Program-made: the position numbers and the translations under genes
In this document: positions 1 through 64,000 of the stretch, piece after piece
Layout: every line of letters starts with the position of its first letter
Numbering within the stretch: position 1 is the stretch's first letter
Notes under the pieces: model-generated
What the model was told of the DNA's origin: nothing
The model's input: the letters and a program-made list of their open reading frames with translations, nothing else
Database searches by the model: none
Source of the DNA: Mesonia sp. K7
GTDB lineage: Bacteria > Bacteroidota > Bacteroidia > Flavobacteriales > Flavobacteriaceae
NCBI RefSeq assembly: GCF_003233725.1
Contig: NZ_QKQV01000012.1
Coordinates: forward strand, 1 to 64,000
Length of the DNA: 64,000 nucleotides
Direction: 5' to 3'

Positions 1-54
1 AAATGCTTCGGAAAACTTACGTTGTTTCTTGATTAATTTTAAATTAGCTTTCAT
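1..54 (-). CDS. Start of a truncated ORF, possibly an IS3-type transposase OrfA
   Basis: An ATG at 52-54 on the minus strand opens a frame that runs off the left edge after 18 codons (MKANLKLIKKQRKFSEAF). The basic start followed by KFSEAF resembles the beginning of IS3-family OrfA (helix-turn-helix) transposases, which commonly begin with a basic stretch and an R-x-F-S-x-E/A-F motif. The bases just upstream (about 59-90) could then be the terminal inverted repeat of the element. This is family resemblance over only 18 residues; another protein start, or none, is possible. Confidence 0.35.
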   Translation of the reverse strand, partial: MKANLKLIKKQRKFSEAF

Positions 55-99
55 ATAAATTGACTTTAGTGGTCAACCTATATCAGGGACGTACATCCA

Positions 100-148
100 C
101 TAACCGCTAACCGCTAACCGCTAACCGCTAACCACTAATCACTAATTA
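100..148. repeat. Heptamer tandem repeat (CTAACCG)n, telomere-like
   Basis: Seven contiguous 7-bp units: four perfect CTAACCG copies (100-127), then CTAACCA, CTAATCA and CTAATTA (128-148). The last unit contains the stop codon of the lipoprotein gene ending at 142. Read on the minus strand each unit carries TAG, and because 7 is not a multiple of 3 the array places stops in all three frames. Confidence 0.9.
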
Positions 149-1074
149 TTACTAATCACCACCGAAGCGCTGACCGTAAAACTCCCCAGAATTAAGGTCT
201 CAATTTTTATTTCTTCACCATTCGCCGAATTCTTAAGCGTTACATTTTCCGCGACAGCGATATTTTTAAAGCTTCGGTTAAGAATATTCAAGCGGTTAGA
301 AACAATGCTTACACTAGCAGAATCATCGGTATCGAGATAATTAGGAATTCCGTCGTTGTCGGTATCGTCATTTGCAGGGTTAACATTTTCTGGTGTATCA
401 TTATCTTCTGCGTTTAGATCTTCGTTTCGGGTTGGGGTTCCGTCATTATCATCATCGGTATCAAGATAATTCGGAATTCCGTCACCATCAGTATCAGGAT
501 ATTCGTCTTCTGGATTTTCGATAGCCAGGTTGATCTCATTTGAAGTAAGCACGTTGTCGTTATCATCATCGGTGTCTAAATAATCTGCAATGCCATCACC
601 ATCTGAATCTTGCTCGGTAGCTCTACCTTCATCAACATCAGGAATACCATCTTGGTCGGCATCATCTTCGTTGGTTGGCGTAGAAGTTCTCACAAAAGTA
701 ACTTGACCACCATTGGTGGAAACATATTCTTCGGTCACATCGATATTTGCAGGAGGAACAGCGTTACAAAAATATTCGGCATCTATATTCGATCTAAAAC
801 TACGGTAAGTAAGCTTATTGTTAGTATTGATCTGAACAATGGTGTCGTTTTGCTCTAAGTCAGGATATGCTCCTGAAAAATCTGGATCATTAAATTCTAA
901 AAAAATACTTTCAGAAGGATCGGTATTAATGGCGAAAACAATCGTTTTTTCGTTGTTGTTGCAAAGCTGTAGCTGACTTTCTTCATCAAAATCAAAATCG
1001 GTTACAATTATATCACCATCATCACAACTGGCTATAACAAGCGTCAGAGCTATAAAAAGAACTAAGTTTTTCAT
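142..1074 (-). CDS. Lipoprotein with aspartate-rich thrombospondin-type-3-like calcium repeats
   Basis: About 310 residues. The start is taken at the ATG giving [17 protein letters not shown], a typical lipoprotein signal with a lipobox ending at Cys17; an in-frame ATG one codon upstream (1077) is equally possible, and the longer frame from 1095 would spoil the signal peptide. The mature N-terminal half is unrecognised. Roughly residues 130-250 hold four D-rich units of the type [18 protein letters not shown], the TSP3/calcium-binding repeat common in secreted Bacteroidota proteins. The DNA of these units is itself repetitive. The protein is predicted to be membrane-anchored and exported; its function is unknown. 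The 3' end runs into the heptamer repeat. Confidence 0.8.
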
Positions 1075-1149
1075 CATGCTATAATTATTACACAAATCTA
1101 CAAGAAAATCTTGTAACCCTTTATGATGTTAAAAATAATTTAAAATTGT

Positions 1150-1157
1150 TACTTTTG
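1150..1157 (+). promoter_or_regulatory. TAnnTTTG -7 box upstream of the cysteine desulfurase
   Basis: TACTTTTG matches the Bacteroidota -7 consensus TAnnTTTG and lies 27 nt before the chosen ATG at 1185. No clear TTTG -33 box is visible. It also supports the start at 1185 over the upstream in-frame start at 1146, which lies before the box. Confidence 0.5.
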
Positions 1158-1184
1158 CTCGACAATTTTTACAATCGTTTACTC

Positions 1185-2333
1185 ATGAAAAATGTATATT
1201 TAGATAGCGCAGCCACGACACAACTTCGACCAGAAGTGGTAGAAAAGATGACCGAAGTCCTACACATGACCTTTGGGAACCCTTCTTCTACGCATGCGTT
1301 TGGTCGTGCGGCAAAATCATACATCGAGAATGCGAGAAAAACAATTGCAAAATACCTAAACGTAACTACGAGCGAAATTGTTTTTACTTCTGGCGGAACG
1401 GAAGCCGATAATTTAGCTTTGAACAGTGCGGTAAGAGATTTGGGGGTAAAACGTATCATTACTTCAAAAATAGAACACCATGCGGTTTTATATACCGTTA
1501 ATCAGTTGCAGAGTTGCCACGGAATAGAAGTAGAGTACGTCAATTTAAAAGACTGTGGAAGTATCGATCTAGATGATTTAGAAAAGCGTTTAAAAAGCTC
1601 AGAGGCGAAAACCCTTGTAAGCCTCATGCATGTCAATAACGAAATAGGAAACATCTTAGATATCAAAAGGGTAGGAGACTTGTGTAAGGAAAACCAAGCC
1701 ATGTTTCATAGTGATACGGTGCAATCTATCGGCCATTACCAAATCGATTTACAAGAAGTAAACGTAGATTTTTGTGCCGTAAGTGCACATAAGTTTCACG
1801 GACCAAAAGGAGTAGGTTTTGCTTATATAAGAAAGAACAGTGGCTTAAAACCGCTTATTTTTGGAGGCGAACAAGAGCGTGGCTTTAGAGCCGGAACCGA
1901 AGGTGTTCATAATATCGTAGGATTAGAAGAAGCTTTTAAAATTTCATACGAAAACTTAAAAGAAGAGAAACCTTATGTAGAAGGTCTGAAAACATATTTT
2001 GTTGAACAATTAAAAAAGGAAATCCCTGAAGTGAAATTTAACGGGGGTTGTTTAGATAAAGTAAAAAGTACTTATACATTGGTGAATGTAGGTCTACCAA
2101 TTCCACCAGAAAAAAGCGCGATGTTGTTATTTCAGTTAGATTTAAAAGGAATTGCTTGTTCTAAAGGTAGTGCTTGCCAAAGCGGCAGCCAATTGGGTTC
2201 TCACGTGTTAAATGCTTTTCTTTCGGAAGAAGACCTCAAAAGACCAGCACTTCGTTTTTCATTTTCAAAATTCAATACCAAAGAAGAATTAGACTACGTG
2301 ATTGAGGTGTTAAAAGAGCAAGTAAACAGCTAG
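1185..2333 (+). CDS. Cysteine desulfurase (NifS/IscS group), aminotransferase class V
   Basis: A 382-residue PLP enzyme that would remove sulfur from L-cysteine for Fe-S cluster or thio-cofactor synthesis. Visible motifs: LDSAATT near the N-terminus, SGGTEADNLA, SAHKFHGPKG with the PLP lysine at about K203, and GSACQSGS with the likely persulfide cysteine C331 (a second cysteine, C325, lies six residues before). Length and the short catalytic loop fit group I NifS-like enzymes. The start at 1185 (MKNVYLDSAATT) begins at the conserved N-terminus; the longer frame from 1146 adds 13 unconserved residues. It ends convergently with the TonB-dependent receptor, the two stop codons sharing CTAG at 2330-2333. 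No isc or suf genes flank it, so the recipient is unknown. Confidence 0.9.
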   Translation: MKNVYLDSAATTQLRPEVVEKMTEVLHMTFGNPSSTHAFGRAAKSYIENARKTIAKYLNVTTSEIVFTSGGTEADNLALNSAVRDLGVKRIITSKIEHHAVLYTVNQLQSCHGIEVEYVNLKDCGSIDLDDLEKRLKSSEAKTLVSLMHVNNEIGNILDIKRVGDLCKENQAMFHSDTVQSIGHYQIDLQEVNVDFCAVSAHKFHGPKGVGFAYIRKNSGLKPLIFGGEQERGFRAGTEGVHNIVGLEEAFKISYENLKEEKPYVEGLKTYFVEQLKKEIPEVKFNGGCLDKVKSTYTLVNVGLPIPPEKSAMLLFQLDLKGIACSKGSACQSGSQLGSHVLNAFLSEEDLKRPALRFSFSKFNTKEELDYVIEVLKEQVNS

Positions 2334-4798
2334 AATCGCATACTTAACTTCAAGTTGAAAAGTCTTGGTGTTAAATAATTGGGTGTGCCAAAAATTCTTT
2401 TCGAGTAAACGTCGCGTACAAAAGTTCTCGTGATAGAGTTTTGCCTGTCAAATACATTAAAGATTTCAAAGCCAACTGCTAAACCTTTGAAGGTTTTGAG
2501 CCAATTGGTACGTGTATTTTCTTTGGCTTCGTCTACAATCACATAAGAAAAACCAGCATCTACACGGTGGTAATTGGGTAATCTACTCTGGTAATCGTAC
2601 GGATCTGCATAAGTAGGCGATCCACCAGGAAGTCCGGTGTTATAAACCATATTGAGGTACAACCTAATCGAAGGTATATTTGGGATATAATCTTGAAAAA
2701 GTACCGCAAATTTCAAACGCTGATCGGTAGGTCGGGAAATATAACCTCTGTCGTTGATGTTCTCTTGTGTCTTTAAATAACCAAAACTCAACCAACTTTC
2801 TGCGCCAGGAACCAATTCGCCACTCAAACGCGCATCAAAACCATAGGCGTATGCTTTGGCGTTGTTTTCAGCAGCGTAACGAACCCTTACATTTTCTATC
2901 GTATACGGGTTGACATCGGTTAAATCTTTATAGTAAACTTCAGTAATCAAGGTCATGGGTTTATCTTTTTCTTTTCCCCATTTAAAACTGTACTCGTTTC
3001 CGGCGATGATGTGATACGATTTTTGGGCTTTTAAATCGGGGTTCACTTCACCGTTTCTATTTCTAAGTTCTCTGTAAAATGGCGGTTGGTAATACAAACC
3101 TCCCGACAGCCTAAAGATTATATCGTTTTTCCAGTCAGGTTTTAAAGCCACTTGTGCTCTTGGGCTAATGACGGTTTGAGTAATTTTCTCAGATTTTTGG
3201 TCGTCGACAGTCCAAGTATGACTTCTTGCTCCTGCATTCAGCCATAGTTGTGAATTATTGAGTTTGGTTTTATAACTCCATTGTGCGTAGGCTTGTAAAC
3301 GATTGATCACTTTTTCGTTATAGGCTCTGACAGAAATATAGGGCTCAAGCGGAGCATCGTAAGGTTCGTAAGGTTGGTTGTTTTCGATATCATCAAAAGG
3401 AGGACGGATAGTAAATCCAGCAGAATCGATTACTTCATATTCGCGTAAGCGATCTCTTATGTCTTCATGGGTATATTTGATTCCGTAATCGATTTGATGA
3501 TTGTTTTTGCTATAGTTTCCTTTGTGTTCGATATTAAAAATAAGGGCATCAAGGTCATTTCTGGCATGATTGAGTTGCGAACCCAAACCTTCTAAATATT
3601 CACTTTCACCTAAATCATCACCGCCAATGTTGGTGTTGACGTCCTCACTTAAAAAATATTGTCCTAATATATCAAAATGTTCTTGTTCTTGGGTATTGAA
3701 GGCAGAAGCGATAAGTTTTGCCGTAAAATTTTCCGAGACATCGTAAGAACCTTTGATAGCCGAAAAATAGGTTTGGTAGCGGTCTTCTTCTTGACCTTCG
3801 TAGAAGATAACCAATTTTTTAGGTTCTTGTAAGGTTCCGAAATTGGTCTCTTTGGCAACGGGTTCATAATCGTATTTATTGGAAGAAAAATTTCCTAAAA
3901 AACCTAATTCAAACTTTTTGTTGACTTGATAAGTGATGTACGTTTGAGCATCGATAAACGAAGGGTTGTAGTCTACTTCGATATCTCGTGAATTTACAAA
4001 AAGGCTGTTGTTACGGTAACGAACGCCCAAAATGGCTGAAAGTTTTTGGTTTTTGGTGGTTCCTTCGATAGACGAATTTACGCCCAACAAACTCATATCT
4101 AGCGAAGCACCAAATTCGGTTGGTCTTCGGTATTCGATGTCTAAAACAGAGGATAGTTTGTCGCCATATTTTGCCTGAAACCCTCCTGCAGAAAAATTGA
4201 CATCCCTTACCATATCGGTGTTTACAAAGCTTAAACCTTCTTGCTGTCCAGAGCGAATGAGAAAAGGCCGGTACACTTCAATTTCGTTCACATAGACTAA
4301 GTTTTCGTCATAATTTCCGCCACGTACCGAATATTGGGTGCTCAACTCATTGTTCGACGAAACGCCAGGAAGTGTTTTCAGTAAATTTTCAACACCTGCA
4401 TTTGCTCCAGGTATTTTTCTGATCGTTTCGGGTGATATGGTGGTTAAGCCTTCTACGACATTTCTTTCCTTACCCGTAATCACAACTGTTGTGATTTGTT
4501 CGACATCGGTTTTTAAAACGGGGTTGAACTCTATCGATTCTCCTTCTGAAAGATAAACGGGAAACGTAACACTTTTTAAACCAACGTAGCTTATCTTGAT
4601 AGTGATTTCTTGGTTTGCCGGAATTTCCAATTGGTAAAAACCATTTTCGTTGGTCAGTGTTCCCAAATTGTTATAGGTAACATTGGCAGCAGGAACAGGA
4701 GTATTATTTTCGTCGAGGACTATCCCTTTTACTTCTGCAGTTTGTGCAAAACCTATCGAAGCAATGATAAAAAAGAGGAGGAGAAACTGTTTTTTCAA
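2330..4798 (-). CDS. TonB-dependent outer-membrane receptor with N-terminal carboxypeptidase-regulatory domain
   Basis: An 822-residue protein: signal peptide (residues 1-18, ending FAQ), a carboxypeptidase-D-regulatory-like beta-sandwich (about 22-105, ending in VVITGKERN), a plug domain (about 115-225, with VEQITTVVITG before it and NLLKTLPGVSS inside) and a long beta-barrel ending in RF. Such proteins import bulky ligands using TonB energy; the substrate is unknown and no SusD partner is present. The start codon is TTG, 4 nt after the TAA of the upstream M23 peptidase gene, so translation is probably coupled. No alternative ATG precedes the signal peptide. Convergent overlap with the desulfurase at CTAG. 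Confidence 0.9.
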   Translation of the reverse strand: MKKQFLLLFFIIASIGFAQTAEVKGIVLDENNTPVPAANVTYNNLGTLTNENGFYQLEIPANQEITIKISYVGLKSVTFPVYLSEGESIEFNPVLKTDVEQITTVVITGKERNVVEGLTTISPETIRKIPGANAGVENLLKTLPGVSSNNELSTQYSVRGGNYDENLVYVNEIEVYRPFLIRSGQQEGLSFVNTDMVRDVNFSAGGFQAKYGDKLSSVLDIEYRRPTEFGASLDMSLLGVNSSIEGTTKNQKLSAILGVRYRNNSLFVNSRDIEVDYNPSFIDAQTYITYQVNKKFELGFLGNFSSNKYDYEPVAKETNFGTLQEPKKLVIFYEGQEEDRYQTYFSAIKGSYDVSENFTAKLIASAFNTQEQEHFDILGQYFLSEDVNTNIGGDDLGESEYLEGLGSQLNHARNDLDALIFNIEHKGNYSKNNHQIDYGIKYTHEDIRDRLREYEVIDSAGFTIRPPFDDIENNQPYEPYDAPLEPYISVRAYNEKVINRLQAYAQWSYKTKLNNSQLWLNAGARSHTWTVDDQKSEKITQTVISPRAQVALKPDWKNDIIFRLSGGLYYQPPFYRELRNRNGEVNPDLKAQKSYHIIAGNEYSFKWGKEKDKPMTLITEVYYKDLTDVNPYTIENVRVRYAAENNAKAYAYGFDARLSGELVPGAESWLSFGYLKTQENINDRGYISRPTDQRLKFAVLFQDYIPNIPSIRLYLNMVYNTGLPGGSPTYADPYDYQSRLPNYHRVDAGFSYVIVDEAKENTRTNWLKTFKGLAVGFEIFNVFDRQNSITRTFVRDVYSKRIFGTPNYLTPRLFNLKLSMRF

Positions 4799-4802
4799 GG
4801 TC

Positions 4803-6506
4803 TTAGTTTAAGTTCTTTCGGTAAAAAGTGCCTTCAAATGTACTACTATTTCCTACATTATCAAGCACGATGATTTTTAAATTGTTTTCGGTATCAGAAA
4901 TCACATTGTCACTAAAATAATGAACCAATCGGTTGGTTTTATAATCGTATTCCATCAAAATAAACTTACCGTTGATGGTGGCTCGGTAGTTTTTAATCCC
5001 GGTTTCTTTATCATCGATCTCAAAAACTAAACTTGAGTGATTAGACATCCATTGCTTTTCTCTAAAATTTACAGGCTTTATCGTCGGTTTTGTTGTATCT
5101 GAATGCAACTCATACTTACCAAAAGTTCTGGTTTTGGTAGTAAACCTGTTTTTGAGCTTATAAGTGTCAGTATAATAAGGAGTTCCCCAATCAGACATAC
5201 GTGCAATATAAAGTCGCTCTTTGTCTTCTTCGCTATACATGCTTACGTCAAAACCAATAGTGATATTGGTGTGTAAAGGGGTTTCATCGTTGTGCACAAC
5301 GATGCCATTTCCTTCTTTTCTAATGTCTAAGTAAGTGTCTTCGTATAGTGCGTTTTGCGGAATATAAATATCGTAACCTGCTTCGTCAAAAACGGCGGCT
5401 TGACCGGCTTGTACAAAATAAGGAGTAGTTTTCGTTTCCACGGAAGTGATTTCGGAATCATTTAATTTTTCAGAAATTATTGGGATAATAATCTTGCTTT
5501 GATTGCCTTTAAAGTCTTTCACTACAATTTCATAATCATAATTTAAGCTGTCTTGAATAACCATAAACCCCATTTCGCTTGACGCGGAAAGTAAACTTAG
5601 CGGATTGTTGGGTTTTTTATAAAGTTTTTGGATCCTACGTTTGTGTTTCTGAAAATAGCCGTAATCGATATATTGATTGAGGTGTCTTGTTTCGGCAAAA
5701 CTAAAACGGGTAAAACTGGCGTGAAATAGGCTCTTCCCGTTTAAAAAAGTCTCGATGTCATAAACCCCGTTTCGATTTACAGCGTTGTCCAATCGGTCTG
5801 AGGTAGCGATGCCAAAACCTATTTTTCCGTAAGCTTTTAGCGGTTCAGCTTTATACACGTGGTCGCCTAGATGCCTTAAGTTCACCGATTGAAAGCCACT
5901 ATTTTTATTGACGTGTGAACCACCATCTTGTGGATAAACATAAACGCCTAAAATATCTGGGTGTCGACTGTCAGAAACATCAATTCCAAACTCAAACGGA
6001 TTTATTGGTCGGGCCGAACTGTCCCTGATTTCAAAGTGTAAATGTGGTCCGCCGCTTCCGCCACTATTTCCGCTGTAAGCGATCAACTCTCCTTGTTTTA
6101 CGTTAAGTTCGCCAGCGGTAGGGAAAACTTCTACTTCGTAGCTTTCTTTTTCGTACTGTACTTTTTTGATATAGGCTTCTATTGTGGGAGAAAATTTTTC
6201 TAAATGCGCGTAAACCGTGCTATAACCATTTGGATGTTGTATGTATAAAGCTTTTCCGTATCCATAATGACTTATTTTGATGCGGTTGACATAACCTTCC
6301 GCAGAAGCGAGCACGTTTAAGCCAGTTCGCTGATGGGTCTTGATGTCTAGTCCACTGTGAAAATGATTAGAACGCAATTCACCAAAAGTGCCTGATAATA
6401 TAAGTGGTATCTCTAGCGGACTATCAAAATAGTCTTGTGGTAAAGGTGCTTGACCATAAGAAATACTTGATAAGAGTAAAAATAAGCTGAGGATGTATAA
6501 CTTCAT
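4803..6506 (-). CDS. M23-family zinc metallopeptidase (peptidoglycan endopeptidase type), exported
   Basis: About 567 residues with a signal peptide (MKLYILSLFLLLSSISYGQ). The M23/LytM domain lies in about residues 30-170 with the two zinc motifs SNHFHSGLD and GPHLHFEIRD, both intact, so it should be active on peptidoglycan cross-links in the periplasm. The remaining 400 residues, including likely beta-sandwich domains, are of unknown role. The start at ATG 6504-6506 is preferred over an in-frame TTG two codons upstream. It is the first gene of a two-gene operon with the TonB-dependent receptor (4-nt gap). Confidence 0.88.
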   Translation of the reverse strand: MKLYILSLFLLLSSISYGQAPLPQDYFDSPLEIPLILSGTFGELRSNHFHSGLDIKTHQRTGLNVLASAEGYVNRIKISHYGYGKALYIQHPNGYSTVYAHLEKFSPTIEAYIKKVQYEKESYEVEVFPTAGELNVKQGELIAYSGNSGGSGGPHLHFEIRDSSARPINPFEFGIDVSDSRHPDILGVYVYPQDGGSHVNKNSGFQSVNLRHLGDHVYKAEPLKAYGKIGFGIATSDRLDNAVNRNGVYDIETFLNGKSLFHASFTRFSFAETRHLNQYIDYGYFQKHKRRIQKLYKKPNNPLSLLSASSEMGFMVIQDSLNYDYEIVVKDFKGNQSKIIIPIISEKLNDSEITSVETKTTPYFVQAGQAAVFDEAGYDIYIPQNALYEDTYLDIRKEGNGIVVHNDETPLHTNITIGFDVSMYSEEDKERLYIARMSDWGTPYYTDTYKLKNRFTTKTRTFGKYELHSDTTKPTIKPVNFREKQWMSNHSSLVFEIDDKETGIKNYRATINGKFILMEYDYKTNRLVHYFSDNVISDTENNLKIIVLDNVGNSSTFEGTFYRKNLN

Positions 6507-6622
6507 ATTCAAAAATAACTACAATTGCCAAGAATTATTATAAAAATAGGATTTTTTCTTTTTAAAAATTGAAATTGAAAAGGGAGCTGAACTTGAAGCT
6601 TTTAAATCTGAAACTTTTGAAC

Positions 6623-6704
6623 ACGTCATTGCGAATCCCGATCCCGAGCCTTCGGGACGGAATGAAGCAGTCCCAATAATGAGAATACTTTGTCATTCTT
6701 TTAA
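6623..6704. repeat. Intergenic palindromic (REP-like) sequence
   Basis: Begins GTCATTGCGAA and carries TCCCGA...TTCGGGA pairing, followed by GGAATGAAGCAGTCCC. This type of GTCATTGCGA...GAAGCA sequence is a commonly repeated intergenic element in bacteria. The TCCCGA/TCGGGA hairpin recurs at 25488-25503. Confidence 0.45.
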
Positions 6705-6776
6705 AAGAGTTTCTTGTATTGTCATCACAACCGACCTAAGTTTCGCATTGGGGCACCCATAGCTGAAGTGGACGTT

Positions 6777-6802
6777 AAAAATTAAAAGCTGTTTGAAGTT
6801 CA
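6777..6802. repeat. 26-bp direct repeat, copy 1
   Basis: Copy 1 matches copy 2 (7134-7159) at 25 of 26 positions (one G/A difference), core CTGTTTGAAGTTCA. The copies are 357 bp apart, suggesting a duplication or the ends of a lost element. Confidence 0.75.
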
Positions 6803-7133
6803 CCATGTGAACAAGTTCTTTTAATTTAGTCTACAAAGCGTGGTGGGTCAAGAAGAAACTTGAGTCTTGATTTTTTGCTTCGTTTTGCATCAAGGCAAAA
6901 TGAAGAGATAAAATTTAAGTTATGGCAAACTTTATAAATATACTTTTTCCATTGATGAAAAAGTATACAAAAAATCTAGGCTTATTTTAATTTCTCCGAA
7001 TTGTTACAAAACCATTCTTATCTTCCGCAAGGGAAACCGTTTCACTCGTCCCTTGCTTCAATACCTTTCTGCGAATATTTTTGACAATTCTTACAGAAAT
7101 TAAAAATAAGCCGTTTTTAGGGTTACTAATTCC

Positions 7134-7159
7134 AAAAATTAAAAACTGTTTGAAGTTCA
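7134..7159. repeat. 26-bp direct repeat, copy 2
   Basis: Second copy of the sequence at 6777-6802, same orientation, one mismatch. Confidence 0.75.
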
Positions 7160-7289
7160 TACGCTCAAGCCATAAACTAAAAACCGAAAAATGTAAACTT
7201 ACTAACAGCAAACCCCTAATTCATAATTCAAAATTTATAATCCGCTGATAGCTCAAAGCTGCATTAAAAATAAAAATGTTAAAAAACAG

Positions 7290-7321
7290 TTGGTATATTA
7301 CGATAAGTATGTTTAAATTTG
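7290..7321 (+). promoter_or_regulatory. Promoter for the ZapB-like/zapA operon
   Basis: TAAATTTG at 7314-7321 is a perfect TAnnTTTG -7 box; TTGG at 7290-7293 lies 20 nt upstream and is a near match to the TTTG -33 box. The ATG of the first gene follows at 7344. Confidence 0.55.
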
Positions 7322-7343
7322 TAGTAATAATTGCATTGGCAAA

Positions 7344-7634
7344 ATGAGTAATTTGATTGATTTAGTAGACTCGTTAGAAAACAAACTCAGTAAATTACTT
7401 CACAAATATGAGCAGTTAAAGGCTCAACAAGAAGATTTAAAACGTGATTTAGATCAAAAAGATGAAGTGATTGCTGGGTTAGAGTATCAATTAACAACAC
7501 TACATCAAGATCATGAAAGTTTAAAATCTGCCAACGCTTTATTAGGCAGTAACGAATATAAACGAGTTACCAAACTCAAGATAAATAGCTTAATAAAAGA
7601 GATTGATAATTGCATCACTCAGTTTTCAGAATAA
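7344..7634 (+). CDS. Small coiled-coil protein preceding zapA (ZapB-like)
   Basis: A 96-residue protein, almost entirely heptad-patterned coiled coil from about residue 4 to 75 (LVDSLENKLSKLL, LKAQQEDLKRDLDQKDEVIAGLEYQL), with no signal peptide. It sits 14 nt upstream of zapA in an apparent operon. The combination of small cytoplasmic coiled coil plus ZapA suggests a divisome role like ZapB, but homology to ZapB itself cannot be shown from sequence composition, as coiled coils look alike. Confidence 0.75.
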   Translation: MSNLIDLVDSLENKLSKLLHKYEQLKAQQEDLKRDLDQKDEVIAGLEYQLTTLHQDHESLKSANALLGSNEYKRVTKLKINSLIKEIDNCITQFSE

Positions 7635-7648
7635 AATAAATACTAAAA

Positions 7649-7951
7649 ATGGGTGATAAATTAAAAATAAAAATTTCTATAGCCGATAGGGTTTACCCGC
7701 TTAATATCGACCCAAGTCAAGAAGAAGGTTTGCGCAAAGCGGCAAAAAATATAGAAAAAGTTATTAAGCAATTTGAACAAAATTATGCTGTACGAGACAA
7801 GCAAGATGTATTGGCGATGTGTGCCTTACAATTTGCTGCTCAAACAGAACAACATACAATAAATAACAGTGGTGAAGTAGAAGAAGCGACAAAAAAATTA
7901 GAAGATTTAACAGCTTTACTAGACGATCACTTAAAAAACAACGTTCATTAA
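7649..7951 (+). CDS. zapA: Cell division protein ZapA
   Basis: A 100-residue protein with the ZapA pattern: an N-terminal beta segment (KLKIKISIADRVYPLNIDPSQEE), then RKAAKNIEKVIKQFEQNY, the conserved DKQDVLAMCALQFA helix and a C-terminal coiled coil. ZapA binds and bundles FtsZ filaments at midcell. It is co-transcribed with the coiled-coil gene upstream and followed by the 6S-like RNA and rny, paralleling the zapA-ssrS order of proteobacteria. Confidence 0.9.
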   Translation: MGDKLKIKISIADRVYPLNIDPSQEEGLRKAAKNIEKVIKQFEQNYAVRDKQDVLAMCALQFAAQTEQHTINNSGEVEEATKKLEDLTALLDDHLKNNVH

Positions 7952-7954
7952 AAT

Positions 7955-8110
7955 AAACTAAGGTTTACTGCCTGTATTAGTTACATATATTTGATAAACT
8001 CAACAATTACACATTTGAGAAGGGTGAGTTTAAGCTGTAAAAGCAAGCCGTCTTAGAACGGATCCTTGATCAGTTTGTTAACCCTAAACCTGTCATTAGG
8101 GGTTTATACA
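7955..8110 (+). ncRNA. ssrS: Candidate 6S RNA (flavobacterial 6S type)
   Basis: The 201-nt zapA-rny spacer holds a folded pattern rather than a reading frame. AGGTTTA (7961-7967) pairs with TAAACCT (8085-8091) as a closing stem; TAAACTCA (7995-8002) pairs with TGAGTTTA (8025-8032); CCGT/ACGG (8048-8061) and GATCCTTGATC form small hairpins; AACCCTAA...TTAGGGGTT (about 8080-8106) could close the 3' end. A long stem interrupted by a central region is the 6S form, and a 6S-Flavo RNA family is known from comparative genomics; position next to zapA matches the proteobacterial ssrS. The ends are approximate and covariance-model scoring was not possible. Confidence 0.6.
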
Positions 8111-8152
8111 AAATTTTCAACTAGTACAGGCTTTTTTTATATATACACATTT

Positions 8153-9718
8153 ATGGAACTAACAATCACAGCAATCGCAGGTGTTATCATAGGCTTTGCA
8201 CTTGCATATATTTTAGGAAGATTTTTTCAGAAAAAAAGAGCCAGTTCGATTATCAATCAGGCAAAAAAAGAGGCCAAATCAATCTTAAAGGAAGCACATT
8301 CTGAGGGCGAATCGAAAAAGAAGGACAAAATTCTACAGGCAAAAGAAAAGTTTATAGAGCTGAAAGCTGAACACGAAAAAGTAATTCTTTCGCGAGATAA
8401 AAAAATAGCTGACGCAGAAAAACGCACACGTGATAAAGAATCGCATGTGTCTAGCGAACTTTCAAAAAATAAAAAACTCAATAGCGAACTTGAAGCAAAG
8501 CTTAAAGAAATCGATTATAAATCGGAGTATATAGAGAAAAAACAAGAGGAAGTAGATAAAGCTCACGAGAGTATTGTCAAACAACTGGAAGTGATTAGTG
8601 GTATCAGTGCCGAAGAAGCCAAAACACAATTGATAGAATCACTAAAAGAAACAGCAAAAACCGACGCGATGGCGATTATTCAAGATACCATCGAAGAAGC
8701 AAAACTCACGGCACAACAAGAGGCAAAGAAAATTGTGATCAATACCATCCAGCGTATTGGTACTGAAGAAGCCGTAGACAATTGTGTGTCGGTGTTTAAT
8801 TTAGAAAGCGACGATGTCAAAGGTAGAATTATTGGTCGTGAAGGCCGTAACATCAGAGCCCTAGAAGCAGCAACAGGTGTAGAAATTATCGTCGACGATA
8901 CACCAGAAGCGATTATTCTTTCTTGTTTCGATTCCGTAAGAAGAGAAGTGGCGAGACTTTCGTTGCACAAGTTAGTGACCGATGGTAGAATTCACCCAGC
9001 GCGTATCGAAGAAGTGGTCAAGAAAACCCGCAAGCAGATCGACGAAGAAATCATAGAAATAGGAAAACGTACGGTAATTGACCTCGGAATTCACGGTTTA
9101 CATCCAGAATTGATAAAAACGGTAGGTAGAATGAAATACCGTTCTTCTTACGGTCAAAACTTATTACAACACTCACGCGAAGTAGCAAAACTTTGTGGAG
9201 TGATGGCAGCCGAATTGGGACTTAACCCAAAACTGGCCAAAAGAGCAGGACTATTGCACGATATCGGAAAAGTGCCTGATACCGAAACCGAAGTACCTCA
9301 CGCAATTCTTGGGATGCAATGGGCAGAAAAATACGGCGAGAAACCAGAAGTTTGTAACGCCATAGGAGCACACCATGATGAGATCGAGATGACTTCGTTG
9401 CTTTCACCCATCATTCAGGTTTGTGATGCGATAAGCGGCGCAAGGCCAGGTGCAAGACGTCAAGTTTTAGACTCGTATATCCAGCGTTTAAAAGACCTTG
9501 AAGATATTGCTTTTGGATTTGGTGGCGTTAAAAAAGCTTATGCAATTCAGGCAGGTAGAGAACTGCGGGTAATTGTAGAAAGCGAAAAGGTAAACGATGA
9601 CAAGGCTTCAAGTCTTTCGTTTGATATCTCCCAAAAAATCCAAACCGATATGACTTATCCTGGGCAGGTAAAAGTCACGGTAATCAGAGAAACTAGAGCG
9701 GTAAATATTGCTAAATAA
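8153..9718 (+). CDS. rny: Ribonuclease Y
   Basis: A 521-residue membrane-anchored endoribonuclease that starts decay of many mRNAs. It shows an N-terminal transmembrane helix (about 5-25), a long charged coiled coil (about 30-190), a KH domain with [15 protein letters not shown] (about 220-285) and an HD phosphodiesterase domain with LLHDIGK (H369-D370) and AIGAHHDE further on. Start chosen at [10 protein letters not shown]; the longer frame from 8066 would read back into the 6S-like RNA and delay the membrane segment. Length fits the family (about 520). Confidence 0.95.
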
Positions 9719-9773
9719 GCTTTCGCGAAATTGATTCGTGGTATGATTCCGCTGTAACGAAAATAATTTTTTC

Positions 9774-11045
9774 ATGAAAAAGAAAATCGTAATCGTTGGC
9801 GGTGGTTTTGCAGGAACTGAGTTTGTAAAAACTTTGGGTAATTCCGATATGTACGACATTATTTTAGTAGATGTCAATAACTATAACTTTTTTCCACCAC
9901 TTATTTATCAGGTTTCAACAGGCTTTATGGAACCTTCGGCAATCAGTTATCCTTTTCGAAAAATACTTCGAGATAAAAAAAGTGTTCGATTTCGTTTAGG
10001 CGAACTTCAAAAAGTAGTTCCTTCCGAAAACAAAATCATCTTAAATAACGGGGGGTTTGCCTATGATATTTTGGTGATGGCAACAGGTACCGAAAGTAAC
10101 TTTTTCGGCAATAAAAACATCGAAGAAAACAGTCTTCCGATGAAGACCATTAGTGATGCATTGGCATTGCGTAATGTGATCCTTACCCGATTAGACCGAG
10201 CTACCCGATTAAGAACCAATGAAGAACGTAAAAAACTACTCACTTTTGTAATTGCTGGTGCCGGACCAACAGGCGTAGAACTTTCAGGGATTCTTTCAGA
10301 AATGAAGGCGTCGGCCATCAAAAAAGACTATCCAGAACTGAGCGAAGAAGATTTAGGTGAAATTTATTTGATAGATGGTTTGGATGCCGTTTTAGCGCCG
10401 ATGTCCAAAAAATCCCAAGACTATACGTATCAGAAATTAAAAGAGTTTGGAGTAAAAATCAAACTTAATACCTTAGTTAAGGATTTTGATGGAGAAACGG
10501 TTTTTCTTTCCGACGGAACAAAGATAGCAACCGAGAACCTCATTTGGGCGGCTGGTGTAAAAGCCAAAACTTTCGAGGGTTTTACTGAGGAAAGCTTCGG
10601 AGCAGGAAAACGTTTAAAAACGAATGCCTATAATCTCGTTGAGGGTTACGACAATATTTATGCACTGGGTGATTGCGCTTTGGTGGCAGGAGATAAAAAT
10701 TACCCAAACGGTCATCCGCAATTGGCACAACCGGCTTTACAACAAGCTAAAAACTTGGCGAAAAATTTAAGTCTAAATAAAAATGAATGGAAGCCTTTTA
10801 CCTATTTCGATAAAGGTTCTTTGGCAATCATTGGTAGAAATAAAGCCGTGATGGATTTTCCGAAGCAAAAAGGAGCGCTAAAGGGTTTTATAGCTTGGTT
10901 TATCTGGATTTTTGTGCACATCATGGGCTTGGTAAATTTCAAAAATAGGCTGCGTACGTTTATCGATTGGATTGGTTACTACATCTACAAAGACCAATAT
11001 TTTAGGATGATCATCAAACCTACACCGAGAAAAGAAGAAAAATAA
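9774..11045 (+). CDS. ndh: Type II NADH dehydrogenase (NDH-2, FAD-dependent)
   Basis: A 423-residue flavoprotein with two dinucleotide-binding folds: VIVGGGFAGTEF at residues 5-16 (FAD) and VIAGAGPTGVELSG at about 160-173 (NADH), plus NIYALGDCA (about 296) that contacts FAD. The C-terminal segment, rich in W, I and F (GFIAWFIWIFVHIMGLVNF), should anchor it to the inner membrane. It would oxidise NADH and reduce menaquinone without pumping protons, consistent with menA, menC and menE in this window. Single gene, 55 nt after rny. Confidence 0.88.
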   Translation: MKKKIVIVGGGFAGTEFVKTLGNSDMYDIILVDVNNYNFFPPLIYQVSTGFMEPSAISYPFRKILRDKKSVRFRLGELQKVVPSENKIILNNGGFAYDILVMATGTESNFFGNKNIEENSLPMKTISDALALRNVILTRLDRATRLRTNEERKKLLTFVIAGAGPTGVELSGILSEMKASAIKKDYPELSEEDLGEIYLIDGLDAVLAPMSKKSQDYTYQKLKEFGVKIKLNTLVKDFDGETVFLSDGTKIATENLIWAAGVKAKTFEGFTEESFGAGKRLKTNAYNLVEGYDNIYALGDCALVAGDKNYPNGHPQLAQPALQQAKNLAKNLSLNKNEWKPFTYFDKGSLAIIGRNKAVMDFPKQKGALKGFIAWFIWIFVHIMGLVNFKNRLRTFIDWIGYYIYKDQYFRMIIKPTPRKEEK

Positions 11046-11055
11046 GATTTGCAAC

Positions 11056-11095
11056 TCCATAATATTGGAAATATTCCATAATTTTGCAGTATGGA
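11056..11095 (+). promoter_or_regulatory. umuD promoter with overlapping inverted repeats (candidate operator)
   Basis: TAATTTTG (11079-11086) is a perfect -7 box only 4 nt before the ATG at 11091, so the mRNA may be leaderless or nearly so. Two inverted repeats overlap it: TCCA-N6-TGGA (11056-11069) and TCCATA-N9-TATGGA (11075-11095), the latter covering both the -7 box and the start codon. This is a plausible damage-responsive operator; the regulator is unknown. Confidence 0.4.
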
Positions 11096-11459
11096 TATCA
11101 ACGATTTTGGAAAATTAGATAAAACAGCTGTAAAACATCAGCAAGAATTTATTGCGCATACCGGATTTCCTAGTGCGGCAACACATTACGCCGAACCTTC
11201 TATCGATTTAAACGAAGTGCTCATCCGTAATAAAGACGCCACTTTTTTTGTACGGATAGAAGGTAATAAACTTTCTGAAGTGCAGATTTTCCACAACGAT
11301 GTGTTGATTATCGATCGGTCCATTTCCCCAAAAAACAACCAATTGGTTTTAGTGATTGAAGATGGAGTGTTTAAAGTAAAGCGAATGGCCTCCCAATTAC
11401 AGCAAGAGGAAATGTTGGTTTGGGGTGTGATTACGTATGTGATTCACGCGGTAAAATGA
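11091..11459 (+). CDS. umuD: UmuD-like protein lacking the catalytic serine
   Basis: A 122-residue S24/LexA-fold protein directly upstream of umuC (ATGA overlap). It retains the GFPSAA segment after the UmuD cleavage point (T24-G25), the SIDLNEVLI and TFFVRIEG strands, the FKVKR lysine (K97) and the terminal WGVITYVIHAVK. However, the GDSM motif of UmuD reads GNKL, so Lys60 occupies the position of catalytic Ser60, and about 17 residues corresponding to the conserved PMNSAYSPI strand are missing before the C-terminus. The frame is clean, with no sign of a frameshift. It should not self-cleave by the Ser-Lys mechanism; it may still bind UmuC. Serine loss is seen directly; the functional consequence is inferred. 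Confidence 0.85.
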   Translation: MDINDFGKLDKTAVKHQQEFIAHTGFPSAATHYAEPSIDLNEVLIRNKDATFFVRIEGNKLSEVQIFHNDVLIIDRSISPKNNQLVLVIEDGVFKVKRMASQLQQEEMLVWGVITYVIHAVK

Positions 11460-12724
11460 TGGCTTTAGTCGATTGCAATAGTTTTTACGCTTCGTGTGAG
11501 CAAGTGTTTAGAGCCGATTTACAAGGCAAACCTGTGGTGGTTTTAAGCAATAACGATGGCTGTATCATTGCCGCAAATAAAGAAGCGAAACAGATTGCCG
11601 ATATTCCGATGTTTCAACCGGTTTTTAAAATCAAGGACTTACTGAAAGCCCACCAAGTAACCATGTTTAGCTCTAACTACACGCTCTACGGCGAAATGTC
11701 ACAGCGGGTGATTAATGTTTTACGAAATTTTTCTCCTCATTTAGAAGCTTACAGCATCGACGAGTCTTTTCTAGACTTATCGGGTTTATCGCATAAAGAT
11801 TTATCCGCTTACGGAAAAGAAATCAAAGAGAAGGTTTTAAAACACACGGGTTTACCCGTTGGGGTGGGGATTGCTTCCACGAAAGTGTTGTCTAAAGTAG
11901 CCAACAAGCTCGCCAAAAAAATTCCTGAAAATGAAGGTGTTTTTGTCATCGATTCGGAAGCAAAAAGAATAGAAGCACTCCAAAAAACCTTAATCGCCGA
12001 TGTTTGGGGAATTGGAAGAAAACATGTGAAACGTCTCCAAAACATTGGCATTTATACAGCTAATCACTTTACCGAACTTCCGCTAAACTGGGTGCGAAAG
12101 AACATGACCGTTGTTGGCGAACGTATGTGGCGAGAATTACGTGGCGAAAAAATGATGGAAGTAACGAACCACAGTCAACCGAGAAAAGCAGTGGCTACGG
12201 CAAAATCTTTTGGGAAAAAGCTCGAAAAACTCGATATCATTGAGGAAGCTTGTGCATATTACATCAGCGAAGTGAGCGAAATACTGCGAAAGCAAAACTC
12301 TACCGCGAGCTATTTACAGGTTTTTTTAAACACCAATTACCATAGTGACTTCGATAAGCAGTATCACCCGAGTATCACCGTAAAATTAGAAATGCCCACC
12401 AACAATACTTTTGTACTCATAAAAGAAGCCAACAAAATTCTTCGAAAGATTTATAAACCTGGTTTTCGCTACAAAAAAGTAGGGGTTTGTTTGAGTGGAC
12501 TGCGTTCAGAAAACTACGTGCAAACCAATTTGTTTTGCCAAGAATTTTCAGGCAAACAACAAAACTTAATGCAAATGATGGACGATATGAATGCCAAGTA
12601 TGGCAAGTCCACCATTTTTTCAAGTAGTTTGGGTATCCGTAAAAAAGAATGGGAGCTCATTAAAGAAGAACGAAGTCCACGATATACCACACAGTGGAAG
12701 GAGTTGCTAAAAGTGCAGGGTTAA
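11456..12724 (+). CDS. umuC: DNA polymerase V catalytic subunit UmuC (Y-family)
   Basis: A 422-residue Y-family translesion polymerase. Palm motifs: MALVDCNSFYASCE (D6) and YSIDESFLDLSG (D102-E103) supply the metal-binding acidics; VVVLSNNDGCIIA is the fingers segment; helix-hairpin-helix (WGIGRKHVKRLQNIGI, about 180-195) and little-finger domains follow. The start is ATG 11456 (MMALVD, matching the family start), whose ATGA overlaps the umuD stop. It would bypass DNA lesions. The partner UmuD has lost its protease serine, so activation may differ from the E. coli model. Confidence 0.93.
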   Translation: MMALVDCNSFYASCEQVFRADLQGKPVVVLSNNDGCIIAANKEAKQIADIPMFQPVFKIKDLLKAHQVTMFSSNYTLYGEMSQRVINVLRNFSPHLEAYSIDESFLDLSGLSHKDLSAYGKEIKEKVLKHTGLPVGVGIASTKVLSKVANKLAKKIPENEGVFVIDSEAKRIEALQKTLIADVWGIGRKHVKRLQNIGIYTANHFTELPLNWVRKNMTVVGERMWRELRGEKMMEVTNHSQPRKAVATAKSFGKKLEKLDIIEEACAYYISEVSEILRKQNSTASYLQVFLNTNYHSDFDKQYHPSITVKLEMPTNNTFVLIKEANKILRKIYKPGFRYKKVGVCLSGLRSENYVQTNLFCQEFSGKQQNLMQMMDDMNAKYGKSTIFSSSLGIRKKEWELIKEERSPRYTTQWKELLKVQG

Positions 12725-12798
12725 ATATATTTATTTGAAATAAAAGATTTTTTCAAACAAGTATTTCTTACTTTAGTCATTCAATCAAAAATAAACTT

Positions 12799-13209
12799 AT
12801 GAAAACCACTATTTTAAAAAACCTTGTCTTACTTTTTATTCCAATAACCATAGTAGGCTGTAACGACGGAAATAAATCTACTGAGAAAAAAACACTTTGT
12901 TTTGAAAGTGAATATCCGCACCAAACCAATCCCGATATGAAAGACGCTTATACGTTAGAAATAAATGTAGAAGGCGATAAAGTAACCGGAACTTACAATT
13001 GGTTCCCTGCAGAAAAAGACCAACGAAAAGGAACTTTCTCAGGTACGGTAGAGGAGCATATTGTAGATGCGGTCTATACTTTTGAACAAGAAGGGCAGAA
13101 GCAAACTACAAATATCAAAATTTATTACGACAAAGAAAAAGCTACGGTTTTGGGAGAAAGCCCAGAATTAGGCCTAGGGGCGAAAATAAAAAAGGTAGCA
13201 TGTGAATAA
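12799..13209 (+). CDS. Small lipoprotein of unknown function
   Basis: 136 residues with a lipoprotein signal (hydrophobic stretch LVLLFIPITIVGC, Cys21) followed by a charged soluble domain containing YTLEINVEGDKVTGTYNW, a beta-rich pattern seen in small Bacteroidota lipoproteins. Function unrecognised. Its last 8 nt overlap the start of the UDG-like gene, so the two are probably translated together, though no functional link is apparent. Confidence 0.75.
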   Translation: MKTTILKNLVLLFIPITIVGCNDGNKSTEKKTLCFESEYPHQTNPDMKDAYTLEINVEGDKVTGTYNWFPAEKDQRKGTFSGTVEEHIVDAVYTFEQEGQKQTTNIKIYYDKEKATVLGESPELGLGAKIKKVACE

Positions 13210-13882
13210 AACAAGCACTTTGTTCATTCACCAACATCCATATCCGCCATTTATTCCTAAAGACGCCAATAAGCTTATTGTGGGTACTTTACCGCCGCCA
13301 AGATTTACGACGGGAGATTTAAAACCAAACGACGTCGATTTTTGTTATGGCAGTAGCGATGGGCAATTATGGCAAATTCTTGGAAAGATTTTTAAGATTG
13401 ATTTTTTACATGAAAATACAGAAGCAGCCATTTTGCAACGTAAAAATTTCCTCGAAAGAGAAAAGATAGGCATTTGTGATATGGTAGAAGTCGCTTACCG
13501 CGATAAAATAGATGCTTCTGACTTGGGTATTCTAAAACCAAAACTTAGACCGATGATCGAAATTCTAAGAGAAAACCCAAGTATAGAAACTTTATTGTTT
13601 ACCGGAGGAAATTCCAGAAACGGACCCGAATATCTTTTCAGGCGATTGCTCAAGTCCTATAGGGATATTCAGTTGAAGAAAGTGAGCTTAGAAACTCCTA
13701 AAATTCACCAGTTTCTGTTAGAAGGCAGGTCAATCAAAACCGTTTCGCTCACTGCTCCGTCTGGCTCGGCAAATCGTGCGGTAGGAAGTATGTCATTGTA
13801 CAAATTTTTGAAATCTAAAAATAAAGATTTTACCACTATAGATTTTCGGGTGTTGCAGTACGAACCTTATTTTACGACATAA
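13202..13882 (+). CDS. Uracil-DNA glycosylase superfamily protein (mismatch-type)
   Basis: 226 residues. KLIVGTLPPPRFTTG near residues 24-38 resembles the water-activating motif region of the UDG superfamily, VDFCYGSSDGQLWQIL follows as in mismatch/Mug-like proteins, and LTAPSGSANRAVGS (about 180-193) resembles the family's substrate-binding loop. Probably excises uracil or related bases, or is a catalytically altered relative; the exact family is uncertain. Overlaps the lipoprotein gene by 8 nt; ends just before a bidirectional terminator. Located about 0.5 kb after umuDC, it could belong to the same DNA-damage neighbourhood. Confidence 0.75.
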   Translation: MNKTSTLFIHQHPYPPFIPKDANKLIVGTLPPPRFTTGDLKPNDVDFCYGSSDGQLWQILGKIFKIDFLHENTEAAILQRKNFLEREKIGICDMVEVAYRDKIDASDLGILKPKLRPMIEILRENPSIETLLFTGGNSRNGPEYLFRRLLKSYRDIQLKKVSLETPKIHQFLLEGRSIKTVSLTAPSGSANRAVGSMSLYKFLKSKNKDFTTIDFRVLQYEPYFTT

Positions 13883-13910
13883 AAAAACCTCTGTTTTACC
13901 AGAGGTTTTT
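13883..13910. terminator. Bidirectional terminator
   Basis: Perfect 11-bp stem AAAAACCTCTG/CAGAGGTTTTT with a 6-nt loop and T/A tracts on both sides, between convergent genes (UDG-like on plus, OmpA on minus). Confidence 0.85.
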
Positions 13911-13934
13911 CATTCCATAAAAGTGAAATTAATA

Positions 13935-14810
13935 TTAGTTTCCTGATTTGGAAGCTTCGGTAGCTTCTTTCATTCCTTCTTCTATCATCGTGTAGAATTG
14001 ATCTAGTTTTGGTAAAACCACAATACGTGTTCTGCGGTTAGCTGCTTTTCCTGAGGTAGTAGTATTTTCGGCAACAGGAACATATTCACCACGACCTGCA
14101 GCAGTCATTCTTGCTGGATTAACACCAAAATCTTTTTGTAAAATACGAACGATGGCAGTGGCACGTTTGGTACTCAAATCCCAGTTGTCTACGATACAAT
14201 TATTGCTGATCGGCACATTGTCGGTATGGCCTTCAACCATAAATTCAAAATCAGGCTTGTTTTTTACCACAGTAGCTACTTTGCCAAGAACTTCTTTTGC
14301 ACGATCAGAAACTTGGTAGCTTCCGCTTCTAAATAAAAGTTTGTCTGAAATAGAAACAAAAACAACTCCTTTTTCTACGTTGATCTCGATATCTTCATCA
14401 TTAAGATTTCCTAAGGCACCTTTTAGGCTCGTCACTAACGCGAGCGTCACCGAATCTTTCTTGTTCATCGCATCACGCAATGTCTTGATTTGCATGTCTT
14501 TTTCTTTGATGCTCTCGAGTGATTTTTCTAAGTTTTCGGCTCCTTTTTTAGATAAGGTTGCCAAATCTCCTTGATTGCTTAATAAAGCAGCATTGGTATT
14601 TTTTAAGGTGCTCACTTGATCTTGTAAGCTTTCTACCTTAGTCGTAGCAACTCTTTGCTCTTCTAGACAAGAGTTGAGCTTTACAGTTGCTGTGTTTAGC
14701 AAATCTTGTGTTTCTTTCTGTTTGGTTTCTAGTTCTTTGTATTTCTTTTGTGATACACAAGAACATAAAACGATGGCTGCCGATGCGCCAAATAATAAAA
14801 TACGTTTCAT
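13935..14810 (-). CDS. OmpA-family lipoprotein with coiled coil
   Basis: About 291 residues from MKRILLFGASAAIVLCSC, a lipoprotein signal (the frame extends eight codons further upstream but that would precede the signal). A coiled coil spans about residues 25-125 (KELETKQKETQDLL..., STLKNTNAALLSNQGD). The C-terminal OmpA-like peptidoglycan-binding domain (about 150-275) has VEGHTDNVPI and NRRTRIVVLPK. It likely tethers the outer membrane to peptidoglycan. Single gene with a terminator shared with the convergent UDG-like gene. Confidence 0.88.
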   Translation of the reverse strand: MKRILLFGASAAIVLCSCVSQKKYKELETKQKETQDLLNTATVKLNSCLEEQRVATTKVESLQDQVSTLKNTNAALLSNQGDLATLSKKGAENLEKSLESIKEKDMQIKTLRDAMNKKDSVTLALVTSLKGALGNLNDEDIEINVEKGVVFVSISDKLLFRSGSYQVSDRAKEVLGKVATVVKNKPDFEFMVEGHTDNVPISNNCIVDNWDLSTKRATAIVRILQKDFGVNPARMTAAGRGEYVPVAENTTTSGKAANRRTRIVVLPKLDQFYTMIEEGMKEATEASKSGN

Positions 14811-14899
14811 TTTGATATGATTTAGTAGTCCCAAAGCTATAAAATTAGGTGAGTAGTAAATCGAATATTAACAATATTTTTTGTTTTATCTGAAAAGAA

Positions 14900-15895
14900 T
14901 TACAACTCATTAAACCTTTTTTTGTTTTCGACAAAATAATGCCAAACAATAGCATTTACTTTAGCATAAGTAGTGGTATTACATCCTGAAGTTTTTGCCT
15001 TTCGGCGGATTTTTGTAAAATTCTGATAAAAGCTAACATGTGCATTGATAATCGCCCAACAGTGCTTTGGTTTTCCTTGCGCTAAAAACTGAATACCTGC
15101 AAGCCCATCAAGACAAAACCGTGTAAAGATCAAAAAATATTTACGGCTCTCTGGAGCATTCTTGAGTAGGTTGTATAGGGAGTTTCTAAAGTTATAAAAG
15201 GTTTTTTTGGGATTGAGTGTATTTAAGGTTGCTCCGCCTACGTGATAAACTTTACTTTTTGGCGTATAAAAAATTTGATACCCCAAATTGTGAATTCGCC
15301 AACACAAATCGATCTCTTCTTGGTGGGCGAAATAATCTTCATCAAAACCATTTAACTTTTCAAAAACTTCACGACGAACTGCCAGACAAGCGCCGCTTGC
15401 CCAAAAAATAGGAATTTCTGTATCGTATTGCCCTTGATCTTCTTCAATCGTATCAAAGATTCGACCACGGCAAAAAGGATAACCCATCTTATCGATAAAA
15501 CCACCAGCCGCTCCAGCATATTCAAAATAGTTTTTTCGTTTGTAATCTAAAATTTTGGGCTGTGCAGCAACCACATGCGGATGGCTTTCAAAAAGAGTCT
15601 TTATTGGGAGTAACCAACCTTTGGTCACTTCGATATCGCTATTCAGTAAAATGTAAATGTCTTCTTTTACTTGCTTTAGCGCATCGTTATAACCTTTGGC
15701 ATAACCACCGTTTACTTTATTGATGATGATTTTTACATCGGGATAATTTTCTTTGACAAAAGCCACCGAATTGTCTGTAGAAGCATTGTCAGCCACATAA
15801 ATTGTTGCTTCTGGAGAAAATTGTGTTACCGAAGGTAAAAACTTTTCCAGCAAGTCTTTTCCATTCCAATTTAAGATGACGATGGCAATACTCAT
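14900..15895 (-). CDS. Family 2 glycosyltransferase
   Basis: 331 residues with the GT-A fold: SIAIVILNWNGKDLLEKFLPS start, VADNASTDNS, ILLNSDIEVTKGW as the DxD-equivalent region, and FDEDYFAHQEEIDLCWRI as the acceptor-side ED motif, typical of rhamnosyl/N-acetylglucosaminyl transferases of the RfbF/WcaA type. A weak hydrophobic region near 265-285 may associate with the membrane. The acceptor is probably a surface glycan. It follows the HsdR_N-like gene by 9 nt on the same strand. Confidence 0.88.
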   Translation of the reverse strand: MSIAIVILNWNGKDLLEKFLPSVTQFSPEATIYVADNASTDNSVAFVKENYPDVKIIINKVNGGYAKGYNDALKQVKEDIYILLNSDIEVTKGWLLPIKTLFESHPHVVAAQPKILDYKRKNYFEYAGAAGGFIDKMGYPFCRGRIFDTIEEDQGQYDTEIPIFWASGACLAVRREVFEKLNGFDEDYFAHQEEIDLCWRIHNLGYQIFYTPKSKVYHVGGATLNTLNPKKTFYNFRNSLYNLLKNAPESRKYFLIFTRFCLDGLAGIQFLAQGKPKHCWAIINAHVSFYQNFTKIRRKAKTSGCNTTTYAKVNAIVWHYFVENKKRFNEL

Positions 15896-15904
15896 AAATG
15901 CAAA

Positions 15905-16351
15905 TTAAAGAGAAAACTCAGGAATATCTGTCAAGAAATGGTATTTTTTATTTTCGTAGTCAAGTTGACAGAAATAGTGTTCTAATCCGTTGGTGACCAT
16001 CAAAAAATCTGCTTGTAACGAGAGGTTATACCTGGCGATTTGATCAAAAGTAGTTTGTGTAATTTTTACCGAAGGAGCTTTGCATTCGACGACCAAATTG
16101 ATGCGGCCATCAGGATAAAACCCAACCACATCATACCTTTTGCTAAGGTCGTTTACTTTTAGTTGCTTTTCGACATTGATGAGCTGTAGCGGATATTTTT
16201 TTTGTTCCCGTAAAAAACAAACCACGTGTTGTCGAACCCATTCTTCGGGGGTGAGCATCACAAATTTTTTACGAACAATATCAAATACAGCCATTTTATT
16301 TTCTGTATTTTTGAAACGAAATTGATATGTAGGGAAGTTGAGTTTTTCCAT
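15905..16351 (-). CDS. Small nuclease-fold protein (type I restriction HsdR N-terminal-like)
   Basis: 148 residues. RYDVVGFYPDG...LVVECKAP gives D74 and E89-x-K91 of a PD-(D/E)XK nuclease core, matching the stand-alone HsdR_N_2 family found beside holA in many Bacteroidota. No methylase, specificity or motor subunit is nearby, so it is not a restriction system; its role is unknown and could be in DNA repair. Divergent from holA with a 54-bp gap, upstream of a glycosyltransferase. Confidence 0.85.
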   Translation of the reverse strand: MEKLNFPTYQFRFKNTENKMAVFDIVRKKFVMLTPEEWVRQHVVCFLREQKKYPLQLINVEKQLKVNDLSKRYDVVGFYPDGRINLVVECKAPSVKITQTTFDQIARYNLSLQADFLMVTNGLEHYFCQLDYENKKYHFLTDIPEFSL

Positions 16352-16405
16352 CAGTTTTCAAAGAAAATGCTTTTTCCGCTTTAAGCGAAATTTAGACATC
16401 ATTTT

Positions 16406-17413
16406 ATGAACGAAGTAAACACGATTCTAAAAGATATTACTAACAAAAACCTAAAGCCTATCTATTTTTTGATGGGCGAAGAACCGTTTTATATCGATAA
16501 GATTTCCAATTTTATTGCCGATAAGGTGCTTACTGAAGACGAAAAGGCTTTTAATCAGGTGACGCTTTACGGAAAAGACATTACAATAGAAGATATCGAG
16601 AGCAACGCCAAACGTTATCCGATGATGGCAGATTACCAAGTGGTGATCGTAAAAGAGGCGCAAGAACTTATCAAAACAATAGAAAACCTTACCTCTTATG
16701 CAGAAAATCCTCAACCAAGTACTATTTTGGTGATTTGTTATCGTTATAAAACTTTAGATAAACGAAAAAAATTAGCGAAAGCAATTGCTAAAACTGGTGG
16801 AGTACTTTTTGAAAGTAAAAAACTGTATGAAAATCAAGTTCCGAACTGGATTTCTAACGAGTTGAAGCACCGTGGTTTTAAGGCATCTCCAAAAGTAGTG
16901 CATTTATTGGCTGAATTTTTGGGTAGCGATTTAGGAAAAATCAATAATGAGCTCGACAAATTAGAGGTGATTTTTGAAGAAGGAACCACTATAACACCGG
17001 AACACATTGAGCAAAATATAGGAGTGAGCAAAGATTTCAATAACTTTGAGCTACAAAAAGCAATAGCCCATAGAGATTATAAAAAAGCTTACCAGATTGT
17101 AAACTACTTTTCGCAAAACACCAAAGAAAATTCCATTCTCAAAACAGTTCCTATTTTATACAGCTATTTTTCAAAAGTTTTGATGTATCACGGTTTGAAA
17201 GATAAAAGCAACAAAAATGCTGCTTCGGTTTTGGGTGTTCATCCTTTTTTTATGGAAGATTATGTGACAGCGGCAAAAAATTACCCCATGAAGAAAATAA
17301 GTCAAAATATTGAAGCTTTACGAGAGATTGATGGAAAAAGCAAGGGCGTAAACTCAGTCTCTGCTTCCGAAGGAGATTTGTATAAAGAGTTGTTGGTCAA
17401 AATCATGTTGTAA
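16406..17413 (+). CDS. holA: DNA polymerase III delta subunit
   Basis: 335 residues of the clamp-loader delta subunit, which opens the beta clamp. Visible are PIYFLMGEEPFYIDKI near the start, NPQPSTILVICYRYKTLDKRKKLAKAI (about 97-123), the helical collar region LLAEFLGSDLGKINNELDKLE (about 165-185) and the C-terminal LLVKIML. Directly abuts menA (next ATG right after TAA), suggesting co-transcription. Confidence 0.92.
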   Translation: MNEVNTILKDITNKNLKPIYFLMGEEPFYIDKISNFIADKVLTEDEKAFNQVTLYGKDITIEDIESNAKRYPMMADYQVVIVKEAQELIKTIENLTSYAENPQPSTILVICYRYKTLDKRKKLAKAIAKTGGVLFESKKLYENQVPNWISNELKHRGFKASPKVVHLLAEFLGSDLGKINNELDKLEVIFEEGTTITPEHIEQNIGVSKDFNNFELQKAIAHRDYKKAYQIVNYFSQNTKENSILKTVPILYSYFSKVLMYHGLKDKSNKNAASVLGVHPFFMEDYVTAAKNYPMKKISQNIEALREIDGKSKGVNSVSASEGDLYKELLVKIML

Positions 17414-18316
17414 ATGAGCAAGTTTAAAAATTGGGTTTCTGCAGCACGCTTGCGTACTTTGCCACTTTCGGTATCCGGTATTATTATGGGGACTGCTTTA
17501 GCGGATTTAGCGGGTTTTTTTGATATTGGTATCTTCATTTTAGCTCTGCTAACAACACTTTCGCTACAGGTTTTATCAAATTTTGCCAACGATTATGGTG
17601 ACGGGATAAAGGGGACAGATAATGAGCATAGAGTAGGACCCAAACGAGCATTGCAAAGCGGGGCTATTTCTAACAAACAAATGAAAAAAGGGATCGTCAT
17701 CAATAGTATTATTTGTTTATGTTTAGCAGCTTTACTCATTTACTTTTCCTTTACCAAAGAACAACTTGTGTTTGTGTTCTTTTTTCTGGTTTTAGGGGTT
17801 TTAGCGGTTGTGGCGGCTATAAAATATACCGTAGGGAAGTCAGCATATGGTTATGCTGGTCTTGGTGATGTGTTTGTTTTTATTTTCTTTGGCTTGGTAA
17901 GTGTTTTGGGGGTAAAATTTTTATACCATCAGGATTTTAGTTGGTTTGCTGTTTTGCCGGCAACAACAATTGGTTTGCTTTCTACAGCGGTTTTAAACCT
18001 CAACAACATACGTGATATTGAGAACGATCGTTTTTCAAATAAAAACACCTTAGTGGTAAAAATAGGAGCTGAGAAAGCTTTAAAATACCATTTCGGAATC
18101 ATTATCACCGCATTTATCAGTTTTTTAATTTATTTGTTTCTACTAAAACACCCAATACTCTTTAGTTCTCTAATCGCTTTTGTGCCTGTATTTTTTCATA
18201 TTAAAAAAGTAGTGAATTTTACAAACCCAAAGCAATTTGATGCGGAATTGAAAGTAATTGCGCTTTCTACTTTCTTACTTTCATTGCTCTTTATGATACT
18301 GGTTTTTATAAAATAA
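17414..18316 (+). CDS. menA: 1,4-dihydroxy-2-naphthoate polyprenyltransferase
   Basis: 300 residues, multi-spanning UbiA-family prenyltransferase. The first Asp-rich motif NDYGDGIKGTDN (about 59-70) and the second NNIRDIENDR (about 196-205) bind the Mg-prenyl diphosphate. It attaches the isoprenoid tail to DHNA in menaquinone synthesis at the inner membrane. It follows holA without gap and ends at a bidirectional terminator, before the T9SS/thiol block; menC and menE lie about 8-10 kb further on. Confidence 0.93.
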   Translation: MSKFKNWVSAARLRTLPLSVSGIIMGTALADLAGFFDIGIFILALLTTLSLQVLSNFANDYGDGIKGTDNEHRVGPKRALQSGAISNKQMKKGIVINSIICLCLAALLIYFSFTKEQLVFVFFFLVLGVLAVVAAIKYTVGKSAYGYAGLGDVFVFIFFGLVSVLGVKFLYHQDFSWFAVLPATTIGLLSTAVLNLNNIRDIENDRFSNKNTLVVKIGAEKALKYHFGIIITAFISFLIYLFLLKHPILFSSLIAFVPVFFHIKKVVNFTNPKQFDAELKVIALSTFLLSLLFMILVFIK

Positions 18317-18318
18317 AA

Positions 18319-18344
18319 AAACTACCTATAAAAATAGGTAGTTT
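18319..18344. terminator. Bidirectional terminator after menA
   Basis: Perfect 10-bp stem AAACTACCTA/TAGGTAGTTT with 6-nt loop, between convergent menA and the minus-strand lipoprotein. Marks the left boundary of the 18.4-25.3 kb block. Confidence 0.75.
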
Positions 18345-18379
18345 AAAATATAAACATTAAAATTTAGTGAATGAAAACG

Positions 18380-18865
18380 TTATTGTTGTTCGTGTGTCCA
18401 AACATCAGACATTCCGCTAGAAAGTGACCCTGTTCTTGTTGCAATTATTTGATTATTTTTTACGACACGTAAAGTAAAACTAGAACTAGCACTATTGCCA
18501 TTACAATCTCCATAGTATTCTACCCAATATTTATATGTTCCTGTAGGTGCAGTTCCATCTTCCCAATAAATATTTTCGTTAGGTCCTTGCGAACAACTTG
18601 AACAATAGCAATCAACATCTAATTCGCCACCATCAGCATTTGCATTGGCGTAATAAACTTCAATTCCATTTGGTGTTTCTACATGAAGGTCTAAATCTAC
18701 GTTTTCTTCATTGGTAAATTGTAAGTTAAATCTTGGGTTTCCGGGTTGTCCCACTAAACTTCCGCCTCCATCGTCATTATTATCCTCGTCATCATTTGAA
18801 CAAGAAGTAGTTGTCATGGTTATGCTTAATAAAAATGCCGTAATTAATAGATAATTTCTTTTCAT
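18380..18865 (-). CDS. Lipoprotein with a YfaP/DUF2135-like domain
   Basis: 161 residues; signal peptide ending in a lipobox (TTTSC) followed by an acidic/glycine linker. The mature part has NVDLDLHVETPNGIEVYYANANADGG and GTYKYWVEYYGDC, resembling the DUF2135/YfaP beta-sandwich which contains a DLDLHVxxPxG signature. Four or more cysteines (DCYCSSCS, GDCNG) may form disulfides. Function unknown. Separated from the Omp28-like gene by a terminator, so probably its own transcript, but in the same thiol-rich block. Confidence 0.75.
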   Translation of the reverse strand: MKRNYLLITAFLLSITMTTTSCSNDDEDNNDDGGGSLVGQPGNPRFNLQFTNEENVDLDLHVETPNGIEVYYANANADGGELDVDCYCSSCSQGPNENIYWEDGTAPTGTYKYWVEYYGDCNGNSASSSFTLRVVKNNQIIATRTGSLSSGMSDVWTHEQQ

Positions 18866-18917
18866 AATATTATAAGTTTTGGTTATGATGTAAAAATAGT
18901 TTTATAATGGCATAAAA

Positions 18918-18941
18918 AAAATACCCAATAAAGGGTATTTT
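18918..18941 (-). terminator. Terminator after the Omp28-like lipoprotein gene
   Basis: Perfect stem AAAATACCC/GGGTATTTT with 6-nt loop; on the minus strand the stem is followed by a run of T. Confidence 0.75.
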
Positions 18942-18965
18942 CTTACTTGTATCTTATTTGAAATA

Positions 18966-20273
18966 TTATTCAAAACCAATATTCTCACCGGCTTTAACCG
19001 ATTGAGCATTGACAGCATTATTGTTTTCATCGACTAAAAATACAGCGATGCCAAAATTAGAAACATCAAATGAGTTTCCATTATCGGTATGTGCATAATT
19101 ATTTAGATCTATTGTACCGATCACTTCATTATGCGTTTTAAAAGGCTCAACAGAATTAGAGAGTTCCCTTCCTAAAACATTATCGGTAAGTGAAGCCTCT
19201 AACACGTGGTTATGTTCATAATTAGGAATAGGGTTTCCTAATTCAGATAATGGGTGACCACTTACTTCTACATAATAGTTGGTTTGATCATAAATCAATT
19301 TATCTTGATAGAGATAAACTGCTAGTTTATGATTTGATGGTATATTAATACTCGAGAGTAAATCTACTTCTACTCTCAAATCAGTTCCGTTTAATTTTGT
19401 CTGTATAGCAATACTTTGTTCGACTTCTGTTCCAGCTAAGCTGCTAATATAGTCAACCGCAGGCTGAATATCTACGTCTTGGCTCACAACTATATTTTGA
19501 GTGCGGTTTACAAATAATTTTGGTAAAGAATTACCTACATTAAATGCATCTCTTATAGCTTCTTCTTGTTCAAACTGCATTTCATCATTGTTGTGAATTG
19601 CTAGTACCACAAGGTCATCGCTTACTTCTTCAGCCTTATCAATTACAAGTAATACTCTTGGGCACCAACCACACCAAGTTCCTGTATAATCTTCAATGGC
19701 TACTTTTCTTTTAGGTGTAAAAACAGTAAAAGACTCAGAATTTACGTTAGAATCTCCTACACTAACACTATAAGTGTCATCAATTTCTGACGAGAAAATA
19801 TTTCCAGAAATAGCATTTCCATTTACAATAAATGAGCTTGAATTGGTTAAATCTTCTCCGTTTTCACTAAAAAGCTGAAAAGTTACTTCTTGATTCTTCA
19901 ATACTTTTGATTCTGAAATAACGATATAATTTTTATCTACAACTTCTATTGATATAGGATTTGAATTTATATTATTGACTGATCCATAAATGGTATAAGT
20001 ACCAATTTCTTGAAAACTATATTCGTTACCAAAAATCGCTTCGTCGTTTACATAAAAAGTAGAGGCTTCAGTTAAATCGATATTGTTTTCATCTTCAAAA
20101 AGTGATAAAACTATGTTTTGATTGAGACCAATTTTTGTTCCTTGAATATTAGTTCTTAGCGTTATGAATTTTGCATTACTCGGGTCTGTGTTTATACTGT
20201 AATCATACTCAGAACTACAGCTTGTTACAAATAATATAAGTGTTGCAAAAAGATATGTAAATGAAGTTTTCAT
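18966..20273 (-). CDS. Omp28-like lipoprotein with CGWC thioredoxin domain
   Basis: 435 residues: lipobox FVTSC (Cys19), then two tandem Ig-like/PKD-type domains of about 75 residues with similar spacing (about 35-110 and 115-185; both contain a NGxAIxG/NDEAIFG type strand), then a thioredoxin-fold domain with EDYTGTWCGWCPRV (active CGWC at about 207-210) and SLPKLFVNRT as the cis-Pro loop. The rest matches the Omp28 C-terminal beta domain. Probably a periplasmic or surface thiol-disulfide protein. Its ATG directly follows the TAA of the upstream T9SS gene, so they form an operon. Confidence 0.82.
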   Translation of the reverse strand: MKTSFTYLFATLILFVTSCSSEYDYSINTDPSNAKFITLRTNIQGTKIGLNQNIVLSLFEDENNIDLTEASTFYVNDEAIFGNEYSFQEIGTYTIYGSVNNINSNPISIEVVDKNYIVISESKVLKNQEVTFQLFSENGEDLTNSSSFIVNGNAISGNIFSSEIDDTYSVSVGDSNVNSESFTVFTPKRKVAIEDYTGTWCGWCPRVLLVIDKAEEVSDDLVVLAIHNNDEMQFEQEEAIRDAFNVGNSLPKLFVNRTQNIVVSQDVDIQPAVDYISSLAGTEVEQSIAIQTKLNGTDLRVEVDLLSSINIPSNHKLAVYLYQDKLIYDQTNYYVEVSGHPLSELGNPIPNYEHNHVLEASLTDNVLGRELSNSVEPFKTHNEVIGTIDLNNYAHTDNGNSFDVSNFGIAVFLVDENNNAVNAQSVKAGENIGFE

Positions 20274-21005
20274 TTATTGTTTAACAATTTTTATCGTGGC
20301 TTTCTTATTATTACTGTTTGTAAACTCTAGCAAGTAAACTCCAGAATTTAAGTTGTTAATATTAACTTGTTGGTTACCTGCAGCTAGTCTTGAAGTCTTA
20401 ACAGTTTTTCCTGTTATATCGTAAGTTTTAACAGAAATAGGATATTGTAATTTTAAATGGATAAAGTCCTTTGTATAGGTGTTCAAAACGTTGATTCCCA
20501 TATTTGATAAATCAGCATTTTTGGTATTTGTGGTGCTATCATAGGTATAGGTAAAAGCAATAGATTCACCTGTAGGAATACCATTAGAAATGGTATAAAC
20601 TGTAAAGGTATAAGAAACATTTTGAGACGTATCTATACCACTTTCTTTATTCCAGAAATAATCAAATTGACTATTCACGCTATTGGGCGCTATATTCATT
20701 GGTCCAGTTTCAGGTAAAAGGTCACCTTCGTTGATAGCAACAATACAGGTTGGATTAATGCAGATATCAACATTATCCCCGTTTGCATTCGTGATATCAG
20801 TTACCTCAAGATATGCCTCAATGCTATTTGTGCTGCTTGTGTTTTCAATATAAAATTTTAGCTTAGCATTGGCTTCGTCTAATTGTGTGAAAGTTAGAAC
20901 GTCTCCATCATTTATTGGAGTCCCATCATGTTTGCTTAATGCTAATTGTGCATTTGAAAATAATGTAAATGCAAAAGCAATGAATAATAAGGAAATCTTT
21001 TTCAT
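20274..21005 (-). CDS. T9SS type A cargo protein of unknown function
   Basis: 243 residues: signal peptide MKKISLLFIAFAFTLFSNAQ, a beta-rich domain (about 21-155) with a conserved pair of cysteines (DICINPTC), and a C-terminal T9SS type A sorting domain (about 165-243: VKTYDITGKTV...GVYLLEF...IKIVKQ). It should be secreted through the outer membrane and its sorting domain cleaved. Function of the N-terminal domain unrecognised. The DNA just upstream contains a 12-bp perfect hairpin (21025-21052), and the gene immediately precedes the Omp28-like lipoprotein gene. Confidence 0.82.
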   Translation of the reverse strand: MKKISLLFIAFAFTLFSNAQLALSKHDGTPINDGDVLTFTQLDEANAKLKFYIENTSSTNSIEAYLEVTDITNANGDNVDICINPTCIVAINEGDLLPETGPMNIAPNSVNSQFDYFWNKESGIDTSQNVSYTFTVYTISNGIPTGESIAFTYTYDSTTNTKNADLSNMGINVLNTYTKDFIHLKLQYPISVKTYDITGKTVKTSRLAAGNQQVNINNLNSGVYLLEFTNSNNKKATIKIVKQ

Positions 21006-21024
21006 TTTTTCATTTTTTTAAACA

Positions 21025-21052
21025 CCAATGAAGAGTAAAAACTCTTCATTGG
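21025..21052 (-). promoter_or_regulatory. Perfect 12-bp intercistronic hairpin
   Basis: CCAATGAAGAGT-AAAA-ACTCTTCATTGG lies between two minus-strand T9SS genes. On the minus strand it is not followed by a T run, so it looks less like a terminator and more like an RNA-stability or processing hairpin that could set different expression of the two cargos. Confidence 0.5.
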
Positions 21053-21078
21053 ATAAAATTTATTTTAGAGTCTATTTG

Positions 21079-22932
21079 CTATTCTACAATAAGCTTAGCC
21101 GTATACGATTTATTGTTACTTGTAACTCTAGCCATATACAAACCTTGAGTTAAATTCTCTACAGAAATTTGATTTTTTCCTATTTCTAAATTAGCTGAAC
21201 TTAACACTAACTTACCTAAAGTGTCATAAATTTCTATGGTACCAACTTCTTTAGTATCTACAAAAACTAAACCATTATTGGTTGGATTTGGATAAATACT
21301 AAAAACATCTTGTGCAACTTGCTCTGTTCTTAAGGTAGTATCTTGTTTAGCAGACTGTAATACTGTTTGAGTTCTGTTGTCTTGAATAAATACTACTATT
21401 TGAAGATCATTCCATTCTTCTATAAAAGTGCCTGCTAAGCTTGCGGTTAGTTGTTTTTGAACAGCAGTTCCAGCGGTAAATGTTTCAGTTGTGCCATTTG
21501 CATCTGGAATCATTTTCATCATCACACTTTCAAACTCTGTTTCACCGTTTGGTTGAGTTGGAGAAATATTATTTACCGTTTCATGCTCAACCAAAACCGC
21601 ATGTATAGTATAATCTCCCGTTAAGTAAGGTGTGATATCAACATCTACAGTAACTGTACTGTTTTCAACATGCGCATTGGTGATCGATAATTGAAAGTAA
21701 GCATCTGTTGCTAAAGCATCATTTACAGTTTGGTTTAATAATGGGGTATTAGCACTAAATGGATTACTGATAATATCATACTCTTCCCCGTCAACAAATA
21801 ATGAAGGTACACTATTTACACCATAATAACCTCTTCTATTGCCCGCTTCCGCTTGATAGTATGGATCTCCATCTCCTGGCCAATCTACATGATAGGCTAT
21901 ATATGCATATTCATTCATTCTTTGTTGGTGAAAAGCATTGAAAGAGCCAAAGTTAAATCCTGCGCAAGGTCCACAAGTTGAGCTAGTAAAACGTTCAAGT
22001 AATGGAAATTTTGTAGTTACTTGCGATGCCACTTGTGCAACTTTGGTTTGTGTAGCATAAAAAGTGTTGAAGTTTGATTGACCATTTACTTGAGATACCC
22101 ATAGACTAACATTTTTTTCACCAACGGTAGTTGTCCAATCATCCTGATGCGTTACATTTAAGGTAGAACCAGAAGCAACGTTCAATCCACTTAAGGTTTG
22201 TGTGTAAATAGTACCATTATCTACTTGCCAGTTTAACTCTATTGAAGTAATATTGTTTGTTCCTTCGTTTTTGATTTCTCCGGCCATTGTTACGACGTCA
22301 CCTTGCAAATAAAAATCGTCTAAAACAAAATCTGTCATTCTTACATCATCAGCAAAAACTTCTTTTACTAAAACATCATCTAAAGTACTATAACCAATAC
22401 CATCTGCTGCTGTTAAAGCTGTAAATCTAATTTTAGTTTGATTAGTTACGTTATAAGGTGCTAGGTTAATGCTTTCTAAAGTGTTTACAGCATTTTGATC
22501 TAAAGTCAACATATTAACCCAAGTGGTACCATTGTCGGTAGAAATATCTACAATGATATCGTTGTTAAATTGAGTACCTGATTGGTTTTGGAGAATAAGC
22601 AAGGTGTAATAGAAGCTCAACTCATAATTCGTGCCAGGTGTTAAAGCAAGCGTTGGGGTTTCGAGATATGCCTCTTCTGCACCATTTGCTCCAGAGTTTT
22701 GAAAAACCGAAACAAATTCTGCTGCGTTTTCACCATTAATACCACATCTGGCAGTAGAACTAAAGACACCTGCATATCCAGTACAGTTTGTCCAACCATA
22801 ATTTCCATTGACTTGAACATGTGTAAAACTGCCAGGCGTTCCATTTTCAAAATCTTCAAAAAAGATTTGAGCCTCAGCTACAAATGCAAAAAGTATTGCA
22901 AATAAGCTTGTTAGGAGTAATTGTTTTTTCAT
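21079..22932 (-). CDS. Large T9SS cargo: jelly-roll adhesin-like domain plus Omp28 thioredoxin domain
   Basis: About 617 residues from MKKQLLLTSLFAILFAFVAEAQ (signal peptide; an in-frame ATG at 22965 would put extra residues before it). Domains: a choice-of-anchor/cleaved-adhesin jelly-roll (about 25-195, starting FEDFENG), a CARDB-like beta domain (about 205-295), a thioredoxin-fold Omp28 domain with ERFTSSTCGPCAGF (CGPC about 322) and SVPSLFVDGE, the Omp28 beta domain, and a T9SS type A sorting domain at the C-terminus (FSIYPNP...IEIYDTLGK...GLYMARV). Likely a secreted or surface-anchored disulfide enzyme. Confidence 0.85.
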   Translation of the reverse strand: MKKQLLLTSLFAILFAFVAEAQIFFEDFENGTPGSFTHVQVNGNYGWTNCTGYAGVFSSTARCGINGENAAEFVSVFQNSGANGAEEAYLETPTLALTPGTNYELSFYYTLLILQNQSGTQFNNDIIVDISTDNGTTWVNMLTLDQNAVNTLESINLAPYNVTNQTKIRFTALTAADGIGYSTLDDVLVKEVFADDVRMTDFVLDDFYLQGDVVTMAGEIKNEGTNNITSIELNWQVDNGTIYTQTLSGLNVASGSTLNVTHQDDWTTTVGEKNVSLWVSQVNGQSNFNTFYATQTKVAQVASQVTTKFPLLERFTSSTCGPCAGFNFGSFNAFHQQRMNEYAYIAYHVDWPGDGDPYYQAEAGNRRGYYGVNSVPSLFVDGEEYDIISNPFSANTPLLNQTVNDALATDAYFQLSITNAHVENSTVTVDVDITPYLTGDYTIHAVLVEHETVNNISPTQPNGETEFESVMMKMIPDANGTTETFTAGTAVQKQLTASLAGTFIEEWNDLQIVVFIQDNRTQTVLQSAKQDTTLRTEQVAQDVFSIYPNPTNNGLVFVDTKEVGTIEIYDTLGKLVLSSANLEIGKNQISVENLTQGLYMARVTSNNKSYTAKLIVE

Positions 22933-22962
22933 TTTTATTAAGTTTTTGTTAAAAAATAAAGC

Positions 22963-22993
22963 CAAATGTAAACATTACATATTTAAAATCAAA
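22963..22993 (-). promoter_or_regulatory. Strong Bacteroidota-type promoter with overlapping 15-bp inverted repeat
   Basis: On the minus strand TTTG (22993-22990), 19-nt spacer, TACATTTG (22970-22963) is a near-ideal -33/-7 pair 31 nt upstream of the 22932 start. The perfect inverted repeat ATGTAA-ACA-TTACAT (22966-22980) overlaps the -7 box and is a candidate operator for the T9SS/Omp28 operon; the divergent TlpA gene starts 118 bp away. Confidence 0.55.
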
Positions 22994-23097
22994 AAAATGT
23001 TAAATAAAAAAAGTACAATGTTTGATTTTTAAAAATAACTTATGGATTATTTCACAAATTATAGTATAATTGCCATAATTTTCTCAAAAACAATATT

Positions 23098-23574
23098 ATG
23101 AAAAAGATTATCCCTTTCTTATTTACGATTTGCTTTTTAACGGTTAACGCACAAGATATTCCTAATATATCACTTGAAAACTTAGAAGGCTCTACCGTTC
23201 ATCTGCAAAATGTGTCGAAAAACGACAAACTTACCGTTATTACGTTTTGGGCTACTTGGTGTGTACCTTGTTTAAAAGAACTTGATGCCATTAATGATGT
23301 TTATAGCGACTGGCAAGAAGAAACAGGTGTAGAACTTTATGCGGTATCTGTTGATGATGCTAGAACTGTAAAAAGAGTAAGGCCATTAGTAAACGGTAAA
23401 GCTTGGGATTATCATATTCTATTGGACACCAATCATGAGTTTAAAAGAGCACTTGGGGTGAGTTTTCCTCCTTTTACCATGGTCGTAAAAAACAATAAAG
23501 TGGTTTATAGTCATTCTGGGTATGTGCCTGGAGCAGAAGACGAATTATATGAAGCTCTATTAGAAAACAAATAA
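23098..23574 (+). CDS. TlpA/ResA-like periplasmic thioredoxin (CVPC)
   Basis: 158 residues: signal peptide ending NAQ, then a thioredoxin fold with VITFWATWCVPCLKELDAI (C55 and C58), and SFPPFTMVV with the cis-proline loop. TlpA/ResA proteins reduce or oxidise cysteines of exported partners. It reads divergently from the T9SS/Omp28 operon and is followed by a DUF6029-type barrel after 31 nt. This spacing suggests a common operon. The other two thioredoxin-fold proteins in the block are its most obvious candidate partners. Confidence 0.88.
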   Translation: MKKIIPFLFTICFLTVNAQDIPNISLENLEGSTVHLQNVSKNDKLTVITFWATWCVPCLKELDAINDVYSDWQEETGVELYAVSVDDARTVKRVRPLVNGKAWDYHILLDTNHEFKRALGVSFPPFTMVVKNNKVVYSHSGYVPGAEDELYEALLENK

Positions 23575-23605
23575 TAATTTTTCTCATTTATAAAACAACT
23601 AACCA

Positions 23606-25258
23606 ATGAAAAAAGCAATCCTGTTTGTTTTTTTAAGCATTACTTTTTTTAATATAAAAGCACAAGATATAGGCACATTTTACGGAGGTTTCGAATCGAA
23701 CTCCCAATGGTTACAAAACGATGATGAGTTAGGATTTCTAGCTCCAGATGATCAGTTTAGAAGTAATAATTACCTCCTTTTAAATTATAATTTAGGAAAC
23801 TTCACTGCTGGTGTGCAGTATGAATCTTATTTGCCTGCACCTTTGTTGGGGTATGATCCTGCGATGCAAGGCAACGGAATTTCTAACTATTACCTCAACT
23901 ATAAAGACGAAAAATTAGACATTACTGCAGGTTACTTTTACGAACAGTTTGGTAGCGGACTTATTTTTCGCGCTTGGGAAGAAAGACAATTGGGTATCAA
24001 TACCGCTGTAAAAGGAGTAAAAGTAAATTTCAGACCAACCGACTTTGTGGATGTTACCGGAATATATGGACAGCAGCGTTACGGTTTTGAGATTTCAGAA
24101 GGCGTAGTACAAGGTGTAGATGCCAATTTCGATTTAGGCCATTTTATCGATAATGATGATTTGTTTGTTGATTTAGGAGGAAGTTATGTAGGTCGTTACC
24201 AAGATAACGGAGGAAACGTGAGAATTCCTACAACGGTTAATGCTTACAGTGGAAGAGTTGATGTGACTTTTAAAAATTTGTATGCCAATTTTGAAGCTAT
24301 CCATAAAGATGAAGATGTCTTAGTAAATGAAGGGGTGATAACGAACAATGCCAACTTATACAAAGGCTCAGCACTATTGTTGAGTTTAGGCTACGCTCAG
24401 AGCGGATTGGGAGTTAATGCCACTTTTAGACGATTGGAAAACTTTAGTTTCTTTTCAGATCGTTATGTCGAAGGAAATCAGTTTAATCAATTGCGTATCA
24501 ACTATGTACCTGCTTTAACCAAACAACATGATTATTTGCTTTCCAATATTTATGTGTACAATCCGCAATCAAGATTATTGCTGTTAGATTTTCAACAACA
24601 AGCAGGAGAAATGGGAGGACAGTTTGATATTTACTATACCTTTAAAAAAGAAACCGCTCTTGGTGGAAAATATGGTACTAAGCTTTCAGGAAACTTTTCG
24701 TATTGGGGTGGATTGGATGCAGATTTTGATGTTCCTACCAATAGCTATTCTTCCGAATTTATTGGTGCTGGTGGTGATCGCTATTTTAGGGAAATGACCT
24801 TAGAATTAAAAAAGCGTTGGACAGAGAAATTTAGCGGAATCTATTATTATACCAATACAAGAATAGATAAAGGAATTACCGATGGTTCGCCTCTTGGTTT
24901 TAAAGAAATTAAAGCAAATATTGGTGTAGCAGAACACACTTTACGCTTAGGTTCGGGCCAGTCTATTCGTTTAGAATTACAGCATTTATGGACAGAGCAA
25001 GATCGTAAAAATTGGATGGGTTCACTTTTAGAGTATAATTTCTCACCACGATTTGGGGTTTATACAGCAGATATATGGAACTATGAGGGTGAAGGTAAGC
25101 TTCATTATTACAATGTTGGAGGAAGCTATACCAAGGGAAGAACACGTGTGGCTCTAAATTACGGAAGACAAAGAGGAGGTCTAATCTGTGTTGGTGGGGT
25201 TTGCCGTTTTGTACCCGAGAACTCAGGTTTATCCCTTAATATTTCGACTTCGTTTTAA
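23606..25258 (+). CDS. DUF6029-like outer-membrane barrel protein
   Basis: 550 residues: signal peptide (MKKAILFVFLSITFFNIKA) followed by a predominantly beta sequence with alternating aromatic/polar strands ending in a C-terminal Phe (NISTSF), the signature of an outer-membrane beta-barrel. Resembles the DUF6029 family found next to TlpA-type thioredoxins and Omp28-type proteins in Bacteroidota. A GLICVGGVC segment near the C-terminus contains two cysteines. Function unknown; it may be a barrel that works with the thiol enzymes encoded beside it. Confidence 0.72.
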   Translation: MKKAILFVFLSITFFNIKAQDIGTFYGGFESNSQWLQNDDELGFLAPDDQFRSNNYLLLNYNLGNFTAGVQYESYLPAPLLGYDPAMQGNGISNYYLNYKDEKLDITAGYFYEQFGSGLIFRAWEERQLGINTAVKGVKVNFRPTDFVDVTGIYGQQRYGFEISEGVVQGVDANFDLGHFIDNDDLFVDLGGSYVGRYQDNGGNVRIPTTVNAYSGRVDVTFKNLYANFEAIHKDEDVLVNEGVITNNANLYKGSALLLSLGYAQSGLGVNATFRRLENFSFFSDRYVEGNQFNQLRINYVPALTKQHDYLLSNIYVYNPQSRLLLLDFQQQAGEMGGQFDIYYTFKKETALGGKYGTKLSGNFSYWGGLDADFDVPTNSYSSEFIGAGGDRYFREMTLELKKRWTEKFSGIYYYTNTRIDKGITDGSPLGFKEIKANIGVAEHTLRLGSGQSIRLELQHLWTEQDRKNWMGSLLEYNFSPRFGVYTADIWNYEGEGKLHYYNVGGSYTKGRTRVALNYGRQRGGLICVGGVCRFVPENSGLSLNISTSF

Positions 25259-25278
25259 AACGAAACAATTTAAAATTC

Positions 25279-25307
25279 AAAAGCACTCTTTTTAGGGTGC
25301 TTTTTTT
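25279..25307 (+). terminator. Terminator after the DUF6029-like gene
   Basis: AAAAGCAC(T)...(G)GTGCTTTT stem followed by a seven-T run; ends the divergent plus-strand arm of the T9SS/thiol block. Confidence 0.8.
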
Positions 25308-25456
25308 GTTAATTAAAGTTTAATTCGTTCATATTTCATTTTAGAAAAGAGATTTTTCCTAAATTTAAAATCAAAAGAAAAAATTATGAAATGAGCATAA
25401 ACAAATTTCATCATTGCATGCCAACCTTTATGATTAAATTTTTTATGCGAAACTTG

Positions 25457-25505
25457 CCTGACGGCAGTCAGGTTCCTGAATGTGTAGTCCCGAAATGTCG
25501 GGATT
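25457..25505. repeat. Two small palindromes (GGCA-loop hairpin and TCCCGA/TCGGGA)
   Basis: CCTGAC-GGCA-GTCAGG (25457-25472) and TCCCGA-AATG-TCGGGA (25488-25503). The first has the same GGCA loop and arms as the hairpin at 36860-36875 (read on the other strand, CCTGTC-GGCA-GACAGG) with a compensating T-A to A-T change, showing conserved pairing. Confidence 0.7.
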
Positions 25506-25544
25506 AGTATCTTCACTTTCAGTAAACTATAAAATTTTAAACAG

Positions 25545-26225
25545 ATGAAAATTACATTTTTTGGACAAAATTCCTTTCATATAGAAATTGCAGGTAAAAA
25601 CATTATTGTCGATCCGTTTATCTCGGGTAACGAACTTTCTAAAGATAAAGTAGATATCCATTCGCTAAAAGCGGATTATATTTTGGTAACACACGCACAT
25701 CAAGACCATACTTTAGACGTAGAAAGCATTGCGAAAAATACAGGAGCTACGATTGTCAGCAATTTTGAAATTACCAATTATTATGAGGAAAAAGGGTTTA
25801 CGGTTCACCCAATGAACCACGGTGGAAGTTGGAAGTTTGATTTCGGAAAAGTAAAATACGTCCATGCCATTCATACCAGTACTTTTGCAGACGGAACCCA
25901 TGGCGGACAACCAGGAGGCTTTGTGATTTCTGCCGAAGAAAAAAACATTTATATCGCTGGCGATACAGCGCTAACCATGGATATGAAGCTTATTCCGATG
26001 CAATTCCCGCTAGACTTGGCTATTTTGCCAATTGGCGATAATTTTACGATGGGGGTTGACGATGCGGTGATTGCAAGTGATTTTTTAGACTGCAATCGAA
26101 TTTTAGGATGTCATTACGACACGTTTGGATTTATTAAAATCGACCACGGATTAGCGAAGGAAAAGTTTACTATGAAGAAAAAAGAGCTCATTTTATTGCC
26201 GATTAACGGAAGTCTGGAAGTATGA
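25545..26225 (+). CDS. UPF0173-type metal-dependent hydrolase (metallo-beta-lactamase fold)
   Basis: 226 residues with the metallo-beta-lactamase signature HAHQDH (H50, H52, D54, H55), a further GDTAL and DHGLAKE pattern, and SLEV end. UPF0173/UlaG-like proteins are Zn- or Mn-dependent hydrolases with unsettled substrates. Its last 4 nt overlap the start of menC, a conserved-looking arrangement that suggests a linked metabolic role, but no substrate can be assigned. Confidence 0.85.
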   Translation: MKITFFGQNSFHIEIAGKNIIVDPFISGNELSKDKVDIHSLKADYILVTHAHQDHTLDVESIAKNTGATIVSNFEITNYYEEKGFTVHPMNHGGSWKFDFGKVKYVHAIHTSTFADGTHGGQPGGFVISAEEKNIYIAGDTALTMDMKLIPMQFPLDLAILPIGDNFTMGVDDAVIASDFLDCNRILGCHYDTFGFIKIDHGLAKEKFTMKKKELILLPINGSLEV

Positions 26226-27271
26226 TCAAAGCCAAATATCAACGGTATTTACTGGACTTTAAGAAACCCAGCGGAACCTCACGTGGTGTACTTACCCAAA
26301 AAGAAACATGGTTCATCAAGCTTGAAAGCGAAAACAAAATAGGAATTGGCGAATGTGCTGTTTTTCGAGGTCTGAGTTATGATGATGTGCCCAATTATGA
26401 AGAAAAACTTCAATGGGTTTGTGAAAACATCAACTTATCAAAAGAAAAATTATTTGCACAATTAAAAGAATATCCTTCCCTACTTTTTGGCTTAGAAACT
26501 GCTTATTTGTCTCTAGAAAACGAAAGTCCGTTTGAGGTTTTTCCTTCAGCATTTTCTCAAGGACAAGCAAAAATTCCAATTAATGGGTTGATTTGGATGG
26601 GTGATTTACGTTTTATGAAAGCTCAAATCAAAGAGAAAATCGACCAAGGTTTTAGTTGTATCAAACTAAAGATAGGCGCAATTGATTTTGATTCGGAAAT
26701 CAGTTTACTTCAACATATCCGTAAAGAATTCTCTGCCAAAGAAATTGAATTGCGTGTCGATGCCAACGGCGCTTTTTCTGTAAAAGATGCTTTAGAGAAA
26801 ATCAAAAGGCTTGCAGAACTCGATTTGCATAGTATCGAGCAACCCATCAAACCAAAAAAAATGGAAGCAATGGCAGCGCTTTGTGAGAAAACACCTTTGC
26901 CCATTGCACTAGACGAAGAATTAATTGGTGTGCTGGATGTAACAGAAAAGCAGAAAATGCTACAAATGATTAAGCCGCAATATATTATTTTAAAACCAAG
27001 TTTGGTAGGTGGTTTTCAGTCTTGCGACGAATGGATCAATTCCGCCGAAAGGCAAGATATAGGTTGGTGGATGACGAGTGCTTTAGAAAGCAATATCGGG
27101 CTCAATGCGATTGCACAATATACGTATAGCAAGCCAGCAAATATGCCTCAAGGTTTAGGAACAGGTAGTTTGTTTACCAACAATATTGAAAGTCCGTTGT
27201 TTATCGACGGCGAGTTTTTAAAATACGACCCAACTAATAATTGGGAGATCAAATCACTTTTTAATAAATAA
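26222..27271 (+). CDS. menC: o-Succinylbenzoate synthase
   Basis: 349 residues of the enolase superfamily. Catalytic pattern: KLK (K148, K150), metal ligands D180, E206 and D231, and the second lysine K258 in ILKPSLVGG; SIEQPI and IALDEEL are the strand-end motifs. It dehydrates SHCHC to o-succinylbenzoate in menaquinone synthesis. It overlaps the UPF0173 gene and is followed 2 nt later by a CPBP protease and then menE. Confidence 0.92.
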   Translation: MIKAKYQRYLLDFKKPSGTSRGVLTQKETWFIKLESENKIGIGECAVFRGLSYDDVPNYEEKLQWVCENINLSKEKLFAQLKEYPSLLFGLETAYLSLENESPFEVFPSAFSQGQAKIPINGLIWMGDLRFMKAQIKEKIDQGFSCIKLKIGAIDFDSEISLLQHIRKEFSAKEIELRVDANGAFSVKDALEKIKRLAELDLHSIEQPIKPKKMEAMAALCEKTPLPIALDEELIGVLDVTEKQKMLQMIKPQYIILKPSLVGGFQSCDEWINSAERQDIGWWMTSALESNIGLNAIAQYTYSKPANMPQGLGTGSLFTNNIESPLFIDGEFLKYDPTNNWEIKSLFNK

Positions 27272-27273
27272 AA

Positions 27274-28209
27274 ATGTTTATACAGCAAGCTTTTAGAGGA
27301 GAAACTGGTTTTTGGCGTTACCTCATTGGTAGTTTGATTATTGCAGGATGTTCTGTGATGGGGCAAATGATTTTATATGTATTGGTCACGGTAGAGCTAG
27401 AAGGTAATATCTATGCCATAAATGAAGAAACCTTAATGTCAACTTTAGACTCTAATTTAACTTTAGGAGTCCTGTTGTTTTCTTTTGTTTTAGGATTTTT
27501 GGGGTTACTCTTTTCAATTAAGTTTTTGCATCAGATTTCTTTGAAAGCCATTACCACGACAAGGTCTAAATTCGATTTCAAACGTTTCTTTTTTGGTTTT
27601 GGATTGATTGCTTTTGCAGTCATTGTTTCTACAGTAGTCGATTACCAAAGCAACCCAGAAGATTATGTATGGAACTTTAAAGCCGAACGTTTTCTCATTT
27701 TAGCTGTAATAGCGATACTTCTGGTTCCGGTACAAACCAGTTTAGAGGAGTTTATTTTTAGAGGTTATTTGATGCAAGGTTTTGGTGTTTTAGCAAAAAA
27801 CAAGGGTTTTGCACTGATGATGACCTCACTTATTTTTGGGCTGCTTCATATTGCGAATCCTGAAGTTGGCAAATTGGGCTACATCATTATGTTTTATTAT
27901 ATCGGGACAGGTTTATTTTTCGGAATTATGACTTTAATGGACGAAGGTTTAGAACTGGCACTTGGTTTTCATGCAGGTAACAATCTCATCGGCGCTTTGT
28001 TGGTCACCGCAGATTGGACCGTTTTTAAAACCGATTCTATTCTTAAAGATATTTCAGAACCAACAGCAGGCTTCGATATTTTCCTTCCTTTATTAATTTT
28101 TTATCCGCTATGCTTGTTAATCATGGCAAAGGTTTATAAATGGAACAATTGGAAAGAAAAGCTATTGGGTAAGGTTGAAAAACCTAATGAAGCACTATTG
28201 GAAAATTAA
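27274..28209 (+). CDS. CPBP-family intramembrane metalloprotease-like protein
   Basis: 311 residues, six or more hydrophobic segments. Motifs of the CAAX protease/bacteriocin-immunity family are intact: SLEEFIFRGY (E158, E159, R163), LIFGLLHI (H192) and FHAGNN (H233, N237). An integral inner-membrane protease or scaffold; substrate unknown. It lies 2 nt after menC and 57 nt before menE, a position in which CPBP proteins are often found in Bacteroidota; a functional link to quinone synthesis is not established. Confidence 0.88.
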   Translation: MFIQQAFRGETGFWRYLIGSLIIAGCSVMGQMILYVLVTVELEGNIYAINEETLMSTLDSNLTLGVLLFSFVLGFLGLLFSIKFLHQISLKAITTTRSKFDFKRFFFGFGLIAFAVIVSTVVDYQSNPEDYVWNFKAERFLILAVIAILLVPVQTSLEEFIFRGYLMQGFGVLAKNKGFALMMTSLIFGLLHIANPEVGKLGYIIMFYYIGTGLFFGIMTLMDEGLELALGFHAGNNLIGALLVTADWTVFKTDSILKDISEPTAGFDIFLPLLIFYPLCLLIMAKVYKWNNWKEKLLGKVEKPNEALLEN

Positions 28210-28266
28210 ATTAAAATTAGTAATTTAATAACGTTGTTTTCGCAATAAAATTCCAATTTTGAATGT

Positions 28267-29370
28267 ATGGCAGAGAACCCAGAAAAATTTTATCCTAGAC
28301 TTCACGAAGATTTTCAGTTTAACAAAAATATACTGAACGAAGCGGGCTTGATACAGTTGGCCACTTTATATACCGAAGAAGGAGAACCGCATGAAGAAGA
28401 AATCGGGCAATTTATATTAGACTGGTTAGACCCAAACGATGAGATCGAAGTAAAAACATCGGGTTCTACAGGTGAACCAAAACTCATCAAAGTCAAAAAA
28501 CTGTGGATGGTGAACAGTGCTTTGGCTACAGGTAAATTTTTTAAACTGCCTGAAAAAACCACTGCTTTACTTTGTTTACCTGTTTCTTATATCGCCGGAA
28601 AGATGATGTTGGTAAGAGCGATGGTTTTGGGCTGGCATCTCGATAGTGTTCCTCCAAAATCAAATCCGTTAGATCAAGTTTACAAACGCTATGACTTTTG
28701 CGCCTTAACGCCTTTTCAATTAGATAATTCTTTGTCGAGGTTACATCTGATCAAAAAACTGATTGTAGGCGGAGCACCAGTTTCGACACCGCTTAAAAAT
28801 TTGGTACAAGGTTGCCCCACCAAAATTTACGAAACCTACGGAATGACCGAAACGGTTTCGCACATTGCAGCCCGTAGAATCAATTCTAAAAAAAGCAAGA
28901 AAAAAGAACTTCCGTTTAAAGTTTTACCAAATGTAACTGTAAGTCAGGACGAGCGAAATTGTTTAGTGATCAAAGCCCCTGGCGTTAATAAAAATAGTTT
29001 GGTGACCAATGATGTGGTAGAATTGGTAACTTATAAAAAGTTTTTTTGGTGTGGGCGTTACGATCATATCATCAATTCTGGCGGAGTGAAAATTTTTCCG
29101 GAGCAAGTAGAAAAAAAGTTGGAGAGTTTTATTTTGCATCGTTTTTTTATTACTTCTTTACCAGATGACGCACTTGGAGAAAAAGTGATTTTGTTTATTG
29201 AAGCTCCTTTTTCAGAGGAAAACTTATCCTTCTTTGCGGAAGAGCTTAAAAATTGCTGTGATTTGGAAAAGTTTGAAAAACCAAAAAAGATTTACTTCAT
29301 CGAAAAATTTGAAGAAACGCATACTGGTAAAGTCAATAAAATAGCTACGGTAAAAGCGAGGTTAGCTTAA
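28267..29370 (+). CDS. menE: o-Succinylbenzoate-CoA ligase (AMP-binding)
   Basis: 367 residues, short for an ANL-family ligase (typically 450-500). The core is present: TSGSTGEPK phosphate loop (64-72), YETYGMTETV, GRYDHIINSGGVKI hinge and the C-terminal catalytic lysine in HTGKVNKIA. The N-terminal domain is abbreviated, as in other flavobacterial MenE-type proteins. It activates o-succinylbenzoate with CoA for menaquinone. It ends convergently with the PH-like gene, overlapping 9 nt. Confidence 0.85.
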   Translation: MAENPEKFYPRLHEDFQFNKNILNEAGLIQLATLYTEEGEPHEEEIGQFILDWLDPNDEIEVKTSGSTGEPKLIKVKKLWMVNSALATGKFFKLPEKTTALLCLPVSYIAGKMMLVRAMVLGWHLDSVPPKSNPLDQVYKRYDFCALTPFQLDNSLSRLHLIKKLIVGGAPVSTPLKNLVQGCPTKIYETYGMTETVSHIAARRINSKKSKKKELPFKVLPNVTVSQDERNCLVIKAPGVNKNSLVTNDVVELVTYKKFFWCGRYDHIINSGGVKIFPEQVEKKLESFILHRFFITSLPDDALGEKVILFIEAPFSEENLSFFAEELKNCCDLEKFEKPKKIYFIEKFEETHTGKVNKIATVKARLA

Positions 29371-29826
29371 ATCTGACTTTCTGAGCTCTTTGATCATCAA
29401 ATCTTTGATGTGTTCGGCTTCGTCGCTGCCTACAAAAAAGGTTTTGTCGGGAGTTTCAATTCTTATCGCTTTCCCAAACTTTACATTAAAAAGCTTTCCT
29501 TTTGGGGTTAAGCGTAAACCTATTCCGTACCAAGAAGAAGGCTTAAAAACTTCGATATTTTCGGGTTTAATGCTTTCTAAATCCATCTGCTGCTTGAAGA
29601 TGCGCAATCCAAAAGTAGCTTCAATTTTCTTGTTGGTCAAAGTGATGGTAAGTCTTGAAAAGATAAGGTTGACTACTATTAAAAAACCAAGAAACACCAG
29701 GTTAAAAATAGATAATGATAGGTCATTCGCTTTCAACGAGAGAAAAACTAAAACGACACAAACAGGTACAGAAATCACCCATATTAATATATTGAACTGT
29801 GTTTTTTTATAAAGGATGGTTTCCAT
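29362..29826 (-). CDS. Membrane protein with PH-like domain, unknown function
   Basis: 154 residues: two transmembrane segments (about 13-31 and 36-56) then a cytoplasmic beta domain with LTNKKIEATFGLRIFKQQMDLESI and KTFFVGSDEAEHIKDLM, a pattern typical of bacterial PH (YcxB/YdbT-like) domains. Its ATG overlaps by one base with the TAA of the M1 peptidase upstream (TAATG), indicating translational coupling. Role unknown. Confidence 0.72.
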   Translation of the reverse strand: METILYKKTQFNILIWVISVPVCVVLVFLSLKANDLSLSIFNLVFLGFLIVVNLIFSRLTITLTNKKIEATFGLRIFKQQMDLESIKPENIEVFKPSSWYGIGLRLTPKGKLFNVKFGKAIRIETPDKTFFVGSDEAEHIKDLMIKELRKSDLS

Positions 29827-31475
29827 TAGAACGGGTGATTGATGTAAAACTCTCTTTCGTTTACTTTGATATTTTTCTTATCGATTCCGTTGTCAAAAGA
29901 TTTCCAATCTGGTGTCGGGAAAATACGGGTTTCCTTTCCGTTGATCAATACATTTAACGGCATGTTGAAATTTTCTGCATTAGCTTTCCAACGGTAATAT
30001 ACCACGTTGTCTTCTTTTTTGATTTCTAACTCAGGAAGTTTAGAAAAGTATAGGTACTGCTTAAAAATAGGAGTGAGGTTTTCTTTGGTGTTTTCTTCAA
30101 AAAAAGCAATTACTTCTTCTGAGGTAGTGATTTGGTGTTTAAATGTCAAACTAAAATCTTTCAGTAATTTCCACCATTTTTCATCATCGTTAATTACGCT
30201 TCTTATGGTATTGATCATATTAGCACCTTTGTGATACATGTCAGCAGAACCCTCACTGTTTACACCGTAATCACCAATAATTGGCTCTTGGTTTCCAATA
30301 CTGTTTCTGAGTCCGTAAAGGTAGGTGAGCGCGTCTTCTTTTCCCCAACGGCATTCAATATAAACCGCTTCGGCATAAGAAGTAAAACCTTCGTGAATCC
30401 ACATGTCGGCAATATCGCTTGCTGTAATGCTATTGCCAAACCATTCGTGTGCACTTTCGTGAATAGTGATAAAATCCCAACGTAGACCCACACCAGTTTT
30501 CGACAAATCGTTGCCAAGATAACCATTTACATATTGATTTCCATAAGCAACTGCACTTTGGTGTTCCATACCGAGATACGGTGTTTCTACCAGTTTAAAG
30601 GAATCCTCTTCAAAAGGATAAGTGCCAAATTTTTCGTAGAAACAATCCATCATGGGTTTGACTTCTGCAAAATGTTTGATGGCTTTTTCTTTGTTGTAGG
30701 AAAGCACATAATAATCGAGGTCTAAATCTTTATACTCATCTTCAATATGTACATAGTCACCAATATTTATAATAATGTTGTAATTGTTGATGGTGTTGGT
30801 TACTTTCCAACTCCATTGTGTGAATCCGTTTTTTAAATCTTTTTTTCCTGTAAGTCTTCCGTTAGAAACATTCATCAAACCATTTGGGGCAGCGATGTGT
30901 ATTTCTGCTTCTTCGGGTTCGTCGCTTTGGTGATCTTTGTTAGGATACCATAAACTCGCTCCGGTACCTTGTACAGCAACACTTACCCAATCTTTGTTGT
31001 TTTTGTCTTTGGTAAAAATAAAGCCTCCATCCCAAGGTGGCGTTCTAGCTATGGTTGGGTTTCCGGAATAATAAAAGGTAAGGCTTTCTTTTTTTCCTTT
31101 TTTCAATTCTTTCGGAAAATGGATAAAAACAGCGTTTGCTTCACGTGTATATTTTAGCGCATCGTTTTTATAAATAATGGAGTCTATTTGCATATTCTCA
31201 AACAAGTCGAGCTGCATTTTCTTACCGCTTTCCAAGACTTCAAAAGTGATTTTGTTATAACCTGAAATATACTTTTTGTCAGGTTCAACCTTTAGGTTGA
31301 GGTTGTATTTAAGCATGTCGAAATTCGTTCGTTCAGGTCTCAGCGAACCCCGAAGTGTATCGGCTTTGGTATACTTTTGTCTCTTTCCGTCAAGAAGTTG
31401 TGCGTTTCCGCAAAGGGAAATGAGAAGACAGGTTAAAATAAAAAAAGCATTTCTTTGAAAAGTGGTTGACTTCAT
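29826..31475 (-). CDS. M1-family aminopeptidase, exported
   Basis: 549 residues with a signal peptide (ending GNAQ). The zinc site is HESAHEWFG (H339, E340, H343) with the third ligand E362 in HEGFTSYAEA, and GMEHQ (302-306) replaces the usual GAMEN exopeptidase motif. Lacks the C-terminal ERAP1-like domain, a common state in Bacteroidota. Likely a periplasmic or surface peptidase. TAATG overlap with the PH-like gene downstream. Confidence 0.92.
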   Translation of the reverse strand: MKSTTFQRNAFFILTCLLISLCGNAQLLDGKRQKYTKADTLRGSLRPERTNFDMLKYNLNLKVEPDKKYISGYNKITFEVLESGKKMQLDLFENMQIDSIIYKNDALKYTREANAVFIHFPKELKKGKKESLTFYYSGNPTIARTPPWDGGFIFTKDKNNKDWVSVAVQGTGASLWYPNKDHQSDEPEEAEIHIAAPNGLMNVSNGRLTGKKDLKNGFTQWSWKVTNTINNYNIIINIGDYVHIEDEYKDLDLDYYVLSYNKEKAIKHFAEVKPMMDCFYEKFGTYPFEEDSFKLVETPYLGMEHQSAVAYGNQYVNGYLGNDLSKTGVGLRWDFITIHESAHEWFGNSITASDIADMWIHEGFTSYAEAVYIECRWGKEDALTYLYGLRNSIGNQEPIIGDYGVNSEGSADMYHKGANMINTIRSVINDDEKWWKLLKDFSLTFKHQITTSEEVIAFFEENTKENLTPIFKQYLYFSKLPELEIKKEDNVVYYRWKANAENFNMPLNVLINGKETRIFPTPDWKSFDNGIDKKNIKVNEREFYINHPF

Positions 31476-31499
31476 AAGAAATTATTTAGAATTTTTGTT

Positions 31500-31904
31500 T
31501 TACATATTCTGATTAAACTCAACAGCAATCTTACCCAAGTCTTCTGGTTTTATAGGTTTTACGATATAGCTTTTGACTTCGTTTATACGCATTGCTCTTT
31601 CGTAATCAGAAGGATCGATGGAACTGGAAATGATGTAAATAATAGTACTTTTATTGATATCTAATTTTCCGAATTCTTCTATAAATTCCCAACCGTCCAT
31701 AATCGGCATGTTGATGTCGAGCAAAATCAAATCGGGTAGTGGTTTATTTTCTGTTTGGAGTTCTTTAATCTTGGTAATGGCTTCGAGGCCGTTATTGAAA
31801 ACATCTGCACTATCACAAAAATCGGTTTGATTGATAATTCTTTTCAACCCAAAAATATAGATAGGATCATCGTCGATGATATATGTTTTTTTAATTTTAT
31901 TCAT
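31500..31904 (-). CDS. Response regulator, receiver domain only
   Basis: 134 residues, a single CheY-type domain: acidic pair DDD (11-13), phosphoacceptor D63 in LILLDINMPIMDGWEF, T/S in YIISSS and the conserved K in IVKPIKPEDL. No DNA-binding output, so it acts by protein contact. It overlaps the histidine kinase gene by 8 nt, so the two are a cognate pair. Confidence 0.92.
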   Translation of the reverse strand: MNKIKKTYIIDDDPIYIFGLKRIINQTDFCDSADVFNNGLEAITKIKELQTENKPLPDLILLDINMPIMDGWEFIEEFGKLDINKSTIIYIISSSIDPSDYERAMRINEVKSYIVKPIKPEDLGKIAVEFNQNM

Positions 31905-33036
31905 GTTTGAGGTAAATTTTAAATGTTGTCCCTTTATCCACTTCGCTTTTTACTTTTACACGTCCTTTCATCGCCATAATCTGGTTTTTGGACATAAACA
32001 AACCTAAGCCTTTTGCATCTTTATGCTCGTGGAAAGTTTTGTACATACCAAAAAGTTTCTTACCGTGTTTTTTCAAGTCAATACCTAAGCCATTATCTTT
32101 AATCTTGATCATAGTAAAATCACTATTTCGCTTAGAGCTTATCTCTACAAAACTTTTTCTGTCTGGTGAACTGTATTTGATAGCGTTGGTGATAAAGTTA
32201 AGCAAAATACTCTCTAAGTAGGCTTCTATAGCCAATACTTTGTGAGTTTTATCAACTTTATTGATGATTTCAACATTTTGTTGCTGTGCATAAGTTGGTA
32301 AGTGAGGTAAAATATTAACCAGTGTCTTGTGAATAGAAACAGGTTTTAACTCATTAGCCGTTATGGTGTTTATAGATACAACTTCATTTAGATGTGTAAT
32401 GGTTTCTTTTAAGCTATCGGAAGCAGAAACTAACATTGTAATGATTTCGTTTTCATCACCATAATCATTTTGATAAATATCTAAGAGCATCGATATGTTA
32501 CCTGAATGTGATCGTAAATTGTGAGAGACAATTTGGGCAAAATTTTTAAGTCTTTCGTTTTGCTCTTTAGCTGTAGAGAGTACTTTTTTTATACGTTCTT
32601 CCGCTCTTTTTCGGTGGGTTATATCTACGATTTCTGCTGTAAAATAAAGTGGTTTGTTTTTTGAATCTCTAATGAGGGAAACCGCCAAGATGGCATAAAT
32701 AACTCTACCAGCTTTATGTAGGTATCTTTTTTCCATCTCGTAAGTGCTTATTTTCCCGTCGAGGCATTTTTGAACCAATGCCAAATCTTTATCTAAGTCA
32801 TCTTTATGAGTGATGTCTTGAAAGGTAAGTTTTTTAAACTCTTCTTCTTTATAACCCAATAATCTTGAAAGTACTAAATTGGTTTCTAACCATTGGCCTG
32901 TCGTAGAAACCAAGGCTTTACCAATTGCAGAGTTATTGAAAAAGTTTTTAAAAGTAGTTTCGGTAATTTGTAATTGTTCTTGTAGCTGATATTTTTTTGT
33001 AAGATTTTCTGTGGGAGATAGATCGTTGGTTTCCAC
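31897..33036 (-). CDS. PAS-domain histidine kinase
   Basis: 379 residues, no transmembrane segment. A PAS fold with PAC-like end (about 25-145: IGKALVSTTGQWLETNLVLSRLLGY...EIVDITHRKRAEERI), a coiled linker, a HisKA-like dimerisation helix with phosphoacceptor H172 in IVSHNLRSHSGN, and an HATPase domain with NFITNAIKYSS, DNGLGID and KGLGLFMSKNQ. A cytosolic sensor; ligand unknown. Paired with the receiver protein downstream (8-nt overlap). Confidence 0.9.
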   Translation of the reverse strand: METNDLSPTENLTKKYQLQEQLQITETTFKNFFNNSAIGKALVSTTGQWLETNLVLSRLLGYKEEEFKKLTFQDITHKDDLDKDLALVQKCLDGKISTYEMEKRYLHKAGRVIYAILAVSLIRDSKNKPLYFTAEIVDITHRKRAEERIKKVLSTAKEQNERLKNFAQIVSHNLRSHSGNISMLLDIYQNDYGDENEIITMLVSASDSLKETITHLNEVVSINTITANELKPVSIHKTLVNILPHLPTYAQQQNVEIINKVDKTHKVLAIEAYLESILLNFITNAIKYSSPDRKSFVEISSKRNSDFTMIKIKDNGLGIDLKKHGKKLFGMYKTFHEHKDAKGLGLFMSKNQIMAMKGRVKVKSEVDKGTTFKIYLKHE

Positions 33037-33077
33037 GTGTTACTTATTAAGTGTTAGTTTTAGTTGGTTCTGATTTT

Positions 33078-34721
33078 TTAAACTTGTAAAACGCCAAGAT
33101 TAAACTTTTTCTCGATGGGAGCGTGATTTGCTACTTCAATTCCTGTCGAAATCCAATTTCTGGTTTCTAAAGGATCAATAATCGCATCAGTCCAAATTCG
33201 AGCTGCGGCATAATACGGACTGATTTGTTTGTCGTAATCTGCTTTTATTTTGTCAAACAATTCTTTTTCCTTTTCAGGGGAAATTTCCTCGCCTTTTTTC
33301 TTGAGTGCAGCAGTTTCTATTTGCAACAATACTTTTGCTGCAGAATTACCACTCATCACGGCCAATTCTGCACTCGGCCATGCAGCAATCAATCTTGGGT
33401 CGTATGCTTTTCCGCACATCGCGTAATTTCCTGCTCCGTATGAATTTCCGATGACAATCGTAAACTTAGGAACCACAGAATTACTGACGGCATTCACCAT
33501 TTTTGCCCCATCTTTGATGATGCCACCGTGTTCGCTTTTACTGCCCACCATAAAACCAGTGACATCTTGTAAAAATACCAACGGAATCTTTTTCTGGTTG
33601 CAATTGGCAATAAATCGGGTGGCTTTATCTGCAGAGTCAGAATAAATCACACCGCCAAATTGCATTTCGGTAGGTTTGGTTTTGGCACCAGTAGTTTTTA
33701 CAATCTTACGCTGGTTGGCCACAATACCAACTGCCCAACCATCGATACGTGCATAACCTGTAATTAAGGTTTGCCCGTAACCTGCTTTATACTCGTCAAA
33801 CTCAGAATTGTCTACCAAACGCTTGATGATTTCATACATGTCGTATTGTTCGGCACGGGATTTAGGTAAGATTCCGTAAATTTCTTCTTCTTTTTCTTTT
33901 GGTTTTTGAGCTTCAATTCGGTTGTATCCTGCTTTTTCGAAATCACCAATTTTCCCCATCACATTTTTAATACGATCGAGCGCATCTTTATCATCTTTGG
34001 CTTTAAAATCGGTCACTCCAGAGATTTCACAATGTGTGGTTGCTCCGCCAAGCGTTTCGTTATCGATGCTTTCGCCAATCGCGGCTTTTACGAGATAACT
34101 TCCAGCTAGAAAAATACTTCCGGTTTTATCTACAATCAATGCTTCGTCACTCATAATAGGGAGGTAAGCTCCACCAGCCACACAACTTCCCATAACCGCA
34201 GCGATTTGGGTGATTCCCATACTGCTCATCACGGCATTGTTTCTAAAAATGCGTCCAAAATGTTCTTTGTCAGGAAAAATTTCGTCTTGCATCGGTAAAT
34301 AAACTCCAGCTGAGTCCACCAAATAGATGATAGGTAATTTGTTTTCGATAGAAATTTCTTGTGCTCTCAGGTTTTTCTTTCCCGTAATGGGAAACCAAGC
34401 TCCTGCTTTTACGGTTGCGTCATTAGCGACTACAATGACTTGTTTTCCTGATATTTTCCCTATTTTTACCACAACGCCACCACTTGGGCAACCCCCGTGT
34501 TCGGCATACATGTCTTCTCCGGCAAAGGCTCCAATTTCTATAGCCGATTTTGGGTTATCCAAAAGATAGTCTATACGCTCGCGGGCCGTCATTTTTCCTT
34601 TCTCGTGGTGTTTGGCAATTCGTTTTTCGCCACCACCGAGATAGGTTTTTTGTAATCTTCTTTTTAAATCAGAAACTAATAATTTATTGTGATCTTCGTT
34701 TTTGTTAAATTCTATATCCAT
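33078..34721 (-). CDS. Acyl-CoA carboxylase beta (carboxyltransferase) subunit
   Basis: 547 residues with both carboxyltransferase halves: MTARERIDYLLD, GEDMYAEHGGCPSGGVVV, VDSAGVYLPMQDEIFPDKEHFGRIF and MGSCVAGGAYLPIM; and, in the second half, FLQDVTGFMVG, GNSYGAGNYAMCG. The SAGVYLP and HGGC signatures favour the methylcrotonyl-CoA (leucine degradation) subgroup over propionyl-CoA. The alpha (biotin carboxylase) partner is not in the window. Preceded by a small palindrome (34757-34778). Confidence 0.85.
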   Translation of the reverse strand: MDIEFNKNEDHNKLLVSDLKRRLQKTYLGGGEKRIAKHHEKGKMTARERIDYLLDNPKSAIEIGAFAGEDMYAEHGGCPSGGVVVKIGKISGKQVIVVANDATVKAGAWFPITGKKNLRAQEISIENKLPIIYLVDSAGVYLPMQDEIFPDKEHFGRIFRNNAVMSSMGITQIAAVMGSCVAGGAYLPIMSDEALIVDKTGSIFLAGSYLVKAAIGESIDNETLGGATTHCEISGVTDFKAKDDKDALDRIKNVMGKIGDFEKAGYNRIEAQKPKEKEEEIYGILPKSRAEQYDMYEIIKRLVDNSEFDEYKAGYGQTLITGYARIDGWAVGIVANQRKIVKTTGAKTKPTEMQFGGVIYSDSADKATRFIANCNQKKIPLVFLQDVTGFMVGSKSEHGGIIKDGAKMVNAVSNSVVPKFTIVIGNSYGAGNYAMCGKAYDPRLIAAWPSAELAVMSGNSAAKVLLQIETAALKKKGEEISPEKEKELFDKIKADYDKQISPYYAAARIWTDAIIDPLETRNWISTGIEVANHAPIEKKFNLGVLQV

Positions 34722-34756
34722 CTTATAATTTGAAAGCCTAAGTTTTTATTTTTTTT

Positions 34757-34778
34757 GAGTAAAATAAAAATTTTACTC
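34757..34778. promoter_or_regulatory. 9-bp hairpin upstream of the carboxylase gene
   Basis: GAGTAAAAT-AAAA-ATTTTACTC, perfect, 36 bp upstream of the minus-strand start at 34721. No T run follows it on the minus strand, so it is more likely an operator or leader hairpin than a terminator. Confidence 0.35.
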
Positions 34779-34858
34779 GAAGTTTACGAAAATACAAATT
34801 TTGAACTCTTTTTCTTTAAAGAAATTTTAAATTCATCGTTTTTTGAGATTATTGATAT

Positions 34859-34866
34859 TATTTTTG
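34859..34866 (+). promoter_or_regulatory. -7 box upstream of the CAL67264-type gene
   Basis: TATTTTTG matches TAnnTTTG, 23 nt before the ATG at 34890. No properly spaced -33 box is visible. Confidence 0.4.
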
Positions 34867-34889
34867 TGTGGTTATAAAAAAAATAGAAT

Positions 34890-35072
34890 ATGGGAATGAA
34901 TAAAAATACAGTTCTGGCTTGGGCAACATTCATCATGATATTTATAGGGATAGGAATGATTGCTTTAGGAATTTTTAAGTATGGTGATATTGCCGCTTGG
35001 GGGTTTGTTTCTGTAGGTATTGGCTTTTTTGCTAATGCTTGGGTGTTCAATGCTTTAAAAGGAAGAGTTTAA
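34890..35072 (+). CDS. Small CAL67264-type membrane protein
   Basis: 60 residues with two hydrophobic helices (about 8-27 and 33-55: WATFIMIFIGIGMIALGIF, AWGFVSVGIGFFANAWVF). Matches the CAL67264 family of small conserved flavobacterial membrane proteins. Function unknown. Lies 23 nt upstream of ettA and may be co-transcribed. Confidence 0.85.
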   Translation: MGMNKNTVLAWATFIMIFIGIGMIALGIFKYGDIAAWGFVSVGIGFFANAWVFNALKGRV

Positions 35073-35095
35073 TTTAAAATTTCATTTAGAAAAAT

Positions 35096-36787
35096 ATGTC
35101 AGACGATAAGAAAGTGATTTTTTCGATGTCGGGAGTTACCAAAACGTATAAAAATGCGAATACTCCTGTTTTAAAAAATATCTATTTAAGTTTCTTTTAC
35201 GGAGCCAAAATCGGGATTCTTGGTTTAAACGGTTCAGGTAAATCAACCCTTCTAAAAATCATTGCAGGAGAAGATAAAAATTATCAGGGCGATGTGGTTT
35301 TTTCTCCAGGCTATTCTGTTGGTTACTTAGAGCAAGAACCGCAGTTAGACCCAGAGAAGACAGTGTTGGAAGTGGTAAAAGAAGGGGTTGCAGAAACGAT
35401 AGCTATTCTTGATGAATACAACGCCATCAACGATCAGTTTGCTTTACCGGAAGTCTATGAAGATGCTGATAAGATGCAGAAACTGATGGATAAACAAGCT
35501 GAACTGCAAGATAAAATAGACGCCTCAAATGCTTGGGAAATCGATACCAAACTCGAAATAGCGATGGATGCACTTCGTACGCCAGAAGCCGATAAAAAGA
35601 TTTCGGTGCTTTCGGGTGGTGAAAAACGTCGTGTAGCTTTGTGTCGATTGTTATTACAAGAGCCCGATGTGTTATTATTAGATGAACCTACCAACCATTT
35701 AGACGCCGAGTCGGTACATTGGTTAGAGCATCATTTACAGCAATATAAGGGAACCGTGATTGCCGTAACCCACGACCGTTATTTTCTAGACAATGTTGCG
35801 GGTTGGATTCTCGAGTTAGATAGAGGAGAAGGTATTCCTTGGAAGGGGAATTATTCATCTTGGTTAGATCAAAAGGCGAAGCGTTTGGCACAAGAGCAAA
35901 AACAAGCCAGCAAGCGTCAGAAAACATTAGAGCGAGAATTAGAATGGGTAAAAATGGCACCAAAGGGAAGACAAGCCAAACAAAAAGCCCGTTTGAACAA
36001 TTATGATAAATTGATGAGCCAAGACCAAAAACAGGTCGATGAAAAGCTAGAGATCTATATTCCGAATGGACCTCGTTTAGGAACCAATGTGATTGAAGCA
36101 AAAAGCGTAAGCAAAGCTTTTGGTGATAAATTGTTGTACGAAGATTTAAATTTTAAATTGCCGCAAGCGGGAATTGTAGGAATTATTGGTCCAAACGGAG
36201 CAGGTAAAACCACAATCTTTAAAATGATTATGGGAGAAGAAACACCTGATGCTGGTAATTTTGAAGTAGGAGAAACGGCAAAAATCGCTTATGTAGATCA
36301 AGCGCACAGTAATATCGATCCTGAAAAAACCATTTGGCAAAACTTTAGCGACGAACAAGAATTGGTCATGATGGGTGGAAGACAGGTGAACTCTAGAGCT
36401 TACCTAAGCCGATTTAATTTCAGCGGAAGCGAACAAAACAAAAAAGTAAGTATGCTTTCTGGTGGTGAGCGTAACCGTTTGCATTTGGCAATGACTCTAA
36501 AAGAAGAAGGAAACGTGCTATTGCTCGATGAGCCTACCAACGATTTAGATGTAAACACGCTTCGTGCATTAGAAGAAGGTCTCGAGAACTTCGCAGGTTG
36601 TGCTGTGATTATTTCTCACGACCGTTGGTTTTTAGATCGTGTTTGTACGCATATTTTATCTTTTGAAGGTGACTCGCAAGTTTATTTCTTTGAAGGTAGT
36701 TTCTCTGACTACGAAGAAAACAAGAAAAAACGTTTGGGAGCAGATATTATGCCTACTCGAATTAAGTATAAAAAGCTCACACGATAA
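35096..36787 (+). CDS. ettA: Energy-dependent translational throttle protein EttA (ABC-F ATPase)
   Basis: 563 residues with two ABC cassettes: GLNGSGKST (43-51) and GPNGAGKTT (about 365-373) Walker A motifs, LSGGEKRRVAL and LSGGERNRLHL signatures, and LLLDEPTNHLD / LLLDEPTNDLD Walker B. The linker between them (about 250-320, KQASKRQKTLERELEWV...) is the tRNA-interacting segment. EttA binds the ribosomal E site and gates translation when ATP is low. Ends at a strong terminator. Confidence 0.93.
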   Translation: MSDDKKVIFSMSGVTKTYKNANTPVLKNIYLSFFYGAKIGILGLNGSGKSTLLKIIAGEDKNYQGDVVFSPGYSVGYLEQEPQLDPEKTVLEVVKEGVAETIAILDEYNAINDQFALPEVYEDADKMQKLMDKQAELQDKIDASNAWEIDTKLEIAMDALRTPEADKKISVLSGGEKRRVALCRLLLQEPDVLLLDEPTNHLDAESVHWLEHHLQQYKGTVIAVTHDRYFLDNVAGWILELDRGEGIPWKGNYSSWLDQKAKRLAQEQKQASKRQKTLERELEWVKMAPKGRQAKQKARLNNYDKLMSQDQKQVDEKLEIYIPNGPRLGTNVIEAKSVSKAFGDKLLYEDLNFKLPQAGIVGIIGPNGAGKTTIFKMIMGEETPDAGNFEVGETAKIAYVDQAHSNIDPEKTIWQNFSDEQELVMMGGRQVNSRAYLSRFNFSGSEQNKKVSMLSGGERNRLHLAMTLKEEGNVLLLDEPTNDLDVNTLRALEEGLENFAGCAVIISHDRWFLDRVCTHILSFEGDSQVYFFEGSFSDYEENKKKRLGADIMPTRIKYKKLTR

Positions 36788-36791
36788 GAAT

Positions 36792-36818
36792 AAAAAATCC
36801 GCTTTAAGCGGATTTTTT
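36792..36818 (+). terminator. Terminator after ettA
   Basis: Stem AAAATCCGCTT/AAGCGGATTTT with a seven-T run. Confidence 0.85.
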
Positions 36819-36845
36819 TGTTTTGATAGCATTCCGAGTTTGTCT

Positions 36846-36939
36846 ATTGTCATGCTGAACCTGTCTGCCGACAGGCAGGCTTGTTTCAGCATCCCATCAG
36901 AAAAATATGTTTGCTGATAAGTAGATGCGAAATGACAAT
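36846..36939. repeat. Composite intergenic palindromic repeat (nested hairpins)
   Basis: Outer arms ATTGTCAT/ATGACAAT (36846-36853, 36932-36939), inner arms ATGCTGAA/TTCAGCAT (36852-36859, 36885-36892) and a GC-rich core hairpin CCTGTC-TGCC-GACAGG (36860-36875). CTGAAC...TTGTTTCAG flanks the core, exactly the two halves of the intact CTGAACTTGTTTCAG repeat found at 49649-49663 (opposite strand), so the core seems to have inserted in that repeat. Ends at the stop codon of the transketolase C-terminal gene. Confidence 0.7.
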
Positions 36940-37892
36940 TACTTTCTACCAATCACTTTCTTAGCTTTCGTAATAATAGCTTCAGCATTCAATCCATATT
37001 TATCCATCAGTTCATCTGGGGTTCCGCTTTCGCCAAAAGTATCTTGTGTAGCGACAAACGCTTGTGGTGTAGGGTGATTTTCGGCTAGTACTCTAGCAAC
37101 ACTTTCTCCTAAGCCGCCCAAGTAATTATGTTCTTCACAGGTTACTACACAACCCGTTTTCTTTACCGATTTTAAGATGGCTTCCTCATCTAAGGGTTTA
37201 ATGGTGTGTATGTTGATCACTTCTGCAGAAATGCCTTTTTCTTCTAGTTTTTCTGCGGCCTGTAATGCTTCCCAAACCAAATGTCCTGTGGCAACAATCG
37301 TCACATCAGCACCTTCGTTAAGCAATACTGCTTTTCCTATTTCAAAAGTTTGATCTTCTGGAGTGAAGTTTGCTACTTTTGGTCTTCCAAAACGTAAATA
37401 CACAGGTCCGTCGTGTTCCGCGACAGCAATCGTTGCTGCTTTGGTCTGGTTGTAATCACAAGTATTGATAACGGTCATTCCTGGTAACATTTTCATCAAA
37501 CCAATATCTTCTAAGATTTGATGTGTTGCTCCGTCTTCACCAAGCGTAACTCCAGCATGCGAAGCACAGATTTTTACGTTTTTACCAGAATATGCTACAC
37601 TTTGGCGAATTTGGTCGTACACACGTCCTGTTGAAAAGTTGGCAAAAGTTCCTGTAAAAGGAATTTTTCCGCCAATGGTCATACCTGCCGCTATACCAAT
37701 CATATTAGCTTCGGCAATACCTACCTGAAAGAAACGCTCCGGATGATTTTTTTTGAAATCGTCCATTTTTAAAGAACCCGTTAAATCAGCACAAAGCGCG
37801 ACTACATTTTCGTTGGTTTTTCCTAATTCGGTCAATCCAGCACCAAAACCAGATCGTGTATCCTTTTTACCTGTATCTGTATATTTTTTCAT
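36939..37892 (-). CDS. Transketolase, C-terminal (pyrimidine and C-terminal domain) subunit
   Basis: 317 residues corresponding to the middle and C-terminal domains: LCADLTGSLKMDDF, the FQVGIAEANMIGIAAGM region with the TPP-activating Glu, and THQILEDIGLMK. Transketolase is split in two genes in Bacteroidota; together with the N-terminal gene (17-nt gap) it forms the pentose-phosphate enzyme. A DXS-like fold is also possible for the C half, but partnering makes transketolase the best reading. Confidence 0.9.
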   Translation of the reverse strand: MKKYTDTGKKDTRSGFGAGLTELGKTNENVVALCADLTGSLKMDDFKKNHPERFFQVGIAEANMIGIAAGMTIGGKIPFTGTFANFSTGRVYDQIRQSVAYSGKNVKICASHAGVTLGEDGATHQILEDIGLMKMLPGMTVINTCDYNQTKAATIAVAEHDGPVYLRFGRPKVANFTPEDQTFEIGKAVLLNEGADVTIVATGHLVWEALQAAEKLEEKGISAEVINIHTIKPLDEEAILKSVKKTGCVVTCEEHNYLGGLGESVARVLAENHPTPQAFVATQDTFGESGTPDELMDKYGLNAEAIITKAKKVIGRK

Positions 37893-37909
37893 TGTTGTTG
37901 TGTTATGTT

Positions 37910-38755
37910 TTAGTAATCACCTAAGGTTTCTGGGTTTTGAGCTAATGCAACTTCTAATTGCTCATCATTTGGTGCTTTTCCGTGCCATTCGTGCGTATGC
38001 ATCATAAAATCGACGCCGTTGCCCATAACCGTGTACATCAAAATACAAACCGGTTTTCCTTTGCCTGTTTCCGCTTTAGCGTTTGTTAATCCTTTTTTGA
38101 TGGCTTCTAGATTATTACCTTCTTTGATTTCAAGTACTGTCCAACCAAAAGCTTCAAATTTGGCTTTAAGATTACCCATATCCAAAACTTGATCGGTAGA
38201 ACCATCTATTTGTTGACCGTTTAAGTCTACTGTAGCGATGAGGTTATCTACTTTATTGGCAGCAGCATACATGATTGCTTCCCAATTTTGTCCTTCTTGT
38301 AATTCGCCATCACCGTGTAAACTGTAAACTAAGTGATTATCCTTATTTAATTTTTTGGCTTCGGCAGCACCGATTGCCACAGACATTCCTTGCCCAAGTG
38401 AACCTGAAGCGACGCGCACACCAGGCAAACCTTCATGGGTTGTCGGATGCCCTTGTAGACGTGAATCGATTTTCCTAAAGGTATTTAACTCATCTACGTC
38501 AAAATAACCCGATCGCGCCAAAACGCTATAAAAAACAGGAGAAATATGCCCGTTGGATAAGAAAAACAAGTCTTCGTTAGTTCCGTTCATATTAAAAGAC
38601 GGATTGTGCTTCATGATTTCGTTATAGAGCACGACGAAAAATTCTGCACAACCAAGTGAACCTCCAGGATGACCAGAGTTGACATTGTGTACCATTCTAA
38701 GAATATCTCGCCTTACTTGTATGACAAGATCATTTAAATTTTGGGAATTTGACAT
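37910..38755 (-). CDS. Transketolase, N-terminal (TPP diphosphate-binding) subunit
   Basis: 281 residues: IRRDILRMVHNVNSGHPGGSLG start, SGSLGQGMSVAIGAA, and the GDGELQEGQNWEA motif with the divalent-metal loop that holds TPP diphosphate. Upstream of the C-terminal subunit on the same strand. Divergent from tgt across a 159-bp gap. Confidence 0.92.
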   Translation of the reverse strand: MSNSQNLNDLVIQVRRDILRMVHNVNSGHPGGSLGCAEFFVVLYNEIMKHNPSFNMNGTNEDLFFLSNGHISPVFYSVLARSGYFDVDELNTFRKIDSRLQGHPTTHEGLPGVRVASGSLGQGMSVAIGAAEAKKLNKDNHLVYSLHGDGELQEGQNWEAIMYAAANKVDNLIATVDLNGQQIDGSTDQVLDMGNLKAKFEAFGWTVLEIKEGNNLEAIKKGLTNAKAETGKGKPVCILMYTVMGNGVDFMMHTHEWHGKAPNDEQLEVALAQNPETLGDY

Positions 38756-38887
38756 ATGGTGTTGTTTTTGTTTTGCAAAAATAGGTTTTTATAAGCCCAA
38801 ACCAAAACAAGAGATGATCCTTTTTTTAACGAAAAAATGAACTTGTAAACAATTTTATGGGATGTCTAAAGTTTGGGTTGAGTTAGT

Positions 38888-38895
38888 TATCTTTG
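38888..38895 (+). promoter_or_regulatory. -7 box upstream of tgt
   Basis: TATCTTTG matches TAnnTTTG, 19 nt before the ATG at 38915. The TTTG at 38872-38875 is too close to be a standard -33 box. Confidence 0.45.
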
Positions 38896-38914
38896 CCCAT
38901 AGAAAATTCGATCC

Positions 38915-40045
38915 ATGTTTTTTGATTTAAAAGCGAAAGACCAACATTCTAAGGCAAGAGCAGGAGTAATCACTACCGATCATGGCATAATAGAAACGCC
39001 TATTTTTATGCCAGTAGGAACGGTAGGAACTGTAAAAGGGGTTCATCAGCGAGAACTCGAAGAAGAGGTCAATCCAGATATAATTTTAGGAAATACTTAT
39101 CACTTATACTTACGACCTCAGACCGATATTTTAGAACAAGCAGGAGGTCTGCACAAGTTTATGAATTGGGATAGAAATATCTTGACCGATTCGGGCGGCT
39201 ATCAAGTATATTCGCTTTCAGCAAATCGAAAAATAAAGGAAGAAGGGGTCAAGTTTAAGTCCCATATCGATGGAAGCTACCATACCTTTACTCCTGAAAA
39301 TGTGATGGAAATCCAACGAACCATAGGAGCCGACATCATTATGGCTTTTGATGAATGTACCCCTTATCCTTGCGATTATAAATATGCTAAAAAATCGATG
39401 CATATGACGCACCGTTGGTTAGATAGGTGTATTCATCATTTAGAGAAAACACCTTTAAAGTACGATTATAACCAATATTTTTTCCCGATCGTTCAAGGAA
39501 GCACTTATAAAGATTTACGTCAGCAATCGGCAGAATACATTGCCAATGCAGGCGCTGTTGGAAATGCTATTGGTGGGCTCTCGGTAGGTGAGCCAGCAGA
39601 AGAGATGTATGCGATGACCGATGTAGTCTGTAGCATTTTGCCAGAAGAAAAACCACGTTACTTAATGGGTGTCGGTACGCCAATTAATATTTTAGAAAAT
39701 ATTGCTCTTGGCGTAGATATGTTTGATTGTGTGATGCCAACTAGAAATGCGCGTAATGGGATGTTGTTTACCGCTCACGGAACGATCAACATCAAGAATA
39801 AAAAATGGGAAAATGATTTTTCTCCTATTGATGAAATGGGAATTACTTGGGTTGATACTGCTTACTCCAAAGCTTATGTGCGTCATCTATTTTCGGTAAA
39901 CGAATTGCTTGGCAAGCAAATTGCTACCATACACAATTTAGGATTTTATCTTTGGTTGGTGCGAGAAGCTAGAAAGCAAATTTTAGAAGGTACTTTTAGA
40001 ACTTGGAAAGATAAAATGGTCAAACAAATGGATAAAAGGTTGTAG
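38915..40045 (+). CDS. tgt: Queuine/preQ1 tRNA-ribosyltransferase, without zinc cysteines
   Basis: 376 residues. Active-site motifs are intact: TDSGGYQV, FDECTPYPC, IGGLSVGE and the nucleophile region FDCVMPTRNARNG. It exchanges guanine 34 for preQ1 in GUN-anticodon tRNAs. The structural zinc site of the bacterial enzyme (three cysteines in CxCxxC plus a histidine 26 residues later) is not conserved: the aligned positions are G309, T311 and D314, while the histidine is H340 in TIHNLGFY. The protein is otherwise full length with no frameshift, so the zinc-less form is probably genuine. Followed 2 nt later by lptG. Confidence 0.93.
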   Translation: MFFDLKAKDQHSKARAGVITTDHGIIETPIFMPVGTVGTVKGVHQRELEEEVNPDIILGNTYHLYLRPQTDILEQAGGLHKFMNWDRNILTDSGGYQVYSLSANRKIKEEGVKFKSHIDGSYHTFTPENVMEIQRTIGADIIMAFDECTPYPCDYKYAKKSMHMTHRWLDRCIHHLEKTPLKYDYNQYFFPIVQGSTYKDLRQQSAEYIANAGAVGNAIGGLSVGEPAEEMYAMTDVVCSILPEEKPRYLMGVGTPINILENIALGVDMFDCVMPTRNARNGMLFTAHGTINIKNKKWENDFSPIDEMGITWVDTAYSKAYVRHLFSVNELLGKQIATIHNLGFYLWLVREARKQILEGTFRTWKDKMVKQMDKRL

Positions 40046-40047
40046 AC

Positions 40048-41127
40048 TTGAAAATATTAGATTGGTATATATTAAAAAGGTATCTCGGCTCATTTTTAAT
40101 GCTGCTATTATTGTTTATTCCTATTGGAATTACAGTGAACTTAGCAGAGAAAATCGACAAGATTTTAGAAAACGAAGTGCCTTTAGTGGAAGTCGTTAAT
40201 TACTATATCGATTTTACGGTCTATTTTGCCAACTTTCTATTTCCTTTCTTTTTATTTTTATCGATTATTTTCTTTACCTCAAAATTGGCAAGCAACACAG
40301 AAGTTATTGCTTTTTTGAGTTCCGGTGTTTCTTTTTCCCGTTTTCTTAGACCTTATCTTATTGGAGCAACGATTGTCTGTTTGGCAGCACTAGTTTTAAG
40401 TATGTATTTGGCGCCAAGAGCAAGCGAGGGTTTCAACGACTTTAAATATAAATACCTAAAAAGAGGTAGTGAAGTTCAAGAAACAGAAAATGTTTTCCGC
40501 CAGATTAATGAAAATGAAGTGATTTACGCGACCAATTTTCAGGCAAAAAACAAAACTGCTCGTAACTTTACCTTAGAACATTTTGAAGGAAATCGTTTAA
40601 AATTTAAAATTAGCGCAAGAGACATCAAGTACAATGATGAAGAAAAAACCTATAGACTTAACGGTTACGAAAAACGAATTGTAGGTGAAAATAAAGAAGA
40701 TATTCTCATTTCAGAAAATAAAAAAGATACGATTCTTCCTTTCGAATTTGATGCTCTTACGCCAGTAATATACATTGCAGAAACTCTAAACTACACAGAG
40801 CTTAGAGATTTTATTGAACAAGAACAGCGAAGAGGCTCGGGTAACATCAACCGCTATAAGGTGGTTGCCTATAAAAGACTTAGTGTGCCGGTTTCTGCTT
40901 TTATTCTTACCATTATTGCCGTATCGGTTTCTTCGGTAAAACGAAGAGGAGGAATGGGTGTAAATTTGGCGATAGGTATTGCTATTGCTTCTATTTTTGT
41001 ATTTCTCGATAAAGTTTTTGGTACCATCGCAGAACAATCTACCTTTTCACCTTTGATTGCAGTTTGGTTTCCCAATATTGTGTTTGGAGTTTTAGCATTT
41101 TTCTTGTTGAGAAATGCGAAACGATAA
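40048..41127 (+). CDS. lptG: LptF/LptG-family LPS export permease
   Basis: 359 residues: three N-terminal helices (about 12-32, 50-75, 95-122), a large periplasmic beta-jellyroll domain (about 125-265), then three C-terminal helices. The N-terminus KILDWYILKRYLGSF matches LptG-type starts. It would form, with LptB and LptF, the inner-membrane LPS extractor; the second permease is elsewhere. The start codon is TTG, immediately after tgt (2-nt gap), with no nearby ATG giving the same conserved start. LptF versus LptG assignment is by order and start only. Confidence 0.85.
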   Translation: MKILDWYILKRYLGSFLMLLLLFIPIGITVNLAEKIDKILENEVPLVEVVNYYIDFTVYFANFLFPFFLFLSIIFFTSKLASNTEVIAFLSSGVSFSRFLRPYLIGATIVCLAALVLSMYLAPRASEGFNDFKYKYLKRGSEVQETENVFRQINENEVIYATNFQAKNKTARNFTLEHFEGNRLKFKISARDIKYNDEEKTYRLNGYEKRIVGENKEDILISENKKDTILPFEFDALTPVIYIAETLNYTELRDFIEQEQRRGSGNINRYKVVAYKRLSVPVSAFILTIIAVSVSSVKRRGGMGVNLAIGIAIASIFVFLDKVFGTIAEQSTFSPLIAVWFPNIVFGVLAFFLLRNAKR

Positions 41128-41152
41128 TTTAATCATAAATTAAATTAATGTT

Positions 41153-41160
41153 TATCTTTG
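41153..41160 (+). promoter_or_regulatory. -7 box upstream of accA
   Basis: TATCTTTG matches TAnnTTTG, 31 nt before the ATG at 41192; a weak TTTA sits 21 nt upstream. Confidence 0.4.
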
Positions 41161-41191
41161 TAAGCTACAATTTATAAAACCTGTATTTCGT

Positions 41192-42145
41192 ATGGAATAT
41201 TTAGATTTTGAAATTCCGATTAAGGATTTACAAGAACAATATGAAAAAGCCTGTAAAATAGGAGAAGACAGTGATGTAGATGTGTCTGAAACCTGTAAGC
41301 AAATCGAAAAAAAGCTTGCTGCAGCCAAAAAAGAAATTTATAAAAATCTTACCGCTTGGCAGAGAGTTCAGTTGTCAAGACATCCAGATAGACCTTATAC
41401 CTTAGATTACGTAAAAGCACTGTGTGGCGATACTTTCCTAGAACTTCACGGTGATAGGAATGTAAAAGACGACAAAGCCATGATTGGCGGATTAGGAAAA
41501 ATTGGTGACCAAACCTATATGATTGTCGGTCAACAAAAAGGCTTTAATACCAAAATGCGTCAATACCGTAATTTCGGAATGGCAAACCCAGAAGGATATC
41601 GCAAAGCTTTACGTTTGATGAAATCTGCAGAAAAGTTTGGTATCCCTGTCTTATCTTTTATCGATACACCAGGAGCTTACCCAGGATTGGAAGCAGAAGA
41701 AAGAGGTCAAGGTGAAGCGATTGCTCGTAATATTTTTGAAATGACGAGCCTCAAAGTGCCCATTTTTGTGGTCGTAATAGGAGAAGGAGCAAGTGGTGGA
41801 GCTTTAGGAATAGGCGTTGGAGATAAAGTAATGATGTTGGAAAACTCTTGGTACTCGGTAATTTCTCCAGAAAACTGCTCGTCGATACTTTGGAGAAGTT
41901 GGGATCAAAAAGAAAGAGCCGCTGAAGCTTTAAAACTTACCGCAGAAGATGCCAAAAAGCTTAAAGTGATCGATGCCATTATCAAAGAACCTTTGGGTGG
42001 AGCGCACAGCAATCGCCCGGAAATGTTTAAAACCTTAAAAGACGTCATTATCAAATCTTATGAAGAACTCAAGGAAACACCTATCGAAGAACTTATCAAT
42101 ACCCGAATGGATAAATATGCCAATATGGGTGTTTTTAAAGGCTAA
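41192..42145 (+). CDS. accA: Acetyl-CoA carboxylase carboxyltransferase subunit alpha
   Basis: 317 residues of the ClpP/crotonase fold: [49 protein letters not shown] and [17 protein letters not shown] motifs are all present. Together with AccD it transfers carboxylate from biotin to acetyl-CoA to make malonyl-CoA for fatty acids. Ends in a strong terminator; AccD is not in the window. Confidence 0.95.
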
Positions 42146-42163
42146 GTTTTATAATAAAATTTA

Positions 42164-42197
42164 AAAAAAGCCGAAAGCGTTTGTTTTCGGCTTTTTT
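42164..42197 (+). terminator. Terminator after accA
   Basis: AAAAAAGCCGAAA...TTTCGGCTTTTTT stem (13 bp) with T run. Confidence 0.85.
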
Positions 42198-42202
42198 CAT
42201 GC

Positions 42203-42231
42203 TTATCAACAAAATAAAAAAGTTATCACCA
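42203..42231 (+). promoter_or_regulatory. DnaA-box-like sites upstream of dnaB
   Basis: TTATCAACA (42203-42211, one mismatch to TTATCCACA) and TTATCACCA (42223-42231, two mismatches), 20 bp apart, in the dnaB upstream region. Chance matches are possible in AT-rich DNA. Confidence 0.25.
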
Positions 42232-42319
42232 AGTTATTCATTAAAAGTGTTTACAAAAAGTCATTCAATTTTTAGAGAAAATCACGGCGCTCCAAACACA
42301 TTTTTTATACTTTCGTGAT

Positions 42320-43867
42320 ATGGAAAAAGTAAAGGAAAATTTATACTATAACGAATCTAAGGGCAGTGTGATTGCTTTGCAAAAAGGCAAATTGCCGCCA
42401 CAGGCCGTTGAGATAGAAGAGGTAATTCTCGGGGCAATGATGATCGATAAAAAGGGAGTAGATGAGGTTATAGATATTTTACATCCGGAGGCTTTTTACA
42501 AAGAAACGCACCAACATATTTTTAGAACCATTATCACGCTTTTTGAGAATAGTGAACCTATCGATTTGATGACGGTATCCAATCAGCTCAAAAAAGACGG
42601 AAAACTGGAAGTTTGTGGTGGGGATTATTATTTGATTCAGTTAACACAGAAAGTTTCCTCTTCTGCCCATATTGAGTTCCATGCCAGAATTATCTTACAG
42701 AAATTCATTCAGCGAAGCTTGATTAAAATTTCTAACGAAATTATAGAAGATTCTTATGACGAAAGCACCGACGTGTTTGATTTGCTTGACAAGGCAGAAT
42801 CTAAACTTTATGAAGTCACGCAAGGCAATATCAAGCGTTCTTCAGAGACGGCGCAAAGTTTGGTGATTCAGGCAAAAAAGAAAATAGAAGAAATTTCCAA
42901 TAAAGAAGGTTTAAGTGGTATTCCTTCGGGTTTTGAAAGGTTAGACAAACTTACTTCGGGTTGGCAGCCTAGTGATTTGATTATCGTTGCGGCAAGACCT
43001 GGTATGGGTAAAACCGCGCTCACGCTTTCGATGGCTCGAAACATCTCCGTCGATCAAAATATTCCGGTAGCATTTTTCTCTTTAGAAATGTCGTCGGTAC
43101 AATTAATTACACGTTTAATTTCCAGTGAAACAGGCTTATCCTCTGAAAAGTTAAGAACTGGAAACCTCGAAAAACACGAGTGGGAACAACTAAACGTAAA
43201 AGTAAAAGGACTCGAAAAAGCACCTTTGTTTATCGATGATACACCATCGTTATCGATTTTTGATTTAAGGGCAAAAGCAAGAAGGCTGGCTTCACAACAC
43301 GGCATCAAATTGATTGTGATTGATTACCTACAATTAATGACGGCCGGAGGAACACAGAAAGGAGGAAACCGTGAACAAGAGATTTCTACGATTTCCAGAA
43401 ACCTAAAAGCCTTGGCAAAAGAACTGAATGTGCCTGTGATTGCACTTTCGCAGTTATCGCGTGCGGTAGAAACCCGCGGAGGAAGTAAAAGACCTTTGCT
43501 TTCTGACCTTCGTGAATCGGGTGCGATCGAGCAAGATGCCGATATTGTATCGTTTATTTACCGCCCTGAATATTATAAAATTGACGAATGGGATGATGAA
43601 GAAAGAACACCTACAGAAGGTCAGGCGGAATTTATTGTCGCCAAGCACAGAAATGGTGGTTTGGAGAATATCCGTCTGAAATTTATCGGTAAACTTGGTA
43701 AGTTCGAAAACTTGGAAACTTTTGATTTTTTATCGTCAGAAATTCCATCAAAAATGAATCAAGATGACGATGATTTTGCAGCGCCAAAACATTTTCCATC
43801 TCCAGATGATGCTTTTGGTAGTAACGAAGATTTCTCTGAAGACGACGAAAATAGCGTTCCTTTCTAA
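42320..43867 (+). CDS. dnaB: Replicative DNA helicase
   Basis: 515 residues. N-terminal DnaB domain (about 23-130), linker, then a RecA-fold C-terminal domain with Walker A RPGMGKTAL (about 228-236), LIVIDYLQLM, LSQLSRAVE, SDLRESGAIEQDADIV and the FIVAKHRNG. Low-complexity acidic C-terminus (about 480-515). Unwinds DNA at replication forks. No intein-like insertion. Promoter not clear; a TACTTTCG sequence lies just before the start. Confidence 0.94.
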   Translation: MEKVKENLYYNESKGSVIALQKGKLPPQAVEIEEVILGAMMIDKKGVDEVIDILHPEAFYKETHQHIFRTIITLFENSEPIDLMTVSNQLKKDGKLEVCGGDYYLIQLTQKVSSSAHIEFHARIILQKFIQRSLIKISNEIIEDSYDESTDVFDLLDKAESKLYEVTQGNIKRSSETAQSLVIQAKKKIEEISNKEGLSGIPSGFERLDKLTSGWQPSDLIIVAARPGMGKTALTLSMARNISVDQNIPVAFFSLEMSSVQLITRLISSETGLSSEKLRTGNLEKHEWEQLNVKVKGLEKAPLFIDDTPSLSIFDLRAKARRLASQHGIKLIVIDYLQLMTAGGTQKGGNREQEISTISRNLKALAKELNVPVIALSQLSRAVETRGGSKRPLLSDLRESGAIEQDADIVSFIYRPEYYKIDEWDDEERTPTEGQAEFIVAKHRNGGLENIRLKFIGKLGKFENLETFDFLSSEIPSKMNQDDDDFAAPKHFPSPDDAFGSNEDFSEDDENSVPF

Positions 43868-43909
43868 TTTGGCAAGGTATTCGTAGAATATTTTCTATAT
43901 TTAAGGACG

Positions 43910-45169
43910 ATGAAAAAATTTATTCTACTACTTCTATTTTTATTTTCGATTTTCAAAGTTCAGGCTTCTTATATTCTCATCCCAATGGATGCCGAATCAC
44001 AGGGCAATCACCTAAAAGCCTACGGAATTACCTATTGGGTTTTGGCACAACAGCAAAAGGTAAAATGGTTGCTTAATTATCGTGGCGGATCTTTTTTGAT
44101 TCCCGATTTTGAAGCGGCAAGAAAAGAGTGTCAAATACGTGGTGTAGATTTTGAATTGTTGAGCGATGCTAAAGCGGAAGCAATTTTATCCGAAATCGAG
44201 AGTCCGTCGCAAAATATGAATGCTGTTATTCTCGAAAAAGCACCTAAAATTGCAGTTTATACACCAGATAGCAAAGCACCATGGGACGATGCGGTCACCA
44301 TGGTTTTAACTTATGCAGAAATTCCTTACGAAACCATTTACGATAAAGAAGTTTTAGGTGATGAACTTTTACTGTATGATTGGTTACACTTACACCATGA
44401 AGACTTTACTGGGCAATACGGAAAATTTTACCGTAGATACCGAGCAACACCATGGTATATTGAGGAAAAAAGAGCAGCAGAAGAACTGGCAGCCTCTTTG
44501 GGTTACCAGAAAGTCTCACAAGAAAAATTGGCGGTCGCTAAAAAAATACGTGATTATGTTGTTGGTGGCGGTTTTATGTTTGCGATGTGCAGTGCGACAG
44601 ATTCATTTGATATTGCTTTAAGTGCTGATGGTGTAGATATTTGTGAAGCCATGTTTGATGGTGACCCCAGTGAAGCTGGTTACCAAAGTAAAATAGATTT
44701 CAGTAAAACTTTTGCATTTACAGATTATACCCTGGAAAGAAGCCCGTTGGTGTATGAATTTTCATCTATAGATATGACGACTAAACGTAGAATTCCGAAG
44801 GAATTGGACTATTTTACTTTGATGAATTATTCGGCAAAATGGGATCCGATTCCTACAATGTTGTGCCAGAACCACACGGCTTTGGTGAAGGGTTTTATGG
44901 GGCAAACCACTTCATTTGATAGAAATACAGTTAAATCTACGGTGTTAGTGATGGGAGAAAACAAATCGAATGGAGAGGCGCGATACATTCACGGTATCAA
45001 AGGGAAAGGTTTTTTTACATTTTATGGAGGTCACGATCCAGAAGATTATCAGCATAAAGTTGGTGACCCAAAAACAGAGTTATCGCTGCATCCAACCTCA
45101 CCTGGTTATCGTCTCATATTGAATAATGTTTTATTTCCAGCAGCTAAAAAGAAAAAACAAAAAACCTAA
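43910..45169 (+). CDS. Exported conserved protein of unknown function
   Basis: 419 residues with a signal peptide (ending KVQAS). Full of aromatic and charged segments (WVLAQQQKVKWLLNYRGGSF, YDWLHLHHEDFTG, GGGFMFAMCSATDSFDIAL, TFYGGHDPEDYQHKVGDPKTEL). Members of this Bacteroidota family are often labelled asparagine synthetase B, but no glutaminase or synthetase motif is visible and the protein is exported, so that name looks wrong. The GGGF...CS and GGHDPEDYQH patterns look enzyme-like (a glutamine-amidotransferase-like fold is conceivable). Follows dnaB by 42 nt. Confidence 0.7.
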   Translation: MKKFILLLLFLFSIFKVQASYILIPMDAESQGNHLKAYGITYWVLAQQQKVKWLLNYRGGSFLIPDFEAARKECQIRGVDFELLSDAKAEAILSEIESPSQNMNAVILEKAPKIAVYTPDSKAPWDDAVTMVLTYAEIPYETIYDKEVLGDELLLYDWLHLHHEDFTGQYGKFYRRYRATPWYIEEKRAAEELAASLGYQKVSQEKLAVAKKIRDYVVGGGFMFAMCSATDSFDIALSADGVDICEAMFDGDPSEAGYQSKIDFSKTFAFTDYTLERSPLVYEFSSIDMTTKRRIPKELDYFTLMNYSAKWDPIPTMLCQNHTALVKGFMGQTTSFDRNTVKSTVLVMGENKSNGEARYIHGIKGKGFFTFYGGHDPEDYQHKVGDPKTELSLHPTSPGYRLILNNVLFPAAKKKKQKT

Positions 45170-45175
45170 TCGAAT

Positions 45176-46201
45176 TTAATCGTCGTCTTCTTTTTGTTCT
45201 TTAATTTGATCTTCTTTTTCTTCTGAATCTTTTTTTCGAGCAGTAGGAGCTTTGTAAAAACTTTCGTCTGGTTTAACGATAATTTCTACACGTCTGTTCT
45301 TTTGCTTATTAGCATCGGTATTGTTTTCAGCCACAGGTTTTGTTTCTCCGTAGGTTTCGATTTGGTATGTGTACTCTCCAAATTCTTCTAGTCTCTTTCT
45401 CAGGAAACTTTCTACGGAAACAGCTCTGTTTTTTCCCAAAATAATATTGTATTCATGGCTGGCATCACTATCGGTATGACCACTGATAACAATCTCTGCT
45501 TTTGGAATTTTACTAATCGCTTTGATGAATTTTTCCAATCGGCTGGTTGCTCTTGGTTTTAAATCGTATTTGTCGGTATCAAACAGAAGATGAGCCTCTA
45601 CATTAAGCCTTAAAACACCACCAACGGTTGCAATGGCGTCGATGTCTGAACCTGCTGTTGGCCCTGTGCAAAAACTTCCTAAATCAGTTAACCTTACATA
45701 GAAATAGATTTCTTTTTCGTTATCAGGAATTTTAGCTTTGGCAATATCGATACTCGATTTTCCACCATTTACTACGCCTAAATCTATCCAACGCTTATTG
45801 TCGGCAGAAATTTCTACTCTAAATTCTTCTACAGAAGGACCAATTTCAAAAAAATATAAATCCGGTCCATCGATGTCGATAAAGCCGTTATCGGTAAATT
45901 GGGCTACAATTTGTCCGTAGCAACCCACAGAAACATAGGAGTTGTCTAAATATTTTCCGAAATCGGGTTCGCCAGTTGCGGCTTGCGGATTGGTATAAAT
46001 ATCTTCGGCTTCGGGTTTACCTTCTCTAAATTTGATAATCGTATCTGCGAAAGCGACATTACCTAACGGAATAAATATTTCGGTTTTATCTTTTAGGGTG
46101 TAAAACTTTTTAAACTTGATTTTATCGACATCAAAAATTTGTGCTGTAGAAATAAGGTTTACAGCAAAAATAAGGGTTATGGTAAAGAGTAGGTTTTTCA
46201 T
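45176..46201 (-). CDS. OmpA-family protein
   Basis: About 341 residues from MKNLLFTITLIFAVNLISTAQ (signal peptide; an earlier in-frame start at 46273 would add unlikely residues overlapping the terminator). A beta-rich N-terminal part is followed by an OmpA-like peptidoglycan-binding domain (about 205-320) with SGHTDSDASHEYN and NRRVEIIVKP, and an acidic tail (KEDQIKEQKEDDD). It should anchor outer membrane to cell wall. Ends 7 nt from the exported unknown gene on the opposite strand. Confidence 0.85.
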   Translation of the reverse strand: MKNLLFTITLIFAVNLISTAQIFDVDKIKFKKFYTLKDKTEIFIPLGNVAFADTIIKFREGKPEAEDIYTNPQAATGEPDFGKYLDNSYVSVGCYGQIVAQFTDNGFIDIDGPDLYFFEIGPSVEEFRVEISADNKRWIDLGVVNGGKSSIDIAKAKIPDNEKEIYFYVRLTDLGSFCTGPTAGSDIDAIATVGGVLRLNVEAHLLFDTDKYDLKPRATSRLEKFIKAISKIPKAEIVISGHTDSDASHEYNIILGKNRAVSVESFLRKRLEEFGEYTYQIETYGETKPVAENNTDANKQKNRRVEIIVKPDESFYKAPTARKKDSEEKEDQIKEQKEDDD

Positions 46202-46219
46202 GCTACCGTAAAAATAAAA

Positions 46220-46247
46220 AAAAACCTGCTCATTTAAGCAGGTTTTT
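46220..46247 (-). terminator. Terminator of the infC-rpmI-rplT operon
   Basis: 11-bp perfect stem AAAAACCTGCT/AGCAGGTTTTT, 6-nt loop, T run on the minus strand. Confidence 0.85.
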
Positions 46248-46274
46248 CTATATAAGAGAGATATTGTTTGCAAA

Positions 46275-46619
46275 TTATTTTACTTTCTCAACAATTGCTT
46301 TAAAAGCTTCTGGGTGGTTCATCGCTAAATCGGCAAGTACCTTACGGTTCAATTCGATATTGTTAGCTTTAAGCTGACCCATTAATTGAGAGTATGACAT
46401 TCCGTGTAAACGAGCACCCGCATTGATACGAGTGATCCATAACGAACGGAAGTTTCTTTTCTTTGCTTTACGGTCTCTATAAGCATATAACATTGCTTTT
46501 TCCACCGCATTTTTTGCTACTGTCCAAACATTTTTACGACGTCCGAAGTAACCTTTTGCGTGCTTCATTACCTTTTTTCTTCTGGCTCTTGAAGCTACTG
46601 AATTTACTGATCTTGGCAT
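46275..46619 (-). CDS. rplT: Ribosomal protein bL20
   Basis: 114 residues, family length. [68 protein letters not shown] and [10 protein letters not shown] are the standard L20 motifs. Binds early to 23S rRNA and, in other bacteria, represses its own operon. Last gene of the infC-rpmI-rplT set, 113 nt downstream of rpmI with structured spacer. Confidence 0.97.
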
Positions 46620-46644
46620 AATTTTACATTTTTTGTAGTAGGCG

Positions 46645-46726
46645 ATTCAACGTTTTATTTTAGTTTTCGTTGAATACTTTAATTGAGCCTAACTCCAGGG
46701 TTATTAAATTGTTTTAACCGGTTAAA
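46645..46726 (-). promoter_or_regulatory. Structured rpmI-rplT spacer, candidate autoregulatory RNA
   Basis: The spacer holds a perfect 14-bp palindrome TTTAACCGGTTAAA (46713-46726, 7 nt past the rpmI stop) and a perfect hairpin ATTCAACG/CGTTGAAT (46645-46675). L20 commonly binds operon mRNA; these could be its target or an internal processing signal. No pseudoknot could be tested. Confidence 0.4.
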
Positions 46727-46732
46727 CTTGTA

Positions 46733-46930
46733 TTACTTTAAGCGTAACTGAAGTTTAACATTGTTTTCGTCTGCCTCATGTACCAAAGTACTGTGAGTTA
46801 GCGCAAGCTTACGTTTTTTAGACTTCTTTGTTAAGATATGACTCTTAAACGCGTGCTTTCTTTTGATTTTTCCAGTAGCAGTAAGCTTAAAACGCTTTTT
46901 TGCACTAGATTTCGTTTTCATTTTAGGCAT
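46733..46930 (-). CDS. rpmI: Ribosomal protein bL35
   Basis: 65 residues. [32 protein letters not shown] and [12 protein letters not shown] are diagnostic for L35. Second gene of the infC-rpmI-rplT operon. Confidence 0.97.
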
Positions 46931-46965
46931 AATATCCTTTTTTAGTTATCTCTCTATATAAATTT

Positions 46966-47523
46966 TTACTTTGTCTTCTTTGGTGCGATAAACATATTCA
47001 TACGTTTACCTTCTAATTTTGGCATTTGTTCGACTTTACCATATTCTTCTAGGTCTTGAGCCAATCTTAGTAATAAAATTTCTCCTTGATCTTTAAAAAC
47101 GATAGAACGTCCTTTAAAAAACACATAGGCTTTTAGTTTTGCACCGTCTTTTAGAAACTTTATGGCATGGTTTTTCTTAAACTCATAATCGTGATCATCT
47201 GTATTTGGGCCAAATCTGATCTCTTTGATGATGACTTTAGTTGCTTTTGCCTTTAAAGCTTTATCTCTTTTTTTCTGTTCGTAAAGGAATTTTTTATAAT
47301 CCATTACTTTTACAACAGGCGGATTAGCATTTGGTGATATTTCTACCAAATCTAATTCTTGCTCTTTAGCAATAGCCAATGCTTCTTTTACGGGGTAAAT
47401 ACCCATTTCTACGTTATCACCGACAAGACGAACTTCTTTTGCTCTAATTTTGTCGTTGATGTTGTGTTCATCTTTTTTTGGCTCTCTAAATGAACCTCTT
47501 GATCTTCTTTTGTGTATAGCTAT
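46966..47523 (-). CDS. infC: Translation initiation factor IF-3, apparent AUA start
   Basis: The conserved N-terminal domain needs residues upstream of the only nearby ATG (47406): in the same frame lie [35 protein letters not shown], then [23 protein letters not shown]. The open frame goes up to a stop at 47538 and contains no ATG, GTG or TTG there; ATA at 47521-47523 begins IAIHKRRS, giving 185 residues, the normal IF-3 length. IF-3 of E. coli starts at the rare AUU and represses its own initiation, so a rare start is plausible biology here. The C-terminal domain ([21 protein letters not shown]...) is complete. 17 nt after thrS. Confidence 0.88.
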
Positions 47524-47540
47524 GACTTTATAATTTTAAA

Positions 47541-49487
47541 TTAAACTTCAAATGTTTTCAACGTCGATTTGATCTCTTTTTGCAATAATTCCGCGAAAGC
47601 GTTTACACGCATAGCACCCAAATCTTCGCCACCGTGTTTACGTACAGAAACCGTGCCGTCTTTTTCTTCTTGCTCTCCAACAATCAGCATATACGGCAGT
47701 TTATTGACTTCTGCTTCACGTATTTTCTTGCCCATAGTTTCACTACGGTTGTCAACTAGGGCGCGAATTTCGTGATTTTCTAGCAATTTTAAAACTTTTT
47801 GCGTGTAATTTTCATATTTCTCACTCAAAGACAGTACAATAGCCTGTTCTGGCATGAGCCAAAGTGGGAAATTTCCACCGGTATGTTCCAGCAAAATCGC
47901 CACAAAACGTTCCATACTTCCGAAAGGAGCACGGTGAATCATCACCGGTCTGTGTAGTTCGTTATCACTGCCTTTGTAGGTTAAATCGAAACGTTCTGGT
48001 AAGTTATAATCTACTTGAATTGTACCTAACTGCCAACTTCTGCCCAAGGCATCTTTGACCATAAAATCGAGTTTTGGTCCGTAGAAAGCAGCTTCACCAG
48101 TTTCAATCACATAGTTTAAGCCTTTTTCTTTAGCAGCATTGATGATGGCGTTTTCTGCTTTTTCCCAATTTTCATCAGCCCCGATATATTTTTCTTTGTT
48201 TTCTGGGTCTCTCAAAGATACTTGAGCCGTGAAGTTTTCAAACCCTAAGGAACCAAAAACATACAAGACCAAATCGATTACTTTTTTAAATTCATCGTCT
48301 AATTGGTCTGGCGTACAGAAAATATGGGCATCGTCTTGGGTAAACCCGCGAACACGTGTTAAGCCGTGTAGCTCACCACTTTGCTCGTAACGGTAAACGG
48401 TACCAAATTCTGCAAAACGTTTCGGTAAATCACGGTAGCTCCATGCATTAGCGTTATACATTTCACAGTGATGTGGACAGTTCATAGGTTTTAACAAAAA
48501 CTCTTCGTCTTCGTTAGGTGTTTTGATAGGTTGAAAACTGTCTTCACCGTATTTAGCATAGTGACCCGAAGTTACATATAATTCTTTCTGACCAATATGT
48601 GGCGAAACCACCATCTCGTAACCTGCTTTTTTCTGTGCTTTTTTTAGGAAATTTTCTAATCTTTCGCGTAAAGCAGCTCCTTTGGGTAACCATAAGGGTA
48701 AACCTTGACCTACTTTTTGTGAAAAAGTAAAGAGTTGTAGTTCTTTACCTAATTTCCTGTGATCGCGTTTTTTGGCTTCTTCCAGTAGTTCTAAATATTC
48801 CTTTAAGTCTTTTTGCTTGGGAAAACTAATACCGTAAACTCTTGTTAGCTGCGGATTGTTTTCGTTACCACGCCAATATGCTCCAGCAACGCTCATGAGT
48901 TTTACCGCTTTAACAATTCCCGTATTTGGGATGTGCCCGCCACGGCATAAATCGGTAAAAGAATCGTGGTCACAGAAAGTAATATCACCGTCTTCAAGGT
49001 TTTCAATCAATTCTACTTTAAACGGATTATTTTCTTGTTTATAGAAATCTAAAGCCTCTGATTTGGAAACTTCACGTAAAGAAAACTCATGTTTTCCACG
49101 AGCAATTTCCAGCATTTTATCTTCGATTTTCTTGAAATCGTTGTCAGAAATTTTCTGATCGCCAAAATCGATGTCGTAATAAAAACCATTTTCGATGGCC
49201 GGACCAATCGTTAATTTGACGCCAGGATAAAGCTCTTGAATGGCTTGCGCCATAATATGCGAGCTACTGTGCCAAAAGGCTTTTTTACCTTGCTCGTCAT
49301 TCCAGGTATAAAGTACCAAAGAACCATCGGTGGTGAGTTGGGTTTTCGTCTCTACGGTTTTTCCGTTGAAACTTGCAGAAAGTACATTTCTGGCTAATCC
49401 TTCACTAATGCTTTTGGCAACGTCTAATACCGAGACGCCGCTTTCAAATTCTTTGATACTGCCGTCAGGCAAGGTAATTTTAATCAT
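47541..49487 (-). CDS. thrS: Threonyl-tRNA synthetase
   Basis: 648 residues: TGS domain (1-60), editing domain with [10 protein letters not shown] and [10 protein letters not shown], class II catalytic core with [11 protein letters not shown] zinc ligand and [14 protein letters not shown], and a C-terminal anticodon-binding domain. Length and order normal. First gene of the thrS-infC-rpmI-rplT cluster on the minus strand; a gene order widely conserved in bacteria. A CCGCGAAAGC palindrome-like element lies near its 3' end. Confidence 0.97.
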
Positions 49488-49561
49488 GATTTTTTATTAA
49501 AAGAGCAAAGATAAGTAGTGCATGTTTTTATGCAATACTTATTTTTTAAAATTTTGAATAA

Positions 49562-49692
49562 AAAACTGTCTGGGTATTAATAACAGTTTATATCATTTCG
49601 CCTTGATGTAGGATCTCATCAATTTGATTTATAAATTAGGATGAGAACCTGAAACAAGTTCAGGTTAACGAAACGTTTTCCCAGACAGTTTT
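49562..49692 (-). terminator. Possible htpG terminator whose loop carries a repeat element
   Basis: Perfect 13-bp inverted repeat AAAACTGTCTGGG (49562-49574) and CCCAGACAGTTTT (49680-49692), followed on the minus strand by a T-rich tail. Between them sit CTCATC/GATGAG (49615-49645) and a repeat hairpin AACCTGAA-N5-TTCAGGTT (49646-49666) whose core CTGAAACAAGTTCAG is the reverse complement of the CTGAACTTGTTTCAG element seen at 36855-36889. The long arms and T run suggest a terminator of htpG with about 105 nt inserted in its loop; a small transposon-like element with 13-bp ends is the alternative. Confidence 0.5.
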
Positions 49693-49714
49693 ATATCCGC
49701 TTTAAACGAAAAAA

Positions 49715-51598
49715 TTACTTGATCATCTCAAAGCTACGCTTTACAAAATTAGTAAGTTCTTCACCTTTGAGCAGGTTTTGTGATAGTCTCGCCAAGTCTA
49801 AAGCTTGTTTGATGAGCTTTTCCTGAGTTTCTTTTTCGCTGTTTAAAATAGTAGAAGTCAGTTCGTGGTTGGTATTAACTACCAAATTGTACATTTCTGG
49901 CATGTTGCCCATACCAAACATTCCGCCGCCACCGGTTTGCTGCATTTCTTTCATACGACGCATAAACTCAGGTTGTGTGATGATAATTGGTGCAGCATCA
50001 CTACTCATGGCTTCTAGTTGTACGGTATATTTTTCCTTCGGTACTACCGTTTCAAAATCGGTTTTGAGTTTTTCTTTTTCTTCGTCAGAAAGTTTAGAAA
50101 TTTGCTCTTCTTCTTTTTTGATAAGATTATCTACGTGATCGCTATCAACCCGTACAAAGCTTACTTTTTCTTTGGTAGATTCTAACTTTTGGATAAGGTG
50201 CGAAACAATAGGCGAATCCAACAACAATACCTCATAACCTTTTTCTTCTGCCGCTTTGATGTAGCTGTGTTGCTCGTCTTTATTAGAAGTGTATAAGAAG
50301 ACCAAATTTCCGTCTTTATCGGTTTGGTTTTCCTTGATCGCTTCTTCTAATTCCGTGTAGGTATAATACTTGTTATTTACCGTAGGATAAAGAGCAAACT
50401 TGTCGGCTTTTTCAAAGAATTTTTCTTCTGAAAGCATACCGTATTCGATGACTACTTTAATATCGTTCCATTTCTTTTCGAAATCTTCACGGTTTTCGTT
50501 GAAAAGCGATTTGAGTTTATCGGCTACTTTTCTGGTGATGTAACTCGAAATTTTCTTTACCGCTCCGTCAGCTTGTAAATAAGAACGAGAAACATTCAAC
50601 GGAATATCTGGTGAATCGATTACCCCGCGAAGCATGGTTAAAAATTCAGGTACAATACCTTCTACGTTATCGGTTACAAAAACTTGATTTTGATAGAGTT
50701 GTATTTTGTCACGTTGCATGCTCATGTCATTGGTGAGCTTCGGGAAATACAAAATTCCTGTAAGGTTAAACGGATAATCTACATTTAAATGTATATGGAA
50801 TAACGGCTCCTCAAACTGCATCGGGTATAGCTCACGGTAGAAGTTTTTGTAATCGTCTTCTTCGAGATCTGTTGGTTGTTTTGTCCAAGCTGGTTCTGGG
50901 TTATTGATGATGTTATCAACGGTGACCGTTTTTGGTTTTTCATCTTCAGGAGCATCTTCTGCCTTAGGAAGTGTTTTTTCCTTGGTTCCGAATTTTATCG
51001 GAATTGGCATAAACTTGTTGTACTTGGTCAGTAAAGTTTCAATGCGGTTTTCTTCCAAAAACTCTTTTTCATCTTCATTGATGTGTAAGATAATTTCGGT
51101 ACCTCTTTCGGTTTTATTAGCATCTTCGATGGTAAAATCGGTGGTTCCTTCACAAATCCAATGTGCCGCAGGCTCATCTTTATAGGATTTGGTAATGATT
51201 TCTACTTTATCTGCGACCATAAAAGCAGAATAAAAACCAAGCCCAAAATGACCGATAATTCCGCTGTCCTTGGCAGAATCTTTATATTTTTCAAGAAATT
51301 CTTCTGCTCCCGAAAAAGCCACTTGATTGATGTATTTTTCAACCTCTTCTTTGGTCATCCCAATCCCTTGATCGATTATGTGAAGGGTTTTGTTGTTTTC
51401 GTCAATTTTTACCTCGATAACGGGTTTTCCGTATTCTACTTCTGCCTCACCAATACTTGTTAAATGTTTTAATTTTAAAGTTGCATCGGTTGCGTTAGAG
51501 ATTAATTCACGTAAGAAAATCTCGTGATCGCTGTATAAAAATTTCTTTATTAAAGGAAAGATGTTTTCTACAGACACATTTATTTTTCCTGTTGCCAT
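49715..51598 (-). CDS. htpG: HSP90-family chaperone HtpG
   Basis: 627 residues, family length: GHKL ATPase domain at the N-terminus (LRELISNATDATLKLKHL, IIDQGIGMTKEEVEKYINQVAFSG, GIIGHFGLGFYSAFMVAD, TERGTEIILHI), middle domain, and C-terminal dimerisation domain. ATP-dependent folding of client proteins. Own transcript, with divergent fabH and an inverted repeat in the shared upstream region. Confidence 0.96.
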   Translation of the reverse strand: MATGKINVSVENIFPLIKKFLYSDHEIFLRELISNATDATLKLKHLTSIGEAEVEYGKPVIEVKIDENNKTLHIIDQGIGMTKEEVEKYINQVAFSGAEEFLEKYKDSAKDSGIIGHFGLGFYSAFMVADKVEIITKSYKDEPAAHWICEGTTDFTIEDANKTERGTEIILHINEDEKEFLEENRIETLLTKYNKFMPIPIKFGTKEKTLPKAEDAPEDEKPKTVTVDNIINNPEPAWTKQPTDLEEDDYKNFYRELYPMQFEEPLFHIHLNVDYPFNLTGILYFPKLTNDMSMQRDKIQLYQNQVFVTDNVEGIVPEFLTMLRGVIDSPDIPLNVSRSYLQADGAVKKISSYITRKVADKLKSLFNENREDFEKKWNDIKVVIEYGMLSEEKFFEKADKFALYPTVNNKYYTYTELEEAIKENQTDKDGNLVFLYTSNKDEQHSYIKAAEEKGYEVLLLDSPIVSHLIQKLESTKEKVSFVRVDSDHVDNLIKKEEEQISKLSDEEKEKLKTDFETVVPKEKYTVQLEAMSSDAAPIIITQPEFMRRMKEMQQTGGGGMFGMGNMPEMYNLVVNTNHELTSTILNSEKETQEKLIKQALDLARLSQNLLKGEELTNFVKRSFEMIK

Positions 51599-51663
51599 AT
51601 CTAAAAAAGTTTATGTTTTGATTTTGCAGGATGATTGACAATAAAAATACCATTTTAAGTTTT

Positions 51664-51678
51664 CTGTCAATCTGGCAG
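51664..51678. promoter_or_regulatory. Inverted repeat CTGnCA-N3-TGnCAG between htpG and fabH
   Basis: CTGTCAATCTGGCAG is an imperfect 15-bp palindrome. On the minus strand it contains TTGACA, 15 nt before TATTTTTA, so it overlaps a plausible htpG promoter and could be a heat-shock operator. No CIRCE sequence is visible. Confidence 0.35.
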
Positions 51679-51777
51679 AAATTCTTATGCTTGCCTATTT
51701 AATTCAGAAATTAAAATATATTAGCAGTATAATTATTGCGTATATTGCTTTCACGAAAGCATTTAAAAATAAAATAT

Positions 51778-52788
51778 ATGTTGTACCAATCTAAAATAGC
51801 AGGCTTAGGAAGTTATGTGCCCGAAAATGTGGTGACCAATAATGATTTATCAAAATTAATGGAGACCAACGACGAATGGATTCAAGAACGAACGGGTATT
51901 AAAGAGCGTCGTCACATCAAAAAGGGAGACGGAAACTCGACCGCCATTATGGGTGTAAAAGCAGCCAAAATTGCCTTGGAAAGAGCCAAAATAAATAAAG
52001 ATGACATCGACCTCATCATTTTTGCGACGTTAAGTCCAGACTATTATTTTCCAGGTTGTGGCGTGCAAGTGCAAGAAATGTTGGATATTCATACGTGTCC
52101 GGCTCTTGATGTACGTAACCAATGCAGCGGTTTTGTATACGGACTTTCGGTAGCCGATCAATTTATCAAAACTGGAATGTATAAAAATATTTTGCTGATT
52201 GGTAGCGAAAACCATTCTGGAGGTTTAGATATGACCACGCGTGGTCGTGGCGTTTCGGTTATCTTTGGTGATGGAGCAGGAGCAGCAGTTTTAACACAAA
52301 GTGACCATAACGGACAAGGGATTTTGTCTACACATTTACACAGTGAAGGAAAACATGCTTTAGAGCTTTCGCTAAAAGGACCAAGTACCATGCATTGGGT
52401 TCCGGAGTTGATTGAGAAAAACCCACAAGAAGATATTCCGTATTATCCTTATATGAATGGGCAATATGTGTTTAAACATGCAATACAGCGTTTTAGTGAA
52501 GTCATCAAAGAAGGGTTGAAAGAAAACGGATTAGAAGTAAAAGACATCGATTTGTTGATTCCGCATCAAGCGAATTTGAGGATAGCACAATTTATTCAGC
52601 AAAAGTTTAAGCTTTCTGATGACCAAGTGTTTAATAACATTCAGAAATACGGAAATACTACGGCAGCTTCGATACCAATTGCGCTAACCGAAGCTTGGGA
52701 ACAAGGCAAAATAAAAGAAGGGGATAACATTGTTTTGGCGGCTTTTGGTAGTGGATTTACTTGGGGAAGTGCTGTGATAAGTTGGTAA
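51778..52788 (+). CDS. fabH: 3-oxoacyl-ACP synthase III (FabH-type)
   Basis: 336 residues from MLYQSKIAGLGSYVPENVVTN; the earlier in-frame start at 51736 would precede the conserved N-terminus. Catalytic triad C116 (RNQCSGF), H263 (PHQANLRI) and N293 (YGNTTAAS), with FGDGAGAAV. Condenses acetyl-CoA with malonyl-ACP to start fatty acid synthesis; several FabH copies are usual in Bacteroidota and some make secondary products. Followed 40 nt later by a small membrane ORF. Confidence 0.92.
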   Translation: MLYQSKIAGLGSYVPENVVTNNDLSKLMETNDEWIQERTGIKERRHIKKGDGNSTAIMGVKAAKIALERAKINKDDIDLIIFATLSPDYYFPGCGVQVQEMLDIHTCPALDVRNQCSGFVYGLSVADQFIKTGMYKNILLIGSENHSGGLDMTTRGRGVSVIFGDGAGAAVLTQSDHNGQGILSTHLHSEGKHALELSLKGPSTMHWVPELIEKNPQEDIPYYPYMNGQYVFKHAIQRFSEVIKEGLKENGLEVKDIDLLIPHQANLRIAQFIQQKFKLSDDQVFNNIQKYGNTTAASIPIALTEAWEQGKIKEGDNIVLAAFGSGFTWGSAVISW

Positions 52789-52828
52789 ACTTGAAATAAA
52801 TTTGTATTTTTTCTGAAATTATGATTTT

Positions 52829-52996
52829 ATGAAGAAACAAAACTTTACCCTAATTTTTATAAGTCTAACTTCCTTGATTTTTATTGCTTTGTACAGTTTT
52901 ATAGAGATCAATAAATATGCTGGTTTTATTCTAATTCCTATACTTATTGCCTATTATGTTGGGCAATATGCCGAAAGAAATTATAGTGATCGCTAA
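52829..52996 (+). CDS. Small two-helix membrane protein
   Basis: An open frame of 55 codons, ATG to TAA, with MKKQNFTLIF at the start, two hydrophobic segments (about residues 7-24 and 31-46) and a charged end (AERNYSDR). It fills most of the fabH-CoA-binding gap and ends 6 nt before a terminator hairpin, which supports its being a real gene. Function unknown. Confidence 0.7.
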   Translation: MKKQNFTLIFISLTSLIFIALYSFIEINKYAGFILIPILIAYYVGQYAERNYSDR

Positions 52997-53002
52997 AAAA
53001 GA

Positions 53003-53030
53003 AAAACCCTCAAAAAATTTTGAGGGTTTT
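53003..53030 (+). terminator. Terminator after the small membrane ORF
   Basis: AAAACCCTCAAA-AAAT-TTTGAGGGTTTT, 12-bp stem, T tail. Confidence 0.85.
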
Positions 53031-53143
53031 ATGTTCTGGTAGTTTGATTTTAGGCTAATTCAAATAAATTACCAACATACTCTATTATTATAGACGTAAT
53101 TCGTTTTAAAAAGTTGCATCAAAATTTCATTTTAACATTTTGA

Positions 53144-53178
53144 TAACTAAGAATTAAAGAAAATCTAACTTAGTTATT
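53144..53178 (+). promoter_or_regulatory. Inverted repeat upstream of the CoA-binding protein
   Basis: Perfect 9-bp arms ATAACTAAG (53144-53152) and CTTAGTTAT (53170-53178), 17 nt apart, ending 26 nt before the ATG at 53205. Candidate operator or leader hairpin. Confidence 0.3.
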
Positions 53179-53204
53179 GGCATTCAAAGAGTTATTTTCA
53201 GGTT

Positions 53205-53567
53205 ATGAATAAAAAAACACTTGTATTGGGAGCTTCGCTCAAACCCAACCGATATTCTTATATTGCCATCAAAAGATTGTCTTTACACAACATAGAAACC
53301 CGTGCAATTGGTTTAAGAAAGGGGTTTATAGATGAGGTAGAGATTATTGATTTTCCTAAAAATTTTGAGGCCATTCATACGGTTGCGTTATACCTTAATC
53401 CTAAACGTCAAAAAATTTATTATGATTATTTGGTGAGCTTAAAGCCCAAACGTGTCATTTTTAACCCAGGAACTGAAAATCCGGAGTTATACAAAATCCT
53501 TGAAAGGGAAAATATTGAAGTGGAAATTGCTTGTACGTTAGTTTTACTTTCGACGAATCAGTACTAA
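53205..53567 (+). CDS. CoA-binding domain protein (YccU-like)
   Basis: 120 residues, a Rossmann-like CoA_binding_2 fold: KKTLVLGASLKPNRYSYIAIKRL and VIFNPGTENPEL are the recognisable strands. Short single-domain members are often of unknown function, binding CoA or acyl-CoA. It ends convergently with the sodium symporter gene, overlapping 24 nt. Confidence 0.8.
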   Translation: MNKKTLVLGASLKPNRYSYIAIKRLSLHNIETRAIGLRKGFIDEVEIIDFPKNFEAIHTVALYLNPKRQKIYYDYLVSLKPKRVIFNPGTENPELYKILERENIEVEIACTLVLLSTNQY

Positions 53568-55001
53568 ACCTAAAAAAGTAATCAATCCGTTAATGACCAA
53601 TAACTCATAATTAAATTGATACCCACCAATCCATTCCGTTGGGATTTTCCCCAACATAAAAGTAATCGCCACTGAAAGTACCGCAATAAGCCAAACCCAT
53701 TTGTCTTTGATTTGGTATTTGGTAAAAATACCAAAAGCAAACAAGCCCAACAAAGGCCCATAAGTGTAAGAAGCGGCTTTGAGCAATAAATCAATAACGC
53801 TGCTATCCATCAGGTATTTAAAGGCGATGATTACCACAATAAGTAAAATGCTAATGCCAATATGAACCCGTTTTCTAATTTGTTTCTGTTTTTCTTCTGC
53901 GTGTTTTTTAATATTGATAAAATCGACGCAATAGCTTGTAGTTAATGAAGTTAAAGCACTGTCGGCACTTGAATATGCGGCTGCAATCAATCCGAGAATA
54001 AAAATAATACCTAAACCAATACCCATATTTCCGTTTAAGGCAATTTCAGGAAAAAGTAAATCGGTTTTTTCTTTGCCGTCGAGCATCGGTATTGCAACTC
54101 CGCTTTGTTCCGCATAGATAAATAGTAAGGCTCCTAAAAACAAAAACAAAATATTTACCGGGATAAACACCAAACTATATGACATCACATTTTTTTGTGC
54201 TTCCTTCAAGTTTTTACAAGTAAGGTTTTTTTGCATCATATCTTGATCGAGACCTGTCATACAAATGGTGATGAACATTCCGCCGAAAAATGATTTCCAG
54301 AAATAATTACCTGCTAAAAAATCATCAAAAAAGAAAGTTTTGTTGTATTGATCAAGTTTAGGAGAAGTAAAGACTTCGTTAAAACTCCAACCCATCGAAT
54401 CACTGATAAAGTATATGGCGATCGCTACTGAACTCAGCATAAATAAGGTTTGTAAGGTATCGGTCCAAACAATGGTTTTGATTCCGCCTCGAGCGGTATA
54501 AATCCATATCAAAGCAATAGAAATAATAACCGTCACAAAAAATGGAACACCCCAATTTTCGAAGACAAAATATTGTAAAACGGTTGCTACCAAAAATAAA
54601 CGAAACGAAGCGCCCAAAACTCTTGAAAGAAAGAAGAAAAAGGCACCGGTTTTGTAGGAAACTTCGCCAAAACGTTGTTGTAAATACTCGTAAATAGAAG
54701 TAACATTAAGGCGATAATATAAAGGCAACAACACAAAAGTAATCACAAAATAGCCAAACAAATACCCGATTACCACTTGCATATAGCTAAATTGTGAATC
54801 GCGAACCCAACCTGGTACAGAAATAAAAGTCACGCCAGAAAGTGAAGCGCCAACCATTCCGAAGGCGACCACATACCAAGGCGACTTACTTTCGGCTTTA
54901 AAGAAAGCCTCATTGCTATCATTTTTCCCTGTAAAGTAGGAGATAAGCATTAAAATCAGAAAATAAACCGCAATGAGAATAATGATATGAATGGGTTGCA
55001 T
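53544..55001 (-). CDS. Sodium:solute symporter (SSS family)
   Basis: 485 residues, about 13 transmembrane segments, with ARGGIKTIVWTDTLQ and GLDQDMMQKNLTC, both typical of the SSS/SSF family, and AAYSSADSALTSLTTSYCVDF, the Na+-coordinating helix 8 region. Imports a small solute with Na+; substrate unknown. The C-terminal 24 nt overlap the CoA-binding gene on the opposite strand. Divergent from recR. Confidence 0.9.
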   Translation of the reverse strand: MQPIHIIILIAVYFLILMLISYFTGKNDSNEAFFKAESKSPWYVVAFGMVGASLSGVTFISVPGWVRDSQFSYMQVVIGYLFGYFVITFVLLPLYYRLNVTSIYEYLQQRFGEVSYKTGAFFFFLSRVLGASFRLFLVATVLQYFVFENWGVPFFVTVIISIALIWIYTARGGIKTIVWTDTLQTLFMLSSVAIAIYFISDSMGWSFNEVFTSPKLDQYNKTFFFDDFLAGNYFWKSFFGGMFITICMTGLDQDMMQKNLTCKNLKEAQKNVMSYSLVFIPVNILFLFLGALLFIYAEQSGVAIPMLDGKEKTDLLFPEIALNGNMGIGLGIIFILGLIAAAYSSADSALTSLTTSYCVDFINIKKHAEEKQKQIRKRVHIGISILLIVVIIAFKYLMDSSVIDLLLKAASYTYGPLLGLFAFGIFTKYQIKDKWVWLIAVLSVAITFMLGKIPTEWIGGYQFNYELLVINGLITFLGLVLIRRK

Positions 55002-55062
55002 TTACTAAAGTATTTTCACAAACTTACTATTAAAATTGAATATATACTTTAAATGAAATATG

Positions 55063-55070
55063 TATTTTTG
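55063..55070 (+). promoter_or_regulatory. -7 box upstream of recR
   Basis: TATTTTTG matches TAnnTTTG and is 5 nt before the ATG at 55076, with TTGA 23 nt upstream. The mRNA may be almost leaderless. Confidence 0.4.
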
Positions 55071-55075
55071 TCGTT

Positions 55076-55699
55076 ATGGATTTTTCATCAAAACTCTTAC
55101 AGCAAGCGGTTGAAGAAATGGCGCAATTGCCAGGAATTGGGAAGCGAACAGCCTTACGATTGGTTTTACATTTACTCAAGCAACCTGTCGAGCAAACCCA
55201 TTTTCTTGCCGAAGCTTTGGTCAATCTAAAGACACAAGTAAAATTCTGTGAAAACTGTCATAACATTAGCGATGTAGAGGTTTGCGAGATTTGTGCCAAC
55301 CCTAATCGTGACCAATCGTTGGTTTGTGTGGTCGAGGATGTAAAAGATGTAATGGCTATAGAAAACACAAGTCAATATAAAGGTATTTATCATGTTTTGG
55401 ACGGAAAAATAAGTCCGATGGAAGGAATTGGACCAACCCAGCTCAACATTTCTACTTTGGTTGAAAAAGTAGCTCAAGGTGAAATCAAAGAAATTATTTT
55501 TGCATTGAGCAGCACGATGGAGGGTGATACCACTAATTTTTATATCTACAAACAACTGGAAGGTAAAAATATAAAGACATCAACCATCGCTCGCGGAATT
55601 GGCGTTGGCGACGAACTCGAATACGCCGACGAAGTTACCCTTGGGCGAAGTATCTTGCACCGCATTCCGTTTGAAGAATCCCTAAAAAACACCATTTAG
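55076..55699 (+). CDS. recR: Recombination protein RecR
   Basis: 207 residues: helix-hairpin-helix near [17 protein letters not shown], zinc finger [17 protein letters not shown] (C58, C61, C70, C73), TOPRIM domain with [13 protein letters not shown] and SSTMEGDTT, and a Walker-like [22 protein letters not shown]. It loads RecA at gaps with RecF/RecO. Glycosyltransferase starts 1 nt later with a GTG codon. Confidence 0.95.
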
Positions 55700-55700
55700 C

Positions 55701-56825
55701 GTGCGGCTTTCGGTCATCATACTCAACTACAAAGTGCCGTATTATCTGATGCACTGTTTGGCAAGTGTGAGCAGAGCAATACAAAATATAGATGCCGAAA
55801 TTATTGTGGTTGATAACCACTCACAAGACGAAAGTGTAAGTTTGGTGAATCGTTATTTTCCTGAAGTAAGAATTATTGAAAACCCTACAAACTCAGGATT
55901 TAGCAGGGGTAATAATTTGGGTGTAAAAGAAGCTCAAGGCGCATATATTTGTCTGGTCAATCCCGATGTTTTTGTAAGTGAAAATTGCTTTGCAGAAGCA
56001 TTAGCTTTTGCAGATGCTCACACAGACTTAGGAATTTTAGGAGTAAAAATGATAGATGGTTCGGGAAGTTTTCTACCTGAATCAAAACGAAATATTCCGA
56101 CTCCTAAAGTTTCTTTTTCCAAAATCTTAGGAAATACTAAAAACTATTATTCCGCTTTAAGCGAAAACGAAATCGGAAAAGTAGAAATCCTTTCAGGTGC
56201 TTTTATGCTGATGAAAAAAGAGAAGTATCTGGAAGTTGGCGGATTGGATGAAGACTATTTTATGTACGGTGAAGATATCGATCTGAGTTATAAATTCCTT
56301 AAAAAAGGCTATCAAAATTATTACCTCGGAACTACAAAAATCATTCATTATAAAGGCGAAAGCACGGTAAAAGATGCTAGTTATCGTAAGCGTTTTTACG
56401 GAGCGATGAAAATTTTCTACCGTAAGCATTTTTACAAAAATCAGTTTTTTTATCAGTTGGTAAGTTTAGGAGCCAAACTTCTACAATCCAACTTTTTTAA
56501 TACCACCAAGAAAAAGCAAGTTGAAGTATCAGAAGTTTATCACAACTACTTTATAGCTTCAATAGATGAAAGCATTCAGCGAAAGCTAGAAAAAAAATAC
56601 AATACCAATTTCGAGACGGTAGCTACCCATAATGATGGGTTTCCCTCCACCCAAAACTCCCTTTTGGTTTTAGATAACGAAACTGTTTCCGCGCAAGCAA
56701 TCATCAATTTTATAGAAGCTTCACAAAGCACTTCATTAAAATACAGAATAAGGCCGCGAGGTTTTGATTTTATCATTGGGAGCGACCAAAGTATAAGCAG
56801 AGGAGAAGTGGTAAAACTCGATTAA
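55701..56825 (+). CDS. Family 2 glycosyltransferase
   Basis: 374 residues. RLSVIILNYKVPYYL, VVDNHSQDES, CLVNPDVFVSENCF and GLDEDYFMYGEDIDLSYK are the conserved GT2 motifs, similar to rhamnosyltransferases that act on surface polysaccharides. The start codon is GTG, directly after the recR stop, so translation is probably coupled. The C-terminal about 100 residues (from NNTKKKQVEVSE on) are less conserved. Acceptor unknown. Confidence 0.87.
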   Translation: MRLSVIILNYKVPYYLMHCLASVSRAIQNIDAEIIVVDNHSQDESVSLVNRYFPEVRIIENPTNSGFSRGNNLGVKEAQGAYICLVNPDVFVSENCFAEALAFADAHTDLGILGVKMIDGSGSFLPESKRNIPTPKVSFSKILGNTKNYYSALSENEIGKVEILSGAFMLMKKEKYLEVGGLDEDYFMYGEDIDLSYKFLKKGYQNYYLGTTKIIHYKGESTVKDASYRKRFYGAMKIFYRKHFYKNQFFYQLVSLGAKLLQSNFFNTTKKKQVEVSEVYHNYFIASIDESIQRKLEKKYNTNFETVATHNDGFPSTQNSLLVLDNETVSAQAIINFIEASQSTSLKYRIRPRGFDFIIGSDQSISRGEVVKLD

Positions 56826-56891
56826 ACCAAAATTTTATTACCAAAAAAGTGATTTTTTGCTTAATTTCGCAGTCTGTTATTTTAAAAATTT

Positions 56892-58205
56892 ATGGCAAAG
56901 TTTGAATTGAAACTCCCGAAAATGGGAGAGAGTGTTGCAGAAGCAACCATCACAAATTGGTTAAAAGAAGTAGGCGAAAGCATAGACGAAGATGAAGCAG
57001 TACTTGAAATTGCTACCGACAAAGTAGACAGCGAAGTACCAAGCGAAGTAGAAGGTGTTTTGGTCGAAAAACTTTTTGAAGCAGATGATGTGGTAAAAGT
57101 AGGTCAGACTATTGCGATTATAGAAACCGATGGTGATGCTCCAGTAGCTCAAGAAACAGAAACACCAGAAAAAGTTGAAGAAAAAGCTCCTGCTAGTACA
57201 GCCCAAGTGGAAGATATGGTTACGCAAGCAAGGGAATCGGTTACTTCACAAGATTTTTCTGATAGCGATCGTTTTTATTCTCCTTTGGTAAAGAGTATTG
57301 CACAAGAAGAAGGTATTTCGGTTTCAGAATTGGAAACCATTTCGGGCACAGGTAAAGATAATCGTGTGACTAAAAACGATATTTTAGATTACGTAAAAAA
57401 TAGAGGTTCACAACCAACACAAACAGCTCAACCAACAGCAAAACAAGAACCAGCCAAGTCTACAGAAGTAGCAAAGGTTCCGGTGAGTGTAAATGGTGAA
57501 GATGAAATTATCGAGATGTCGAGAATGGGTAAACTCATTTCGCATCATATGGTGCAAAGTGTACAAACTTCGGCACACGTACAATCGTTTATCGAGGTAG
57601 ATGTAACCAATATCTGGAACTGGAGAAGTAAAATTAAAAACGAATTTGAAAAGCGAGAAGGTGAGAAAATTACATTCACACCTATCTTTATGGAAGCTGT
57701 CGCGAAAGCGATTAAAGACTTCCCGATGATTAATATTTCGGTAGACGGTAATAAAATTATCAAGAAAAAAGCCATTAATCTTGGTATGGCAGCAGCTTTA
57801 CCAGACGGGAATCTTATTGTTCCTGTAATAAAAAATGCAGATCAACTTAATCTTGTTGGCATGTCAAAAGCCGTAAATGACTTGGCAAACCGAGCAAGAC
57901 AAGGGAAGCTAAAGCCAGATGACACTCAAGGTGGAACCTATACCGTAACCAACGTTGGTACTTTTGGAAGTATTATGGGAACACCAATTATCAATCAGCC
58001 ACAAGTAGGTATTTTAGCATTGGGAGCCATTAGAAAAGTGCCTGCAGTTATCGAAACTGCCGATGGTGATTTTATAGGAATCCGTTACAAAATGTTCTTA
58101 TCGCATAGCTACGATCACAGAGTAGTAAACGGAGCTTTAGGCGGACAGTTTGTACAGCGTGTAGCTCAATATTTAGAAGCTTTTGATGTGAATAGAAGCT
58201 TTTAA
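56892..58205 (+). CDS. Dihydrolipoamide acyltransferase (E2) of a 2-oxoacid dehydrogenase complex
   Basis: 437 residues: lipoyl domain with the lipoyl lysine K44 in EIATDKVDSE, an Ala/Pro/Glu linker, an E3-binding domain (YSPLVKSIAQEEGISVSELETISGTG, about 130-170), and the catalytic domain with HSYDHRVVNGALGGQF (catalytic His and Asp). Branched-chain 2-oxoacid or pyruvate complexes share this plan; with no E1 gene beside it the substrate class is uncertain. It ends convergently with the BLUF gene, the two stop codons sharing TTAA. Confidence 0.88.
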   Translation: MAKFELKLPKMGESVAEATITNWLKEVGESIDEDEAVLEIATDKVDSEVPSEVEGVLVEKLFEADDVVKVGQTIAIIETDGDAPVAQETETPEKVEEKAPASTAQVEDMVTQARESVTSQDFSDSDRFYSPLVKSIAQEEGISVSELETISGTGKDNRVTKNDILDYVKNRGSQPTQTAQPTAKQEPAKSTEVAKVPVSVNGEDEIIEMSRMGKLISHHMVQSVQTSAHVQSFIEVDVTNIWNWRSKIKNEFEKREGEKITFTPIFMEAVAKAIKDFPMINISVDGNKIIKKKAINLGMAAALPDGNLIVPVIKNADQLNLVGMSKAVNDLANRARQGKLKPDDTQGGTYTVTNVGTFGSIMGTPIINQPQVGILALGAIRKVPAVIETADGDFIGIRYKMFLSHSYDHRVVNGALGGQFVQRVAQYLEAFDVNRSF

Positions 58206-58633
58206 GAAGCTAAATCGTTAATATAATTTTGAATTAAGGTCAATGCCGGTAAAGCTTGACCTTTTTCTTTTATAGGAAACTCAAAAAGTGCATCAGGTTT
58301 AAATTCAATAAAGCCAGGCATGTTGTCAGAAAGTTTATGGTTTAGCTTTTTAAAAGCCATACTCCAGTTTTCAAAACGTCTCTCATCGAGGTTACCTTCA
58401 GCAATAGTCAATACATCTGTATGTCTTTTGTCTGTGCTAATGCAGTTATAAACTTCATTTAAAAAGCTATCAGGGCCTTCAATAAATTGTACAAAATTAC
58501 CTTTTAGGTGGATTAGCACACCTGTAATTCCGAGAGATTCATTTTTGGATCTTGCAGCATCCAACAAATCTAACATTTGTTGGTCACTAAGGATATAGGA
58601 TTGTTTACTTACGTAGGCAATGTATTTGAGCAT
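58202..58633 (-). CDS. BLUF-domain blue-light sensor, single domain
   Basis: 143 residues, one BLUF domain (about 2-95) with the key FAD-binding residues: Tyr7 (IAYVS), Asn31 (ARSKNESLGITG), Gln49 (NFVQFIEGP), Trp90 and Met92 (FENWSMAF). These are the residues that rearrange their hydrogen bonds on blue-light absorption. A short C-terminal tail carries no output domain, so it must signal by protein contact. The neighbours give no clue to the partner. Divergent from a DEDD exonuclease gene. Confidence 0.9.
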   Translation of the reverse strand: MLKYIAYVSKQSYILSDQQMLDLLDAARSKNESLGITGVLIHLKGNFVQFIEGPDSFLNEVYNCISTDKRHTDVLTIAEGNLDERRFENWSMAFKKLNHKLSDNMPGFIEFKPDALFEFPIKEKGQALPALTLIQNYINDLAS

Positions 58634-58730
58634 TTTAAAAAATATGAAAAGTAAATTTAGAAAAATTTAAGATATGAAAGTGTTTTTTTGGGATAATCTG
58701 TAAAATAATGGTTTTTGAATTTAATAATAT

Positions 58731-58738
58731 TACTTTTG
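58731..58738 (+). promoter_or_regulatory. -7 box upstream of the DEDD exonuclease
   Basis: TACTTTTG matches TAnnTTTG, 18 nt before ATG 58757. TTTTTG 13 nt upstream is too close for a canonical -33 box. Confidence 0.45.
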
Positions 58739-58756
58739 CAAAAAATATCATTTCTG

Positions 58757-59533
58757 ATGAATTTACAATTAACCAAACCCATTTGCTTTTTTGACCTCGA
58801 AACCACAGGTGTAAACATTGCAAAAGATAGAATCGTAGAAATTGCCATTCTCAAAATTTTCCCTAACGGAAATCGTGAAAGCGTTGTATGGCGCGTTAAC
58901 CCAGAAATGCCAATCCCTAAAGAAGTTACGGCTGTTCACGGAATTTCTAATGAAGATGTGGCAAACGAACCTACATTTAAACAGCTTTCGGCGAAAGTTT
59001 ATGAGATGATCAAAGGTTGTGATTTGGGAGGTTATAATAGCAATCGGTTTGATATTCCGCTTCTTGCGGAAGAATTTTTACGTGTAGGCGTAGATTTTGA
59101 TATTAGAAATGCTATGGCAGTAGATGTGCAGACTATTTTCCATAAAAAAGAAAAACGCACACTCGAAGCCGCTTATAAATTTTACTGTGATAAAACCTTA
59201 GAAAATGCACACAGTGCAGAAGCAGATACTTTGGCAACTTATGAGGTATTAGAGGCGCAATTAGAAAAATATCCCGATTTGGAAACCAATACCAAATGGC
59301 TTTCAGAATACAGTTCACACAAAAAATTTGTTGATTTTGCAGGTTTTATAGCTTACAACAAAGATGGCAAAGAAGTACTCACTTTTGGAAAGCACAAAGG
59401 CAAGTTAGTAGAGGTAGTTTTAGACGAAGAGCCTGGTTATTATGGTTGGATTCAAAATGCAGACTTCCCCTTATATACCAAAAAAGTCTTGACGATGATT
59501 AAGTTGAGAAAGTTAGAAGAAAAGCTTAATTAG
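58757..59533 (+). CDS. DEDDh 3'-5' exonuclease (DNA polymerase III epsilon-like)
   Basis: 258 residues from MNLQLTKPICFFDLETTG; an earlier in-frame start at 58715 would precede the promoter box. DEDDh catalytic residues: D13, E15 (FDLETTG), D99 (NSNRFDIPLL), H152 and D157 (AHSAEADTL). A C-terminal domain (about 190-258, LTFGKHKGKLVEVV...GYYGWIQNADFP) is shared with many stand-alone epsilon-like proteins and may bind nucleic acid. Could be the proofreader or a repair exonuclease. Confidence 0.9.
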   Translation: MNLQLTKPICFFDLETTGVNIAKDRIVEIAILKIFPNGNRESVVWRVNPEMPIPKEVTAVHGISNEDVANEPTFKQLSAKVYEMIKGCDLGGYNSNRFDIPLLAEEFLRVGVDFDIRNAMAVDVQTIFHKKEKRTLEAAYKFYCDKTLENAHSAEADTLATYEVLEAQLEKYPDLETNTKWLSEYSSHKKFVDFAGFIAYNKDGKEVLTFGKHKGKLVEVVLDEEPGYYGWIQNADFPLYTKKVLTMIKLRKLEEKLN

Positions 59534-59536
59534 TAG

Positions 59537-60151
59537 ATGAAGATTATCTGTGTAGGAAGAAATTACGCCAAACACATAGAAGAGTTGGCGAACGAAAAAC
59601 CAGAAAACCCGGTGTTGTTTATGAAGCCAGACACTTCGGTTTTACTAAAAAAGCAACCTTTTTTTATCCCAGATTTTTCTAACGACGTGCATTATGAAGT
59701 TGAGGTTTTGGTGCGCATTCATAAAATAGGAAAGTATATTCAACCTAAATTTGCACATAAATATTACAACCAAATAGGTCTGGGTATCGATTTTACAGCG
59801 AGAGATTTGCAAAATGAGCTTAAAGCGAAAGGTTTACCTTGGGAAAAAGCCAAAGGTTTTGATGGTTCTGCCGTCATTAGCGAAAAATGGATTGATAAAG
59901 ATAATTTTGAAGATATTCAACAACTCGATTTTTCATTGCAAAAAAATGGAGAAGTTGTGCAAAATGCTAATACATCGTTGATGTTATGGAAAATAGATGA
60001 ATTAATTTCGTATATTTCCCAGTTTTTTATGCTTAAGATTGGCGATATTATTTTTACAGGAACGCCAAGCGGAGTAGGAAAAATACAAGAAAACGATATC
60101 TTAGAAGGATATATAGAAAACCAAAAAATGTTTCAGATTAAAGTAAAATAA
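59537..60151 (+). CDS. Fumarylacetoacetate hydrolase-family protein
   Basis: 204 residues. KIICVGRNYAKHIEELANEKP, the metal-binding VHYEVEVLVRI, LGIDFTARDLQ and GDIIFTGTPSGVG motifs fit the small FAH-family (acylpyruvase/oxaloacetate tautomerase-like). Substrate unknown. Overlaps the Hpt gene by one base. Confidence 0.88.
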   Translation: MKIICVGRNYAKHIEELANEKPENPVLFMKPDTSVLLKKQPFFIPDFSNDVHYEVEVLVRIHKIGKYIQPKFAHKYYNQIGLGIDFTARDLQNELKAKGLPWEKAKGFDGSAVISEKWIDKDNFEDIQQLDFSLQKNGEVVQNANTSLMLWKIDELISYISQFFMLKIGDIIFTGTPSGVGKIQENDILEGYIENQKMFQIKVK

Positions 60152-60489
60152 TGAAGTTATACGATTTAAAATCATTAGAGATCATGGCCGATGGTGACCA
60201 AGAATTTATGGTCGAAATCATCGAAGCTTTTATAGAAGAATTACCACCAGATATTCAGCTTATGGTAGAAGCTGTAGATAGCGACAACGCTGAACTTTCT
60301 TATAGTATTGTTCATAAAATGAAGCCTAACTTTTTGCTTTTTGGTTTAGGTTTAGAAAATAATGTAGCCAATTTAGAATTGTGGTCAAAGCATGAGCTCG
60401 CTAGAAAAGATGTTCTGAAAGATGTCGAAAAAATACAAACCCGGGTAGAAAAAGTAATTGAGCAACTTAAAGAAGACTATAACTTATAA
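60151..60489 (+). CDS. Hpt (histidine phosphotransfer) domain protein
   Basis: 112 residues, all helical, one Hpt domain with the phospho-His at about H55 in SIVHKMKPNFLLFG. Such single domains relay phosphate between kinases and regulators. Its partners are not adjacent; the PAS kinase/receiver pair at 31.5-33.0 kb is a possible partner set in the window. Overlaps FAH by one base and cinA by one base, so it is translated within this operon. Confidence 0.85.
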   Translation: MKLYDLKSLEIMADGDQEFMVEIIEAFIEELPPDIQLMVEAVDSDNAELSYSIVHKMKPNFLLFGLGLENNVANLELWSKHELARKDVLKDVEKIQTRVEKVIEQLKEDYNL

Positions 60490-61736
60490 TGCAATCAGAA
60501 ATTATCACAATTGGTGATGAAATCCTTATAGGTCAGATTGTAGATACCAATTCTGCGTTTATCGCAAAAGAATTCAACGCCATTGGTATCGAAATTAACC
60601 AAATAACTTCCATACAAGACGATCAAGAAGTTATTTACAATGCCTTGAAAGAAGCCTCAGAGCGCTCAAAAATTGTTGTGATTACAGGAGGATTAGGCCC
60701 AACGAATGATGATGTTACCAAAAAAACCCTATGTGATTATTTTGATGATAAATTGGTTCTAAACCAAGAAGTCCTCGATCATATCGAAGATTTATTCGAA
60801 AATCATTTACATAAAAAAACAAGTCAGCTTAACCGTGACCAGGCACTTTTACCCTCAAAGGCAAAAATTTTTAAAAATAAATTTGGTACCGCTTCCGGAA
60901 TGAGCTTCGAAAAAGAAGGCCTGATTTGTATTTCACTGCCAGGAGTTCCTTTTGAGATGAAAAATCTGCTCAAAAATGAAGTGATTCCATACTTAGAGGA
61001 GCTTACTGACAGAAGTGCAATTTATCACAAAACGCTGTTAACCTACGGAATTGGTGAAAGTGATTTGGCTTTGATGATAAAAGATTGGGAAGAAAATTTA
61101 CCAAAAGATATCAAGTTGGCCTATTTGCCCAATTTTGGTCGTGTGCGTTTACGACTTTCTACCAAAGGAAAACAAAAAGATGTTTTAGAAAAAAATGTCA
61201 ATGAGCAAATTAGAAAAGTACTTCCTTTAATCCAAGATTATTTTAAAGGGTACGAAGATGATCTAAGTGTTGAAGAGCAAATCGCTAACTTTTTCCTTAA
61301 AAACAAACTCACTTTAGCGACTGCAGAAAGTTGCACAGGTGGTAAATTAGCTTCAGAATTGGTGAAAATACCTGGGGTTTCGCAGTACTTTTTGGGTGGT
61401 TTGGTCACTTACGCCACCAAAGCCAAAAGAAATGTTTTGCAAATTCCTGACGAGATAATTACAGAACATTCAGTGGTGAGCAAAGAAGTTACCAAGGAGA
61501 TGGCAATACGCTGTCGTGAAATGTTTCAAGCGGATGTTGCAATTGCTACCACAGGCAACGCTGGGCCAACAAAGGGAGATAGTGATGCCAAGATAGGAAC
61601 CGTATATATTTCTGTTTCCACGAAAGTAAAAACAGAAACCTTCCATTTTCAGTTAGGGAATGAGCGCGAAAAGGTGATTTCTAAGGCGGTTACCAAAGCG
61701 CAAGAATTACTCTTGGATTTAAAAACACAACTCTAA
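60489..61736 (+). CDS. cinA: CinA-family protein (competence/damage-inducible)
   Basis: 415 residues: molybdopterin-binding-like N-terminal domain (about 1-170, EIITIGDEILIGQIVDTN, VVITGGLGPTNDDVTKK) and CinA C-terminal domain with TAESCTGGKLASELVKIPGVSQYFLGGLVTY, the nicotinamide-nucleotide amidase/pyrophosphatase type. Overlaps the Hpt gene by one base. Confidence 0.9.
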   Translation: MQSEIITIGDEILIGQIVDTNSAFIAKEFNAIGIEINQITSIQDDQEVIYNALKEASERSKIVVITGGLGPTNDDVTKKTLCDYFDDKLVLNQEVLDHIEDLFENHLHKKTSQLNRDQALLPSKAKIFKNKFGTASGMSFEKEGLICISLPGVPFEMKNLLKNEVIPYLEELTDRSAIYHKTLLTYGIGESDLALMIKDWEENLPKDIKLAYLPNFGRVRLRLSTKGKQKDVLEKNVNEQIRKVLPLIQDYFKGYEDDLSVEEQIANFFLKNKLTLATAESCTGGKLASELVKIPGVSQYFLGGLVTYATKAKRNVLQIPDEIITEHSVVSKEVTKEMAIRCREMFQADVAIATTGNAGPTKGDSDAKIGTVYISVSTKVKTETFHFQLGNEREKVISKAVTKAQELLLDLKTQL

Positions 61737-61824
61737 AATTTTTTTCTGTTTTTTTTGTTGTGTAATCAATAAAAATATTGTTAATTTGCAACCTGTTTTG
61801 AAATAACGAGAAAAGCTAAGAAAA

Positions 61825-62064
61825 ATGTCAAGAGTTTGTGAACTTACTGGAAAAAAAGCAATGGTAGGAAACAATGTTTCTCACGCGATGAATAAAACTA
61901 AACGTAAATTTAACGCCAATTTGGTGAAAAAACGTTTCTACCTTCCAGAAGAAGATAAATGGGTAACTTTAAAAGTATCTACTTCTGCTTTAAAAAATAT
62001 TAACAAGAAAGGTATTTCTGCTGTAATTAAAGAGGCGAGAGCAAAAGGTTTTTTAACCAAATAA
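61825..62064 (+). CDS. rpmB: Ribosomal protein bL28
   Basis: 79 residues. SRVCELTGKKAMVGNNVSHA and KVSTSALKNINKKGI are conserved. Has a single cysteine (C5), so it is the zinc-independent form. First of the rpmB-rpmG-DUF4295 set. Confidence 0.96.
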   Translation: MSRVCELTGKKAMVGNNVSHAMNKTKRKFNANLVKKRFYLPEEDKWVTLKVSTSALKNINKKGISAVIKEARAKGFLTK

Positions 62065-62091
62065 TTCTTACTTCTGTAAAAACTTATAACG

Positions 62092-62274
62092 ATGGCAAAA
62101 AAAGGAAATAGAATACAAGTAATTTTAGAGTGTACAGAGCATAAAGAGTCTGGTAAACCAGGAACTTCTAGATACATCACTACAAAGAACAAAAAAAATA
62201 CACCTGATAGAATTGAGTTAAAGAAATTTAACCCGATTTTAAATAAAATGACGGTGCATAAAGAAATTAAATAG
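62092..62274 (+). CDS. rpmG: Ribosomal protein bL33
   Basis: 60 residues. [41 protein letters not shown] and KMTVHKEIK are L33 signatures. Only one cysteine (C14) remains, so it is the zinc-free paralogue. 27 nt after rpmB. Confidence 0.95.
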
Positions 62275-62321
62275 TAATTAGGCTTTTCAGCGAAAGCTAA
62301 AACGTCAAATAATTTAGAGTT

Positions 62322-62474
62322 ATGGCAAAGAAATCAGTAGCATCTTTACAAACAGGATCAAAAAGACTTACAAAGGCTATCAAAATGGTAAAGTCTCCAA
62401 AAACAGGAGCGTATGTTTTTGAAGAAGCAATCATGGCACCAGAAGCAGTAAACGATTATTTAAACAAAAAATAA
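62322..62474 (+). CDS. DUF4295 protein, candidate Bacteroidota-specific ribosomal protein
   Basis: An open frame of 50 codons from ATG 62322 to TAA, beginning MAKKSVASLQTGSKRLTKAI, basic and lysine-rich, ending NDYLNKK. The start is adjacent to rpmG (47 nt) and it ends before a terminator. DUF4295 is found next to L28 and L33 in this phylum. A phylum-specific large-subunit ribosomal protein is the expected role, which I could not check. Confidence 0.9.
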   Translation: MAKKSVASLQTGSKRLTKAIKMVKSPKTGAYVFEEAIMAPEAVNDYLNKK

Positions 62475-62493
62475 TTCGGATATCATATAATAT

Positions 62494-62527
62494 AAAGCCG
62501 CTTCGTTTTTCGGGGCGGCTTTTTCTT
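62494..62527 (+). terminator. Terminator after the DUF4295 gene
   Basis: AAAGCCGC/GCGGCTTT stem with T-rich tail. Confidence 0.85.
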
Positions 62528-62533
62528 TTTATG

Positions 62534-62541
62534 TATATTTG
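62534..62541 (+). promoter_or_regulatory. -7 box upstream of ftsY
   Basis: TATATTTG matches TAnnTTTG, 45 nt before ATG 62587, right after the DUF4295 terminator. Confidence 0.45.
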
Positions 62542-62586
62542 CCAAACTATTTTTAAAATAGTTGGTGACGCAAATTATATAGAATT

Positions 62587-63543
62587 ATGAGCTTATTCAA
62601 AAAAATATTTTCTAAAGAAAAAAAAGAGACCTTAGACAAAGGTTTAGAAAAATCCAAAGACAGTTTTTTCGGAAAACTTAGTAAAGCTGTTGCCGGAAAA
62701 AGCAAAGTAGATGATGAGGTTTTAGATGATTTAGAAGATGTTTTGATTTCGAGTGATGTTGGGGTAACTACAACCATTAAAATCATTAACCGTATCGAAG
62801 AGCGTGTGGCTCGTGATAAATACTTAGGCACAGCAGAATTAGACCAAATTCTAAAAGAAGAAATTGCGGGTTTATTGAGCGAAACGGGTTCTGGCGAAGA
62901 AAACAATTTTGAATTACCTCTTAAAAAGCCTTATGTGATAATGGTGGTAGGCGTAAATGGTGTCGGAAAAACTACGACCATTGGCAAATTGGCACATCAG
63001 TTTAAGAAACAAGGCAAAAAAGTAGTGCTTGGAGCAGCAGATACATTTAGAGCTGCAGCTATCGATCAATTACAAATTTGGGCAGATCGAGTAGATGTTC
63101 CTATTGTCAAACAAAGTATGGGAAGCGACCCTGCTTCAGTAGCTTTCGATACGGTGCAAAGTGCTATTAAACAAGACGCTGATGTGGTGATTATTGATAC
63201 TGCCGGAAGGTTGCACAACAAAGTTAATTTAATGAATGAATTGACGAAAATCAAACGCGTGATGCAAAAACTTACTGAAAATGTACCTGATGAAGTATTA
63301 TTAGTGCTCGATGGTTCAACAGGACAAAACGCTTTTGAGCAAGCCAAGCAGTTTACTGCGGCAACAGAAGTGACTGCTTTGGCGGTCACTAAACTTGACG
63401 GAACCGCAAAAGGTGGTGTAGTCATTGGTATATCCGATCAGTTTCAGATTCCTGTAAAGTACATTGGCGTTGGTGAAGGTATCGAAGATTTACAGTCTTT
63501 CCATAAAATGGAATTTGTGGATTCATTTTTTAAGAAAGCGTAA
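62587..63543 (+). CDS. ftsY: Signal recognition particle receptor FtsY
   Basis: 318 residues: N domain with charged helices, then SRP GTPase domain with GVNGVGKTTTIGKLA (about 119-133), DTFRAAAIDQLQIWADR, VVIIDTAGRLHNK, TKLDGTAKGG and FIGVGEG-type end. Receives ribosome-SRP complexes at the membrane. Short N-terminal A domain, as usual for this phylum. Confidence 0.96.
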   Translation: MSLFKKIFSKEKKETLDKGLEKSKDSFFGKLSKAVAGKSKVDDEVLDDLEDVLISSDVGVTTTIKIINRIEERVARDKYLGTAELDQILKEEIAGLLSETGSGEENNFELPLKKPYVIMVVGVNGVGKTTTIGKLAHQFKKQGKKVVLGAADTFRAAAIDQLQIWADRVDVPIVKQSMGSDPASVAFDTVQSAIKQDADVVIIDTAGRLHNKVNLMNELTKIKRVMQKLTENVPDEVLLVLDGSTGQNAFEQAKQFTAATEVTALAVTKLDGTAKGGVVIGISDQFQIPVKYIGVGEGIEDLQSFHKMEFVDSFFKKA

Positions 63544-63600
63544 GAAAATAGACACAAGAAATAAGAATTTAATCTTCCTAACTCCTAATTCCATAAACTC

Positions 63601-64000
63601 ATGCGTACAAAATCTCTTAAAAAGAATAAGATCAATGTAGTAACCTTGGGTTGTAGCAAAAATGTTTACGATTCGGAGGTTTTGATGGGGCAATTACGTG
63701 CCAATAATAAAGAAGTTGTGCATGAGCAGGAAGGTAATGTCGTAGTGATTAATACTTGTGGATTTATCGATAATGCTAAAGAACAATCCATCAATACCAT
63801 TTTAGATTTTGCCCAAAAGAAAGAAGAAGGATTAATCGACAAAGTTTTTGTGACAGGATGCTTATCCGAAAGGTATAAACCAGATTTAGAAAAGGAAATT
63901 CCAAATGTTGACCAATATTTTGGAACCACAGAATTACCTAGTTTATTAAAAGCACTTGGGGCAGATTATAAGCACGAATTGATCGGTGAACGACTCACGA
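63601..64000 (+). CDS. rimO: Ribosomal protein uS12 methylthiotransferase RimO, 5' part
   Basis: The first 133 codons, cut by the right edge. N-terminal UPF0004/MiaB-type domain with three cluster cysteines: C18 (TLGCSKN), C53 (NTCGFID) and C87 (VTGCLSER). The radical-SAM CxxxCxxC motif would lie beyond the window. It methylthiolates Asp in uS12. MiaB is an alternative, but the SKN and ERYKPDLEKEIPNVDQYFG sequences favour RimO. Confidence 0.88.
   Translation, partial: MRTKSLKKNKINVVTLGCSKNVYDSEVLMGQLRANNKEVVHEQEGNVVVINTCGFIDNAKEQSINTILDFAQKKEEGLIDKVFVTGCLSERYKPDLEKEIPNVDQYFGTTELPSLLKALGADYKHELIGERLT

Follow-up and report, generated by a model that had tools for sequence, protein, structure and literature searches.

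The umuDC locus of Mesonia sp. K7

The window analysed here, a 64,000-nucleotide stretch of Mesonia sp. K7 DNA, lies on contig 3 of a 2.55 Mb genome that comprises 34 contigs and is 99.89% complete. On its plus strand, ORF translation, a Pfam S24 match and alignment identified a 122-aa umuD gene (11091..11459) coding for a putative pseudoprotease. The product matched the S24 family PF00717 above the cut-off (E value of 2.7e-10), which places it in the S24/LexA-like fold, and fell short of the NCBIfam model for the autoproteolytic subunit (NF007621; 97.5 bits for a cut-off of 110), which leaves it outside that family. The translation reads T24-G25, G58-N59-K60-L61 and K97. On alignment with E. 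coli UmuD, Cys24 is replaced by Thr (the Thr24-Gly25 codons, which stand where the Cys/Ala-Gly scissile bond would be, are at 11160..11165, plus strand), Ser60 is replaced by Lys (11268..11270, plus strand) and Lys97 is retained (11379..11381, plus strand). A sequence-only reading of this DNA had described these same features, namely a lysine replacing the nucleophile (GNKL instead of GDSM), a retained K97 and a TG rather than CG cleavage site, and both the translation and the alignment agree with it. That reading had also reported a deleted C-terminal strand, which is accurate only in part: approximately 18 residues of the LxPxNxxYxPI hairpin are indeed gone, but the alignment places this deletion internally, between residues ~106 and 107 (junction at 11406..11411, plus strand), and the last strand, WGVITYVIH, comes next and is kept.

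The umuD stop codon overlaps the ATG of umuC by 4 bp (ATGA, 11456-11459), so the clean frame running into umuC that had been noted earlier is also found. The umuC gene (11456..12724, plus strand), recognised by profile matches and this overlap, codes for a 422-aa Y-family polymerase with intact catalytic motifs; the genome encodes two Y-family polymerases, DinB and this UmuC, and one RecA. Upstream of umuD on the plus strand, a motif scan located an SOS box of the form GGA-N5-TCC, GGAAATATTCC (11067..11077), which is predicted to be the operator of a LexA-like repressor, and by its position a TAnnTTTG −7 box, TAATTTTG (11079..11086), which ends 4 nt before the start codon. A 226-aa protein encoded at 13202-13882 showed weak similarity to the DNA-deoxyinosine glycosylase model TIGR04274 (38 bits, where the cut-off is 80), and a homologue of it is also found downstream of umuDC in a Salegentibacter genome (L025).

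Distribution of the short UmuD and its UmuC partner

Short UmuDs of 119-126 aa were collected from 51 loci, of which 10 belong to the genus Mesonia (the window counted), 12 to named contigs and 29 to a Flavobacteriaceae sample; two of the proteins, from L022 and L042, are identical. The genus search returned a short UmuD in 10 of 16 genomes, one of which (G008) has a canonical UmuD as well. Of the 299 genomes in the Flavobacteriaceae sample, 32, spread over 25 genus groups and including the window genome, gave a match with an E value of 3.1e-24 or better, and a clear score gap separated these short-type matches from canonical UmuDs. All but two of the 32 genomes (G089 and G300) entered the residue-level examination. 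A second UmuD match of canonical size was present in six of the 32 and none was shown by the other 26. Beyond the family, searches of an order sample (296 genomes) and a phylum sample (395 genomes) yielded scores of 163-181 bits in three genomes only, all of them Flavobacteriaceae, and every other match listed was at or below 108 bits.

The short umuD genes evolve under purifying selection, with a median dN/dS of 0.30 and a maximum of 0.57 (158 pairs with dS of 0.05-1.5), compared to 0.33 for canonical umuD (39 pairs). The possibility, raised at the outset, of a sequencing error or pseudogene confined to a single strain was refuted by the 51 loci together with these ratios. A wider version of the same explanation, in which the gene is an error, a pseudogene or decaying throughout, could appeal to the variability of position 60 among short members and to one congener (L010) with a stop inside umuC; set against 51 intact umuD frames, purifying selection, a conserved promoter and the frequent 4-bp overlap with umuC, we give it next to no credence. 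The short form with Lys60 seen in the window is thus genuine, neither chance nor a strain-specific error. Alignment of relatives showed the short form itself to be conserved clade-wide; Lys60 was not, being shared by the window and one other sequence.

No mobile source for the short umuD was found among phage and plasmid records, none of which (for plasmids, among the best 5000) reached 60% identity or more, and none of 23 pattern matches in viral contigs was confirmed. The genes neighbouring umuDC in the window were absent beside umuDC in the other loci (1.5-3 kb on each side), except for the 226-aa-gene homologue in L025, and the genomic site of umuDC is therefore not fixed.

A umuC gene lies directly 3' of the short umuD in all 51 loci, with the 4-bp overlap in 43. 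In tblastn comparisons with the window UmuC, the best segments of short-type partners were approximately 56-67% identical (75% for one cut copy) and those of canonical partners approximately 37-46% (57% for one cut copy). As UmuD is short, phylogeny was inferred from UmuC rather than UmuD. For this purpose two short-type UmuCs were left out, one running off its contig (L044) and one with an in-frame stop (L010), as were two canonical UmuC pieces (L081 and L087) out of 39 loci, leaving 49 and 37 sequences, respectively. The stop in L010 (genome G012) is a TAA just past the SIDE motif, which represents either a pseudogene or an assembly error. In the tree obtained by careful search, the short-type partners all fell on one side of a branch with support of 100/100. 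The short, dyad-less UmuD is thus a conserved Flavobacteriaceae family, a clade-wide trait with a UmuC clade of its own.

All 49 complete short-type UmuCs carry the DxNxFY and SIDE motifs. They are set apart from canonical UmuCs by Ser9, Gln16, Ala40, Asn41 and Phe53, where the latter have Asn, Arg, Arg, Ser and Gly, respectively. Phe53 of the window UmuC aligns with Gly58 of Dpo4, a position that we take to lie over the templating base. These diagnostic changes near the active site may alter lesion specificity.

Catalytic residues, N-terminal arm and promoter of the short UmuD

The Ser60-Lys97 dyad was complete in none of the 51 short UmuDs: 38 lack both residues, eight have Ser only and five Lys only, the window being one of these five, so that Lys97 is lost in 46 of 51. 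Residue 60 is Glu in 14, Ala in 13, Gly in 8, Ser in 8, Lys in 2, Thr in 2 and other residues in 4. Residue 24 is Thr in every one of them, and T24-G25-F26 is invariant. All 28 canonical Flavobacteriales UmuDs, by comparison, have an intact dyad and Ala24, as do all 31 further canonical loci from across the phylum, five of which repeat loci already counted; the residue counts leave aside 11 Pseudomonadota canonical loci, and the canonical loci are the top-scoring ones of the searches and hence no census. Judging from the aligned residues, the common trait of the family is loss of the dyad and not Lys60. No substitute nucleophile is conserved near position 60 (Ser, Thr or Cys at most 31% in columns 54-69 of short UmuDs), which removes the possibility that a nearby conserved serine had taken over catalysis. 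With the dyad incomplete throughout, self-cleavage by the S24 mechanism is not to be expected, and its loss in the short UmuD appears near certain; the proposal that RecA would be unable to drive self-activation of this UmuD is in line with the residues present.

It had also been suggested that this UmuD might be regulated by another UmuD. The window genome, however, contains only two S24 matches, the window UmuD and an HTH-S24 repressor, and most short-type genomes of the Flavobacteriaceae sample are likewise devoid of a second match. No second UmuD was found in the Salegentibacter genome of L025 either, and a second UmuD supplying catalysis was consequently rejected for these two genomes. 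A more general form of this idea is that cleavage at T24-G25, releasing the GFPSPA arm, is carried out by something other than UmuD itself: the LexA-like HTH-S24 protein acting in trans, Lon, ClpXP or another host protease. The arms of E. coli UmuD are reported to be cuttable in trans by the active site of another UmuD (PMC5342242), and the invariance of T24-G25-F26 would suit such an arrangement, but it is equally expected if the GF residues contact UmuC. The residue preceding the site, moreover, is Thr throughout the short family as opposed to the Ala of canonical UmuDs, and neither of the two genomes mentioned above has a second UmuD. We regard outsourced cleavage as rather improbable.

The arm that would stay uncleaved, residues 1-24 (11091..11162, plus strand), has been rebuilt in its length, charge and hydrophobic positions. 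Residue 24 sits at position 24 in 49 of the short UmuDs and at position 23 in the other two, whereas canonical arms vary in length, with residue 24 at positions 23-34. On average, the 23 residues that precede the site carry a net charge of +2.8 (−2 to 6) in short UmuDs and −1.7 (−6 to 3) in canonical ones. The hydrophobic residues with which the arm docks, at positions 15, 17, 18 and 22, are present in 28, 27, 23 and 28 of 28 canonical UmuDs, and in just 2, 5, 6 and 10 of the 51 short ones. Past the site, mean pairwise identity over residues 25-45 is 0.715 for short and 0.593 for canonical UmuDs, and over the core (residues 46-98) 0.487 and 0.625, respectively (pairs more than 80% identical left out). 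Within the short family, conservation is thus highest in residues 25-45, while in canonical UmuDs the core is slightly ahead of the arm.

In the AlphaFold monomer of the window UmuD, residues 1-25 have a pLDDT below 50 and the ten-residue blocks from 51 to 100 lie at 88-93. The best structural match of this model was UmuD' (1ay9), both with Foldseek (E value of 1.7e-5 and a modest TM-score of 0.53 by query) and with VIA (Z of 10.0 and rmsd of 7.8 over 91 residues), and a profile match to UmuD 8gmt gave an E value of 3.6e-22. As modelled, the core fold of the short UmuD is UmuD'-like.

An uncleavable UmuD could also hold UmuC permanently in a checkpoint-like or non-mutagenic UmuD2C complex that serves to slow replication or perform accurate bypass only. 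In E. coli, uncleaved UmuD and UmuC do act in a checkpoint (PMC3901139) and non-cleavable UmuDs are reported to be poorly mutagenic (PMC5342242), and the constant length of the 24-residue extension would fit a restraining role. Uncleaved E. coli UmuD, on the other hand, is described as needing the arms-down form for its strong contact with Pol III alpha (PMC5342242), and short UmuDs lack the hydrophobic docking positions and have a basic arm. The intact catalytic motifs of all 49 UmuCs, which would be unexpected if synthesis were unused, also count against permanent restraint, and we consider this explanation unlikely. In the E. coli variant UmuD 3A (T14A L17A F18A), the arm is freed, cleavage is abolished and UmuD' is mimicked (PMC5342242). 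As the short UmuDs have likewise lost the residues by which the arm docks for cleavage, their mode of action is expected to be UmuD'-like; of the two states considered at the outset, always off or always on, an arm without docking residues, basic and of fixed length, favours one released by construction over one that is always off.

The promoter is conserved in the short family as well. GGA-N5-TCC occurs within 100 bp upstream of 44 of the 51 short umuD genes, against 0.7 expected from dinucleotide shuffles, and 44 of 51 have TAnnTTTG, the −7 box of flavobacterial sigma-A (PMC9723704), ending 3-5 nt ahead of their start codon. Because of this spacing the short umuD mRNA is probably leaderless, a condition reported as uncommon (5.5%) in Flavobacterium psychrophilum (PMC9723704). 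In Salegentibacter agarivorans, a LexA-like HTH-S24 repressor was shown by EMSA to bind GGA-N5-TCC, and the polymerase genes are induced by mitomycin C (PMC8565304). The box is found at one of 39 canonical umuD loci of the main set, yet within 120 bp of all nine canonical Salegentibacter umuD genes, and it therefore marks the type of regulator rather than the short form. The notion that a short-type umuD promoter of S. agarivorans had been tested in that work (PMC8565304) was dropped: among 15 Salegentibacter genomes, one has a short UmuD, six have a canonical one and eight gave no match, and the S. agarivorans umuD may well be canonical.

Within the window genome, one HTH-S24 repressor candidate was found (L001), with two GGA-N5-TCC boxes upstream; no such box was seen in the flanking stretches scanned around dinB and recA. 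Divergent from this LexA-like gene is one (L001:3-1109, minus strand, contig 32 of G000) whose product matches TIGR03916, a radical-SAM DNA repair protein, at 638 bits, and the two boxes lie between them, an arrangement in which both genes likely share an SOS promoter region. Seven short-type loci are without an SOS box (L057-L060, L063, L065 and L040). The UmuCs of the first six form one clade, and Ser60 is retained in five of these six UmuDs. A second UmuD match of canonical size is present in four of their genomes (G105, G139, G207 and G307).

A proposed permanently UmuD'-like subunit and a second dyad-less lineage

The sequences combine an absent dyad, Thr24, a conserved arm without docking residues, an intact UmuC downstream and an SOS box on the promoter. 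We think it probable that this pseudoprotease is a permanent, UmuD'-like subunit of Pol V whose control is left to SOS transcription. Upon DNA damage, the LexA-like HTH-S24 repressor would leave the promoter and UmuD and UmuC would be made together. The UmuD dimers would need no RecA-driven cutting, as their arms would stay off the body. One of the arms, with its invariant TGF-S-A residues and basic extension of fixed length, could then enter the cleft between the palm and little finger of UmuC, much like the one UmuD' arm that, in a published Pol V model, occupies the UmuC cleft and has its end close to the active site (PMC11791011). The short UmuD would thereby be a constitutively UmuD'-like structural subunit, and transcription would be the main timing switch left, along with RecA as a mutasome subunit.

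It is the changed arm that carries the argument, because E. coli mutants indicate that dyad loss alone would switch Pol V off: UV mutagenesis is greatly reduced with the non-cleavable UmuD 8 (S60A), and other non-cleavable UmuDs are reported to be less active than UmuD 18, which is itself weakly mutable (PMC5342242). Counting against a UmuD'-like role are the eight members that retain Ser60, the seven loci that miss the box, the occurrence of the box at canonical loci too, and the low confidence of the arm in the monomeric model.

The short UmuD shares its S24 fold, GFPSPA arm motif, umuC operon and SOS control with UmuD/UmuD' of E. coli Pol V. It differs in lacking the Ser-Lys dyad, in Thr24, in the deleted internal hairpin and in the loss of docking residues, and for these reasons autocleavage is not expected. 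UmuD 3A resembles it in having full-length, non-cleavable arms with changed docking positions, but is an engineered triple mutant that keeps dyad and hairpin, whereas the short UmuD is a natural family (PMC5342242). The Gram-positive UmuD analogue YqjX/YolD is likewise a small subunit with an arm modelled into the polymerase, and is treated by sequence as a family apart from UmuD, while the short UmuD is an S24 homologue (PMC12926913, PMC6511836). The Bacteroidetes LexA-like repressor shares with it the GGA-N5-TCC operator (PMC8565304), of which the HTH-S24 candidate of the window genome has two upstream; it is a regulator with the dyad residues kept, and the short UmuD a Pol V subunit.

A further parallel is offered by phage P1. 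Its HumD is a ready-made UmuD' without the arm extension, and the short UmuD would similarly provide UmuD' function with no processing step, but keeps a conserved arm extension and has lost the protease instead. The window UmuD scored 59.7 bits against the HumD model NF051876, below its cut-off of 120. In the titles and abstract openings of open-licence PMC articles (preprints lying outside this set), no dyad-less UmuD was mentioned, though full texts and supplements might mention one.

A second dyad-less lineage was found in family f18 of the same class, which from its type of SOS box and its size might be Chitinophagaceae. There, 69 of 146 genomes matched a full-length UmuD at 138 bits or more, the next best score being 101.5. 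Of the 30 loci examined (L113-L142, among them L113:1501-1923 on the minus strand), all have Thr24 and Arg97, 28 have Ala60 and two Ser60, and none has an intact dyad. The dyad is likewise never intact in eight more loci, of which two come from genomes that had been counted before. In 28 of the 30, CTAA-N5-TTAG, which is the other SOS box of Bacteroidetes, lies within 100 bp, against 0.11 expected by mononucleotide shuffling. A phylum search with the f18 profile exceeded 200 bits in f18 only (10 genomes), followed by 142 bits. A complete UmuC, starting between 17 bp before and 188 bp after the end of umuD, was recovered at 21 of the 30 loci, a looser link than in the short-type loci.

At position 9, UmuC has Ser in all of the 25 short-type partners compared (out of 49) and in 20 of the 21 from f18, compared to Asn in 47 of 47 canonical UmuCs. 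Each dyad-less group forms a UmuC clade with an SH-aLRT of 100. A quick tree placed the two groups apart, and a tree in which they were joined was 18.6 log units better (p-AU of 0.80); one origin for both is possible, neither rejected nor shown. As there are at most two origins, the link with UmuC residue 9 is a lead and not a test. With somewhat less than even confidence, we put forward that a class of Bacteroidota Pol V may have dispensed entirely with the proteolytic switch driven by RecA, perhaps in a single event. UmuD would have lost its dyad and gained Thr24, UmuC would have exchanged Asn9 for Ser beside the active site, and the uncut arm would have become a permanent part of the polymerase. 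In the Flavobacteriaceae branch, the hairpin would then have been deleted and UmuC would have gained Ala40, Asn41 and Phe53, while f18 stayed full length, mostly with Ala60 and with Arg97, leaving in both a mutagenic polymerase gated by transcription alone.

In textbooks, the safety catch of SOS mutagenesis is the cleavage of UmuD driven by RecA. The existence of natural families without this switch, in which the SOS box is kept and UmuC is intact, suggests that the catch is dispensable. Such families also provide natural proteins with which one can ask whether the role of cleavage is to break the contact between arm and body or to free the Gly25 end. Finally, UmuD matches are usually taken to be autoproteolytic subunits, so that the prediction of mutation rates in Bacteroidota may change.
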